A stretch of 48,892 nt of DNA from NCBI GenBank assembly GCA_900557035.1, contig USRA01000006.1, positions 1-48,892 on the forward strand, written 5' to 3'. The stretch comes from an uncultured Prevotella sp. (GTDB taxonomy: Bacteria; Bacteroidota; Bacteroidia; Bacteroidales; Bacteroidaceae). The position numbers and the translations under genes are program-made. A model generated the notes under the pieces. The model saw only the letters and a program-made list of their open reading frames with translations. It was not told the DNA's origin and did no database searches. Positions 1 through 48,892 of the stretch are shown here, piece by piece (position 1 is the first letter of the stretch; every line of letters begins with the position of its first letter).

Positions 1-669
1 CATAATTAACGTTAAAAAATACGCTCAAAGCTTGCTCAATTAGAGTAAAACAGGGCGTGTGGGGTATCGCGAATGAAACCTCAGAGCGTGTTAATGCTTC
101 TTTTATTGGAGCAAAGTTACGATTTTCTTTTGAAACCAACAAGAGTTTTCTCAAAAAAGTTTGGAAAAAGTTGGTGGGGCAATCTTTTGCTTCCGTCTAT
201 ACCATTTGCTGGTATTTCTTATTTATTGACAAGAGGTGGCAATCTGAAAGATTAAGGGAGGATGATGATACCTGGCGGATATACCCCAAAAAGTGACTCA
301 GTGACTCAGTGACTCAGTGACTCAGTTTATTTCCGACCCCCTATTGGGTTGTTTTCTGCTTACAGATTGTAAGTATATAGATTATATATTATATATAAAT
401 ATTTATATATATATAATATATCTACTATAAAGAGGGTAGAATATACGGGCAGAAATAAACTGAGTCACTGAGTCACTGAGTCACTGAGTCACTTTCTGAT
501 GCAGATGGATTTTCTGCTTAACCATCTTACTGGAAGAACTTTAGGACAAAAAACTATATTTCGAGGAACGCAACTCAATGCTTCTTTCTTCTCTATCTTA
601 TGAGTTAGGATTATTAACGTAGTTTCAAATTGAAAGCTGCTGAAAATCGGCCCTTATCACACCTTGAAA
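1..669. other. Non-coding region upstream of the HU-like gene
   Basis: No gene can be supported here. A reading frame is open from about 6 to 296 but has only a GTG start, no promoter or ribosome site, no recognisable domain, and it ends exactly where the GTGACTCA repeats start; it may be a decayed remnant. The stretch holds a large inverted repeat (290-495) around an AT-rich core, then about 170 nt without obvious content before the promoter of the HU-like gene. Confidence 0.5.
290..495. repeat. Perfect 44-bp inverted repeat made of GTGACTCA tandem units
   Basis: The left arm (290-333) carries four tandem copies of the octamer GTGACTCA (293-324) followed by GTTTATTTC. The right arm (452-495) is its exact reverse complement, with four TGAGTCAC copies at 461-492. 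The 118-nt spacer is very AT-rich (alternating TA around 370-425). I see no recombinase gene or TAnnTTTG promoter in the spacer. It could be a cruciform, a protein-binding array, an invertible segment or the scar of a mobile element; the sequence does not decide. Confidence 0.9.
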
Positions 670-701
670 TTTGGTGGTTCCAAAAAAAAGCCGTATCTTT
701 G
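670..701 (+). promoter_or_regulatory. Bacteroidota-type promoter of the HU-like gene
   Basis: TTTG (670-673) lies 20 bp before TATCTTTG (694-701), matching the -33/-7 consensus of the Bacteroidota primary sigma factor. The expected start near 705 gives a leader of about 100 nt before the ATG at 803. Confidence 0.75.
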
Positions 702-802
702 CACTGTCATTCAGAGATAAGGCGCCAATCGGATGAGTGACAAAAAACAGAATTAGTAACCATTAAAAATTGAATTATTAACCCTTTAAAAACTGATTGA
801 TT

Positions 803-1390
803 ATGGGACAAGGAACTAGTAAGTATCGTAAGATTACACGTACCCCTCAGACGGGTGAGAACGCAGGTAAGAAGCTCTGGTATGCTACTGCCGTGAGCGA
901 CCGTGAGATGAGTTTCGAGGACTTCGTGACTCATATCTCTGAGCACAACTCTCCATACAGCCGAGGCACTATCCACGGTGTGCTGATGGATACCCTCGAT
1001 TGCTTGAAGCATCTGATTCTGGACGGCAAGAGCGTCCGTTTCTCCGCCCTCGGATTGTTCTCCATCGGTATGACCTCACGTGGCGAGGTGAGCAAGGAGA
1101 AGGTGACGGCAGCAAGTGTGTTGGGCGTGCATCTGATTGTGAGAAATACAAAGACCTGGAGCAACGCCGAGCTGAAGAAGCTCACCAAGATCGTGGCATA
1201 CGATGACTATACATCGGGAGCCGATGGCGGCGGAACTGAAAATACTCCGGGCGGAGGCGGAACCAGCCAGGGTACTGGCGGCGAGACTAACAAGGATAAC
1301 GGCGGAACATCGCAGGGTGGCGGAACTAGCCAGGGTACTGGCGGCGGAACCGGTGGCGGCGATGAAGGCGGCGACAACGTAAATATGTAA
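803..1390 (+). CDS. HU-like DNA-binding protein with Gly-rich tail
   Basis: A 195-residue protein. Residues about 1-130 resemble the HU/IHF-like family common in Bacteroidota: an N-terminal basic segment, the conserved FVTHISEHNSPYSRGTIHGV helix region (41-60) and the beta-arm region SVRFSALGLFSIGM (77-90). Residues 139-195 are a low-complexity tail rich in Gly, Thr, Asn, Gln and Asp, with the phrase GGGTSQGTGG occurring twice, so it is probably disordered. The ATG at 803 is chosen over a TTG six bases upstream. A good promoter sits at 670-701. The next gene is a smalltalk ORF, the usual neighbour; the amidase gene that often follows is missing. DNA binding is inferred from the family. Confidence 0.85.
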   Translation: MGQGTSKYRKITRTPQTGENAGKKLWYATAVSDREMSFEDFVTHISEHNSPYSRGTIHGVLMDTLDCLKHLILDGKSVRFSALGLFSIGMTSRGEVSKEKVTAASVLGVHLIVRNTKTWSNAELKKLTKIVAYDDYTSGADGGGTENTPGGGGTSQGTGGETNKDNGGTSQGGGTSQGTGGGTGGGDEGGDNVNM

Positions 1391-1410
1391 ATCACTAAAA
1401 AAAACTGCTT

Positions 1411-1506
1411 ATGAAGAAAGAAACTTGGAAAACTGTATTTCAGATAGTGCTATCTATCTTAACCGCCATCGCCGCCTCTCTGGGCGTGACGAGCTGTGTG
1501 GCTTGA
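1411..1506 (+). CDS. Smalltalk protein (31 aa)
   Basis: A 31-residue ORF that begins MKKETWKTVFQIVLSIL and ends GVTSCVA. This is the typical form of the tiny 'smalltalk' family seen in Prevotella and Bacteroides behind HU-like DNA-binding genes: a short basic start, one hydrophobic helix (about 9-25) and a C-terminal Cys in a SC motif that resembles a lipobox without a mature chain. Function is unknown. It follows the HU-like gene by 20 nt and is probably co-transcribed. In many genomes an N-acetylmuramoyl-L-alanine amidase follows; here a terminator comes within 50 nt, so the module is shortened. Confidence 0.85.
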   Translation: MKKETWKTVFQIVLSILTAIAASLGVTSCVA

Positions 1507-1547
1507 CACATCGAAGCTAAAAAAGCTGAATGTCTTGACACATCGAA
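1502..1547 (+). repeat. 14-bp direct repeat at the smalltalk stop
   Basis: CTTGACACATCGAA occurs at 1502-1515, where it spans the smalltalk stop codon, and again at 1534-1547. Such a short duplication may mark a deletion or slippage event at the end of the module. Confidence 0.8.
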
Positions 1548-1552
1548 TTAAA

Positions 1553-1587
1553 AAAAGTGCCGATAGGTGAATCCTACCGGCACTTTT
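1553..1587. terminator. Intrinsic terminator, probably bidirectional
   Basis: AAAAGTGCCG and CGGCACTTTT form a stem, extended by AGG/CCT, around a short loop. It ends the HU/smalltalk unit on the plus strand and faces the terB-dnaJ gene end on the minus strand. Confidence 0.8.
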
Positions 1588-1641
1588 GCTGTATATGAGT
1601 TTCTTTTGCTGTATATGAATTTCCTTGTTGAAATCCTTTTC

Positions 1642-2508
1642 CTAGATGCCTCTAGCCTTGTAGATTTTATCCTTGGCATCGTTGATTTCCTGGAATTTCT
1701 TCTCGGCGGCACGGCGAACATCCTCGCCCAGAGCAGCTACCTTATCGGGGTGATGCTTGAGCGCCATCTTGCGGTAGGCCGCCTTCACCTCGTCATTGGA
1801 AGCGTCAGGCGAGATGCCGAGGATGCGGTAGGCATCTTCCAGCGAAGTGGCTGATGAATCGCCGCCATGCATGCCCAGCATCTGATCTACGTCCGATGCT
1901 TCCAGCCCCATGTGGAGGGCTACTTCCTTCAGCGCCTGAATCTCCTCAGGAGAAACCACATTGTCTGCCTGGGCTATCATCACGAGGAAGTTGAGCAACT
2001 GCAGGCGCTGCTCGTACATCATGTTGGCACGTATCTGATGACAGCTGTCCTGTATCACCGTGCGATACTGCTGCATGCCCATGCGCTTCTGCTGCTCGAA
2101 GAGCTTGAGGAGGATTTCCTCGCCCTGCTGCTTCGCCGCCATACCGAAGTTCTGGAGTAGGAACCGGCGCACCAGCTCCATCTCTGAATGCATGATCCTG
2201 CCATCTACATTGATGATGTAAGAGGCGAGAACCAGGAGCGAGAACATAAAACTATTTCGCTCTCCCTCGTAGGCGTGCTGCTGACCGTAGCCGCCGTAAC
2301 TTCCGTTTCCATATCCTCCGCTGCCATGTCCGCTGTAAGCTTCGTAGGCGTTGGAGTATTCTCTGTTGTTATATCCCTCACTGCCAGGCTTATTGACCTC
2401 GTCTAGCCCATGGTCGAAGAGCGAGCCGAGGGCGAATCCTGCAAGGGCGCCAAGAGGTCCTGCGGTGATGAATCCCAGAAATCCTCCTATCCATTTTCCT
2501 GCTGCCAT
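1642..2508 (-). CDS. TerB/DnaJ-domain protein (DjlA-like)
   Basis: A 288-residue protein from the ATG at 2508; the frame is open 26 codons further upstream, but MAAGKWIGGFLGF is the natural N-terminus. Residues 7-34 are a Gly/Ala-rich hydrophobic segment like a glycine zipper, so membrane association is likely. Residues 45-75 are a Gly/Tyr/Ser-rich linker. Residues about 80-205 resemble a TerB-like helical domain (acidic patches NVDGRIMHSE and QADNVVSPEE). The last 65 residues are a J domain with the HPD motif in ALKHHPDKV, needed to stimulate a DnaK ATPase. This order is that of DjlA-type membrane co-chaperones. It is the last gene of the minus-strand group ugd-maoC-terB/dnaJ. Confidence 0.85.
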   Translation of the reverse strand: MAAGKWIGGFLGFITAGPLGALAGFALGSLFDHGLDEVNKPGSEGYNNREYSNAYEAYSGHGSGGYGNGSYGGYGQQHAYEGERNSFMFSLLVLASYIINVDGRIMHSEMELVRRFLLQNFGMAAKQQGEEILLKLFEQQKRMGMQQYRTVIQDSCHQIRANMMYEQRLQLLNFLVMIAQADNVVSPEEIQALKEVALHMGLEASDVDQMLGMHGGDSSATSLEDAYRILGISPDASNDEVKAAYRKMALKHHPDKVAALGEDVRRAAEKKFQEINDAKDKIYKARGI

Positions 2509-2628
2509 ATATACTGATTTTTCTGAATGATAATCAAGTTGAAAAGCCCCCGACTTCTGCCGTATGCTAAGAAAAGAAGCATGCAACTTCGGAAGGGGGC
2601 AAGTGCTGATTATAAAGAGGTATCTTTT

Positions 2629-3096
2629 TTATTTCTCGAAATAGTAGAGGAACTGGGCAATACCTGAAAGTGCTGGCTTGCGCTGGCCTTCTATCTCGAT
2701 GGTAAACTTGATGCTGGTCTTGCAGATACCACGGAGATTCTGAATATCATGGAGTGTTGCCACGAGGCGAACACGTGAACCGGTGATGACCGGCTGACCG
2801 AAACGCATCTCATCCATACCATAGTTTACGAGCATCTTGATGTTGTTTACCTCGATGATCTGCTGCCAGAGATATGGCAGTACAGAGAGGGTGAGGTAGC
2901 CGTGAGCGATGGTGCTGTGGTAAGGGCTTTCTACCTTGGCGCGCTCTACATCTACGTGAATCCACTGTGGATCGAGGGTTGCGTCTGCAAACTTGTTGAT
3001 ACGGTCCTGGTCGATCTGCAACCAGTCTGATTCACCTAACTTCTCACCGAGGTGAGATGCAAAATCCTCATAGGAATTGATTACTAACTTTGCCAT
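2629..3096 (-). CDS. MaoC-family (R)-specific enoyl hydratase-like protein
   Basis: A 155-residue single hot-dog-fold protein. The hydratase motif is clear: FADATLDPQWIHVD (36-49) supplies the catalytic Asp43 and His48, and IAHGYLTLS (63-71) the conserved Gly loop. This fits the NodN/MaoC group, which hydrates trans-2-enoyl-CoA or enoyl-ACP to the R-3-hydroxy form. The physiological substrate cannot be read from the sequence. It lies 62 nt downstream of ugd and 120 nt upstream of the TerB/DnaJ gene, all on the minus strand, so co-transcription is possible without an obvious shared pathway. Confidence 0.88.
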   Translation of the reverse strand: MAKLVINSYEDFASHLGEKLGESDWLQIDQDRINKFADATLDPQWIHVDVERAKVESPYHSTIAHGYLTLSVLPYLWQQIIEVNNIKMLVNYGMDEMRFGQPVITGSRVRLVATLHDIQNLRGICKTSIKFTIEIEGQRKPALSGIAQFLYYFEK

Positions 3097-3158
3097 TTTT
3101 ATCTTTTTTTTTAATTGTTATTTGCGATATTCTTAAAGCTTTTGCCCTTTTTAGGGCG

Positions 3159-4412
3159 TTAGTCTCTTCGGAAGATATCCCGGGTATAGACTTTTCCCTT
3201 CACGTCATCGAGGCATTTATCGTATCTGTTGGCGATGATAGCCTGACTCTGCTTCTTGAAATCCTCCAGGTCGTTTACCACGCGGCTGCCGAAGAAGGTG
3301 GTTCCACTCTTCAGCGTAGGCTCGTAGATGATAACCTGGGCGCCCTTCGCCTTGATGCGCTTCATCACGCCCTGGATGCTGCTCTGGCGGAAATTGTCGC
3401 TGTTGCTCTTCATCGTGAGGCGATACACTCCGATGGTGCAAGGCTTCTCTTCCTCCTCGCGGTAGTTGTTCTGGTTGGCGTAATCGTAGTAGCCTGCCAT
3501 GTGAAGCACTCGGTCGGCGATGAAATCCTTGCGGGTGCGGTTGCTCTCTACGATGGCCTGGATCAGATTCTCGGGCACGTCGGCATAGTTTGCCAGCAGC
3601 TGCTTGGTATCCTTCGGCAGACAGTAGCCGCCATATCCGAACGACGGATTGTTGTAGAAGGTGCCGATGCGAGGGTCCAGTCCCACACCCGATATGATGG
3701 CCTGGGTGTCTAGTCCCTTCATTTCGGCATAGGTGTCCAGCTCGTTGAAGTAGCTTACTCGGAGCGCCAGGTAGGTGTTGGCGAAGAGTTTCACCGCCTC
3801 TGCCTCTGTGAGCCCCATGAAGAGGGTGTCGATGTTCTTCTTGATGGCTCCATCCTGCAAGAGTTCTGCGAAGAGATGCGCCGCCTTGTCGAGTCGCTCA
3901 TCTCCTGCCGGTCTGCCCACGATGATGCGGCTAGGGTAGAGATTGTCGTAGAGCGCCTTGCTCTCGCGCAGGAATTCCGGGGCGAAGATGATGTTCTCGC
4001 TGCCCATCTTCCGGCGTATGTTCTCGGTGTAGCCCACTGGAATGGTGCTCTTGATGACCATGATGGCATCTGGGTTCACATCCTTGACCAGCTGGATGAC
4101 CTCTTCTACATGCGATGTGTCGAAGTAGTTCTTCACGGGGTCGTAGTTGGTTGGCGTGGCGATTACCACGAAGTCGGCGTCCCTGTAGGCTGCGGCAGCA
4201 TCGGTGGTAGCCTTGAGGTTGAGCTTTTTCTCTGCCAGGTATTTCTCGATGTATTCGTCCTGGATAGGTGAGCGGCGGTGGTTGATGAGTTCCACCTTTT
4301 CGGGAACCACGTCCACAGCCACCACCTCGTGATGCTGGCTCAGCAGCGTGGCGATGCTCAATCCTACATAGCCTGTTCCGGCTACGGCTATCTTTATATT
4401 TTCTTTTGCCAT
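3159..4412 (-). CDS. ugd: UDP-glucose 6-dehydrogenase
   Basis: A 417-residue cytosolic NAD-dependent enzyme that oxidises UDP-glucose to UDP-glucuronate for capsule, exopolysaccharide or LPS sugars. The start at 4412 places the Rossmann motif AGTGYVGLS (11-19, GxGxxG) next to the N-terminus; the frame runs 45 codons further upstream without recognisable sequence. The central dimerisation helix follows, and the catalytic loop [15 protein letters not shown] carries Cys264 and Lys267. The C-terminal domain has IYEPTLKSG. Overall it resembles E. coli Ugd closely, including length. A -33/-7 promoter at 4438-4468 would put the start about 20 nt upstream of the ATG. No glycosyltransferase genes are adjacent. 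Confidence 0.93.
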
Positions 4413-4437
4413 TACCTTTTTTATATTTAAATTGCTG

Positions 4438-4468
4438 CAAAGGTAATAATAAATAGGTAGAATGCAAA
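4438..4468 (-). promoter_or_regulatory. Promoter of ugd
   Basis: On the minus strand, TTTG (4468-4465) precedes TACCTTTG (4445-4438) by 19 bp, the Bacteroidota consensus. The short leader to the ATG at 4412 supports that start. Confidence 0.7.
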
Positions 4469-4523
4469 ATGTTGCGCCGATTTTTATTAAAAAATAACTG
4501 AAATGGCGGCTGAAAAAGCCCTT

Positions 4524-4579
4524 CAAAATTTGCGTATTTCTGAGCATCTGTACGATTGGCCGGAAATACGCAAATTTTG
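4524..4579. repeat. 17-bp perfect inverted repeat
   Basis: CAAAATTTGCGTATTTC (4524-4540) and its reverse complement (4563-4579) flank a 22-nt spacer. It lies between the end of the HsdR_N-like gene and the ugd promoter. There is no clear T-run, so it may be a weak terminator, a REP-like palindrome or a binding site. Confidence 0.85.
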
Positions 4580-4661
4580 GAGGGGGATAAATGGGGCGTT
4601 TTGGGGGTGATGATGGAAGAATGGGAGAGGATCCGACTGGCTGTCTTTCTGTCTGATTTTC

Positions 4662-5120
4662 CTATATTGTCAATAAATCAGTATAGTCGGGAATCTCTTC
4701 GAGGAATAAATATTTTTTGTCGTCGTAATCCATCCGGCAGATATAGTGCTCCAGTCCGTTGCTCACCACCAGGTAATCTACGTGGAGCAGGAGGTTATAT
4801 ACCGAAATCTGATCGAACACCTTCTGCGTGATGGGGATATGCGGCGCCTTGTATTCGATAATCATCCTGGGGCGGAGCTCGCGGCTGTAGAGCACGCTGT
4901 CGGCACGCAGCACCTTGTCGCCGCATTTCAGCTGGATCTCGTTGGCGAGCAGCGGGGCAGGGTAGCCCTTGTGCTCGATGAGATAGTGTACGAAGTGCTG
5001 GCGCACCCATTCTTCGGGCGTGATGGCTACGTATTTCCTGCGCAGTACATCCAGTATCTTGGGCTGCTGTTTCGTGCCCGAAACCTTCATTTCGAAGGTT
5101 GGTAAGTTCAAACGAATCAT
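4662..5120 (-). CDS. HsdR N-terminal-like (PD-(D/E)XK fold) protein
   Basis: A 152-residue protein resembling the HSDR_N_2 domain family, widespread single-domain proteins related to the nuclease part of type I restriction R subunits. The nuclease core is visible: Asp74 in RADSVLY and the E-x-K pair Glu89/Lys91 in MIIEYKAPHIP. No helicase, specificity or methylase gene is nearby, so it is not part of a complete restriction system; its role is unknown. It diverges from holA with about 130 nt between the starts. A TATA-rich repeat (5124-5145) sits directly in front of its ATG. Confidence 0.85.
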   Translation of the reverse strand: MIRLNLPTFEMKVSGTKQQPKILDVLRRKYVAITPEEWVRQHFVHYLIEHKGYPAPLLANEIQLKCGDKVLRADSVLYSRELRPRMIIEYKAPHIPITQKVFDQISVYNLLLHVDYLVVSNGLEHYICRMDYDDKKYLFLEEIPDYTDLLTI

Positions 5121-5123
5121 TTT

Positions 5124-5145
5124 TTATACCTTATTATATATATAG
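5124..5145 (-). repeat. Recurrent leader motif, copy 1
   Basis: Read on the minus strand this is TATATATAATAAGGTATAA with an extra CTA in front, ending three bases before the ATG at 5120. The same sequence recurs at 26031, 26771 and 43458, with looser forms at 8001 and 48439. Confidence 0.7.
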
Positions 5146-5160
5146 TTCGATTTATTTTTG

Positions 5161-5168
5161 TACCTTTG
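5161..5168 (+). promoter_or_regulatory. -7 element of holA
   Basis: TACCTTTG fits the -7 consensus; the -33 partner is poor. The expected start near 5172 leaves an 80-nt leader to the ATG at 5253, and the leader contains an imperfect repeat of GCAGGCTGGA(A/T)T. Confidence 0.5.
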
Positions 5169-5252
5169 CAAATGGATTGCAGGCTGGATTCTCTGTGCAG
5201 ACAGATGAATGGCAGGCTGGAATCACAGTGCAAAGATACAAAAAATAAATCA

Positions 5253-6281
5253 ATGGCAGAAAAGAAAAATGCAATAAGTTACGAGTCGATTATGAAAGAT
5301 CTCAAGGCTCGGAAGTTTGCGCCCGTGTATGTTCTGATGGGCGACGAACCTTTCTATATAGACAAGATCTGCGATTATATCGCCGAAAACGTGCTCCAGC
5401 CGGAAGAGCGGGACTTCAACCAGACCGTGCTTTTCGGGGCGGATACCACAGCGGTGCAGGTGGTGGATCAGTGTAAGGGATATCCGATGATGGCGGAATT
5501 CAGAGTGGTGATTGTAAAAGAAGCACAGAATCTGAAGAGCCTGGATGCCCTGGAGAAGTATCTCGAGAAACCGGTGAAATCCACCATTCTCGTCATCTGT
5601 AACAAAAACGGCAGTATCGACCGCAGAAAGAAGTTTGTTCCGAGAGCCGAACAGGTGGGAGTGGTGTTCGAGAGTAAAAAGCTCTACGACCGTCAGCTTC
5701 CGGGTTTCATCGAAACCTATCTCAAGGCTCGCAAGGCAACCATCGAACCGAAGGCGGTGCAGATGGTGGCAGATCATATCGGAGCCGATCTTCATCGCCT
5801 CACCTCCGAACTCGACAAGCTGCTCATCTCTCTTCCTGACTCCGACCGAAGGGTGACTCCGGCTGTGGTGGAACGTGAAATAGGAGTGAGCAAGGACTTC
5901 AATGCTTTCGAACTTCGCAGCGCCATCATCCAGCGTGATGTTTTCAAGGCAAATCAGATAATAAACTATTTTGACAGCAACCCGAAGTCGGGGTCGCTCT
6001 ATGCGCTCCTCCCGTTGCTCTTCAGTTATTTCCAGAATCTGATGATAGCCTATTATGCTCCGAATAAGCAGAACGAAAATGAGCTTGCAAAATTCCTGGA
6101 TTTGCGCGGAACCTGGGCGGTGCGCGATTATACGATGGGAATGAGAAACTATTCCGGAGTGAAAGTGATGCAGATTATAGAGAAGCTGAAAGAGGTGGAT
6201 GCGAAGAGCAAGGGCATCGATAATCCGTTTACTTCGGCAGGCGAATTGATGAGAGAACTCATCTTTTTCATCCTCCATTAG
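5253..6281 (+). CDS. holA: DNA polymerase III subunit delta
   Basis: A 342-residue protein, the usual length for the clamp-loader delta subunit, which opens the beta sliding clamp during replication. The N-terminal AAA+-like fold is recognisable from FAPVYVLMGDEPFYIDKI near residues 22-39 and the segment FRVVIVKEAQNL; the middle has the delta-typical IGADLHRLTSELDKL; the C-terminal collar helices follow. As expected for delta there is no Walker A lysine. The ATG at 5253 is preferred to an upstream TTG at 5166 because the upstream peptide is low-quality repeat sequence. A strong terminator candidate follows at 6415. Confidence 0.9.
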   Translation: MAEKKNAISYESIMKDLKARKFAPVYVLMGDEPFYIDKICDYIAENVLQPEERDFNQTVLFGADTTAVQVVDQCKGYPMMAEFRVVIVKEAQNLKSLDALEKYLEKPVKSTILVICNKNGSIDRRKKFVPRAEQVGVVFESKKLYDRQLPGFIETYLKARKATIEPKAVQMVADHIGADLHRLTSELDKLLISLPDSDRRVTPAVVEREIGVSKDFNAFELRSAIIQRDVFKANQIINYFDSNPKSGSLYALLPLLFSYFQNLMIAYYAPNKQNENELAKFLDLRGTWAVRDYTMGMRNYSGVKVMQIIEKLKEVDAKSKGIDNPFTSAGELMRELIFFILH

Positions 6282-6414
6282 GCTGCTTTCCGGCTCCAAA
6301 AATCCGTCGATGGGCGAGGGTGGGAGAGAGGCTGATTTTTACTCCTCCTTCGTCTTGTCGGAGAAATGAAATGATCTGGAATCGGGGAGGGCGTTTAGCT
6401 TCCTGAAAGTGGTG

Positions 6415-6457
6415 AAAATAGCGTTCGTTATCGGGAAAACGGGCGCTATTTTTTTTG
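6415..6457 (+). terminator. Terminator of holA
   Basis: AAAATAGCG (6415-6423) pairs with CGCTATTTT (6444-6452) and is followed by a run of T. It lies 134 nt after the holA stop. Confidence 0.75.
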
Positions 6458-7161
6458 TTTTTCTCGTGGGGAATCTCTCGTTTGGATGGATTTCTCATCT
6501 AGATGGTCATTTTTCAGTTTTCGCTGAAATCGCAGTTAACTATAATGAATATCAGCTAGTTAACGAAAATAACCCCCTTCAATACTCGCATTTTTGAGCA
6601 AAACCTGACCAACGGGCTTGAAAACGCTCAAAATGGAAAAAATTGCCATCCTCAGACCCTTCTTTTTTAGTGTTTGCATTTATTAAGGTTTATGTTTCTG
6701 TAGTTTAATAATGTAAATGTGTATTTTGTAAATCGTTCTTTATATTTATGAATCTAAACTAAAGAAAACTAAATCGAAGAAAAAAGAGGGTGATTTTACA
6801 AACGTAAATGTAAATCGGGTGGTTTTGGAATATGAATGTATAAATATACAAATGAGTTATCGAAGTGAAAACATATTGAAACCCAGTGTTTTATAGATTT
6901 CTGTTGTTTTGAGTAAGATTATGATTTGGGATTTTGTGCAAGAAAGATGCATAAATGCGGCTGAAATGCCTATTTGTAGGGAATGAAGGCTTTGAAACTC
7001 AGTGAATTGATAGTTTTAAATAAAGCAAACCATTGTAAAAGCATTAGATTACTAAAGTTAGATTTGTAAATCTAAACCATAAAACTAAGAAAGCGAAGAT
7101 TGGAAGTTTAAATTTGTAAATACAAACCTAAAGTTTAAAAAACAAAATTTTTCCCGAAAAG
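6458..7161. other. AT-rich intergenic region without a detectable gene
   Basis: About 700 nt with short, scattered open frames only and no protein I recognise. It is rich in phrases such as GTAAATG and TAAATCTAAA. A partly paired stem (CATTTTTGAGC near 6589 with GCTCAAAATG near 6625) and a perfect palindrome at 7058-7075 are present. It may hold regulatory sites of the downstream regulator or a small RNA, but no promoter-terminator pair is evident. Confidence 0.5.
7058..7075. promoter_or_regulatory. 18-bp palindrome, possible operator
   Basis: TTAGATTTGTAAATCTAA is two perfect 8-bp half-sites around GT, about 105 bp upstream of the -33 box of the XRE-type regulator. A second, shorter palindrome TTTGGTAAAACCAAA (7162-7176) overlaps the -33 box itself. 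Autoregulation is inference. Confidence 0.4.
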
Positions 7162-7193
7162 TTTGGTAAAACCAAATTTTTGCTTTATCTTTG
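7162..7193 (+). promoter_or_regulatory. Promoter of the XRE-type regulator
   Basis: TTTG (7162-7165) and TATCTTTG (7186-7193) are 20 bp apart. The -33 box lies inside the palindrome TTTGGT-AAA-ACCAAA, a classic place for a repressor site. Confidence 0.75.
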
Positions 7194-7271
7194 TAAAATC
7201 TAAGAAAAATGGGGCAAAAACGGCCCTGTTCGGAAATAAAACATCGTAAAAAATCAAATTCAAACATAGTG

Positions 7272-7859
7272 ATGAAAGACAGAATCAGACAGATCATGGA
7301 GGACCAACACCTCAACCAACAGAACTTCGCGCAGCTCATCGGAAAGTCGACAGCGACCCTGAGCAGCATCTTCAATGATCGCACAAAACCATCGCTCGAC
7401 ATCGTGGATGCAATCAAGAAAAAGTTGCCTCAGGTGAACCTTGAGTGGTTGCTTTATGGTACTCCTCCTATGTATATTAATAAGGTGGAAGGTGCCCAGG
7501 CGGGTGCTTCAGCCAGAGGTGAAAACGGAGCGGACGAGGATTCGCTTGATATGTATGGAGATGCTGTAGGTGTGGCTGGTACAGGCGCTTCGGCAGCAGG
7601 CATGGGCGGAAGCCATGGGGGTATAGGTGGCGCTGGCGGCGTGGTGGAGCCTACCCTGGATTTCGGGGGCAGCGAGGGATCCGACTCCCCTACTTCTCCA
7701 TCGCTCTTTGACCAGCCTCAAACACACGGTGTAAAAAGGACATCTAAAAATATCGCTAATGCGGCGGTTAAATATGTGGACAAGCCACAACGCAAGATTA
7801 CCGAGATCCGCATCTTCTACGATGATCAGACCTGGGAGACTTTCGTTCCGAAGAAATAG
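7272..7859 (+). CDS. XRE-type helix-turn-helix regulator with long linker
   Basis: A 195-residue protein. Residues 1-65 form a Cro/C1-type helix-turn-helix: NQQNFAQLIGKSTATLSSIF (15-34) covers the recognition region and LEWLLYGTPPMY closes the domain, as in Bacteroidota phage-repressor-like regulators. Residues about 72-150 are a Gly/Ala/Ser-rich flexible linker, and residues 170-195 (KITEIRIFYDDQTWETFVP) a compact conserved-looking end whose role I do not know. The ATG at 7272 is preferred to an in-frame ATG at 7209, because the latter would add 21 mostly basic residues before the domain. Palindromes at its promoter suggest autoregulation. Target genes are unknown. Confidence 0.82.
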   Translation: MKDRIRQIMEDQHLNQQNFAQLIGKSTATLSSIFNDRTKPSLDIVDAIKKKLPQVNLEWLLYGTPPMYINKVEGAQAGASARGENGADEDSLDMYGDAVGVAGTGASAAGMGGSHGGIGGAGGVVEPTLDFGGSEGSDSPTSPSLFDQPQTHGVKRTSKNIANAAVKYVDKPQRKITEIRIFYDDQTWETFVPKK

Positions 7860-7877
7860 ACCTGTGCCCTGCTGTCT

Positions 7878-7932
7878 GGAATAAAGTAGGAATAAAGAAG
7901 GAATAAAGAAGGAATAAAGAAGGAATAAAGTA
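7878..7932 (+). repeat. Five tandem copies of an 11-bp unit
   Basis: The unit GGAATAAAG(A/T)A is repeated five times head to tail between the regulator gene and pyrK; the first and last copies end in TA, the middle three in AA. The period is about one helical turn. Confidence 0.95.
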
Positions 7933-7963
7933 AGAGGGGGAGCTGAAAAAATCACTCTTTCTC

Positions 7964-7994
7964 TTTGTGAAGTTCGAATTTTGTTGTACCTTTG
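7964..7994 (+). promoter_or_regulatory. Promoter of pyrK-pyrD
   Basis: TTTG (7964-7967) and TACCTTTG (7987-7994) are 19 bp apart. The leader to the ATG at 8059 contains a copy of the TATA-rich leader motif and a duplicated ACAACAAGCATTAA. Confidence 0.75.
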
Positions 7995-8000
7995 CACTGC

Positions 8001-8020
8001 CTATATATAAATAGGTATAA
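8001..8020 (+). repeat. Recurrent leader motif, variant copy
   Basis: CTATATATAAATAGGTATAA is a looser copy of the TATA/AAGGTATAA motif, placed just after the pyrK promoter and probably at the 5' end of the mRNA. Confidence 0.5.
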
Positions 8021-8058
8021 CAACAAGCATTAACAACAAGCATTAAAATAGCAATAAG

Positions 8059-8835
8059 ATGAAAAAATATGTTCTAGACCTCAAGGTGGTTTCTGTAGAA
8101 GCACTCAGCGATAAGCACGTATTGATTAAGCTTACTGATGAGAAACCTCTGCCGGAAATCCTGCCTGGACAGTTCGTAGAAGTAAAGGTAGATCATTCGG
8201 CTACCACCATGCTTCGTCGTCCTATCTCCATCAATTTCGTGGATAGAGAAACCAACCAGCTCTGGCTGCTCGTTGCCATGGTGGGTGACGGAACCCGCCA
8301 GCTCGGAAAGCTTCAGGCTGGCGATACGCTCAACTGTATGCTGCCTCTGGGCAATGGTTTCACCATGCCTACAGAGAAGAGTCAGAAGTATCTCCTCGTG
8401 GGTGGTGGCGTAGGTGTGGCTCCTCTGCTCTACTTCGGAAAACTCATCAAGGAGTTTGGTGCTGATGTAACCTTCCTGCTGGGTGCCCGCAAGGCTTCCG
8501 ACCTGCTGGAGCTGGATGAGTTTGCCAAGATAGGAAAGGTATGCATTACTACCGAGGATGGCTCTGCCGGCGAGGTGGGTTTCGTAACCAATCATTCTGT
8601 GCTGGAGAACGAGCAGTTTGACATGATCTCTACCTGCGGTCCGAAGCCGATGATGGTGAACGTGGCTCGCTTTGCCAAGAAGGCTGGTGTGGAGTGCGAG
8701 GTTTCCCTGGAGAACAAGATGGCGTGCGGCGTAGGTGCCTGCCTCTGCTGCGTGGAGAAGACCACCGAGGGTCATAAGTGCGTTTGCAAGGATGGTCCGG
8801 TTATCAACATCAAACAGCTCACCTGGGATATCTAA
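8059..8835 (+). CDS. pyrK: Dihydroorotate dehydrogenase B, electron-transfer subunit
   Basis: A 258-residue iron-sulfur flavoprotein that passes electrons from dihydroorotate, via PyrD, to NAD+. The N-terminal ferredoxin-reductase-like FAD domain shows RRPISI (about 54-59); the NAD-binding part shows LLVGGGVGVAPLLYF. The C-terminal 2Fe-2S cluster ligands are Cys223, Cys228, Cys231 and Cys243 in the pattern CGVGAC..C followed by CKDGPV. Length is normal. pyrD follows 148 nt downstream, separated by REP-like palindromes, so the two are probably one unit expressed from the promoter at 7964-7994. Confidence 0.95.
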   Translation: MKKYVLDLKVVSVEALSDKHVLIKLTDEKPLPEILPGQFVEVKVDHSATTMLRRPISINFVDRETNQLWLLVAMVGDGTRQLGKLQAGDTLNCMLPLGNGFTMPTEKSQKYLLVGGGVGVAPLLYFGKLIKEFGADVTFLLGARKASDLLELDEFAKIGKVCITTEDGSAGEVGFVTNHSVLENEQFDMISTCGPKPMMVNVARFAKKAGVECEVSLENKMACGVGACLCCVEKTTEGHKCVCKDGPVINIKQLTWDI

Positions 8836-8848
8836 AATCATTCCCACT

Positions 8849-8931
8849 CGCCCTGAAAGGGCAGAAGCTCCTAGCCCAGGGCATCACCCTGGGTATGATA
8901 TGTACCAAATGGCAAGTCGCCCTGAAAGGGC
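8849..8931. repeat. REP-like palindromic repeat cluster
   Basis: Two copies of the palindrome GCCCTGAAAGGGC (8850-8862 and 8919-8931) flank a third hairpin, CCCAGGG-CATCA-CCCTGGG (8875-8893). The GC content is far above that of nearby spacers. This form, with the short phrase CGCCCTGAAAGGGCA, is a dispersed repeat in many genomes and resembles REP/BIME elements mobilised by REP-associated tyrosine transposases; no such transposase is in the window. In an mRNA it would fold strongly between pyrK and pyrD. Confidence 0.8.
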
Positions 8932-8983
8932 AAAAGCATTTGTAATCCAAATGTAATAGAATATTATTTGATTAAGAAAGATT

Positions 8984-9892
8984 ATGGCTGATTTAAGTGT
9001 AAATATAAAGGATTTAAAGCTGAAGAATCCGGTGATGACTGCATCGGGAACTTTCGGCTACGGATTGGAGTTTGCTGATTTCGTTCCGCTGGAGGAAATC
9101 GGAGGTATTATCGTAAAGGGTACTACCCTGGAACCACGCGAGGGAAATGACTATCCACGCATGGCTGAAACTCCACAGGGAATGCTCAACTGCGTGGGTC
9201 TTCAGAACAAGGGTGTGGAGTACTTCTGCGAGCACATCTATCCTCAGATCAAGGACATCGATACCAATATGATTGTAAACGTGAGCGGACACTCGCCTGA
9301 AAGTTATGCGGAGTGTGCGGCACGCGTGAATGAGCTGGATAAGATTCCTGCCATCGAGCTGAATATTTCCTGCCCTAACGTAAAGGATGGCGGTATGGCT
9401 TTCGGCGTTACCTGCGAGGGTGCTGCAAGCGTGGTGAAGGCGGTGCGCAAGGTGTATGACAAGACCTTGATCGTGAAGCTTTCGCCTAACGTAACCAGCA
9501 TTGCCGACATCGCCCGTGCGGTAGAGGCTGAGGGTGCCGACTCTGTTTCGCTCATCAATACGCTGATGGGTATGGCGGTGGATATCGAGAAGCGCCAGCC
9601 GCTGCTGAGCATCCGTACTGGCGGCTTGAGCGGTCCTTGCGTGAAGCCGGTGGCATTGCGCATGGTTTACGATGTGGCTCATGCCGTGAAGATTCCGGTA
9701 GTAGGATTGGGCGGTATCCAGAATGCCAAGGATGCCATCGAATTTATGATGTGCGGTGCTACAGCTATCGAAATCGGTACTGCCAACTTCATCGATCCTG
9801 CCGTAACCAAGAAGGTGAAGGATGGTATGAACGAGTGGCTTGATGCTCACGGCTGCAAGTCGGTGACTGAAATTATCGGTGCCATCAAGTAA
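8984..9892 (+). CDS. pyrD: Dihydroorotate dehydrogenase, catalytic subunit (class 1B)
   Basis: A 302-residue FMN enzyme, fourth step of pyrimidine synthesis: dihydroorotate to orotate. The class 1 signature is visible: [13 protein letters not shown] (15-27), the active-site segment [13 protein letters not shown] with Cys130, the FMN-binding [12 protein letters not shown], and GLGGI followed by the phosphate-binding IEIGTANF. A Cys rather than Ser base and the adjacent pyrK identify the NAD-linked class 1B heterotetramer. The ATG at 8984 leaves a complete N-terminus. Confidence 0.95.
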
Positions 9893-9958
9893 ATGCTGGT
9901 CACCCACAGATAAAATTACACATTATTATTATATATATATAACTGAATTTCTGCATAT

Positions 9959-10231
9959 ATGGATTTGAATGATATGAATCCCGTTCTGCTCGTAGCAGCT
10001 CTTACGCAGCAGATAGCGGAGCAGGAGAAGCGGGCGGAAGCCTGCAGTGAGGATGCTGAGAACAAGGCTGCGCTGAGCAAGAACCTGCTGAGACGAGGCA
10101 ATCTGCTGTTGCAGATGGGCGATAAGGAGGGAGCCGGAAAGGATATGCAGAGATATCTGCAGCTGAATCCTGAGAAGATAGAGGAGCTTACTGGAGAGTT
10201 TAAGGCTGAAGGAAGAGAACATTGCCGATAA
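9959..10231 (+). CDS. Small TPR-like protein
   Basis: A 90-residue acidic-to-neutral helical protein. Residues about 45-80 (LLRRGNLLLQMGDKEGAGKD followed by MQRYLQLNPEKIEEL) match one tetratricopeptide-like helix pair ending in the typical 'LNP' turn; the first 40 residues form a predicted helix rich in Gln, Glu and Ala. It has no signal peptide. It follows pyrD by 66 nt without a terminator and may ride on the same transcript. The partner and function are unknown. No clear ribosome site is present, which is normal for this phylum. Confidence 0.6.
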   Translation: MDLNDMNPVLLVAALTQQIAEQEKRAEACSEDAENKAALSKNLLRRGNLLLQMGDKEGAGKDMQRYLQLNPEKIEELTGEFKAEGREHCR

Positions 10232-10399
10232 TTGTCTGAAATGCCGGTAATCGTCTGAAGATGCCGGTAAATGTTCTTCCGGAATAATATGAATGCCGAT
10301 AAAAATCTGCCAGTTTTGGGCTTCTTCTGATAAAAATCTGCTGAAAATATGCTGAAAAGCAGAAAATATAAGGAAAATAAAGAAAAAACTGACAATTTG
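10232..10399. other. Short intergenic spacer
   Basis: No gene seen. The phrase ATGCCG(G/A)TAA(T/A) recurs several times between 10235 and 10305, giving short imperfect direct repeats just after the TPR-like ORF. Confidence 0.4.
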
Positions 10400-10431
10400 T
10401 TTGGCAGTATCAAAGAAAAGTGTTACTTTTG
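10400..10431 (+). promoter_or_regulatory. Promoter of the aromatic amino acid operon
   Basis: TTTG (10400-10403) and TACTTTTG (10424-10431) are 20 bp apart. The predicted start near 10435 puts the leader peptide ATG about 65 nt into the transcript and the pheA ATG about 305 nt in, leaving room for the attenuator. Confidence 0.8.
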
Positions 10432-10501
10432 CAAACGAGTTGAGACTTTCATCGGTTGATGCTTGAAGCAATAAGTGAATAACAAATAAAAGAACAAGAA
10501 A

Positions 10502-10591
10502 ATGGAAAAGTTGAACGCTTACTTTTTTAGCTATTACTTTTACTTTGCAAGCAATTGTAAAGCGGGAAGTTGCGTATATATTTCAACTTAG
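10502..10591 (+). CDS. Phe/Tyr-rich leader peptide of the aromatic operon
   Basis: A 29-residue ORF beginning MEKLNA, then YFFSYYFYF (residues 7-15: four Phe and four Tyr with one Ser), then ASNCKAG and a short tail ending in Thr before TAG. This is the composition expected of an attenuation leader peptide for Phe and Tyr. It sits between the operon promoter and an intrinsic terminator and precedes prephenate dehydratase, a transaminase, DAHP synthase/chorismate mutase and prephenate dehydrogenase. Ribosome stalling at uncharged tRNA-Phe or tRNA-Tyr would be sensed over codons 7-15 (10520-10546). No SD sequence is obvious. Its role is inferred, but composition, position and RNA folding agree. 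Confidence 0.85.
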   Translation: MEKLNAYFFSYYFYFASNCKAGSCVYIST

Positions 10592-10651
10592 GATATAAGA
10601 TTCTTGAAATCATCGAAACGGTCCCGCTCTATTGTGAGCAGGACCGTTTTT
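10561..10651 (+). promoter_or_regulatory. Transcription attenuator (antiterminator/terminator)
   Basis: Terminator: AAACGGTCC-C-GCTC (10616-10629) pairs with GAGC-A-GGACCGTTT (10636-10649) and runs into T. Antiterminator: AGCGGGA (10561-10567), just downstream of the aromatic codons, is exactly complementary to TCCCGCT (10622-10628) inside the terminator's left arm. Within that loop ATTTCAA (10580-10586) pairs with TTGAAAT (10604-10610). A ribosome stalled on the Phe/Tyr codons would leave AGCGGGA free and block the terminator; one that reaches the stop codon (10589-10591) would cover it and let the terminator form. Confidence 0.82.
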
Positions 10652-10665
10652 CGTAAAACTCGAAT

Positions 10666-10705
10666 CCGTTTTCCAAGAAGCGTTTTCCAAAAATCCGTTT
10701 TCCAA
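10666..10705 (+). repeat. Three copies of CGTTTTCCAA
   Basis: CGTTTTCCAA occurs three times about 14 nt apart (from 10667, 10681 and 10696), between the attenuator and pheA. The first copy resembles the terminator's right arm. Significance unknown. Confidence 0.7.
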
Positions 10706-10739
10706 AATCAGGAGATAATGTAAAAAAGAGAGTGAAACA

Positions 10740-11573
10740 ATGAAGAGAATTGCAATACAAGGAGAGTTGGGATCCTTCCACGACATTACCGCCCACGAGT
10801 ATTTCCAGGGCGAGCAGATAGAGTTAATCTGTTGCGCTACCTTCGAGGAGGTGTTTGAGAACATCAAGCGAGATCCTACCATCATCGGCATCTGCGCCAT
10901 CGAGAACACCATCGCAGGCAGTCTGCTCCACAACTACGAGCTGCTCCGGGAGAGCGGAACCACTGTGGTGGGTGAGCACAAGCTCCACATCGAGCACAGC
11001 ATCTGCTGCCTGCCTACTGACGACTGGAGCACCCTGCAGGAGGTTCACTCTCATCCTGTAGCGCTGATGCAGTGTGGCAAGTTCCTCGCCAACCATCCCG
11101 ATCTCAAGGCGGTGGAGGCTGAGGATACCGCAGGTTCTGCCGCATTCATCGCCCAGCACCAGGTTCACGGATGGGCTGCCATCTGTTCTGCCTATGCTGC
11201 CAGGATGTATGGTATGAAGGTGCTGCAGGAGGGAATCCACGATAATCCGCACAACTTCACCCGGTTCCTCGTGGTCTGCAATCCGCAGAAGGCATCCCTG
11301 CTCCGACCTATCGAAAAGGCCAACAAGGCGAGCATCGTCTTCAGCCTTTCACACGACAAGGGTTCGCTCTCCAAGGTTCTCACCATCCTGAGCTTCTACG
11401 ACATCAATCTCACCAAGATCCAGTCGCTGCCAAGCATCGGTCATGAATGGGAATATCTCTTCTACGTGGATCTCACCTTCGATAATCTGACACGCTATCG
11501 CCAGAGCATCGATGCCATCACACCACTCGTGAAGAAACTCACGGTGCTGGGAGAATATGAGGAAAAAGAATAG
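10740..11573 (+). CDS. pheA: Prephenate dehydratase
   Basis: A 277-residue monofunctional enzyme, prephenate to phenylpyruvate. The catalytic PDT domain covers residues 1 to about 180, with IENTIAGSL near 54-62 and the catalytic Thr174 in NFTRF. A C-terminal ACT domain (about 195-275) should bind Phe for feedback inhibition; its usual ESRP motif reads QSLP here (IQSLPSIGHEWEYLF), a change at the ligand-binding loop. No chorismate mutase domain is fused here; that activity is on the DAHP synthase of the same operon. First structural gene after the attenuator. A start-stop pair ATGTAA with GGAG just in front lies at 10711-10723. Confidence 0.93.
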   Translation: MKRIAIQGELGSFHDITAHEYFQGEQIELICCATFEEVFENIKRDPTIIGICAIENTIAGSLLHNYELLRESGTTVVGEHKLHIEHSICCLPTDDWSTLQEVHSHPVALMQCGKFLANHPDLKAVEAEDTAGSAAFIAQHQVHGWAAICSAYAARMYGMKVLQEGIHDNPHNFTRFLVVCNPQKASLLRPIEKANKASIVFSLSHDKGSLSKVLTILSFYDINLTKIQSLPSIGHEWEYLFYVDLTFDNLTRYRQSIDAITPLVKKLTVLGEYEEKE

Positions 11574-11623
11574 TTGATAATTTATGGTTAACAGTTTATA
11601 GTTAAGAGTTAAAGATAAGAATT

Positions 11624-12793
11624 ATGATACAACCAGCCAATAGAGTAACAGAAATACAGGAATACTACTTCAGCCGCAAGCTGAAGGAAGTGGCTAAGCT
11701 TAATGCCGAGGGACAGGACATCATCAGCCTCGCCATCGGAAGTCCAGACATGCCGCCTTCTAAGCAGACCATCGATACGCTCTGCGAGGTAGCCCATAAC
11801 CCTGCTGCACACGGATATCAGCCTACGGTGGGCATCCCGGAGTTGCGCAAGGCGATGGCTGGTTATTACAAGAGATGGTATGACGTGGATCTTGACTGGG
11901 CTACGGAAATCCAGCCGCTCATTGGTAGCAAGGAGGGAATCCTGCACGTTACGCTCGCCTTCTGCAACCCTGGCGACGAGGTGCTCATCCCAAACCCGGG
12001 CTATCCTACCTATACTGCCATCAACAAGATTCTCGGCACCAAGATTACCTATTACGACCTGCGTGAGGACAATGAATGGCAGCCAGACTTCGAGGCGCTG
12101 GAGAAGATGGACCTCAGCCACGTGAAGCTGATGTGGACCAACTATCCGAACATGCCGACCGGAGGCGTGGCTAAGATGGAGACCTACGAGCGACTCGTGA
12201 AGTTTGCCAAGGACCACAATATCGTGGTGGTGAACGACAACCCTTATTCGCTCATCCTCAACGAACATCCGCTGAGCATCTTGCAGGTGCCTGGCGCCAA
12301 GGATTGCTGCATCGAATTCAATTCGCTCAGCAAGAGCCACAACATGCCTGGATGGCGTGTGGCTATGATTTCGAGCAACAAGCAGTTTATCTCCTGGATC
12401 CTGAAGGTGAAGAGCAACATCGACAACGGATGCTTCCGCGGAATCCAGCTCGCTGCTGCCGAGGCCATGCTCAACAACACCGACGAGTGGCACCGTGAGA
12501 ACAACATCACCAACTATCGCCGCCGCCGCGACATCGCCGAGCAGATCATGCAGGTATTGGACTGCAAGTTTGATCCTAACCAGGTGGGCATGTTCCTCTG
12601 GGGCAAGATTCCGGAGAAATACGCCGATGTTGAAGACCTCACAGAGAAGATTCTCCACGAGGCGCGCATATTCATAACCCCTGGATTCATCTTCGGAAGC
12701 AACGGCAAGCGATACATCCGCATCAGCCTCTGTGCCAAGGATGAGAAAATGAAGGAGGCTCTGGAAAGAATCAGAAAAGTCTTTGGAAAGTAA
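11624..12793 (+). CDS. PLP-dependent aminotransferase (aromatic/aspartate type)
   Basis: A 389-residue fold-type I aminotransferase. Landmarks: NYPNMPTG (173-180) for the PLP/carboxylate site, NDNPY (Asp205 and Tyr208) for the pyridine ring, the Schiff-base Lys237 in SLSKSHNMPGWR, and the C-terminal carboxylate-binding Arg in YIRISLC. Between pheA and the DAHP synthase gene, it most likely transaminates phenylpyruvate and 4-hydroxyphenylpyruvate to Phe and Tyr with glutamate. Annotations for this family often say LL-diaminopimelate aminotransferase or AspC-like; the operon argues for the aromatic role. ATG at 11624, 50 nt after pheA. Confidence 0.9.
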   Translation: MIQPANRVTEIQEYYFSRKLKEVAKLNAEGQDIISLAIGSPDMPPSKQTIDTLCEVAHNPAAHGYQPTVGIPELRKAMAGYYKRWYDVDLDWATEIQPLIGSKEGILHVTLAFCNPGDEVLIPNPGYPTYTAINKILGTKITYYDLREDNEWQPDFEALEKMDLSHVKLMWTNYPNMPTGGVAKMETYERLVKFAKDHNIVVVNDNPYSLILNEHPLSILQVPGAKDCCIEFNSLSKSHNMPGWRVAMISSNKQFISWILKVKSNIDNGCFRGIQLAAAEAMLNNTDEWHRENNITNYRRRRDIAEQIMQVLDCKFDPNQVGMFLWGKIPEKYADVEDLTEKILHEARIFITPGFIFGSNGKRYIRISLCAKDEKMKEALERIRKVFGK

Positions 12794-12828
12794 AAAAGGT
12801 AAAAATAAAAAAAATAAAATATACGACT

Positions 12829-13896
12829 ATGGAATTAGAATTAGAACCATTGAATCTCCCTAGTGATCAGGAACGCCCTATCGTCATTGCAGGTCCATGC
12901 TCTGCAGAGACCGAAGAGCAAGTTATGACTACCGCCAAGCAGCTGGCTGCCAAGGGCTGCCACATGTTCCGCGCTGGTGTATGGAAGCCACGTACCAAAC
13001 CAGGAGGCTTCGAGGGAAATGGCGAGGCTGCCCTGCCTTGGATGAAGCAGGTGAAGGAGGAGACCGGTATGCTCACAGCTACCGAGGTGGCTACTCCTGA
13101 GCACGTGGAGCTCGCCTTGAAATATGGAATCGATGTTCTGTGGGTGGGAGCCCGTACTTCTGCCAATCCATTCGCCATGCAGGCGCTGGCAGACAGCCTT
13201 CGGGGCGTGGATGTTCCTGTGCTGGTGAAGAACCCGGTGAATCCGGATCTTGAGCTCTGGATCGGTGCGCTCCAGCGTATCAACCAGGCTGGTATCAAGC
13301 GACTCGGTGCCATCCATCGCGGTTTCTCCAGCTTCGACAAGAAGATCTACCGCAATCTCCCTATGTGGCAGATTCCAATCGAGCTGCACCGCCGCGTTCC
13401 TCAGTTGCCTATCCTCTGCGACCCTAGCCACATCGGCGGTCGCCGCGACCTCATCGCTCCTCTCTGCCAGCAGGCTATGGACCTGGGCTTCGACGGTCTG
13501 ATCGTAGAGAGCCACTGCTCTCCTGATGAGGCATGGAGCGATGCCAAGCAGCAGGTTACTCCAGATATCCTGGATTACATCCTGAGCCTCCTCGTTGTTC
13601 GTGATGAGCATTATTCTACAGAGGGCCTGCATCAGCTGCGCGGCCAGATTGATGAGTGCGACAACCAGTTGATGGATCTTCTTGCCAAGCGTATGCGTGT
13701 ATGCCGCGAAATCGGTACCTACAAGAAGGAGCACAATATGACTATCGTACAGACCAACCGCTACAACGAGATCCTCGAGAAGCGTGGTGCCCAGGCTTCA
13801 CTCTGCGGAATGAGCCCAGAGTTTGCTGCCCAGATCTTTGAGCATATCCACGAAGAGAGTGTTCGCCAGCAGTTGGAAATCCTGAATCAGAAATAA
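12829..13896 (+). CDS. Bifunctional DAHP synthase / chorismate mutase
   Basis: A 355-residue fusion. Residues about 1-262 are a type I DAHP synthase that condenses phosphoenolpyruvate and erythrose 4-phosphate: IAGPCSAE (20-27), KPRTKPGGFEG, VGART and the metal-binding DPSHIGGRRDLI are all present. Residues about 263-355 are an all-helical AroQ chorismate mutase (LRGQIDECDNQLMDLLAKRM and later KKEHNMTIVQTNRYNEIL), chorismate to prephenate. Joining the entry enzyme to the branch-point enzyme lets prephenate or chorismate control the pathway. Genes for prephenate dehydratase and prephenate dehydrogenase flank it, so all three branch activities are made together. The ATG at 12829 follows the aminotransferase by 35 nt. 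Confidence 0.95.
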   Translation: MELELEPLNLPSDQERPIVIAGPCSAETEEQVMTTAKQLAAKGCHMFRAGVWKPRTKPGGFEGNGEAALPWMKQVKEETGMLTATEVATPEHVELALKYGIDVLWVGARTSANPFAMQALADSLRGVDVPVLVKNPVNPDLELWIGALQRINQAGIKRLGAIHRGFSSFDKKIYRNLPMWQIPIELHRRVPQLPILCDPSHIGGRRDLIAPLCQQAMDLGFDGLIVESHCSPDEAWSDAKQQVTPDILDYILSLLVVRDEHYSTEGLHQLRGQIDECDNQLMDLLAKRMRVCREIGTYKKEHNMTIVQTNRYNEILEKRGAQASLCGMSPEFAAQIFEHIHEESVRQQLEILNQK

Positions 13897-13902
13897 ATTA
13901 AG

Positions 13903-13942
13903 TGAAGAGTAGAGGACGAAAGACTTCGGCCTTCACTCTTCA
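13903..13942. other. Intercistronic hairpin
   Basis: TGAAGAGT (13903-13910) pairs with ACTCTTCA (13935-13942) in the spacer between DAHP synthase and prephenate dehydrogenase. No T-run follows, so it is more likely an mRNA processing or stability element than a terminator. Confidence 0.45.
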
Positions 13943-13961
13943 TTCTTCACATAAAAAAGAA

Positions 13962-14762
13962 ATGAGAATTTTGATAATGGGAGCAGGAAAGATGGGAAGC
14001 TTTTTCATCGACCTGCTCAGCTTCGACCACGAGGTGGCTGTGTATGAAAAGGATGCCAAGCGACTGCGCTTCACCTATAACTGCTACCGTTTCACCAAGA
14101 TGGAGGAGGTGGAGATGTTTCGCCCGGAACTCGTCATCAATGCCGTAACCGTGAAATACACCATCCCGGCATTCGAGGAGTTGCTGCCACATCTCTCTAA
14201 AGACTGTATCATCAGCGACATTGCGTCGGTGAAGACAGGATTGCAGGAGTTTTACGACAAGAGCGGCTTCCGCTACGTGAGCACCCACCCGATGTTCGGT
14301 CCTACATTCGCCAACCTGAACCAGCTCTCCGAGGAGAATGCTGTCATCATCAAGGAGGGCGACTATATGGGTAAGATCTTCTTCAAGGATCTCTATCAGA
14401 AGCTCGGACTGAGCCTGCATGAGTACACCTTTGATGAGCACGACCAGACGGTGGCTTACTCGCTGAGTATTCCGTTTGTCAGCACTTTTGCCTTTGCTGC
14501 GGTGATGAAGCATCAGGATGCTCCTGGTACCACCTTCAAGCGCCACATGCAGATAGCCAAGGGCGTATTGAACGAGGATGACTATCTCTTGCAGGAAATC
14601 CTCTTTAACCCATATACATCTGGACAGGTGGCCCAGATTCGCGAAGAGCTGGCTGAACTCATCGATATCATCGATCACAAGGATGCCAAGCGCATGAAAC
14701 TCTTCCTCACCAGAATCAGAAATCATGTGAAGGAAGACATCGAAATCAAGCAGCAGAAATAG
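13962..14762 (+). CDS. tyrA: Prephenate dehydrogenase
   Basis: A 266-residue enzyme making 4-hydroxyphenylpyruvate from prephenate with NAD(P)+. The start at 13962 puts the Rossmann motif ILIMGAGKMGSFF at residues 3-15; the frame extends upstream only through the intercistronic hairpin. The conserved SDIASVKTG and the catalytic His in THPMFGP are visible. The C-terminal half is helical, typical of TyrA. No ACT domain is attached, so feedback by Tyr, if any, would not use that domain. Fourth structural gene of the aromatic operon; the next gene follows after 33 nt. Confidence 0.92.
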   Translation: MRILIMGAGKMGSFFIDLLSFDHEVAVYEKDAKRLRFTYNCYRFTKMEEVEMFRPELVINAVTVKYTIPAFEELLPHLSKDCIISDIASVKTGLQEFYDKSGFRYVSTHPMFGPTFANLNQLSEENAVIIKEGDYMGKIFFKDLYQKLGLSLHEYTFDEHDQTVAYSLSIPFVSTFAFAAVMKHQDAPGTTFKRHMQIAKGVLNEDDYLLQEILFNPYTSGQVAQIREELAELIDIIDHKDAKRMKLFLTRIRNHVKEDIEIKQQK

Positions 14763-14795
14763 GAAAAAACAGAAGACAAAGAAGAGTAGTAGATT

Positions 14796-16175
14796 ATGAG
14801 CGAACAGATTGATCAACAGAATAACACAGCTGAACAGCCTAGCATGTTTCAGGTGGTAAACGAGGGATTCACTACCCGCGAGGCGATTGAGGAAGCCAAG
14901 AGATGTCTGCATTGCAAGATTCCGCAGTGTAAGAAGGGATGCCCTATTGAAAACGACATACCGGATTTCGTACACGAACTGTCGATGGGTAACATGGGTG
15001 CTGCGATGAGCATCATCAATGCCAAGAGTAATCTGCCGGCTATCTGTGGACGCGTGTGTCCACACGAGAAGCAGTGCCAGGGACATTGTGTGCTCGGCAA
15101 GAAGGGAAAACCTGTACAGATTGGTAAATTGGAGCAGTTTATCGCTGATTTCGATACCAAGATGAATCTCTCCCGTGAGCTCCTGTCACAGAAAACCCGT
15201 GGTAGAGTGGCTGTAATCGGTTCGGGTCCTGCAGGACTTACCGTAGCCGGTGATTTGGCAAGACAGGGATTCAATGTGACGATTTTTGAAGGACAGGCTG
15301 AACCGGGTGGCGTACTGATGTACGGTATTCCAGAGTATCGCTTGCCAAAGACTGTGGTGCGCGATGAAGTGAGCAAGATTGCTGCCTTGGGTGTGCAGTT
15401 TATCACAAACTGCATGGTGGGCGAGAACAATGTCACCATCGACAGCCTCTTCCGTGCCGGTTATGATGCCATCTTTATGGGTACGGGTACCAGTGTGCCT
15501 CAGAATATGGACTCTACACCGGGCAGCAAGCTCCATGGCGTAAGCCAGAGTACCTACTTCCTGCATAATGTAAATGCCTATAACGAAGGTGCCTTGACCC
15601 GCGATATGGTTCCTTTGCGCGATGGCGAGAAGGTAGGCGTAATCGGTGGTGGAAATGTAGCGATGGATGCTGCCCGTACTGCCATCCGTCTGGGTGCTGA
15701 CGTTACCGTATTGTACAGAAAGACTCAGGAGGAAATGCCTGCGATCCAGAGCGAATACGAAGATGCAGTAAAGGAAGGTGTGAAGTTTGAATGGAAAACT
15801 ACCGTAGAAGCCTTCCTCAAGGGAAAGAACGGCAGACTGGGAAGCTGCGTGCTGAATACCCCTGAAGGCGAAAGGGTAGAGAAATTTGATAGAATCTATC
15901 TCGCTATCGGTTCGCGCCCTGCCAACCGTATCGTTTCTACTACTGCCGGAATCGAGGTGGATGAGAAGGGATATGTAAAGGTGGTAGATCGTCCTTTCGG
16001 TATGACTACCCGCCGTGGCGTATTCGCTGGTGGTGATGTGGTGCATCGCCCTCAAACCGTAGTGCTGGCGATGAAGGCTGCCAAGGAGGTGGCTCAGGGT
16101 ATCGCACAGTATGTGGATGCCATCAAGCTCCTGGAAGAAGCCAAGCGTATCGAAAAAGAAGGTACCTGCTCGTAG
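14796..16175 (+). CDS. GltD-like NAD(P)H oxidoreductase (glutamate synthase small subunit family)
   Basis: A 459-residue flavoprotein. The N-terminal 4Fe-4S domain has CLHCKIPQCKKGCP and later CGRVCPHEKQCQGHC; two dinucleotide folds follow, VAVIGSGPAGLTVAGDLARQG for FAD and VGVIGGGNVAMDAARTAIRLG for NAD(P)H, and the C-terminal FAD contact AGGDVV. This matches the glutamate synthase beta subunit and NfnB family. No large glutamate synthase subunit is adjacent. As last gene of the aromatic operon it may supply electrons for glutamate synthesis and so the amino group for Phe and Tyr, or work with another partner. Family assignment is sure; physiological partner is not. Confidence 0.88.
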   Translation: MSEQIDQQNNTAEQPSMFQVVNEGFTTREAIEEAKRCLHCKIPQCKKGCPIENDIPDFVHELSMGNMGAAMSIINAKSNLPAICGRVCPHEKQCQGHCVLGKKGKPVQIGKLEQFIADFDTKMNLSRELLSQKTRGRVAVIGSGPAGLTVAGDLARQGFNVTIFEGQAEPGGVLMYGIPEYRLPKTVVRDEVSKIAALGVQFITNCMVGENNVTIDSLFRAGYDAIFMGTGTSVPQNMDSTPGSKLHGVSQSTYFLHNVNAYNEGALTRDMVPLRDGEKVGVIGGGNVAMDAARTAIRLGADVTVLYRKTQEEMPAIQSEYEDAVKEGVKFEWKTTVEAFLKGKNGRLGSCVLNTPEGERVEKFDRIYLAIGSRPANRIVSTTAGIEVDEKGYVKVVDRPFGMTTRRGVFAGGDVVHRPQTVVLAMKAAKEVAQGIAQYVDAIKLLEEAKRIEKEGTCS

Positions 16176-16217
16176 AGGTTAATATCTGCTTAATCTGGTT
16201 AATATCTATTGCAATAT

Positions 16218-16248
16218 TTTGCGGAATGATGGATTCTTGTTATTTTTG
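16218..16248 (+). promoter_or_regulatory. Promoter of the exported hypothetical gene
   Basis: TTTG (16218-16221) and TATTTTTG (16241-16248) are 19 bp apart, with the ATG at 16271. No terminator is clear after the aromatic operon, so read-through is possible. Confidence 0.65.
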
Positions 16249-16270
16249 CCTGCAAAAACAAGCAAAGATT

Positions 16271-16936
16271 ATGAAGAAAATTATATTTTTGATGATAACC
16301 CTGCTGTCAATGGCCTCCATGGTCTATGCGCAGAAAACATGCGTCATCGCATCTGCCGAGGATCATGTGCCTATCCGGGAAGCCCTCATTCATACGAACA
16401 ATAACCATTGGGCGCGTACAGACTATCGGGGCTACTGGAACATGCGCTACCAGTTTGATTCTGCTACCGTATCCAAACCGGGCTATATCAAGGCAACCAT
16501 CCGCTACCAGGAGTTGCCTGATACCGTTTTTCTCCTTCCCGAAGCCAAGCAGATTGGCGAGGTGACCGTTTGGGGAAAGAATCAGGAGCACATCAAGGAG
16601 ATGCAAGATAACATCCAGCAGAAAGTAAATGAGACTCCTACGTCGCCTTCGGGCATAGGCTTTGATGCCTTTGGCTGGATGGATAAGCAGGGGAGGAGAG
16701 ACCGCAAGCACCTGAAGGAAGCTAATGAAATATTCAAGAAGATGGACCGCAAAGATCCTATCGTCTCAGCCTATGAGCAGGCTACGGGCAAAAAGTATGA
16801 ACTGAAAAATCCTTTCAATCTGAGCGCTAGCAAGAAAGAAACATTGGAAAAGCAGGATGAGACCAAGCAGGAATCATCAGAGAAAACGCTTCCAAATGTT
16901 CAAAATGAAGCAAAAGAGCAAGAAAATGAAAAATAA
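16271..16936 (+). CDS. Exported protein of unknown function
   Basis: A 221-residue protein with a signal peptide (MKKIIFLMITLLSMASMVYA, cleavage before QK). The mature N-terminus (about 22-90) resembles a carboxypeptidase-regulatory-like beta-sandwich, as in many Bacteroidota outer-surface proteins: 'IREALIHTNNNHWARTD' then 'GYWNMRY' and 'LPEAKQIGEVTVWGK'. The C-terminal third is Lys/Glu/Gln-rich and probably disordered. I do not recognise a catalytic motif. The start is set by the signal peptide and by the promoter at 16218-16248. ffh follows closely but has its own promoter. Confidence 0.75.
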   Translation: MKKIIFLMITLLSMASMVYAQKTCVIASAEDHVPIREALIHTNNNHWARTDYRGYWNMRYQFDSATVSKPGYIKATIRYQELPDTVFLLPEAKQIGEVTVWGKNQEHIKEMQDNIQQKVNETPTSPSGIGFDAFGWMDKQGRRDRKHLKEANEIFKKMDRKDPIVSAYEQATGKKYELKNPFNLSASKKETLEKQDETKQESSEKTLPNVQNEAKEQENEK

Positions 16937-16947
16937 TCGAGATTGAG

Positions 16948-16978
16948 TTGGCTTTCTCGGAAAAAGTTCGTAACTTTG
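16948..16978 (+). promoter_or_regulatory. Promoter of ffh
   Basis: TTG (16948-16950) and TAACTTTG (16971-16978) are 20 bp apart. The start is expected about 25 nt before the ffh ATG at 17008. Confidence 0.6.
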
Positions 16979-17007
16979 TGCCCGAAATAAAAAGTACAAT
17001 TAAGAAC

Positions 17008-18360
17008 ATGTTTGAAAATTTAAGTGATAGACTAGAGCGTTCCTTCAAAATACTGAAGGGTGAGGGTAAAATTACCGAAATCAACGTGGCTGAGACCATG
17101 AAGGATGTGCGCCGTGCACTCCTCGATGCCGACGTTAACTATAAAGTTGCCAAGGAATTCACCAACAAGGTGAAGGAAAAAGCACTCGGCATGAATGTTT
17201 TGACAGCCGTGAAGCCAGGCCAGTTGATGGTGAAGTTGGTTCACGACGAGCTCGCTGAGCTGATGGGAGGCGAGGAAGCTCCATTGCATTTGGAGAGTCG
17301 CCCTGCTGTAATCCTGATGAGTGGTTTGCAGGGTTCTGGTAAGACAACCTTCAGCGGTAAGCTTGCCAATATGCTCAAGAACAAGAAAGGAAAGAAGCCT
17401 TTGCTCGTGGCTTGCGACGTTTATCGTCCTGCTGCTATCCAGCAGCTCCATGTAGTAGGCGAACAGGTGGGTGTGCCTGTATATAGTGAGCCTGATAACA
17501 AGGATGTGCTCAGCATCGCTGACCACGCTTTGCAGCAGGCTAAGACCAACGGCAACGATGTGGTCATCGTCGATACTGCCGGTCGATTGGCTGTTGATGA
17601 GCAGATGATGCAGGAAATCAGCAACCTCAAGAATCATCTCAACCCAGATGAAACTCTCTTCGTAGTTGACTCAATGACGGGTCAGGATGCTGTAAATACA
17701 GCCAAGGAGTTCAACGACCGCCTCGACTTCAATGGTGTAGTTCTTACCAAGCTCGATGGTGATACCCGTGGTGGTGCTGCCCTCAGTATCCGCACCGTGG
17801 TTACCAAGCCTATCAAGTTTATCGGTACAGGCGAGAAGATGGAGGCCATCGATGTGTTCCATCCTGCTCGAATGGCAGACCGCATCCTCGGAATGGGTGA
17901 CGTGGTTTCGCTGGTAGAGCGCGCACAGGAGCAGTTCGACTTGGAGGAAGCCAAGAAACTCGAGAAGAAGATTCGCAAGAACCAGTTCGATTTCAACGAC
18001 TTCTACAATCAGATCCAGCAGATTAAGAAGATGGGTAACATCAAGGATCTGGCTGCGATGATTCCAGGTGTAGGCAAGGCTATCCGCGATGTTGATATCC
18101 CTGAGGATGCCTTCAAGGGTATCGAGGCTATCATCCAGAGTATGACACCTAAGGAGCGTACCAATCCATCTATTCTCAATACATCTCGCCGTCAGCGTAT
18201 TGCCAAGGGCTCTGGTACTAATATCCAGGAGGTAAACAAGCTCATCAAGCAGTTTGAACAGACACGCAAGATGATGCAGATGATGACTGGCAACAAGATG
18301 GCGCAGATGATGGGTCGTATGAAGGGTATGCCAGGTATGCCTAAGATGCCAGGTATGTAA
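17008..18360 (+). CDS. ffh: Signal recognition particle protein Ffh
   Basis: A 450-residue SRP GTPase that binds signal sequences and 4.5S RNA and delivers ribosomes to FtsY at the membrane. N domain residues 1 to about 90; G domain with P-loop GLQGSGKTTFSGKLA, CDVYRPAAIQQL, DTAGR and TKLDGD; C-terminal M domain rich in Met, ending in repeated GMPGMPKMPGM. The ATG at 17008 gives the standard MFENLSDRLERSF start; the frame runs 20 codons upstream but over the promoter. Normal length, no anomalies. Confidence 0.97.
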   Translation: MFENLSDRLERSFKILKGEGKITEINVAETMKDVRRALLDADVNYKVAKEFTNKVKEKALGMNVLTAVKPGQLMVKLVHDELAELMGGEEAPLHLESRPAVILMSGLQGSGKTTFSGKLANMLKNKKGKKPLLVACDVYRPAAIQQLHVVGEQVGVPVYSEPDNKDVLSIADHALQQAKTNGNDVVIVDTAGRLAVDEQMMQEISNLKNHLNPDETLFVVDSMTGQDAVNTAKEFNDRLDFNGVVLTKLDGDTRGGAALSIRTVVTKPIKFIGTGEKMEAIDVFHPARMADRILGMGDVVSLVERAQEQFDLEEAKKLEKKIRKNQFDFNDFYNQIQQIKKMGNIKDLAAMIPGVGKAIRDVDIPEDAFKGIEAIIQSMTPKERTNPSILNTSRRQRIAKGSGTNIQEVNKLIKQFEQTRKMMQMMTGNKMAQMMGRMKGMPGMPKMPGM

Positions 18361-18425
18361 TTCAGAAGCTGGGAGCCAAGGCTCGAAGCTTATCAGTGTA
18401 AAATTCTAAAAACAGAAAAAGTAAG

Positions 18426-19304
18426 ATGCAGCTAATAGACGGAAAGGCGACAGCAGCCGCCATTAAGGAACAGATTGCCCAGGTGGTGGCTCAGATTGTT
18501 GCCGCCGGAGGCAAGCAGCCACATCTGGTGGCTGTGCTGGTGGGCCACGATGGTGGCAGCGAAACCTATGTGAAGAACAAGGTGCTGGCATGCGAAAAGT
18601 GCGGATTCAAATCTACGCTGATCCGTTTTGAGGAGGATGTTACTGAGGAGGAGCTTCTGCTGTGCGTAGATAAGCTCAATAAGGATGCTGACGTGGATGG
18701 TTTCATCGTGCAGTTGCCTTTGCCGAAGCACATCGACGAGCAGAAGATTACCATGGCGATAGACTATCGCAAGGATGTGGATGGCTTCCATCCCGTGAAT
18801 GTGGGTAGAATGTCGCTGGGTATGCCTAGTTTCATCTCGGCTACTCCGCTTGGAATCCTCACCCTGCTGCAGCATTATCAGATAGAAACCAGTGGTAAGA
18901 AGTGTGTTATCCTGGGCCGAAGCAACATCGTGGGCAAACCTATGGCCCAGCTGATGATGCAGAAGCAGTATGGAGATGCCACGGTTACCGTGTGCCACTC
19001 GCACTCCAAAAATCTGAAGGAGGAGTGCCGGGAGGCGGATATTATCATTGCGGCTATCGGTAAGCCTGATTTCGTGACAGCCGATATGGTGAAACCGGGA
19101 GCTGTTGTCATCGACGTGGGTACGACTCGTGTACCAGACGCCACCAGAAAAAGCGGATTCCGACTGAATGGTGACGTGAAGTTCGATGAGGTGGCTGAAA
19201 AGTGTTCTTTCATCACTCCAGTACCGGGCGGAGTGGGTCCGATGACCATCTGCTCACTGATGAAGAATACGCTTGCCGCAGGAAAAAAAGAAATTTATGG
19301 CTAG
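18426..19304 (+). CDS. folD: Methylenetetrahydrofolate dehydrogenase / cyclohydrolase
   Basis: A 292-residue bifunctional enzyme interconverting 5,10-methylene-THF and 10-formyl-THF. The catalytic pair Tyr48/Lys52 lies in ETYVKNK, the substrate loop in [13 protein letters not shown], the NADP-binding site in [17 protein letters not shown], and the C-terminal signature in [15 protein letters not shown]. It follows ffh by 65 nt with no terminator between, so co-transcription is likely. Confidence 0.96.
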
Positions 19305-19348
19305 CTCTCTATACCATTGAGAGTTTAGATTAGGTTTAGTTGTTAGGT

Positions 19349-19389
19349 TAGGGGGCAGGCTGCTGTGAAGCATTCTACCCCTTTTTTTT
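19349..19389 (+). terminator. Probable terminator after folD
   Basis: AGGGG (19350-19354) can pair with CCCCT (19378-19382) around a poorly paired middle, followed by a run of eight T. The stem is weak but the T-run is strong. Confidence 0.5.
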
Positions 19390-19482
19390 ATTAACTTTAT
19401 ACGAATTGTAAAGTCGTATCATCGCATATATATAATGTAATACAATTGAGAATCTAAAAACAAACAAAAAATAAGAAGTAAT

Positions 19483-22158
19483 ATGATGAAACCAAAGTAT
19501 ATACTCTTCTCGGCTGCTCTGTTGGCTATGACCCAAGCTGTGGCGCTGACTCCCGCCAGAAAGCAGGCTCAAATGCCAGCTGCCAAGAAACAAGTTAATA
19601 AGGCGACTGTATCTTTTGTAGATAAGGATGCGCCAGCCTATACCATTGTGGGCAAGGATTCTATCTGCCAGATCTTCGTGTATTCGCCAGCTCCCAACCA
19701 GGGACTGCATCTTGCTTATCTTACAGACGATGAAAGATGGGTGGATGTAGGACAGCTCTGTGCCTCAGACTTCGGACCTTGGGGCAGTGAGAAAAAGATG
19801 TATCGCCCATTCGTTCTCAAGGCAAATGATGGTACCTGGCGGGCTCTCTGGAGTGTAAACAAGACCTCACCACAGTTTGCCGTGGCTTATTCTGAAGACC
19901 TCGTAACCTGGCGACCACAGGATTATCCTATCATGAAGGAGAAGAATATCAGTGATGTGGCTGCCTATCAGATGGAAGATGGAACCTTTGATCTCTATCT
20001 GAAGACGGAGAAAGGAAAAAGATACGTTCATGCCGACAAGGATTTCCGCATCTTCGAGGAAGATTCGATGGAAGCTGCTGCAGATGAAATCCTCTGGCAG
20101 CGCGATACGGCTACCATCAATGGTAAACTGATAGAGGGTAATGACTTCGAGATTCCGGCCATTCATCTGAACTATATCCGTGCCTGGCATAAGGCTCTGG
20201 CTGAGGAAGCAAAGGAAAACAGCCGGAAGCTGCCTAAGAATGAGGCTGATCTGAAGGCTTATATCGCTGATGTAGAGGAGAAAATCAAGAATGAGCAAGG
20301 TGAGGAGGCTGTCTTTCAGCACGCTAAAATGGTAAAGGAGGCGGATGCAGCAGATGCTTTCACGGCAAAGCTTACTGTGAATCCGAAGCAGAGCCATCGT
20401 ATCAGTGACAAACTCATCGGCATCTTCTTCGAGGATATCAGCAGGGCAGCAGATGGCGGACTCTGTGCAGAACTCCTGCAGAATGGCGATTTTGAATACA
20501 ATGGTGAGCGAAAAGGCTGGAATGCTGCAACTGCCTGGATGGGAATTAAGGTTTCATCATCATCTTCTTCTGCATCGTCTTCCTCTTCTGCCATCATTTC
20601 TACAGAAAATGGGGTAAGCGTGAATAATCCGCATTATGCCATCCTTTCATCTACACCTATTTATAATATAGGATGGGAGGGAATCGTCATCAAGCGTGGT
20701 GCCGCTTACGAAGTGAGTCTGTATGCCCGTTGTATCGACGGAAAGAAAAAGCAGCTTACCGCAGCGCTCGTAGATCAGGAAGGACTTCCGATAGCCCAGG
20801 CAAAGCTGAAGGTGCAGGGACCTGATTGGGCAGAATACAAGGCGCAGCTTGTCATCACAGACAAATATAAAGATGAGCTGGGCAGGGATATCCGTTTTGC
20901 CCTCTTGCCTAAGGGGGAGGAAAAGATTGCCGTAGATATGGTAAGCCTGATGCCGCAGGACACCTACAAAGGTCATGGGCTGAGAAAGGATCTTGCTGAG
21001 ACCATCGCTGAGCTGAAGCCCCGTTTCGTGCGTTTCCCTGGTGGATGTATGCTCCACGGACAGGGACTCGGCAACATCTATCATTGGAAGGAGAGTATCG
21101 GTGAACTGAAAGACCGAAAACCGGCTCTCAATATCTGGAACTATCACCAGACCCGTAAGCTGGGATTCTTCGAGTATTTCCAGTGGTGTGAGGATATGGG
21201 CGCTGAGCCTCTGCCTGTATTGGCTGCTGGTGTACCTTGTCAGAATTCCCAGCCTAATGCCCAGGGTATCTGCGGACAGCAGGGTGGAATCCCAATGGCA
21301 GAAATGCCAAAGTATGTGCAGGATGTTCTCGACCTGGTAGAGTGGGCGAATGGTGATCCTGCCACATCGAAGTGGGCAAAGATGAGAGCGGATGCAGGAC
21401 ATTCTGCTCCTTTCAATCTCAAGATGATAGGTATCGGAAACGAAGATCTGATCTCCACCGATTTCGAACAGCGCTATCTGATGATCTGCAAGGCTCTCAA
21501 GGAGAAGCATCCGGAAATTGAAGTAGTGGGTACAGTAGGTCCATTCCATTATCCGTCTTCCGACTATATTGAGGGTTGGAAGATTGCAAAGGAGAATAAA
21601 AAATGGATTGATGCAGTAGATGAGCACTATTATGAGCAGCCAGGATGGTTTATCAATCATCAGGATTACTACGATCATTACGACCGCAAGGCTCCGAAGG
21701 TGTATCTGGGCGAATATGCTGCAAATGGCAATAATGAGTTAGACCGCGCTTTGGCAGAGGGTATTCATCTCTGTAATGTGGAGCGTAACGGAGATGTCGT
21801 GGAAATGACTTCTTATGCTCCTCTGCTCTGCAAGGATGGCTATCATAACTGGAACCCGGATATGATCTACTTCGATAATTCGGAGAAAATCCGACTCACT
21901 GAGAGTTACAAGATGCAGAAGATGTTTGGTCAGCATTCCGGTGATACTTATATTGTATCTAGCCTGAACCTTCCTGCGGCTCTCAAGAAGTACGTGGGCA
22001 CCAGCGTGGTAAAGGATTCCAAGACCGGTAAAACATGGCTCAAGGTGGTGAATGCCTTGCCTCGTACGTTGAAACTCCAGGTGGAAGCACAAGGAACTGG
22101 TGCTGGCAACAAGCAGGTTGAGGTAAAGGCTCGTTCTGCCGAGGTCTTTGAACTCTAA
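19483..22158 (+). CDS. Secreted GH51 alpha-L-arabinofuranosidase
   Basis: An 891-residue protein with a signal peptide (KYILFSAALLAMTQAVA). Residues about 45-200 resemble a beta-propeller-type sugar-binding or GH43-like domain (AVAYSEDLVTWRPQDYP). From about 300 a GH51 enzyme follows: entry IGIFFEDISRAADGG, a carbohydrate-binding beta-sandwich insert, the (beta/alpha)8 barrel with acid/base Glu654 in GIGNED and nucleophile Glu744 in YLGEYAANG, then the C-terminal beta domain. Residues 358-369 are eleven serines and one alanine, an odd low-complexity stretch in the insert. It should release arabinose from arabinan or arabinoxylan in the periplasm or at the surface. No SusC/D genes are near, so it is a lone enzyme rather than part of a visible polysaccharide locus. 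Confidence 0.9.
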   Translation: MMKPKYILFSAALLAMTQAVALTPARKQAQMPAAKKQVNKATVSFVDKDAPAYTIVGKDSICQIFVYSPAPNQGLHLAYLTDDERWVDVGQLCASDFGPWGSEKKMYRPFVLKANDGTWRALWSVNKTSPQFAVAYSEDLVTWRPQDYPIMKEKNISDVAAYQMEDGTFDLYLKTEKGKRYVHADKDFRIFEEDSMEAAADEILWQRDTATINGKLIEGNDFEIPAIHLNYIRAWHKALAEEAKENSRKLPKNEADLKAYIADVEEKIKNEQGEEAVFQHAKMVKEADAADAFTAKLTVNPKQSHRISDKLIGIFFEDISRAADGGLCAELLQNGDFEYNGERKGWNAATAWMGIKVSSSSSSASSSSSAIISTENGVSVNNPHYAILSSTPIYNIGWEGIVIKRGAAYEVSLYARCIDGKKKQLTAALVDQEGLPIAQAKLKVQGPDWAEYKAQLVITDKYKDELGRDIRFALLPKGEEKIAVDMVSLMPQDTYKGHGLRKDLAETIAELKPRFVRFPGGCMLHGQGLGNIYHWKESIGELKDRKPALNIWNYHQTRKLGFFEYFQWCEDMGAEPLPVLAAGVPCQNSQPNAQGICGQQGGIPMAEMPKYVQDVLDLVEWANGDPATSKWAKMRADAGHSAPFNLKMIGIGNEDLISTDFEQRYLMICKALKEKHPEIEVVGTVGPFHYPSSDYIEGWKIAKENKKWIDAVDEHYYEQPGWFINHQDYYDHYDRKAPKVYLGEYAANGNNELDRALAEGIHLCNVERNGDVVEMTSYAPLLCKDGYHNWNPDMIYFDNSEKIRLTESYKMQKMFGQHSGDTYIVSSLNLPAALKKYVGTSVVKDSKTGKTWLKVVNALPRTLKLQVEAQGTGAGNKQVEVKARSAEVFEL

Positions 22159-22260
22159 CCCGTTTGTATAAGACATATATGGACCTTTATATTTTTGCAC
22201 AATTGGGCAGCTTTTGTGTAGTGGCTCTAATAAATTGTAAGCAATTTAGCTTATTTTCTA

Positions 22261-22302
22261 ACAAAAATCCGCAAAAAAATGAAAGTTTTTGCGGATTTTT
22301 GT
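22261..22302 (+). terminator. Terminator of the GH51 gene
   Basis: ACAAAAATCCGCAAAAA (22261-22277) pairs perfectly with TTTTTGCGGATTTTTGT (22286-22302). Its 3' end overlaps the -33 region of the ilvD promoter. Confidence 0.85.
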
Positions 22303-22332
22303 TGTTTGTTTCATAAATTCTCACTATCTTTG
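22302..22332 (+). promoter_or_regulatory. Promoter of ilvD-ilvB-ilvN
   Basis: TATCTTTG (22325-22332) is a good -7 box; TTG at 22302-22304 is 20 bp upstream, TTTG at 22305-22308 is 16 bp upstream. The 80-nt leader has a small hairpin (GAAGG...CCTTC near 22353-22371) but no Ile/Leu/Val-rich leader ORF. Confidence 0.6.
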
Positions 22333-22412
22333 CAGTCAAAATTGTAAGAAGAAGGCTTGAGAGAGACCTTCTGGTAATAAAGAACAAGATAATATAAAGA
22401 GATAATAACGAT

Positions 22413-24215
22413 ATGAAACATCCATTAAGAAGTAGCGTCTGTACTGAAGGCAGAAGAATGGCAGGTGCCAGAGCACTCTGGGTAGCTGCAGGTATGAAAC
22501 ATGAGCAGTTTGGCAAACCTATCATCGCCATCGTGAACAGCTTCACACAATTTGTTCCGGGGCATACTCATCTTCACGAAATCGGTCAGATTGTCAAGAA
22601 GGAAATTGAAGCTATGGGTTGCTATGCAGCTGAGTTCAATACCATCGCTGTTGACGACGGTATCGCTATGGGTCACGACGGAATGCTCTATTCGCTCCCA
22701 AGTCGCGATATTATTGCTGATTCTGTGGAATATATGGTGAATGCTCACAAGGCTGATGCTATGATCTGCATTTCCAACTGTGATAAGGTTACCCCAGGTA
22801 TGCTGATGGCATCTATGCGTCTGAATATTCCTACTGTATTCTGTTCTGGTGGTCCGATGGAGGCTGGTCGCTGGAAAGGCGAGAATGCTGACTTGATTAC
22901 CGCTATGATTAAGGGTGCTGATACCAGTGTCAGTGATGAGGAAATGAAGCAGATTGAACAGTGTGCTTGCCCGGGATGTGGTAGCTGCTCTGGTATGTTT
23001 ACCGCTAACTCTATGAATTCTCTTACAGAGGCTATCGGTTTGAGCCTTCCTGGAAACGGAACCATTCTCGCTACCCACAAGAACCGCATCGAACTCTTCA
23101 AGGCTGCGGCTCGTCAGGTTGTAAAGAATGCCTACGCTTATTATGAGGATGGCGATGAGAGCGTATTGCCACGTAGCATCGCTACCCGTGATGCCTTCCT
23201 CAATGCCATGACTCTCGACATCGCAATGGGTGGTAGTACAAATACTGTGCTCCATCTCTTGGCTGTGGCTCAGGAAGCAGGTGCCGATTTCAAGATGGAA
23301 GATATCGATCAGCTGAGTCGAAAGGTTCCTTGCCTCTGCAAGTTGAGCCCTAATACTCAGAAGTATAGCGTTCAGGAGTGCAATCGTGCCGGTGGTATCC
23401 TGGGTATCCTGAATGAGCTTAACAAGGGCGGGCTGATTAATGGTGCTGTGAAGCGTGTGGATGGCAAGACTCTCGATGAGCAGATGAAGAAATACGATAT
23501 CACAGGTGCCGAGATTGATCCTGAGGCTGACCGCATCTATCATTCTGCTCCTGGCAGAAAATTCTCTACCCAGATGGGTAGTCAGGATGCACAGTGGGAG
23601 AGTCTTGATACTGATAGAGAGACTGGCTGTATCCGTGATCTCGAACATGCATATACCAAGGATGGTGGTCTTGCTGTACTCTTCGGTAATATCGCGCAGA
23701 ATGGTTGCGTAGTGAAGACCGCAGGTGTTGATCCTGTACTCTGGCATTTCGAGGGTCCTGCTGTATGCTTCGATTCTCAGGAAGATGCCTGCGAAGGTAT
23801 TCTCGGTGGCAAGGTGAACTCTGGTGATTGTGTTGTCATCACACACGAGGGGCCTAAGGGTGGTCCTGGTATGCAGGAGATGCTGTATCCAACTTCATAC
23901 ATCAAGAGCCGTCACCTTGGTAAGGAGTGTGCCCTCATCACAGATGGTCGATTCTCAGGAGGTACATCTGGCTTGAGTATCGGTCACATCAGCCCAGAGG
24001 CTGCTGCTGGTGGTAATATCGGCAAAATCAAGGCTGGCGATATCATCGTTATCGATATTCCTAGCCGCTCTATCAATGTGAAGCTTTCCGACGAGGAACT
24101 TGCTGCTCGTCCACAGCAGCCACTGAAGCGTAATCGCCAGGTTAGTAAGGCTTTGCGTGCATACGCACAGAGCGTAAGCTCTGCCGATAAGGGTGGTGTA
24201 AGAATCATCGACTAA
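22413..24215 (+). CDS. ilvD: Dihydroxy-acid dehydratase
   Basis: A 600-residue iron-sulfur enzyme, third common step of Ile and Val synthesis. Cluster ligands lie in [10 protein letters not shown] and [11 protein letters not shown]; the C-terminal domain has the conserved [16 protein letters not shown]-terminal start [22 protein letters not shown] is typical, so the ATG at 22413 is firm. First gene of the ilvDBN run. Confidence 0.96.
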
Positions 24216-24304
24216 TCCTTTCCTGGTTTCCCAGGCAAGAAGGCTTTGTCTTTGACAACAAAGAAAATAAAGTTTTTGAATTATTCAGAATAAGATATAG
24301 ATAA

Positions 24305-26020
24305 ATGGCAAAAGAAGTAATAACAGGAGCTGAAGCATTGATGCGCTCCCTGCATAACGAAGGGGTTAAGACCATCTTCGGTTACCCAGGTGGTAGCATC
24401 ATGCCAGTGTTTGATGCGCTGTATGGTTACACGAGAGGAGAGAAGAAGATGTTCAATCACATCTTGGTTCGTCACGAGCAGGCTGCTGCTCACGCTGCAC
24501 AAGGCTACGCCCGAGTCAGTGGCGAAGTGGGTGTTACTCTCGTTACTAGTGGTCCTGGAGCAACTAATACGCTCACCGGTATTGCGGATGCCATGATGGA
24601 TTCTACACCTATCGTGGTCATCGCCGGACAGGTGGGTGTGGGCGCTTTGGGTACTGATGCCTTTCAGGAGGTTGACCTGGTGGGCGTTACTCAGCCTATC
24701 TCTAAGTGGTCTTATCAGATTCGCCGTCCTGAGGATGTGGCATGGGCTGTAAGCCGTGCCTTCTTCATCGCTCGTAGCGGCCGTCCGGGACCTGTAGTAC
24801 TCGACTTCACCAAGAATGCCCAGATTGCTACTTGTGAGTGGGAACCGGTGAAATGTGAGAAGGTTACATCTTATAATCCATATCCGAAGATTGATGAAAA
24901 GGCTGTAGCTGAAGCTGCTGAACTCATCAATCAGGCAAAGCGTCCTTTCGCTCTCGTAGGTCATGGCGTAGAACTGGGTGGTGCTCATAATGAACTGGTT
25001 GAATTCCTGGAGAAGGCTGATATTCCGGCTGGTCGTACCCTGCTCGGTCTCTCTGCCCTTCCTAGCAATCACCCACTTAACATGGGTATGCTCGGTATGC
25101 ATGGTTCTTATGCTACCAATATGAAGACCCAGGAGTGTGATGTGCTCATCGCCATCGGTATGCGATTCAGCGACCGTATAACGGGCGTCCCTTCTAAATA
25201 TGCTAAGCAGGCAAAGATAATCCATCTTGATATCGACAAGGCGGAAATCGATAAGGTTATCAAGACTGATGTGGCTGTGATTGGTGATTGCAAGCAGACC
25301 CTGCCTGCCATCACCCGTCTCTTGAACAAGAATGTTCATCGTGAGTGGAGAGATTCCTTCGAGGAATATCGCAAGCAGGAACAGGAGAAAGTTATCGAGA
25401 AGGATATTCATCCTACTGAAGGCCCTCTGCTGATGGGCGAGGTGACCAATGTGGTGACTGAAGCTACCAATAATGAGGCTGTTCTCGTGAACGACGTAGG
25501 GCAGAACCAGATGATCAGTAGCCGCTACTTCAAGTTCACAAAGAAACTGAGTATTGTTACCAGTGGTGGTTTCGGAACCATGGGCTTCGGTCTTCCTGCT
25601 GCTATCGGTGCAACGTTCGGCGCACCAGACCGTACCATCTGCTGTTTCTTCGGTGATGGAGGTTTTCAGATGAATATCCAGGAGCTGGGTACCATCATGG
25701 AGCAGCAGGCACCAGTGAAGATGATCCTCTTGAACAACAACTATCTGGGCAATGTGCGCCAGTGGCAGGACTTGATGTTTGAGGGACGTCGCTCTTTCAC
25801 CCATATGCTGAACCCTCGTTATGAGGAGATTGCCAAGGCTTATGGCATTCCTTATGATGTGGTAATCGACCGCAAGGATCTGAAGGCGAAGGTTGAGAAG
25901 ATGATCAGCACCAAGGGACCTTTCCTTTTGGAATGTGCCATCAAGGAAGATGAGGATATCGTTCCTATGACTCTGCCGGGAAAGAGTGTGGACGAAATGC
26001 TGCTTGAGCTCCACTATTAA
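24305..26020 (+). CDS. ilvB: Acetolactate synthase, large subunit
   Basis: A 571-residue ThDP enzyme making 2-acetolactate or 2-aceto-2-hydroxybutyrate from pyruvate. The ThDP glutamate is in the region HEQAAAHAAQGYAR; the ThDP/Mg motif is GDGGFQMNIQELGTIMEQQAP followed by LNNNYLG; the PGGSIMPVFDAL start is typical of biosynthetic AHAS. It follows ilvD by 89 nt and precedes its regulatory subunit. Confidence 0.95.
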   Translation: MAKEVITGAEALMRSLHNEGVKTIFGYPGGSIMPVFDALYGYTRGEKKMFNHILVRHEQAAAHAAQGYARVSGEVGVTLVTSGPGATNTLTGIADAMMDSTPIVVIAGQVGVGALGTDAFQEVDLVGVTQPISKWSYQIRRPEDVAWAVSRAFFIARSGRPGPVVLDFTKNAQIATCEWEPVKCEKVTSYNPYPKIDEKAVAEAAELINQAKRPFALVGHGVELGGAHNELVEFLEKADIPAGRTLLGLSALPSNHPLNMGMLGMHGSYATNMKTQECDVLIAIGMRFSDRITGVPSKYAKQAKIIHLDIDKAEIDKVIKTDVAVIGDCKQTLPAITRLLNKNVHREWRDSFEEYRKQEQEKVIEKDIHPTEGPLLMGEVTNVVTEATNNEAVLVNDVGQNQMISSRYFKFTKKLSIVTSGGFGTMGFGLPAAIGATFGAPDRTICCFFGDGGFQMNIQELGTIMEQQAPVKMILLNNNYLGNVRQWQDLMFEGRRSFTHMLNPRYEEIAKAYGIPYDVVIDRKDLKAKVEKMISTKGPFLLECAIKEDEDIVPMTLPGKSVDEMLLELHY

Positions 26021-26030
26021 TGGCTTTCGG

Positions 26031-26052
26031 CTATATATATAATAAGGTGTAA
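26031..26052 (+). repeat. Recurrent leader motif, copy 2
   Basis: CTATATATATAATAAGGTGT plus AA, 11 nt after the ilvB stop and 27 nt before the ilvN ATG. Confidence 0.7.
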
Positions 26053-26079
26053 CCATACATTTTAAACAATAGAAATAAA

Positions 26080-26625
26080 ATGGAGAATAACAACGATAAG
26101 AAATTATATACATTGCTTGTCTATTCTGAGAATATTGCCGGTATCCTGAATCAGATTACCGCTGTATTTACAAGAAGACAGGTGAATATCGAGAGCTTGA
26201 ATGTGTCGGCTAGCAGTATCAAAAACATCCACAAATATACCATCACGGTATGGAGTGATGCTGAGCAGATTGAGAAAATCAACAAGGCAATAGAGAAGAA
26301 AATTGATGTGGTGAAGAGTGATTATTATTCAGATGATCAGATTTTCATCCACGAGGTAGCCCTCTACAAGATTTCTACTCCTATCCTCTTGGAGAATCCT
26401 GAGGTTTCCCGTACTATCCGCAAGCACGATGCCCGCATGATGGAGGTGAATCCTACCTACAGTACTGTGCTCTTGGCGGGTCTTACTGAGGATATTGCTG
26501 ATCTTTTCCATCAGCTCAACAGTTTCGATTGTCTTTTGCAGTACAGTCGAAGTGGTAGAATTGCCGTTACAAGAAGCTTTGATGAGCCTATCTCTGATTA
26601 TCTGAAAAAGAATTCAGAAGAATAG
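26080..26625 (+). CDS. ilvN: Acetolactate synthase, small (regulatory) subunit
   Basis: A 181-residue protein with an N-terminal ACT domain (YTLLVYSENIAGILNQITAV, from about residue 6) that binds Val for feedback control of IlvB and a C-terminal ALS_ss domain. Length is normal for the IlvN/IlvH family. It lies 59 nt after ilvB, with a TATA-rich motif in the gap. A terminator at 26684-26735 ends the ilvDBN unit. Confidence 0.93.
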   Translation: MENNNDKKLYTLLVYSENIAGILNQITAVFTRRQVNIESLNVSASSIKNIHKYTITVWSDAEQIEKINKAIEKKIDVVKSDYYSDDQIFIHEVALYKISTPILLENPEVSRTIRKHDARMMEVNPTYSTVLLAGLTEDIADLFHQLNSFDCLLQYSRSGRIAVTRSFDEPISDYLKKNSEE

Positions 26626-26683
26626 TATCGGACAGAATTTCTGAAAAAACATATTGATTCAGGAACGAACAATTTTAATGAGG

Positions 26684-26735
26684 AAAATCCCTTTGCTTAC
26701 CTGGTTGGAAGACCAAGAGCAGAGGGATTTTTTAG
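26684..26735 (+). terminator. Terminator of ilvD-ilvB-ilvN
   Basis: AAAATCCCT...TGCT pairs with AGCA...AGGGATTTT across a 20-nt loop that itself has a GGTTGGAAGACC stem, followed by T. It separates ilvN from the thioesterase. Confidence 0.75.
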
Positions 26736-26770
26736 TTTCTTATATGTAATAAAGATATAGGTGGCATCGT

Positions 26771-26791
26771 TATATATATAATAAGGTATAA
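26771..26791 (+). repeat. Recurrent leader motif, copy 3
   Basis: TATATATATAATAAGGTATA plus A, 24 nt before the thioesterase ATG at 26816, just after a terminator. Its place suggests a role in initiation of transcription or translation of that gene. Confidence 0.7.
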
Positions 26792-26815
26792 AACAATAAA
26801 TCAAAACCGAAGAAT

Positions 26816-27658
26816 ATGAAACAGGAATTATTAGATAAGGTAGGATGCTACGAGTTTCTGGCAGAACCTTTCCATTGCGATTTTGCAAGTCGTCTGTTTA
26901 TGGGGCATTTGGGAAATCATCTTCTGAATGCTGCCGATTTCCATAGTAATGATCGTGGTTATGGAATGAACTATCTGATGCCACGACACAAAACCTGGGT
27001 CTTGAGTCGTCTCGCCATCGAGATGCAGGAAATGCCAAAGTCTTATGATAAGTTTAATGTAGAGACCTGGGTAGAGAGTGCGATGAAGTATTTCACTAGC
27101 CGAAACTTTAAGATCTGTGCGTCTGCTTCTGATGGTTCAGAAGCAGAGAAGGTATATGGCTATGGTAAAAGTGTCTGGGCGATGATTGATACTGAGACCC
27201 GTCAGCCTGTGGATATTTTCAGTATCCATGATGGACTTATCCGGGAATATATAGAAACAGAGAAACCTTGTCCTATTGCTGCCAGCTCTCGTGTCAAGAT
27301 GGGGAAGGATGCAGAATTGGTACGTACTATTCATACCTATTATAATGATGTGGATGTAAATGGCCATATTAATTCTGTGAAATATATCGAGCATATACTC
27401 GATCTTTTTGATCTGGATTATTACAAGACTCATTTTTTACAGCGCTTCGAAGTTGCATATGTAGCAGAGAGTCATCAGGGCGATCTGCTGAACTTCTACC
27501 TTGAGAAGGTGGAGAATAATGGAAAAACAGAAAAAGATGTTTCTGTTAACGAACCTCAAAAAATGGAAGAATTTTGCATAAAAATAACAAAAATAAGCCA
27601 AAATAGCGATATGGAGGTAGAAGTTGTAAGAAGTAAGGTGAAATTTATTAAAAAATGA
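26816..27658 (+). CDS. Acyl-ACP thioesterase
   Basis: A 280-residue cytosolic protein with two hot-dog domains of the acyl-ACP thioesterase family, which hydrolyses acyl-ACP to free fatty acid. The second half carries the family's active-site string DVNGHINSVKYIEHILDLF with Asn, His and the acidic residue in the usual spacing. The N-terminal part has LMPRHKTWVLSRLAIEM. It stands between ilvN and ilvC, an arrangement that suggests a link between branched-chain precursors and branched fatty acids, though this is inference. It has its own upstream terminator and a leader motif but no good TAnnTTTG promoter. Confidence 0.88.
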   Translation: MKQELLDKVGCYEFLAEPFHCDFASRLFMGHLGNHLLNAADFHSNDRGYGMNYLMPRHKTWVLSRLAIEMQEMPKSYDKFNVETWVESAMKYFTSRNFKICASASDGSEAEKVYGYGKSVWAMIDTETRQPVDIFSIHDGLIREYIETEKPCPIAASSRVKMGKDAELVRTIHTYYNDVDVNGHINSVKYIEHILDLFDLDYYKTHFLQRFEVAYVAESHQGDLLNFYLEKVENNGKTEKDVSVNEPQKMEEFCIKITKISQNSDMEVEVVRSKVKFIKK

Positions 27659-27666
27659 AAGAAAAA

Positions 27667-27698
27667 TTTGGTTGTTTCATAGAAATTCATTACCTTTG
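27667..27698 (+). promoter_or_regulatory. Promoter of ilvC
   Basis: TTTG (27667-27670) and TACCTTTG (27691-27698) are 20 bp apart, giving a leader of about 155 nt. Confidence 0.8.
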
Positions 27699-27720
27699 CA
27701 CTCGAAATAAAAAATAAACC

Positions 27721-27836
27721 CAGTGCCGCTTCCTCGTGTAGGTAGTGGACGGATCAAACAGGCTCTCTTTGGATAAGAATACAGCTCGCATCCGTATGGA
27801 CAAGTATAACCCGCGGCTCCACAATAGGCAAGCCGC
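27721..27836 (+). promoter_or_regulatory. Structured leader of ilvC
   Basis: Three possible stems follow one another: CCGCT-t-CCT / AGG-t-AGTGG (27726-27748), ACGGAT / ATCCGT (27749-27754 with 27790-27795), and GCGGCT / AGCCGC (27813-27818 with 27831-27836). The segment is GC-richer than nearby spacers. There is no Ile/Leu/Val-rich leader ORF and no T-run, so it is not a classic attenuator. I do not recognise it as a known riboswitch. Confidence 0.5.
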
Positions 27837-27856
27837 ACAAAAAATAAGTTAAAATT

Positions 27857-28900
27857 ATGGCAGAAATGAATTTCGGTGGCGTAATGGAAACTGTTGTCAC
27901 TAGTCATGAATTTTCATTGGAGAAAGCACGTGAAGTATTGAAGAACGAAACTATCGCAGTTATCGGTTATGGTATCCAGGGTCCTGGTCAGGCTTGCAAC
28001 CTTCGCGATAATGGTTTCAACGTCATCGTCGGACAGCGTCAGGGTAAGACCTACGAGAAGTGTTTGAAGGATGGCTGGGTACCAGGCAAGACTTTGTTCT
28101 CTATCGAGGAGGCTGCTGAGAAGGGTACTATCATCTGTATGTTGCTTTCTGATGCCGGTCAGATTGCTTGCTGGCCAAAAATCAAGCCATACCTTACACC
28201 AGGTAAGACTTTGTATTATTCACATGGTTTCGCTATCAATTGGAGCGATCGCACAGGCGTAGTTCCACCTAAGGATATTGATGTTATCATGGTTGCACCT
28301 AAGGGTTCTGGTACTTCTCTCCGCACTATGTTCTGCGAGGGTCGTGGTTTGAACTGCTCTTACGCTGTTTACCAGGATGCATCTGGAAAGGCAGAGGATA
28401 AGACCATCGCATTCGGTATCGGTATCGGTGCAGGTTATTTGTTTAAGACTACATTCCAGCGTGAGGCTACTTCTGACCTTACTGGTGAGCGTGGTTCTTT
28501 GATGGGTGCTATCGAGGGTCTCTTGGAGGCTCAGTACGATGTGCTCCGTGAGAACGGTCACTCTCCATCTGAGGCATTCAACGAGACTGTTGAGGAGTTG
28601 ACTCAGAGCCTTGGCCCTCTCTTCGGTGCTAAGGGTATGGATTGGATGTATGCTAACTGTTCTACAACTGCTCAGCGTGGTGCTCTTGATTGGGCTCCTC
28701 GTTTCCGTGAGGCTATCAAGCCTGTTATGGAGTGGTTGTATTACTCTGTTAAGACTGGTAATGAGGCTCAGATTTCTATCGACAAGAACTCTCAGGCTGA
28801 TTACCGTGAGAAGTTGAACGCAGAACTCGAGGCAATGCGCAACAAGGAGATGTGGCAGGCTGGTGTTACTGTACGTAAGCTTCGTCCAGAGAATAACTAA
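27857..28900 (+). CDS. ilvC: Ketol-acid reductoisomerase
   Basis: A 347-residue NAD(P)H enzyme, second common step of Ile/Val synthesis. Rossmann motif GYGIQGPGQACNLRDNG near residues 36-52; the cofactor loop after VGQRQGKTYEK; C-terminal knotted helical domain with metal-binding acidic residues (SDLTGERGSLMGAIEG and NETVEELTQ). Codon choice is noticeably more uniform (GGT, GCT, TTG, CGT) than in neighbours, which suggests high expression. It is transcribed from its own promoter with a structured leader, apart from ilvDBN. Confidence 0.96.
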   Translation: MAEMNFGGVMETVVTSHEFSLEKAREVLKNETIAVIGYGIQGPGQACNLRDNGFNVIVGQRQGKTYEKCLKDGWVPGKTLFSIEEAAEKGTIICMLLSDAGQIACWPKIKPYLTPGKTLYYSHGFAINWSDRTGVVPPKDIDVIMVAPKGSGTSLRTMFCEGRGLNCSYAVYQDASGKAEDKTIAFGIGIGAGYLFKTTFQREATSDLTGERGSLMGAIEGLLEAQYDVLRENGHSPSEAFNETVEELTQSLGPLFGAKGMDWMYANCSTTAQRGALDWAPRFREAIKPVMEWLYYSVKTGNEAQISIDKNSQADYREKLNAELEAMRNKEMWQAGVTVRKLRPENN

Positions 28901-28924
28901 TTTTTTTCTCGTACATAATGTTAT

Positions 28925-28960
28925 AAAGGGAGCGGTCCGCGATGGGTCGCTCCCTTTTAC
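28925..28960 (+). terminator. Terminator of ilvC
   Basis: AAAGGGAGCG (28925-28934) pairs with CGCTCCCTTT (28948-28957), then T. Confidence 0.85.
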
Positions 28961-28971
28961 GTATATGATAA

Positions 28972-29010
28972 AGCCGAAAGGATGTCGCTTTTCCAGTCAT
29001 CCTTTCGGCT
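28972..29010 (-). terminator. Terminator of recJ-recQ
   Basis: AGCCGAAAGGATG (28972-28984) pairs perfectly with CATCCTTTCGGCT (28998-29010), 21 nt beyond the recQ stop on the minus strand, followed there by TTTATC. The phrase CATCCTTT recurs twice more up to the recQ end. Confidence 0.65.
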
Positions 29011-29031
29011 CCCAATCATCCTTTTATCTTT

Positions 29032-30834
29032 TCAATCATCCTTTCGTTTTTCTATGACTTTGAGGTCTTCTATGATGATTTCTTCTTCTGCAATCTTTCT
29101 GCGGAATTCCTTTTCTTTCTCTTCCGTTTCCTTCGCCAGGCAAACATCACACTGCTGGCATTTCGTTTCATTATGTTCACCAAAATAGGCGAGCAACTGG
29201 CGTGAGCGGCATATCTCATCATTTTTGGCATATTGCAGCATGCTTTGAATACGCTTCATATATTGCTCTCTTCGGCCTTCCCATACCTCTTGCGGAATCT
29301 GTACCTTGTTGCCATCCACACGGTCGCGTGTAAAGCTGATGAAAGGTATCTTGCGGCGGGGGATGAATTTGATGATGTGGCGGGCTGCCAGGTTCTTTAA
29401 TGCAAAATATACCTGCTGGATGTTTAATTCCGCCTGGCGGGCAATAAGATGCTCGTCTATGAAGGTAAGATCCACAAACAGACTGCCGTAGCTGCGCAGT
29501 AATGCTGTGATGACCGCCTCCTGTGTAGGAGGAAGCTGATCGAGTATATAAAGTTCGTTTCTTCCCAGGAGAAACATAACGCGGGCTTTACCGTCTGGAT
29601 CGTCCTCGTAGTGCAGATAGCCGCTTCGTTCAAGAATCCTGAGGGCAGAATCTACTTTGGTAGGGAAAAACTTGTAGGTGATGCTGAATTTATCGATGTC
29701 AAACTCGAAGGTCTTGCCACATCCGCTACCTACACCTATCTGGTAGAAGTAGGCAAGATGTTCGTAAACGTCCTGTATCATTTCTTTAGGTGGAAAGGTA
29801 TCATCTATTCGTTTCTTGAGTTTCGACTCGTCGCTTCTGTCGAAAAGCAGAACTGCATAGGATTTCTCTCCATCTCTTCCGGCACGTCCAGCCTCCTGGA
29901 AGTAGGCTTCAAGTGAATCGGGACAGTCTATGTGAATCACCATCCTCACATCGGGTTTGTCTATTCCCATTCCAAAGGCGTTTGTGGCGCACATCACCCT
30001 TACTTCGTCTGCCTGCCAGGCTTTTTGTCGCACATCCTTCTCATCAGGAGCGAGTCCGGCGTGGTAAAAGGTGGCGGAAATACCTTTCTTAGACAATAGT
30101 TCAGCCATTTCCTTGGTGCGTTTTCTACTTCGGGCATAGACTATGGCTGAGCCTTTCACGCTTTGCAGGATATGCACCATTTCACCCTGCTTATTGGAAG
30201 TGTTGCGTACAACATAAGCGAGGTTCTTGCGTTCGAAGCTCATCTTAAACACATTCTTTTCTGCAAAATGGAGTCTTTCCTGTATATCATCCACTACTTC
30301 TGGAGTCGCAGTCGCTGTAAGAGCAAGGATAGGTACCTGGGGAATCATTTCCCTGATTTTGGCTATCTGTAGGTAAGAAGGGCGGAAATCATAGCCCCAT
30401 TGGCTGATACAATGGGCTTCATCTACTGTGATGAAACTTACATGGATGTGTTTGAGCTTGGTCTGAAAGAGTTCTGATGCGAGTCGTTCAGGTGAAACGT
30501 AGAGAATCTTCACGCCCCCGAAGATGCAGTTGTCGAGCGTCTGGAGAATTTCGCTTCTTGATTTGTCGGCATAGATGGCCTCAGCCAGAATGCCTCGTTC
30601 TCTAAGATGCTGTACCTGGTCTTTCATCAGGGCGATGAGAGGGGTGATGACGATACATACGCCTTCCTTGACCAAGGCAGGCACCTGGAATGTGATGGAT
30701 TTGCCACCACCTGTAGGCATAAGACCGAGGGTATCCCGTCCGCAGGCAATGCTTTCAATGATATTGCGTTGAATGCCTCGGAAATCAGGATACCCCCAAT
30801 ACTTTTGCAGAATAAGTTGAAATTGATCTGCCAT
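29032..30834 (-). CDS. recQ: RecQ-family DNA helicase
   Basis: A 600-residue ATP-dependent 3'-5' helicase. Walker A MPTGGGKS (39-46), DEAH box (138-141, VDEAHCISQWG), and motif VI near EAGRAGRDGEK. After the helicase core comes a winged-helix-like region, and the Zn ligands Cys542, Cys559, Cys562 and Cys565 lie near the C-terminus. So zinc follows the winged helix, unlike E. coli RecQ where zinc comes first, and no HRDC domain is present. The end is a charged tail. It starts 6 nt after the recJ stop, so both form a recombination-repair operon transcribed on the minus strand. Confidence 0.92.
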   Translation of the reverse strand: MADQFQLILQKYWGYPDFRGIQRNIIESIACGRDTLGLMPTGGGKSITFQVPALVKEGVCIVITPLIALMKDQVQHLRERGILAEAIYADKSRSEILQTLDNCIFGGVKILYVSPERLASELFQTKLKHIHVSFITVDEAHCISQWGYDFRPSYLQIAKIREMIPQVPILALTATATPEVVDDIQERLHFAEKNVFKMSFERKNLAYVVRNTSNKQGEMVHILQSVKGSAIVYARSRKRTKEMAELLSKKGISATFYHAGLAPDEKDVRQKAWQADEVRVMCATNAFGMGIDKPDVRMVIHIDCPDSLEAYFQEAGRAGRDGEKSYAVLLFDRSDESKLKKRIDDTFPPKEMIQDVYEHLAYFYQIGVGSGCGKTFEFDIDKFSITYKFFPTKVDSALRILERSGYLHYEDDPDGKARVMFLLGRNELYILDQLPPTQEAVITALLRSYGSLFVDLTFIDEHLIARQAELNIQQVYFALKNLAARHIIKFIPRRKIPFISFTRDRVDGNKVQIPQEVWEGRREQYMKRIQSMLQYAKNDEICRSRQLLAYFGEHNETKCQQCDVCLAKETEEKEKEFRRKIAEEEIIIEDLKVIEKRKDD

Positions 30835-30840
30835 TTTTTC

Positions 30841-32559
30841 TTAGTCATTTGGCCTGATAGCCTCTATTTGAAGTTGGACTTGATTCTTCTTGAAAATATT
30901 GTCCTCAATGGTGTATGCAATGTCGAAACTGCGGCGACTTTTGATGTATCGGGCAGCCGCGCTTTGTCCGAAGGCAATTCCGTTCATTACGGTACTCGAT
31001 TTAGAATCTACCAATTCCAGTTTGATATGCTCTTGCTCTCTGCCCACCACCTTGCTGGTGCCGTAATCATATACGTTCTGCGTGCAGAATACGGGTTTGC
31101 TATTGCATGGACCAAAAGGTGAGAACTTCTTTAAATCTGCGTGCAGCTGTTTCGTTATGTCCTTGAAGTCTATCATCGCATCTATGTTGAGCATCGCTTC
31201 CGTCTGTTCGGGAGCGATATGTTCAGCCACGTACTGGTGGAATCTGTCTCTAAACTCCTTCACGTTTTCCCATTTCATCGTAAGTCCGCAGGCATAGGTG
31301 TGACCTCCGAAGTTGATAAGCAGGTCGCGGCAACTCTTGATGGCAGAATATACATCGAATCCTGTTACACTGCGAGCCGAACCTGTTGCTAGGTCTCCGT
31401 CACGGGTCAATACCACGGTAGGACGGAAGTAGATTTCCGTAAGTCGGGATGCAACGATGCCGATGACACCCTTTTTCCAGCCTTCATCATAGAGTACGAT
31501 GCTGGAGTTGTGTTTCTGGGTCTCCAGTCTCGACACGATTAGATTGGCTTCTTCTGTCATCTGCTTGTCTATGTCTTTGCGCTGCTCGTTGTACTCATTG
31601 ATGTGCTTTGCCATTTTCAGGGCCTGACCGAAGTCTCGCTCTACCAGCAGATCCACGCTTTCCTTGCCGTTCTCCATACGTCCGGATGCATTGATGCGTG
31701 GTCCTAGCTTGAAGACGATGTCACTCATAGACAGCTCTCTTCCGTTGAGTCCGCAGATATCGATAATCGCCTTGAGTCCGATACTTGGATTGGTATTGAG
31801 AAGTTTGAGTCCGTGGAAGGCAAGGATTCGGTTTTCATCCACTACAGGCACTATGTCGGCAGCAATGCTCACGGCACAGAAGTCGAGTAATGGGATGAGG
31901 CGTGAGAATGGAATGTTGTTGTTCTTGGCAAATGCTTGCATGAACTTGAATCCTACGCCACAACCGCAGAGATGCTTGAATGGGAATGGATCATCCGGGC
32001 GCTTGGGGTTGAGTATGGCTACGGCTGGTGGCATCACGTCGTCAGGGACATGATGGTCGCAGATGATGAAGTCTATGCCAAGACTCTTGGCATATTCTAT
32101 CTCCTGGATAGCTTTGATGCCGCAATCCAGGATAATGATGAGTTTTACACCTGTTTCGTGCGCAAAGTCTATTCCCTTTTTGCTTACTCCATAGCCTTCG
32201 TCGTATCGGTCTGGTATGTAGTAATCAATGTTGGAATAAAACTGTTGCAGAAACTTGTACACCAATGCTACAGCCGTGCATCCATCCACATCATAGTCTC
32301 CATAGACCAGGATGCGTTCCTTTCTTCCCATAGCATCGTTGAGGCGATCTACTGCGATATCCATATCCTTCATCAGGAATGGATTGATGAGATCTGACAG
32401 CTGGGGGCGGAAAAAACGCTTGGCTGCAGATTCTGTCGTAATGCCTCGATGGATGAGAAGCTTGGCTAGGATAGGGCTGATACTGAGTTTGTCGGCGAGT
32501 TCTTTAGCCGATTTCTCCAGCTCTGGTGTCGGTTCTTCGTAATTCCATTTAAAATGCAT
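30841..32559 (-). CDS. recJ: Single-stranded-DNA-specific exonuclease RecJ
   Basis: A 572-residue 5'-3' exonuclease of the DHH family. Motif I VYGDYDVDG (85-93), motif II around LDCG (Asp145), motif III CDHHVPDD (DHH at 168-170), and the DHHA1 motif with GGH in INFGGHTYACGL. A C-terminal OB fold follows. Length is normal. It is the first gene of recJ-recQ; a -7-like TAACTTTG lies at 32592-32585 on the minus strand. RecJ and RecQ are known to act together in RecF-pathway resection. Confidence 0.94.
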   Translation of the reverse strand: MHFKWNYEEPTPELEKSAKELADKLSISPILAKLLIHRGITTESAAKRFFRPQLSDLINPFLMKDMDIAVDRLNDAMGRKERILVYGDYDVDGCTAVALVYKFLQQFYSNIDYYIPDRYDEGYGVSKKGIDFAHETGVKLIIILDCGIKAIQEIEYAKSLGIDFIICDHHVPDDVMPPAVAILNPKRPDDPFPFKHLCGCGVGFKFMQAFAKNNNIPFSRLIPLLDFCAVSIAADIVPVVDENRILAFHGLKLLNTNPSIGLKAIIDICGLNGRELSMSDIVFKLGPRINASGRMENGKESVDLLVERDFGQALKMAKHINEYNEQRKDIDKQMTEEANLIVSRLETQKHNSSIVLYDEGWKKGVIGIVASRLTEIYFRPTVVLTRDGDLATGSARSVTGFDVYSAIKSCRDLLINFGGHTYACGLTMKWENVKEFRDRFHQYVAEHIAPEQTEAMLNIDAMIDFKDITKQLHADLKKFSPFGPCNSKPVFCTQNVYDYGTSKVVGREQEHIKLELVDSKSSTVMNGIAFGQSAAARYIKSRRSFDIAYTIEDNIFKKNQVQLQIEAIRPND

Positions 32560-32682
32560 TTTAATTATTTTTTATTTCTGCCCCCAAAGTTACGAAATTA
32601 AAATGACAATCGAAAATGTTTATGAAGTATTTTATTTAAAAATACCTAGATTTAAGTAAAAATAATACTTGCAGGTAAACAA

Positions 32683-32714
32683 AAAGGCAGCAAACAGCAG
32701 AGTTTGCTGCCTTT
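32683..32714 (-). terminator. Terminator of the C1 peptidase gene
   Basis: AAAGGCAGCAAAC (32683-32695) and GTTTGCTGCCTTT (32702-32714) are perfect complements; on the minus strand the stem is followed by T. Confidence 0.85.
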
Positions 32715-32736
32715 GGTTCTGTTTATTTTGAATAAA

Positions 32737-33948
32737 TTAGATGCCGAGCTTCTTGCGGATATCCTTAGGAATGGCATTCTTGTTTACCATGAAGTCCATA
32801 GTCTTGTAAGCTACGAAAGCCTTGGTCATATACCATGTTCCCTTGTAGTCACCATACTCACCCCATGAGTTCTTTACCATATAGTACTCCTTGCCGTTCT
32901 GGTCCTTAGCGATACCATAGATGTGCATTCCGTGGTCGTCGGTAGTCTCCCAGTTGTCGAAAGCTTCCTGGCGCATAGCCTGGGTAGGAACAACTTCTGG
33001 TGCGTTTACACCAAGTGAATCGAACTTCTCCTTCTTCTCGTCCTTAGAGAGTTTGAACCAGTGGTCTGCGTCTGTACCTGCCATAGAACGAACCTTCTTG
33101 ACGTCGTATGCGATACCGAGACCCTTACGAGTAAAGCCGTCCTCTGTTACGTCGCCACCCCAAGCTATAGTGTAGCCGTTGTTGATAGCGTTGTCGATGA
33201 TCTTGCAAAGGTCATCCATTGGTACGTTGTAGCTCAAAGGCCAACGCCAGTTATCCTGTACCTCAACAGCAAACTTGCTCCACATTGGGTGGTGAGTGTA
33301 GCTGGTGATGGTAACATAATCATCGAGGTTCAAGCCGAGGCTCTGGCAGAATGACTGTGGAGTGTACTGCTTGCCCTGATATGTGAACTTCTCTGGAGTC
33401 TTACCGATATATGAGTCGATGATACCCTGAAGACCGCTCTTCCAGGCAGAAGAAATCTTCTTAGCATTGCTCTTAGCTACAGCCTCTACGTATGGAGTCA
33501 TTACGTCGAAGAACTCACCGAAGTTAGCGAGTGAGTCGCCTGTCAAAGTACCTGGAGCTGGCATTGCGCCCTCCGGTACGATTCCGTAGTGCTGCAAAGC
33601 ATAAAGTACATCGTATGCGCTACCGCCCTGAGAGAAGCTTACGTCGCCGTGCATTCTCACTGCCATAGTGGCGCGGTCCATATAAGTCTTGTTAGCTACG
33701 AACATCTCGCTGAGGTCGTAGGTTTTACCTGTATGCTTCAGAATCTCGCTTTCGAAGTAGCTGAGTGTAGAGTAAGCCCAGCACGTACCGCTGCGGTTCT
33801 GGTCCTTGATGCTTGTAATAGGATTCTGCTTCACTACTGTGAATACAGGCTTGTTCTTTGCAATAGTTGCAGAATCAGTTGCTGATTTCGCATTTGCGCC
33901 AGTGGCAACCATGGCCAACATGGCTGCAACGATCATTGATTTCTTCAT
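32737..33948 (-). CDS. Exported C1-family cysteine peptidase (PepC/bleomycin hydrolase-like)
   Basis: A 403-residue protein with a signal peptide (MKKSMIVAAMLAMVATGANA). The papain-type active site is complete: Gln50 in SIKDQ, Cys56 in SGTCWAYS, His342 in GMHIYGI and Asn360 in MVKNSWGEYG. Overall layout follows bleomycin hydrolase/aminopeptidase C, but that family is normally cytosolic, so export to the periplasm or beyond is the notable feature. It is probably a peptide-scavenging aminopeptidase. A single gene flanked by terminators at both ends. Confidence 0.9.
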   Translation of the reverse strand: MKKSMIVAAMLAMVATGANAKSATDSATIAKNKPVFTVVKQNPITSIKDQNRSGTCWAYSTLSYFESEILKHTGKTYDLSEMFVANKTYMDRATMAVRMHGDVSFSQGGSAYDVLYALQHYGIVPEGAMPAPGTLTGDSLANFGEFFDVMTPYVEAVAKSNAKKISSAWKSGLQGIIDSYIGKTPEKFTYQGKQYTPQSFCQSLGLNLDDYVTITSYTHHPMWSKFAVEVQDNWRWPLSYNVPMDDLCKIIDNAINNGYTIAWGGDVTEDGFTRKGLGIAYDVKKVRSMAGTDADHWFKLSKDEKKEKFDSLGVNAPEVVPTQAMRQEAFDNWETTDDHGMHIYGIAKDQNGKEYYMVKNSWGEYGDYKGTWYMTKAFVAYKTMDFMVNKNAIPKDIRKKLGI

Positions 33949-34006
33949 GAAATTTTTCTCTTAAATTAATAATGTTATTCTATACTTATATCTCTCTATG
34001 AAAAAT

Positions 34007-34030
34007 CCTCAAGTATTGAAAAACTTGAGG
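34007..34030 (-). terminator. Terminator of the aminopeptidase P gene
   Basis: CCTCAAGT (34007-34014) pairs with ACTTGAGG (34023-34030); the minus strand continues with ATTTTT. Confidence 0.75.
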
Positions 34031-34065
34031 GTTCTTCGTTCATTTGCTTGAATGGATTTTTCTAT

Positions 34066-35481
34066 TTAAAGAATCTCTCCTCTGTGGGCTGCCATATAAT
34101 CCTCTACATCCTTTGGATGGTAAGGTATACGGTCGGTTCCGAGGAATCGGCAACCATCCTTGGTGATGAGCACATCATCCTCGATACGGATGCCTCCGAA
34201 GTCTTTGTAGGTCTCAATCTTATCGAAGTTGAGGAACTCTGCACAATGACCTGAAGCCTTCCAGTCGTCGATGAGAGCTGGAATGAAGTAAACGCCTGGC
34301 TCGTCTGTTACTACGAAGCCTTCTTCAAGGCGGCGACCCATACGCAGGCAGTTTGTACCAAACTGTTCCAGGTTAGGGCGAACTTCATCATCAAAGCCAA
34401 CGTTTATCTGGTCGAGGTTCTCCATATCGTGAACATCCATACCCATCATGTGTCCCAATCCGTGAGGCAGGAACATAGCGTGGGCACCAGCACGTACAGC
34501 CTCTTCTGTATCACCTTTGGCAAGGCCTAACTCTTTCATACGGTCGAAGAGCAAGCGGCATACGGCAAAGTGGACATCAGCCCACTTCACACCTGGCTTT
34601 GCAACTTCCAGAGCGTAGTCGTGACAAGCCTCTACGATAGAGTAGATTTCCAACTGGCGTTGGCTGAACTTACCGCTGACAGGCATTGTACGGGTATGGT
34701 CTGAACAGTAATTGTTCATAGTCTCTGCACCTGCATCACAAAGTGCCAGTCTTCCTTCCTCGAGCAGATTCATAGATGGATAACCATGCTGAATCTCTCC
34801 ATGCTGGCTGAAGATAGTAGGGAAACTAACCATTGCTCCATAAGAGTGAGCAATTCCGCTTACCTGTCCTGCTACATATTTTTCTGTGATTCCTGGGCGG
34901 ACGAGCTTCATAGCAGTGGTGTGCATCTTATATCCGATAACAGAAGCACGCTCCAATTCCTCAATTTCCTCTGGAGTCTTGGTAGAACGCATCTTGACAA
35001 CCGCCTTGATGAGATCCATGCTGGCTTCCTCTTTCTGCTGGTTTGGATGAATTCCGAGAAGGTCAAATACCTGAAGCTTGATATCATAGCGGTAAGGTGG
35101 CAAGAAGTGAATCTTGCGTTTCTTCGCCATAGCATCATTGCAGATGGTCTTCAGGCTCTTCATTGGTGCTGAATTATGTACGCCCACCTGCTCTGCGAGA
35201 TCGTGGACGCTATCTACGCTTCCGTACCATACAATATCTACCAAGTCGATATCATCACCGATTAAAGTTTCGATATCGTTATCTATGTCAATTACACCAA
35301 CCAAACCGTCTCGCTGCAAACCGAAATAGTACAGGAATGTTGAGTCCTGGCGGAATGGGTAATATCCGTTATTAGGGAAATTACAAGGTGAATTGTTGTT
35401 TCCGAAAAGAATAATGACGCCGCTCTTGACGAGCTTCTTAAGCTCTTGTCTGCGGCTGATATAAGTGTCCTTACTAAACAT
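34066..35481 (-). CDS. Aminopeptidase P family (Xaa-Pro) metallopeptidase
   Basis: A 471-residue M24 enzyme. The N-terminal creatinase-like domain begins with SRRQELKKLVKSGVIILFG. The five metal ligands of the pita-bread domain can be seen: Asp249 (LCDAGAE), Asp261 (CSDHTRT), His344 (GLGHMMGMDVHD), Glu394 (DEPGVY) and Glu434 (GGIRIEDD). It should remove N-terminal residues that precede proline. There is no signal peptide, so it acts in the cytosol, where it could finish peptides taken up after extracellular proteolysis. The -7-like TAACTTTG lies at 35517-35510 on the minus strand. Confidence 0.94.
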   Translation of the reverse strand: MFSKDTYISRRQELKKLVKSGVIILFGNNNSPCNFPNNGYYPFRQDSTFLYYFGLQRDGLVGVIDIDNDIETLIGDDIDLVDIVWYGSVDSVHDLAEQVGVHNSAPMKSLKTICNDAMAKKRKIHFLPPYRYDIKLQVFDLLGIHPNQQKEEASMDLIKAVVKMRSTKTPEEIEELERASVIGYKMHTTAMKLVRPGITEKYVAGQVSGIAHSYGAMVSFPTIFSQHGEIQHGYPSMNLLEEGRLALCDAGAETMNNYCSDHTRTMPVSGKFSQRQLEIYSIVEACHDYALEVAKPGVKWADVHFAVCRLLFDRMKELGLAKGDTEEAVRAGAHAMFLPHGLGHMMGMDVHDMENLDQINVGFDDEVRPNLEQFGTNCLRMGRRLEEGFVVTDEPGVYFIPALIDDWKASGHCAEFLNFDKIETYKDFGGIRIEDDVLITKDGCRFLGTDRIPYHPKDVEDYMAAHRGEIL

Positions 35482-35540
35482 ATTTTTAGAATTTTACTTT
35501 ATTTTGCTGCAAAGTTAGCAATTATTTCGCAAAAATGTAT

Positions 35541-35548
35541 TATCTTTG
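35541..35548 (+). promoter_or_regulatory. -7 element upstream of the patatin-like gene
   Basis: TATCTTTG is a strong -7 box with a poor -33 partner. It gives a leader of about 185 nt, in which I see no gene or strong hairpin. Confidence 0.5.
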
Positions 35549-35738
35549 CAATCAAAAATAGAAAAAACTAGCGAATTTATAAATAATTAATATAAAAATG
35601 CTCTTTTTGAGGGACAAAATGTAAGAAAATGAGTTTTCTCAGAGTGCAAATCGTTAGTAATGCAGAGAGTGATAATCTGTAAGAGTATGAATGTTGATTA
35701 GTGTAATGCAATCAAAAAACAGTGGAAGGATAAAGGTT

Positions 35739-36581
35739 ATGAAGTTGAATTTGGAAAAAACTGGTTTGGTCTTGGAAGGTGGAGGTATGCGTGGCGTCTT
35801 TACCAGTGGCGTACTTGATGCTTTTATGAAGCATGATGTTTATTTCCCATATACGGTGGCGGTGTCGGCAGGTGCATGTAATGGTATGTCGTACATCAGT
35901 CGCCAGCCGCGTCGTGCCCGTATCTCAAATATCGATTATTTGGCGAGGTATCAGTATATCGGCATCCGACATCTGGTAACGCAAGGGTGTATTTTCGACC
36001 GTGAGTTGCTTTACGATAAGTTTCCGAATCTGTTGCTTCCTTACGATTTTGATACCTATTTTAAATATGCCGACCGATTCGAGATGGTTACCACGAATTG
36101 TCTTACGGGCAAGCCTATGTATCTTTCGGAAAATCATGATCGGCAGCGTGCCCTTGATATTGTGCGTGCTTCCAGCAGTTTGCCATACGTGAGTAAAATC
36201 GTGGATGTGGATGGTATCCCAATGCTCGATGGTGGAATAGCAGACAGTATTCCCGTGATGAGAGCTATAGACAAAGGTTATGAGCACAATGTGGTTGTCT
36301 TGACCCGCAACAAAGGTTGGAGAGATACTGGCAAAGATAGAAAGCTACCTTATTTATATAAGAACTATCCGCGCCTGCGAGTGGTCTTGAGTCATCGGCA
36401 TAAGGTTTATAATGAGCAGATTCAACTGATTGATGATTTGGAGGCTGCTGGCAAAATAACTTGTATCCGTCCGATTCGTCCAATGGAAGTAGGGCGCATA
36501 GAGAAGGATACGGATAAGTTAGAACGTCTCTATGAAGAAGGATTTATGCTGGGAGAAAAGTTTTGTGAGAAATTCCTATAA
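35739..36581 (+). CDS. Patatin-like phospholipase (RssA/YjjU type)
   Basis: A 280-residue serine hydrolase. The oxyanion motif GGGMRG and the nucleophile in VAVSAGACNG (in place of the strict GxSxG, the residue two before the serine is Ala) lie in the first 50 residues; the catalytic Asp is in MLDGGIADSIP. This is the small bacterial patatin group with a likely lipid acyl hydrolase role. The ATG at 35739 is chosen over an upstream ATG at 35691 because MKLNLEKTGLVLEGGG is the family start. No signal peptide. Confidence 0.86.
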   Translation: MKLNLEKTGLVLEGGGMRGVFTSGVLDAFMKHDVYFPYTVAVSAGACNGMSYISRQPRRARISNIDYLARYQYIGIRHLVTQGCIFDRELLYDKFPNLLLPYDFDTYFKYADRFEMVTTNCLTGKPMYLSENHDRQRALDIVRASSSLPYVSKIVDVDGIPMLDGGIADSIPVMRAIDKGYEHNVVVLTRNKGWRDTGKDRKLPYLYKNYPRLRVVLSHRHKVYNEQIQLIDDLEAAGKITCIRPIRPMEVGRIEKDTDKLERLYEEGFMLGEKFCEKFL

Positions 36582-36628
36582 TGAAGTTCTCATTATGGAT
36601 TCCTGATATGGAATACTCTTTATGAAGC

Positions 36629-36670
36629 AGCCTGTTCTCAAAACACGAGTTTCTGTTTAGAGAACAGGCT
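36629..36670 (+). terminator. Terminator of the patatin-like gene
   Basis: AGCCTGTTCTC (36629-36639) pairs with GAGAACAGGCT (36660-36670), followed by ATTCTT. Three short TATATATG segments follow. Confidence 0.75.
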
Positions 36671-36748
36671 ATTCTTATATATATGCTCACCTTTAATATA
36701 TATGCTTATTTTTTATATATGCCCATCCTGCAGATTGGCTTTAGCCTA

Positions 36749-37426
36749 TTATTCTTTAAGCAAGTCGGGTCTTAATCGCTTGGTTCGTTCCATTGCCTGG
36801 TCAAACTCCCACTGGCGGATTTTTGCTTCATTGCCGCTAAGCAGGATTTCAGGAACCTTCCAACCCTTGTAGTCTGAAGGACGGGTGTAGATAGGAGCTG
36901 ACAGAATGTCGTCTTGGAAGCAGTCGGAGAGGGCACTTTGTTCATCGCTGATGACTCCTGGTACGAGGCGGATTACCGCATCTGAAATAATAGCTGCTGC
37001 CAGTTCGCCGCCCGTGAGCACATAATCACCTACGCTGATTTCTCTGGTAATAAGATGATCGCGCACGCGCTGATCGATTCCCTTGTAGTGACCGCAGAGG
37101 ATGATGAGGTTTCCACCCAGCGACATTTCGTTGGCTATCTTCTGGTTGAAGGTCTCGCCATCCGGAGATACATAGATGACGTCATCGTAGTCACGCTCTG
37201 CCTTCAGGGCAGTGATGCATCGGTCTATTGGTTCGCATTGCATCACCATTCCGGCGCTTCCTCCGTATGGATAGTCGTCCACTCGTTTCCATTTATCTAA
37301 TGTATAGTCGCGCAAGTTGTGGAGATGGATCTCTGCGAGGCCCTTCTTCTGCGCACGTGCCAGGATAGATTCATTGAAGAATCCCTCCAGCATCTCTGGT
37401 AATACTGTAATAATGTCTATTCTCAT
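36749..37426 (-). CDS. trmD: tRNA (guanine-N1-)-methyltransferase
   Basis: A 225-residue SPOUT enzyme that methylates G37 of tRNAs to prevent frameshifting. The start at 37426 gives [13 protein letters not shown]; the frame extends 13 codons further only across the promoter. The AdoMet trefoil knot shows [15 protein letters not shown] and [15 protein letters not shown]; the catalytic Asp is in the RPSDYKGW region. It stands alone here, not in the rpsP-rimM-trmD-rplS operon of many bacteria. Confidence 0.95.
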
Positions 37427-37434
37427 AACATCTG

Positions 37435-37466
37435 CAAAGATAATAAATAATGTGTATAGCGCCAAA
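37435..37466 (-). promoter_or_regulatory. Promoter of trmD
   Basis: On the minus strand TTTG (37466-37463) precedes TATCTTTG (37442-37435) by 20 bp. The -7 box ends 8 nt before the ATG at 37426, so the leader is only a few nucleotides. Confidence 0.7.
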
Positions 37467-37691
37467 TGTTTTATCGTTTTTCTTTTTCTTCTGCAATTGT
37501 TTTCTTATTTTCTGATGCTTTTACTATTGTTTTCTTGCCTTTCTTGTATTTTTACTTTGAATTCTTTATTTATAGTGGAAAAATACCATTCTTACGCATA
37601 AATATGCAACAAATTCATCAAAAAAACAAGAAAAATGCTAGCAAAATGATAAATTTTCAATAAAATGTGCTACTATTTGCGGAAAAACTCG
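37467..37691. other. AT-rich spacer between trmD and the aconitase gene
   Basis: No gene supported. It is dominated by T-rich then A-rich stretches and contains only short spurious open frames. The two flanking genes are transcribed away from it. Confidence 0.5.
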
Positions 37692-37699
37692 TATATTTG
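37692..37699 (+). promoter_or_regulatory. -7 element of the aconitase gene
   Basis: TATATTTG fits the -7 consensus; no clear -33 box at the right distance. The leader is about 85 nt and contains GTGTGCGCACAC (37741-37752), a perfect 12-bp palindrome. Confidence 0.45.
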
Positions 37700-37786
37700 C
37701 AAACAAAAAAGTTCGGTAGTGCGTATTATGCTGTTGTATGGTGTGCGCACACGAATGTATAATTAATCAAATAATTAGTGAATAAG

Positions 37787-40045
37787 ATGATACTGGACAT
37801 TGAAATGCTGAGAAGCTTTTATGCTTCGTATTCGGAAAGTGTAAAACAGGCCAAGGCTACTGTGAAACGACCTCTCACTTATGCCGAGAAGGTGCTTTTT
37901 GCGCATCTTTTCGACCCTGCTGAGTTGCGCCCATATAAAAGAGGTATAGAATATGTGGATTTCCGACCTAACCGCGTGGCGATGCAGGATGCTACCGCTC
38001 AGATGGCGCTCTTGCAGTTTATGAACGCTGGTAAGGACAAAGTGGCTGTTCCTGCTTCAGTACATTGTGATCACTTGATTCGTGCAGACGTGGGTGCTAC
38101 TCATGACCTTCCTGAAGCATGTAAGACCAATAAGGAGGTATATGACTTTCTGAAGTCGGTCTCTCAGAAATATCATATAGGATTCTGGGGACCAGGTGCT
38201 GGTATCATTCATCAGGTGGTGCTTGAAAACTATGCATTCCCTGGAGGTATGATGGTAGGTACCGATTCTCATACGCCTAATGCCGGCGGTCTCGGTATGG
38301 TAGCTGTTGGTGTCGGTGGCGCTGATGCCGTGGATGTGCTTACAGGTCAGCCTTGGGAGCTCAAGATGCCTCGCCTCATCGGTGTGCATCTCACAGGCAA
38401 GCTCTCTGGTTGGGCTACTCCTAAGGATGTGATTCTTGAAATCCTGGGTATCCTCACCGTAAAGGGTGGTACCAATGCCATTCTTGAATACTTCGGAGAT
38501 GGTCTGGATAACATCTCTACTACCGGTAAGGCTACCATCTGTAATATGGGTGCAGAGCTGGGTGCTACCTGCTCTATCTTCCCCTTCGACCAGAATGCCA
38601 GCGAGTATCTCCGCAAGACAGGTCGTGAGGAGATTGCTTCTCTTGCCCAGAAGAACGCTGCCGAACTTCGTGCTGATGATGAGGTGCTTGCCAATCCGTC
38701 AGCTTTCTACGACCAGATTGTAGAAATCGACCTCTCTAAGGTGGAGCCTCATCTTAATGGTCCGTTTACTCCGGATGCTGCAACTCCTATCTCTCACATG
38801 AAGGCGAAGGGTCCGGCTAATGATTATCCTATGGTGGTAGAAGTAGGATTGGTGGGTAGCTGTACCAACTCTTCCTATCAGGATCTGGCCCGTGCGGCAA
38901 GTGTAGCCCGTCAGGCTTACGAGAAGGGTATCCAGGTGAAGGGTCAGCTCATCATCAACCCTGGTTCTGAGCAGATTCGCTATACAGCAGAGCGTGATGG
39001 AATCCTCGATGACTTCAAGAAGATTGGAGCCTTGATCATGACCAATGCCTGCGGTCCTTGCATCGGACAGTGGAAGCGTCATACCGACGATAACACCCGC
39101 AAGAATGCCATCGTCACCTCTTTCAATAGAAACTTCCGCCGTCGTGCTGATGGCAACCCTAATACATTTGCCTTCATCGGTAGCCCTGAGCTCACCGTGG
39201 CGCTCACCATCGCTGGCCGTCTGGATTTCAATCCTGCCACCGATACCTTATTAGATAAGGATGGCAACAGCGTGAAGCTCGATGCGCCTACTGGTTTCAC
39301 CTTCCCTCCTAAGGGATTCGCCGTAGAAGACAAGGGCTTCATCGCTCCTAGCGAGGCGAATGCCAACATTGAGGTGGTGATTGCTCCAGATAGCAACCGC
39401 CTGCAGAAGCTGGCTCCATTCGCTCCTTGGGATGGAAAGAACCTGGTAGATATGCCTCTCCTCATCAAGACCGAGGGCAAGTGTACCACCGACCATATCT
39501 CAATGGCTGGTCCGTGGTTGAAGTTCCGCGGACATCTTCAGAATATCTCTGATAACCTGCTGATGGGTGCCGTCAACGCCTTCAATAGCGAGAGCAACAA
39601 GGTGAAGAACCAGTTGGATGGCAAGTATGTGGAGGTTTCTACTGCGGCCAAGGCTTACAAGGCGCAGGGCATCAGCAGCATCGTGGTGGCTGAAGATAAC
39701 TACGGCGAAGGCTCATCTCGTGAGCATGCAGCCATGGAGCCTCGTTTCCTGAACGTGAAGGTGATTCTCGCTAAGAGCTTTGCCCGTATCCATGAGACCA
39801 ACCTGAAGAAGCAGGGTATGCTTGCCCTTACCTTCTGTAACAAGGATGATTATAATAAGGTACAGGAAGACGACCGCATCTCTCTGACCGGGTTGAAGGA
39901 GTTTGCTCCAGGTTCTAAACTCACCGTCACCTTGAAGCACAAGGATGGTTCTGATGATAGTTTCGAGGTAGAGCATACTTATAATGATACACAGATAGCA
40001 TGGTTTAAGGCTGGTTCTGCATTGAACTTTGCAGCTAAAAAGTAA
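37787..40045 (+). CDS. Aconitate hydratase (mitochondrial type)
   Basis: A 752-residue 4Fe-4S enzyme converting citrate to isocitrate. The ATG at 37787 is taken rather than the GTG nine bases upstream. Cluster ligands appear in VGSCTNSS and [10 protein letters not shown]; substrate residues in [11 protein letters not shown] and in [13 protein letters not shown] of the C-terminal swivelling domain. Sequence and order match the mitochondrial-type aconitase found in Bacteroidota rather than AcnB. Citrate synthase follows 33 nt later with no terminator, so they form an operon for the oxidative TCA branch. A 24-nt segment around the stop codon is duplicated in the spacer. Confidence 0.94.
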
Positions 40046-40080
40046 CAGCTATAGCCTTGCAGCTAAAAAGTAACAGTTAT
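40029..40080 (+). repeat. Duplicated segment at the aconitase stop
   Basis: TTGCAGCTAAAAAGTAACAG plus (C/T)TAT occurs at 40029 and again at 40057, so the aconitase stop codon and its context are repeated just before the citrate synthase ATG. The 28-nt period suggests a recent tandem duplication. Confidence 0.85.
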
Positions 40081-41425
40081 GAATAAAGAATATTTAATAT
40101 ATAAACTAAGTGATGAGGTAAAGAACTCATGCAAGATTGATAAGGATGCATTCACCAAGTTCAACGTAAAGCGTGGACTTCGTAATGAGGATGGCTCTGG
40201 TGTGCTAGTAGGATTGACCAATATCGGTAACGTTGTGGGTTACGAGCGCGATGAGAATGGTAAGCTGATGCCTACCGAGGGTAAGCTCTATTATCGTGGC
40301 TACGAACTTGACGACCTCGTTACTCCTCTCTTGAAGGAGAAGCGATTCGGTTTCGAGGAGGTTGCCTTTCTGCTCCTTTCCGGTCAGCTGCCGGATAAGG
40401 AGGAGCTGGAGGCTTTCAAGGAACTCCTGAACGACAACATGCCGCTCGACCACCGTACCATCACCCACATCATCGAGTTGGAGGGTTCTAACATCATGAA
40501 CATCCTGGCTCGATGCGTGCTAGAAATGTACACCTTCGATCCGAACCCTGACGATATCAGCCGCGACAACCTGATGCGTCAGAGCGTGGAGTTGATTGCT
40601 AAGTTCCCAACCATCATCGCCTACGCATACAACATCTATCGTCACTCTGTGCAGGGCAGAAGCTTGCACATTCGTCATCCACGCGAGAATCTCTCCATCG
40701 CTGAGAATTTCCTCTATATGATGAAGCACGAGAACTACTCAGAGTTGGATGCGCGTATGCTCGATCTGCTCCTCATCATCCAGGCTGAACATGGTGGTGG
40801 TAATAACTCTACCTTTACGGTGCGTGTTACTTCTTCTACCCGCACGGATACCTACAGCTCTATCGCTGCCGGTATCGGTAGCTTGAAGGGACCTCTTCAT
40901 GGTGGTGCCAACATTAAGGTCATCAACATGTTCCATCATCTGAAGGAGGCTATCAAGGATTGGACCAATGTAAATGAACTTGATATCTACCTGAAGCGCA
41001 TGCTCAACAAGGAGGCTTATGATAAGACAGGTCTTATCTATGGTATCGGTCATGCGGTTTATACCTTGAGCGATCCTCGTGCCGTAGAGCTGAAGCGACT
41101 GGCTGGCGAGCTTGCCAAGGAGAAGGGTAGAGAGGATGAGTACAACTTCCTGAAGCTTATCGAGCAGGAGGGCATCAAGTGCCTGCAGGAGCATCGCGGA
41201 GGCAGCAAGCCTGCCTGTGCCAACCTGGACTTCTATAGCGGTTTCATCTATGAGATGATTGGTCTTCCACAGGAGATTTATACTCCTATCTTTGCTATGG
41301 CGCGTATAGTGGGTTGGACAGCTCATCGCATCGAAGAGCTTAATTTTGAGGGCCGCCGCATTATTCGTCCTGCTTACAAGAATATCCTGGGTGAGCTGGA
41401 TTATACTCCATTGGGTGAGAGATAA
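40079..41425 (+). CDS. gltA: Citrate synthase
   Basis: A 448-residue enzyme condensing oxaloacetate and acetyl-CoA. The active site is visible: GPLHGGAN (first His), YGIGHAVYTLSDPR (second His) and ANLDFYSG (Asp). It is longer at the N-terminus than the E. coli enzyme, and the AEHGGGNNSTFTVRVTSST segment is typical of this Bacteroidota/clostridial subgroup. Second gene of the acn-gltA unit. No isocitrate dehydrogenase gene follows within the window. Confidence 0.94.
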   Translation: MNKEYLIYKLSDEVKNSCKIDKDAFTKFNVKRGLRNEDGSGVLVGLTNIGNVVGYERDENGKLMPTEGKLYYRGYELDDLVTPLLKEKRFGFEEVAFLLLSGQLPDKEELEAFKELLNDNMPLDHRTITHIIELEGSNIMNILARCVLEMYTFDPNPDDISRDNLMRQSVELIAKFPTIIAYAYNIYRHSVQGRSLHIRHPRENLSIAENFLYMMKHENYSELDARMLDLLLIIQAEHGGGNNSTFTVRVTSSTRTDTYSSIAAGIGSLKGPLHGGANIKVINMFHHLKEAIKDWTNVNELDIYLKRMLNKEAYDKTGLIYGIGHAVYTLSDPRAVELKRLAGELAKEKGREDEYNFLKLIEQEGIKCLQEHRGGSKPACANLDFYSGFIYEMIGLPQEIYTPIFAMARIVGWTAHRIEELNFEGRRIIRPAYKNILGELDYTPLGER

Positions 41426-41461
41426 AAGATTTACATTAAGTAATAAATACATAGTATTTTA

Positions 41462-41497
41462 AAAAGGGCAATATTTCTATGAGTATTGCCCTTTTAT
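41462..41497 (+). terminator. Terminator of acn-gltA
   Basis: AAAAGGGCAATA (41462-41473) and TATTGCCCTTTT (41484-41495) pair perfectly and run into T. Confidence 0.88.
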
Positions 41498-41640
41498 TTG
41501 GTGTGTATATAGGTATATGCTTTTCTTTCTGGCTGTAGTCTTATTTTTGATATTAAATAGCGTATCTTGTTTTTAAAACGGCTTCTTTATAAAATATTTT
41601 AGTGAAAGATAGTTAAGAAAATGATGTTTGGAGAAAAATA

Positions 41641-41672
41641 TTTGCAGATTACAGATAAATGTAGTATCTTTG
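41641..41672 (+). promoter_or_regulatory. Promoter of the 120-aa membrane protein gene
   Basis: TTTG (41641-41644) and TATCTTTG (41665-41672) are 20 bp apart. A leader of about 125 nt follows, with a possible stem GATAGG/CCTATT near 41739-41765. Confidence 0.75.
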
Positions 41673-41800
41673 GCAACGGAATGCCTGTCATTCAGATAAG
41701 CTATAGTAAACAGTTATGATAAAAAGAGTATAAGCGGATAGGTGTTGTCTGTAGATAGCCTATTAGACTGATATCTAAATAAGAGGAGTAATAATAGTTA

Positions 41801-42163
41801 ATGGAAAAAGAATTTGAAGAATATTGGAGCGCACATAGCAAGAGATTGCTTTTGAATGCTCCTGGTAAATTAAGACAGGAATACCTGGAATCAACGAAAT
41901 TAGATACGCCTATGGATTGGGTGTGTTATATCTTTCCTGTGGCTGCAGGTATTCTCATTCAGCCTTATGTCAATCTGAAGAGTGAGGTGCTGGCTTGGGC
42001 AATTATTTTATTGATTGTGGTGGTACTGTTTGTTCTTTTGCAGATGGTAAAGCCTTTTTTCCAGAAAAAGAAGTCAACCATCCAGGCAACTGATCAGATA
42101 AAACAGTATTACTACGAAAGATATAAGAAATATGGTCTGGATAAAATGGAGCCTTGGAATTAA
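41801..42163 (+). CDS. Small membrane protein, unknown function
   Basis: A 120-residue protein with two predicted membrane helices (about 38-57 and 64-85) between charged cytosolic-looking ends; the end is Tyr/Lys-rich (IKQYYYERYKKYGLDKMEPWN, of which the last residues lie in the terminator stem). I do not recognise a family. It has its own good promoter and a terminator, so it is a real single-gene unit. Confidence 0.72.
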   Translation: MEKEFEEYWSAHSKRLLLNAPGKLRQEYLESTKLDTPMDWVCYIFPVAAGILIQPYVNLKSEVLAWAIILLIVVVLFVLLQMVKPFFQKKKSTIQATDQIKQYYYERYKKYGLDKMEPWN

Positions 42164-42176
42164 GGCTCCATTTTTC
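42143..42176 (+). terminator. Terminator overlapping the gene end
   Basis: AAAATGGAGCCTT (42143-42155) pairs with AAGGCTCCATTTT (42162-42174). The last codons lie in the left arm and loop, and the stop codon (42161-42163) overlaps the start of the right arm. Confidence 0.88.
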
Positions 42177-42208
42177 TTGCGATTATATAGTCTTATGACA
42201 TCATATTT

Positions 42209-43399
42209 TTATATGATCATAAAGTCGCTCATGATGTCATCTGATATATAGAGACCTTTATGGGTAAGTGATAGCTTTCCGTTGTTTATCTTCATGAGTC
42301 CTCTGAGAATATGCTTCTCTGCTTCCTGCATCATTTGTGAAGCCAGATTGTCGCCAAACTCCAGTTTCGTTTTTTCGATATCAATGCCGTCGCTTGTTCG
42401 TAATGCCGTGGTAATAAGGTCATTGTATCTTGTAGAAAGATTCAGGGATTCGCTTTCGCTAGGCAATTTCCCCTTTTGAATGGAAGCGATGTATTCCCTG
42501 ATATTGTCCACATTCCAGCTTCTGGTGGCTTCAATCTTGCTTTCTTCACCTCTTTTATTCTCTCGTCTGTAGGAGTGGGCGGCTGCACCTATTCCAATAT
42601 AGGGCACTTCATGCCAATAGCTGCTGTTGTGACGTGACCGGTAGCCTGGCTTGGCAAAGTTGCTGATTTCATAATGCTCGTAACCGGCAGAGGTAAGTTG
42701 GGTGATGAGTAGCTCATACATCTCTCGACTGGTTTCCTCATCGATTTCCTCTATCTTTCCCTGTTCCAGCATTCTGTAGAGAGTCGTTCCTTCTTCGTAC
42801 ATCAAGCTATAGGCAGAGATGTGCTCTACTCCCAGTTTGATGGCTTCATCAATGTCTTTTTTCCAGTCTTCCAGAGTTTCGCCAGGAAATCCAAACATCA
42901 GGTCGATGCTGATATTGTGGATGTCGATGGTGCGCAACCGTTTGATGGCAGCCTTTACATCTGCAGCTTTGTGGCGGCGGTGAAGGAAGCTCAGGCGATG
43001 GTCTGAGAAAGTCTGTGCTCCCATGCTTACCCTGTTTACGGGCAGCTGCCGGAGAGTCTTGCAGAAATCTTCTGAGACATCATCGGGGTTGCATTCCATC
43101 GTGATTTCCATTTTTGAGAAATCTTCTTCCGGATGGTCTAGAGGAAAATAAACCTCCTTGATACCTTCGAAAAGGCGGATGATCTGATCGTGGGTAAGCT
43201 GACTGGGAGTTCCACCCCCCAGGTAGATGGTTTTTAAACTGTAATCGTAATCAGTTACCGTTTGGATGGGGCGCATCTTCATCTCCTTGCACAGTGCATC
43301 AACGTAATCATCCCGCATACTGAGGGATGTGGTGCTGTAGAAGCCGCAGTAGATGCAGCGGCTCTCACAGAATGGAATATGTATGTATAGTCCTGCCAT
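42209..43399 (-). CDS. hemW: Radical SAM heme chaperone HemW
   Basis: A 396-residue protein of the HemW (formerly oxygen-independent coproporphyrinogen oxidase-like) family. The radical-SAM cluster ligands are Cys11, Cys15 and Cys18 in IPFCESRCIYCGFYS; GGGTPS follows at the usual place, then the DLMFGFPGET region and the C-terminal HemN_C domain. HemW transfers heme to membrane proteins; it lacks the second N-terminal SAM-site region of true HemN. Length and start at 43399 are standard. It is a single gene on the minus strand. Confidence 0.9.
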   Translation of the reverse strand: MAGLYIHIPFCESRCIYCGFYSTTSLSMRDDYVDALCKEMKMRPIQTVTDYDYSLKTIYLGGGTPSQLTHDQIIRLFEGIKEVYFPLDHPEEDFSKMEITMECNPDDVSEDFCKTLRQLPVNRVSMGAQTFSDHRLSFLHRRHKAADVKAAIKRLRTIDIHNISIDLMFGFPGETLEDWKKDIDEAIKLGVEHISAYSLMYEEGTTLYRMLEQGKIEEIDEETSREMYELLITQLTSAGYEHYEISNFAKPGYRSRHNSSYWHEVPYIGIGAAAHSYRRENKRGEESKIEATRSWNVDNIREYIASIQKGKLPSESESLNLSTRYNDLITTALRTSDGIDIEKTKLEFGDNLASQMMQEAEKHILRGLMKINNGKLSLTHKGLYISDDIMSDFMII

Positions 43400-43457
43400 G
43401 TTTTTTAAAAGTCTGAATTCCTAATCGGCATTTCTGGCTTTTTAGCCTTATCTTTCT

Positions 43458-43479
43458 CTCTATATATAATAAGGTATAA
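43458..43479 (+). repeat. Recurrent leader motif, copy 4
   Basis: TATATATAATAAGGTATAA (43461-43479) with one mismatch to the long form just upstream. It lies between hemW and the EF-G paralog, in plus orientation, about 190 nt before the latter's ATG. Confidence 0.65.
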
Positions 43480-43553
43480 GCCCAAAAGAATGTCTTAACA
43501 AGATGCAAAAATACTAATATAATTTAATTTAGAGCAAGTTTTTTGTGAAAAAA

Positions 43554-43585
43554 TTTGCAGGATTGCCGAAAAATGTGTAATTTAG
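43554..43585 (+). promoter_or_regulatory. Possible promoter of the EF-G paralog gene
   Basis: TTTG (43554-43557) and TAATTTAG (43578-43585) are 20 bp apart; the -7 box is one base from consensus. In Bacteroides the related gene is under carbon-starvation control, so an activator site further upstream is possible but not visible to me. Confidence 0.45.
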
Positions 43586-43667
43586 TAGCACGAAACAGAA
43601 AAATCGTATGATTGGACTGTAGAATAACTAGCAATTTAAGTATAACCCTTAAAAATCTATAAGCGTC

Positions 43668-45830
43668 ATGAGAGTATATCAGACTAATGAGATTAAAAAC
43701 ATTGCATTGCTGGGCAGTGCGGGTAGCGGCAAGACTACACTTGCCGAGAGTATGTTATTTGAAGCAGGCGTTATCAAGCGTAAAGGCTCTGTAGAAGCGA
43801 AGAATACGGTGAGCGACTACTTCCCAGTTGAGCTGGAGTATGGTTACTCTGTGTTCCCTACCGTTTTTCACGTGGAGTGGAACAACAAGAAGTTGAATAT
43901 CATCGACTGCCCTGGTAGCGACGATTTCGTTGGTGGTGCTATCACATCACTCAACGTAACCGATCAGGCAGTGATCCTTATCAATGGTCAATATGGTCCT
44001 GAGGTAGGCACCCAGAACAACTTCCGTTATACCGAGAAGTTGGGCAAGCCTGTCATCTTCCTCGTTAACCAGCTTGACTCTGACAAGTGTGATTTTGATA
44101 ACCTCATTGCAACCATGAAGGACATCTATGGTCCTAAGTGTGTGCAGATTCAATATCCTATCGAGACCGGTCCTGGCTTCAATGCTCTCATTGACGTCTT
44201 ATTGATGAAAAAATATTCCTGGAAACCAGAAGGCGGTGCACCTATCATCGAGGATATTCCTGAAGAGGAAATGGATAAGGCAATGGAACTTCATGCTGCA
44301 CTCGTTGAGGCTGCTGCCGAGAACGACGAGGGTCTGATGGAGAAATTCTTCGAGAGCGAGAGCTTGACAGAGGATGAACTCCGCGAGGGTATCCGCAAGG
44401 GTTTGGTTACCCGCAGCATCTTCCCTGTATTCTGCGTTTGCGCCGGTAAGTCAATGGGCGTTCACCGCCTCATGGAGTTCCTGGGCAATGTGGTTCCTTT
44501 CGTAAGCGAGATGCCTAAGCTGCACAATACCCGTGGTGAAGAGATTGCTCCTGATACCAATGGTCCTGAGAGTGTTTACTTCTTCAAGACTGGCCTGGAG
44601 CCACACATCGGCGAGGTGAGCTACTTCAAGGTGATGAGCGGTTCTATCAAGAGCGGCGACGACCTGACCAATGCCGACCGTGGTTCTAAGGAGCGTATCG
44701 GACAGATTTATGCCTGCGCTGGTGCCAACCGTGTGCCTGTGGATCAGTTGAATGCCGGTGACATCGGTTGTACCGTGAAGATGAAGGACGTGAAGACGGG
44801 TAATACCCTGAACGGAAAGGGTGCCGAGTGGCGCTTCGATTTCATCAAGTATCCTAATCCTAAGTATTCCCGTGCCATCAAGGCTGCCAATGCTCAGGAT
44901 ACAGAGAAACTGATGGCTGCTCTCATCAAGATGCGCCAGGAAGACCCAACATGGGTGGTTGACCAGAGCAAGGAGCTGCGCCAGGTTATCGTGCGCGGAC
45001 AGGGTGAGTTCCATCTCCGCACCTTGAAGTGGCGTCTTGAGAACAACGAGAAACTCAATGTTACCTTCGAGGAGCCTCGCATCCCATATCGTGAGACTAT
45101 TACCAAGAAGGCTCGTGCCGACTATCGTCATAAGAAGCAGAGTGGTGGTGCTGGTCAGTTTGGTGAGGTTCACCTCATCGTTGAGCCATACGCAGAGGGT
45201 ATGCCAGACCCTACATCATTCACCTTCAACGGCCAGGAGTTCAAGATGAACATCAAGAGCCGCGAGGAAGTTTCACTGGAGTGGGGTGGCAAGCTGGTAT
45301 TCCTCAACTCAGTGGTAGGTGGTGCCATCGATGCACGCTTCATGCCTGCCATCCTGAAGGGTATCATGGATTGTATGGAGCACGGACCTCTTACAGGTTC
45401 TTATGCCCGCGACGTTCGCGTCATCGTATATGATGGCAAGATGCACCCGGTAGATAGCAATGAGTTGTCATTCATGCTGGCTGCCCGCCGTGCTTTCAGC
45501 GATGCCTTCAAGCAGGCAGGTCCAAAGATTCTTGAACCTATCTATGACCTGGAGGTTTACGTGCCAGCTGACTATATGGGTGATGTAATGAGTGATCTTC
45601 AGGGACGCCGTGCCCTTATCATGGGTATGGATTCTGAGGCAGGTTACCAGAAGTTGAGTGCCAAGATTCCACTCAAGGAGCTTGCCAACTATTCTATCTC
45701 CCTCAGCTCGCTTACCGGTGGTAGTGCTTCGTTCACCACCAAGTTTGCCAGCTACGAGTTGGTTCCTACCGATATCCAGAGCAAGCTGATTGCCGAGCAT
45801 GAGGCTGAACTGGCTAAGGAGGCTGAATAG
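43668..45830 (+). CDS. EF-G paralog (EF-G2-like) with altered GTPase site
   Basis: A 720-residue elongation factor G homolog with all five domains. P-loop GSAGSGKTT (16-24) is kept, but switch II reads DCPGSDDF (80-87): the catalytic His of canonical DTPGHVDF is Ser84 (codon AGC at 43917). The G4 motif NKxD is NQLD (134-137), and switch I has YGYSV in place of RGITI. Domain IV keeps HKKQSGGAGQFGEVHL. Established knowledge: Bacteroides thetaiotaomicron has such a paralog, EF-G2, that translocates without GTP hydrolysis and is needed in carbon starvation and gut colonisation. This gene is very likely the same class, distinct from the housekeeping EF-G expected in a ribosomal-protein operon outside the window. 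Confidence 0.9.
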   Translation: MRVYQTNEIKNIALLGSAGSGKTTLAESMLFEAGVIKRKGSVEAKNTVSDYFPVELEYGYSVFPTVFHVEWNNKKLNIIDCPGSDDFVGGAITSLNVTDQAVILINGQYGPEVGTQNNFRYTEKLGKPVIFLVNQLDSDKCDFDNLIATMKDIYGPKCVQIQYPIETGPGFNALIDVLLMKKYSWKPEGGAPIIEDIPEEEMDKAMELHAALVEAAAENDEGLMEKFFESESLTEDELREGIRKGLVTRSIFPVFCVCAGKSMGVHRLMEFLGNVVPFVSEMPKLHNTRGEEIAPDTNGPESVYFFKTGLEPHIGEVSYFKVMSGSIKSGDDLTNADRGSKERIGQIYACAGANRVPVDQLNAGDIGCTVKMKDVKTGNTLNGKGAEWRFDFIKYPNPKYSRAIKAANAQDTEKLMAALIKMRQEDPTWVVDQSKELRQVIVRGQGEFHLRTLKWRLENNEKLNVTFEEPRIPYRETITKKARADYRHKKQSGGAGQFGEVHLIVEPYAEGMPDPTSFTFNGQEFKMNIKSREEVSLEWGGKLVFLNSVVGGAIDARFMPAILKGIMDCMEHGPLTGSYARDVRVIVYDGKMHPVDSNELSFMLAARRAFSDAFKQAGPKILEPIYDLEVYVPADYMGDVMSDLQGRRALIMGMDSEAGYQKLSAKIPLKELANYSISLSSLTGGSASFTTKFASYELVPTDIQSKLIAEHEAELAKEAE

Positions 45831-45934
45831 AGTAAAAAAGATATTTCATCTTTATGATAAAATTGTTGTTTGAAATATAACTTCGAATTATCTCTCTTAT
45901 ATAAATTAAAATTTTATGTTGATATGACCTATGG

Positions 45935-45971
45935 GGAGCCTGCATGTGATATGTCGGCTCCTCTTTATTTT
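45935..45971 (+). terminator. Terminator of the EF-G paralog gene
   Basis: GGAGCC (45935-45940) pairs with GGCTCC (45956-45961), then TCTTTATTTTT. Confidence 0.7.
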
Positions 45972-46037
45972 TATATATGCAATTATAATTATTTGTTTTT
46001 GTTAATTTGAGCAAATTAGAATGAAATAATTAACTGT

Positions 46038-46072
46038 TTTGTGTTAACCAATTAAGAAATTTCCTATCTTTG
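46038..46072 (+). promoter_or_regulatory. Promoter of rprX-rprY
   Basis: TATCTTTG (46065-46072) is a perfect -7 box; TTTG at 46038-46041 is 23 bp upstream, slightly long. The -7 box ends five bases before the rprX ATG, so the predicted transcript is leaderless or nearly so. Confidence 0.65.
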
Positions 46073-46077
46073 CCCCT

Positions 46078-47637
46078 ATGAAAAAGAAAACGATTTGGAC
46101 CATAGCCGTTATTATGGGCTTTTCGTTCCTTGCGCTGCTATTCCTGCAGCTCAGTTACATCCAGGAGATGGTGAATATGAAGAAGGAACAGTTTGACGAG
46201 TCGGTCAACAGAGCCCTATATCAAGCTTCAAGAAACTTGGAGCTGAATGAAACTTTGCGCTATCTTGAAAAGGATGTCAATGAAACAGAGCGCAAGGCTA
46301 GTAGGAAGGATTCTGTGGGAACCCGCAGCGGTCAGCTGGATGGAACCATCCAGCACTCTCATCAGTATTCTGTGATAGGCAAGGATGGTACGGTCTATTC
46401 ATCCTTCGAATTGAAGACCATTGCTACCAATCCAGCCAACAAGCCGAAGGCGATGATTCTGCGCAGCGACAAGAACTCGCTTAATGAGACTCAGAAGTCC
46501 TTGCAGGAGATTGTGAAGAATCGCTATGTGTATCAGAAAGCGTTGCTCGACGAGGTGGTTTATTCCATTCTCTATTCAGCATCCGATAAACCTTTGAAGG
46601 AGCGAATCAACTTCAAGCAGTTGGATCAGGACCTCAAGGCTGAGATGATGAACAATGGAATCAATATCCCTTATCACTTTACGGTGACAACCCAGGATGG
46701 TCGGGAGGTGTACCGTTGCCCGGATTATACCGACGAGGGTGAGGAATACAGCTATTCCCAGGTGCTCTTCCGCAACGACCCGCAGTCGAAGATGGGTGTC
46801 GTGAAGGTTCACTTCCCTGATATGAACAGCTACATTTTCTCCAGTGTGCGCTTCATGATTCCTAGCATCATCTTCACGCTGGTGCTGCTCATCACCTTCA
46901 TCTTCACCATCGTGGTCATCTTCCGTCAGAAGAGGTACACGGAAATCAAGAACGATTTCATCAACAACATGACCCACGAGCTGAAGACGCCTATCGCCAG
47001 CATCAGTCTGGCTGCACAGATGCTCAACGACCCGTCTGTCTCCAAGAGCGAGCAGATGCAGAAACATCTGGGTGGCGTCATTGACGACGAGTCGAAGCGA
47101 CTCCGCTTCCTGGTAGAGAAGGTGCTGCAGATGAGTATGTTCGACCGCAAGAAGGCGGTGTTCAAGAAGAAGGAGCTCGACCTCAACGAAATCGTAGAGA
47201 GTGCAGCCCATTCGTTCTCACTCCGTGTGGAGCATACGGGCGGCAAGATTTACGTAGATATCGAGGCGATAGATTCCACCCTCTTCGTCGACGAGGTACA
47301 TTTCCAGAATGTAATCTTCAATCTGATGGACAATGCCGTGAAGTATCGCAAGCCGGATGAGCCGCTGTTCATCACGATGAAGACCTGGAATGATGAGCAC
47401 CATCTCTATCTCTCTATCAACGATACGGGCATGGGAATGAAGAAGGAGAACCTGAAGAAGATATTCGACAAGTTCTATCGCGTTCATACCGGCAATGTGC
47501 ACGACGTGAAGGGCTTCGGCCTCGGTCTTGCCTACGTTAAGAAGGTAGTGGACCTGCATGATGGCGAAATCAAGGTAGAAAGCGAGTTGGGCAAGGGCAC
47601 CACCTTTACCATCAAGCTGCCTGTGATTCATGATTGA
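46078..47637 (+). CDS. rprX: Sensor histidine kinase RprX
   Basis: A 519-residue membrane sensor kinase, the length of RprX of Bacteroides fragilis. Helix 1 at about 6-25 and helix 2 at about 260-282 bracket a periplasmic sensor domain of some 230 residues. The cytosolic part has the phospho-acceptor His300 in NNMTHELKTPIASIS, the N box (FNLMDNAVKY), G1 (NDTGMGM), the F box (FDKFYR) and G2 (GFGLGLAYVKK). The start at 46078 is needed for the positive N-terminus MKKKT before helix 1. Its response regulator follows 99 nt later. The 3' end lies in an 11-bp tandem repeat. The signal sensed is unknown. Confidence 0.92.
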   Translation: MKKKTIWTIAVIMGFSFLALLFLQLSYIQEMVNMKKEQFDESVNRALYQASRNLELNETLRYLEKDVNETERKASRKDSVGTRSGQLDGTIQHSHQYSVIGKDGTVYSSFELKTIATNPANKPKAMILRSDKNSLNETQKSLQEIVKNRYVYQKALLDEVVYSILYSASDKPLKERINFKQLDQDLKAEMMNNGINIPYHFTVTTQDGREVYRCPDYTDEGEEYSYSQVLFRNDPQSKMGVVKVHFPDMNSYIFSSVRFMIPSIIFTLVLLITFIFTIVVIFRQKRYTEIKNDFINNMTHELKTPIASISLAAQMLNDPSVSKSEQMQKHLGGVIDDESKRLRFLVEKVLQMSMFDRKKAVFKKKELDLNEIVESAAHSFSLRVEHTGGKIYVDIEAIDSTLFVDEVHFQNVIFNLMDNAVKYRKPDEPLFITMKTWNDEHHLYLSINDTGMGMKKENLKKIFDKFYRVHTGNVHDVKGFGLGLAYVKKVVDLHDGEIKVESELGKGTTFTIKLPVIHD

Positions 47638-47665
47638 TTCATGATTGATTCATGATTAATTCATG
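47626..47665 (+). repeat. Tandem 11-bp repeat at the rprX stop
   Basis: ATTCATGATTG occurs twice, then ATTCATGATTA and ATTCATG, giving about 3.6 copies. The stop codon TGA (47635-47637) lies at the junction of copies one and two. Confidence 0.9.
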
Positions 47666-47736
47666 CCAAATCAGCATTCAATATTTAAAATTCAACAATA
47701 ATAAAAAGAATATTAACAAATTAAATAGATTAAGAT

Positions 47737-48435
47737 ATGGAAGAGACAGTAAAGATCCTGCTTTGCGAGGATGATGAAAACTTGGGTATGTTGCTCCGTG
47801 AGTATTTGTTGACCAAGGGTTTTGATACAACATTGTGCCCTGACGGTGAGGCAGGCTTCAAGGAGTTTTCCAAGAATAAGTTTGATATTGCCGTGCTCGA
47901 CGTGATGATGCCAAAGAAGGATGGTTTCACCCTGGCACAGGAAATCCGCCAGCAGAATGTAGATATGCCAATCGTATTCCTCACAGCCAAGACTCTGAAG
48001 GAAGATATCCTCGAGGGTTTCAAGATTGGTGCAGATGATTATATCACCAAGCCATTCTCTATGGAGGAGCTGGTGTTCCGTGTAGAGGCTATCCTTCGCC
48101 GTGTACGCGGCAAGAAGTCTAAGGAGTCAACCATGTATCACATCGGTAAGTTCACCTTCGATACACAGAAGCAGCTGCTTACCATCAATGGCGAGCAGAC
48201 CAAGTTGACAACCAAGGAGAATGAGCTTCTCGCTCTTCTCTGCGCTCATGCCAACGAGATTCTTCAGCGTGATTTCGCCCTGAAGACCATCTGGATAGAC
48301 GACAACTACTTCAATGCCCGCTCAATGGATGTATATATCACCAAGCTGCGCAAGCATCTGAAGGAAGACCCGCAGATAGAGATTATCAACATCCATGGCA
48401 AGGGCTATAAGCTCATCGTGCCAGATGCAGAATAA
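47737..48435 (+). CDS. rprY: Response regulator RprY (OmpR family)
   Basis: A 232-residue regulator. Receiver domain: acidic Glu11/Asp12/Asp13, phospho-acceptor Asp55 in AVLDVMMPK, Thr83 and Lys105. The C-terminal winged helix (about 133-230) has the OmpR-type LTTKENELLALLC and SMDVYITKLRKHLKEDP. Partner of RprX just upstream; the two probably share the rprX promoter. RprY in Bacteroides is a global regulator that affects energy and sodium-pump genes; targets here are not visible. Confidence 0.93.
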   Translation: MEETVKILLCEDDENLGMLLREYLLTKGFDTTLCPDGEAGFKEFSKNKFDIAVLDVMMPKKDGFTLAQEIRQQNVDMPIVFLTAKTLKEDILEGFKIGADDYITKPFSMEELVFRVEAILRRVRGKKSKESTMYHIGKFTFDTQKQLLTINGEQTKLTTKENELLALLCAHANEILQRDFALKTIWIDDNYFNARSMDVYITKLRKHLKEDPQIEIINIHGKGYKLIVPDAE

Positions 48436-48438
48436 TGC

Positions 48439-48458
48439 CTATATTATATAAGGTGTAA
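48439..48458 (+). repeat. Recurrent leader motif, variant copy
   Basis: CTATATTATATAAGGTGTAA, just after the rprY stop and before the bidirectional terminator. Here it cannot be a translation signal for a downstream plus-strand gene. Confidence 0.5.
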
Positions 48459-48462
48459 GAAG

Positions 48463-48497
48463 AAAAGGGATAAGTCGTCAGCCGACTTATCCCTTTT
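48463..48497. terminator. Bidirectional terminator, rprY and the 62-aa gene
   Basis: AAAAGGGATAAGTCG (48463-48477) pairs with CGACTTATCCCTTTT (48483-48497) around a five-base loop. It ends rprY on the plus strand and contains the last codons and stop of the convergent minus-strand gene. Confidence 0.9.
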
Positions 48498-48675
48498 TCA
48501 ATGAATACACGAATCCTGCCACACCGGCAAGAACGAAGAATAATCCTGCGAAGAGCATGATGTTGCTCTTCATGGAAAAGGCGAAGCTGGCAGCAAGCAG
48601 CAAAACGCCCAGCACAATGAACGTCATGCCCATGGAAGGGATGACGCGGAGCGAATCTTTCAATTTTTTGTTCAT
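48487..48675 (-). CDS. Small two-helix membrane protein (62 aa)
   Basis: A 62-residue protein with a basic start (MNKKLKDSLRVIPSMGM) and two predicted membrane helices at about 16-35 and 38-57, ending SLKKG. No family recognised with certainty; such small proteins commonly sit beside rpsF in this group. The start at 48675 is set by the promoter at 48704-48735; the frame runs further upstream only through promoter DNA. Confidence 0.75.
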   Translation of the reverse strand: MNKKLKDSLRVIPSMGMTFIVLGVLLLAASFAFSMKSNIMLFAGLFFVLAGVAGFVYSLKKG

Positions 48676-48703
48676 AATTCCTACTATTTTCAAATATTTC
48701 CTG

Positions 48704-48735
48704 CAAAAGTACAAAAAATATTTGGTTAATTCAAA
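48704..48735 (-). promoter_or_regulatory. Promoter of the 62-aa gene
   Basis: On the minus strand TTTG (48735-48732) precedes TACTTTTG (48711-48704) by 20 bp. The region interlocks with the divergent rpsF promoter. Confidence 0.7.
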
Positions 48736-48752
48736 AAAAAGTTGTAATTTTG
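48721..48752 (+). promoter_or_regulatory. Promoter of rpsF
   Basis: TTTG (48721-48724) and TAATTTTG (48745-48752) are 20 bp apart, giving a leader of about 90 nt to the ATG at 48846. Confidence 0.75.
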
Positions 48753-48845
48753 CACCGCAATTCGTGAAATAGAGGTGTTTTCGCACACATTTCGTCGTTT
48801 TGCAAGAGAATTTTAATATTAATATTTAATCATTTACAAAGTAGT

Positions 48846-48892
48846 ATGAATCAATACGAAACCGTTTTCATTTTGACTCCCGTTTTGTCTGA
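48846..48892 (+). CDS. rpsF: 30S ribosomal protein S6, 5' end (partial)
   Basis: The first 15 complete codons read MNQYETVFILTPVLS, the typical start of ribosomal protein S6 in Bacteroidota; the window ends inside the gene. It is expected to continue into an rpsF-rpsR-rplI operon outside the window. Divergent from the 62-aa membrane protein gene. Confidence 0.85.
   Translation, partial: MNQYETVFILTPVLS

Follow-up and report, generated by a model that had tools for sequence, protein, structure and literature searches.

The leader of the E. coli pheA gene encodes a peptide rich in codons for the product and includes an upstream hairpin, an antiterminator and a terminator; it reads Phe only. 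Leaders of the ilv type, described in other phyla, read several end products with one leader, in that case branched-chain amino acids. Amino-acid control is less described in Bacteroidota, which are abundant in the human gut, than in enterobacteria.

The relevant passages of a study on Flavobacterium psychrophilum (PMC9723704) report clues to leader-peptide attenuation upstream of amino-acid operons, as well as a conserved 5' element, absent from Rfam, that precedes pheA and hisG in Flavobacteriaceae. In Bacteroides thetaiotaomicron, short ORFs in 5' UTRs are called "reminiscent of leader peptides", with BT_4401 as an example, in the passage concerned of PMC7366714.

Here we analyze a 48,892-nucleotide contig of an uncultured Prevotella sp. 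(USRA01000006.1, assembly GCA_900557035.1; this whole stretch is called the window below). We read a locus in it as a ribosome-mediated transcription attenuator that responds to charged tRNA-Phe and tRNA-Tyr, with a probability of roughly 0.93. What is directly observed is the parts of the attenuator, how they are conserved, covary and are spaced, and the agreement between codons and operon content; a leader peptide combined with a switchable terminator, its codons differing where the operon has been split, strongly suggests a ribosome-driven on/off switch. The locus has the sequence and structure features by which an attenuator is recognized. A putative leader ORF carries a codon run for the products of the operon, and the control codons agree with the amino acids that the operon makes. 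An intrinsic terminator sits between the leader and the first gene, and an antiterminator, exclusive with the terminator, uses the 5' arm of the latter. An upstream hairpin (1:2) overlaps the control codons, with weak protection in silico. The coordinates are listed in Table 1.

Table 1. Features of the leader locus and the downstream operon in the window, and a rearranged locus of another genome
Feature	Position	Strand	Evidence or remark
Promoter, Bacteroidota type, TTTG-N20-TACTTTTG	10400-10431	+	phylum-type pattern search
Leader peptide ORF MEKLNAYFFSYYFYFASNCKAGSCVYIST, 29 codons	10503-10592	+	ATG 10503, stop TAG 10590-10592
Aromatic run YFFSYYFYF, residues 7-15	10521-10547	+	ORF translation
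Hairpin P1, arms 10543-10550 / 10555-10562	10543-10562	+	pairing and Asn-codon covariation
Antiterminator 5' arm AGCGGGA (region 2)	10561-10567	+	pairs with 10622-10628
Accessory hairpin AAGUUG/CAACUU, arms 10567-10572 / 10584-10589	10567-10589	+	pairing in alignment
Intrinsic terminator (regions 3 and 4)	10615-10651	+	U run 10647-10651; antiterminator 3' arm 10622-10628
Prephenate dehydratase (PDT, pheA), first regulated gene	10740-11573	+	PF00800, 178 bits, cut-off 25.2
Class I/II aminotransferase	11624-12793	+	PF00155
DAHP synthase fused to chorismate mutase	12829-13896	+	PF00793 and PF01817
Prephenate dehydrogenase (tyrA)	13902-14762	+	PF02153
G171 locus L238: DAHP synthase, leader, DAHP synthase	3426-4496, 4765-4860, 4976-5986	reverse complement

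A first-pass annotation made from the letters of the window had proposed most of these parts, and they proved to be in place. The promoter pattern is present where it was placed and is enriched over shuffles: leaders of 68/83 loci have TTTG-N17-23-TANNTTTG ahead of them vs 7 of 4150 shuffles. A consensus scan gave no sigma-70 site at 10400-10431, as expected for the phylum. The 29-codon ORF with its aromatic run was found as described. For the terminator, annotated at 10616-10651, a hairpin search gave 10615-10650 with -22.5 kcal/mol; nine pairs (10616-10624/10641-10649) were verified and the U run extends to 10651. This terminator is absent from the listing of the consensus scan. All seven pairs of the exact alternative pairing between 10561-10567 and 10622-10628 were verified too. 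The antiterminator arm, said to begin about 14 nt past the last aromatic codon, is separated from it by 13 nt (10547 to 10561). That the downstream operon makes Phe and Tyr is borne out by the Pfam matches of its proteins, which were named by Pfam because NCBIfam names for all four are below cut-off. The ACT match in the PDT is 22.2 bits, under the cut-off of 27. The PDT is 99% identical to that of locus L001 (S. copri strain Indica). For tyrA, translation probably begins at an internal ATG, at 13962.

The same annotation had set beforehand the comparison of the codon run and the stems across relatives as decisive for its reading; the comparison was run, and both are kept. The sample consisted of 80 genome loci of Prevotellaceae with the closest PDT genes (L001-L080). 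An ATG-initiated ORF with at least six aromatic residues in nine lies within 300 nt upstream of the PDT in 77 of the 80 loci vs 15 of 4000 dinucleotide shuffles. Within 450 nt, an ORF with at least six aromatic residues in nine is present in 78/80, and the leader of L075 begins 461 nt upstream, which brings the total to 79/80. The exception is L053, where an open frame spans the whole 2.5 kb upstream stretch and the PDT follows it after 27 nt. The final two control codons, TAC TTT, are identical in all 80 aligned leaders. The alignment (A1) holds 80 distinct rows from 84 leaders with a called terminator. Absent from it are L053, L075 and five loci (L027, L028, L039, L044 and L057) that have no terminator by the hairpin rule, though inverted repeats are visible there.

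A hairpin with a U run was called in 73/78 leaders of L001-L080 and also in the window. This bears on the possibility that translation of the leader is coupled to the downstream gene, by reinitiation or by Rho protection, with no intrinsic-terminator switch. Reinitiation has been proposed for leader genes near structural genes in the passage concerned of PMC4833913, whereas in the window 147 nt separate the leader stop from the PDT start. Together with the regular presence of the terminator hairpin, this distance makes such coupling extremely unlikely.

Prevotellaceae leaders share a strongly conserved peptide tail, A-x-x-C-[EK]-A-G-S-C-V. This would be expected if the leader encoded a small peptide with a function of its own and were followed by an ordinary, partial terminator that lacks codon-dependent switching. 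However, the tail is encoded under P1 and the antiterminator, where synonymous changes preserve an RNA pair (see below), and we consider a functional peptide highly unlikely as the explanation of the locus.

P1 was not reported by the first-pass annotation. Its 5' arm holds the last Phe codon, and pairing is seen in 99.5% of 640 cells of A1. One of the eight pairs of P1 is changed on both sides in 29 rows, a number reached in none of 500 shuffles; the states of this pair are A-U (46 rows), G-C (25), U-A (3), G-U (3), U-G (1) and unpaired (2). The seven other pairs show no both-side variation, which counts against the attenuator. A tree of 71 PDT proteins, 64 of which fall in the three pair states, requires at least eight state changes of the varying pair, and well-supported branches force five of them. 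The change appears as a synonymous choice of Asn codon. Asn stands at this site in 47/80 leaders, with AAT and A in 33, AAC and G in 13, and AAT and T in one; A with AAC and G with AAT were never seen (Fisher 1e-11, kinship ignored). Thus the RNA pair is kept.

For the antiterminator, 88.3% of 864 cells are paired vs 85.9% in shuffles, an excess so modest that it counts against the attenuator. Five of its 11 pairs have both-side changes (as high in 5 of 500 shuffles), in 16 cells altogether (as high in 0/500), and further pair types are no better than chance (310/500). Terminators are of two types: the long arm CCCGCTTC occurs in 51 leaders and a short arm in 25, including the window, with neither in four. 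The leader codon GAA is found in 49 of the 51 leaders with the long arm vs 8 of the 25 with the short one. The accessory hairpin is paired in 85.2% of 473 cells. It surrounds the usual position of the leader stop and has some compensatory changes.

From these parts we infer the start site, the stalling, the kinetic competition and the amino-acid response of the following scheme. RNA polymerase would initiate just past 10431, and a ribosome would start to translate the leader. On a shortage of Phe or Tyr, it would stall in YYFYF (codons 11-15) and cover the 5' arm of P1, so that AGCGGGA would stay free. The free AGCGGGA would capture UCCCGCU once this has been made; the terminator would not form and the Phe/Tyr operon would be transcribed. 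If Phe and Tyr are plentiful, the ribosome would pass over region 2, the terminator would form, and transcription would stop near 10651. The ribosome-mediated attenuation proposed by the first-pass annotation, a mechanism drawn here from the DNA, is supported by the conserved codon run and stems.

Nascent-RNA folding was calculated for RNA extending to 10634. With codons 11-15 in the A site, the antiterminator has a probability of 0.98-0.99 and P1 of 0-0.03; with the ribosome at codon 18 or beyond, the probability of the antiterminator is 0 and its formation is impossible. The completed terminator beats the 7-bp antiterminator at equilibrium in the window (0.94), which counts against the attenuator; therefore the switch must be kinetic. 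In leader RNA without a ribosome the antiterminator still forms, with a probability of 0.83 in the window and mean values of 0.73 for the 25 short-arm leaders and 0.71 for the other 55. P1 shares only 2 nt with the antiterminator in the window, and the protection is weakest there in silico. The idea of P1 as a strong protector is weakened by the formation of the antiterminator even when the leader is free. P1 would act as a protector and/or a pause hairpin, and according to these foldings it may perhaps pause more than protect.

The position of the leader stop is also relevant to switching. In 69/80 leaders the stop codon begins 15 nt downstream of the initial G of the GCGGGA core, where a terminating ribosome would cover the core. 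The window is an outlier: its stop comes 27 nt after the start of the core, 12 nt later than in most relatives. A terminating ribosome would leave region 2 uncovered there, which counts against the attenuator. In the window (10578-10592) and in L001, GTA TAT replaces the stop of the relatives, and four codons are added, including an extra Tyr.

The leader is spread far beyond Prevotellaceae. In other families of the order, 12 matches were fetched, and a leader was found in all 11 that had upstream DNA (L095 came without it). L082, L084, L085, L087 and L088, from the same search, were left out. Family f19 has a leader at 18/18 PDT loci from 17 genomes. Further loci of the order gave 8/9 (not L273) and then 17/18 (not L340). 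For PDT matches from the same class, the leader is present in 20/24, all 24 being examined. In an even draw of the class, which overlaps with these 24 matches in 20 genomes, a leader with at least six aromatic residues in nine lies directly before the PDT in 40 of the 57 genomes with a PDT. The 17 genomes of this draw that have no clear leader at the PDT count against the attenuator. In the draw, no leader was found at the PDT in seven genomes of family f66 or before the PDT of G072, G214, G306 and G318. Four genomes (G198, G242, G291 and G335) have a weaker leader with a score of 5, and three of these have TYFWFYP in common. In G136 and G171 a leader beginning MLITAAIYFTFFYFYF is found in front of a DAHP-synthase gene, which shares the strand of the PDT and lies about 2.5 kb upstream of it. 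Additionally, G171 carries two consecutive DAHP-synthase/chorismate-mutase genes separated by the Phe/Tyr leader (Table 1). Outside the class, 16 loci out of 77 matches were examined and two have a leader. L110 and L131, from two genomes labelled as lying outside the class, have Phe/Tyr leaders with terminators and weak antiterminators of 5 and 4 bp.

From distant loci we collected a set of 33 leaders, loci with no leader being excluded. Their antiterminator arms vary between families yet match their own terminators. The summed antiterminator score is 630 vs a permuted mean of 438 (sd 18), and none of 20,000 permutations is as high. Individually the signal is weaker, which counts against the attenuator: for seven terminators the own leader scores best of the 33, and for 15 it ranks within the top three. 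In 30/33 leaders the arm starts 5-18 nt past the last aromatic codon, compared with a permuted mean of 22.3 and a maximum of 30. Outside Prevotellaceae the peptide tail differs, and the aromatic run, pairing and spacing remain, which again speaks against a functional peptide.

The same comparison bears on control that is independent of translation, in which a tRNA, a metabolite or a protein would bind the 5' RNA, as in T-boxes or riboswitches. The leader RNA is indeed structured, with mutually exclusive forms and a fold more stable than all 200 shuffles (z -3.26). However, across families it is the aromatic coding run that persists while the RNA sequence differs. Moreover, an Rfam scan of the whole window gave no matches at the gathering score; a loose scan gave six matches, the best of 18.6 bits against a cut-off of 60. 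We therefore give hardly any weight to this explanation.

Both Phe and Tyr occur in the densest nine residues of 116 of 117 leaders (the exception is G054) and in 35 of 36 leaders of a further survey (the exception is G383). The claim of the first-pass annotation that one peptide reading both amino acids is unusual has to be trimmed, as such peptides are the rule in this group. The presence of both in the leader fits an operon that makes both. Trp codons are found in or near the aromatic run of 21/117 leaders, e.g., L101, L113, L127 and L130; with these codons, control of the shared DAHP synthase could include Trp sensing. Tandem Phe/Tyr leaders precede the PDT in L270, L274, L275, L276 and L100. 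In L274 and L275 both leaders have their own terminator and antiterminator, and in L276 the second antiterminator is weak.

Split operons serve as natural experiments. In an order-wide scan of 148 genomes a PDT was found in 68; splits were chosen by eye from lists of gene places, and G401 and G489, with ambiguous contig ends, were left out. In G054 the PDT is alone: the other three genes were not found in the 8 kb that follow it. Its leader is MTRFFTHFFFFFTQQ; TyrA and DAHP synthase are on another contig with a leader of their own, MNNTFGYYAFYYYFFYNN. In G373, from another family, the leader of the lone PDT begins MRRNSFRFFFFFAFFFCNG and has an 11-bp antiterminator and a terminator of -19.9 kcal/mol; the leader of its aminotransferase-DAHP synthase-TyrA operon is MIKNISVFAYFYYYFYFSKK. 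The lone PDT of G437 has MYFDFVFGFLFCFPKS, with one Tyr outside the run and a 5-bp antiterminator, and two tandem Tyr-bearing leaders stand on the detached TyrA side. In G383 the PDT has the Phe-only leader MITINNSFFFFFFRSDPEKGL, and the other three genes are absent within 1.5 kb behind it. The best DAHP-synthase match of G383 is on another contig and TyrA is on a third, with the leader MAPVHTYYAWSFFFFYFQNKRGHAV. The PDT and TyrA leaders of this genome each have a terminator, and their antiterminators, of 7 and 8 bp, start at distances of 6 and 8 nt, respectively, past the last aromatic codon.

In all four genomes where a lone PDT keeps its leader (G054, G373, G437 and G383), the run has no Tyr. 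Detached TyrA operons have a Tyr-bearing leader in 7/7 genomes (these four splits together with G473, G445 and G413), and joined operons with a leader and checked neighbors have a Tyr-bearing one in 24/24. Thus the codon content follows the operon content, which supports amino-acid sensing. The loss of Tyr from the run where the PDT is alone is one more argument against a functional peptide.

The expectation that every split lineage would repeat the pattern of G054 failed in f66, G473, G445, G413 and G318. The lone PDT of G473, G445, G413 and G318 has no leader, which counts against the attenuator, and the separate DAHP synthase of G318 has none either. G214 has a doubtful leader only, before the DAHP synthase. 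In seven genomes of f66 (L219-L225 and L229-L235) PDT, aminotransferase and TyrA are apart from DAHP synthase, with no aromatic leader at either place; control must therefore differ in this family. Second DAHP-synthase copies (L240-L246) have no aromatic leader close upstream.

Considered jointly, these data make it quite probable that an attenuator responding to the joint Phe and Tyr demand of one operon is ancestral in Bacteroidia. It would have been recoded on operon breakup, to Phe-only at a lone PDT and to Tyr-bearing at detached TyrA/DAHP synthase. It would stand before DAHP synthase where the gene order was rearranged, and in tandem in some lineages. Candidate leaders with a His run (at least four His in nine residues) precede hisG in 6 of 12 Bacteroidales genomes (L279, L281, L282, L285, L286 and L290), e.g., MNNTLHHHHHHCNSSR and MKRTVLHHHHHHYNGQ; none precedes hisG in S. 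copri G001. Combined with this history, the hisG leaders would suggest that the class relies on leader-peptide attenuation as a main mode of controlling amino acids. Contrary to expectation, no convincing Trp leader was found at trpE in eight loci of the same genomes.

Among the titles and abstracts searched, a scope with subscription papers mostly outside it, we recognized no Phe/Tyr leader of Bacteroidales. A 2010 attenuation survey may contain earlier predictions. The statement of the first-pass annotation that such attenuation is little described in Bacteroidota is half right, as attenuation clues and a pheA element are already present in the relevant passages of PMC9723704. The structure model, the spacing rule and the natural splits make class-wide attenuation directly testable, and leader codons can be used as a read-out of the product of an operon.

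Compared with the known systems, the leader described here has the same set of parts as that of E. coli pheA and likewise serves Phe biosynthesis. It differs in reading Phe and Tyr together and in matching no Rfam leader family at cut-off. With ilv-type leaders it has in common that one leader serves several end products of a shared operon, aromatic ones in this case. The elements of F. psychrophilum resemble it in phylum, in the presence of pheA, in the proposed leader-peptide attenuation and in the lack of an Rfam hit; unlike here, those passages contain neither a sequence nor a structure model and draw no connection to operon content (PMC9723704). The short ORFs of B. thetaiotaomicron belong to the same order and also lie in long 5' UTRs, whereas the corresponding passage concerns a different operon and describes no test of mechanism (PMC7366714). 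The mechanism itself is classic, and there were already hints of it for Flavobacterium. What is gained is therefore scope and evidence rather than a principle, with an unusually clear record of leader codons tracking the gene content of an operon.
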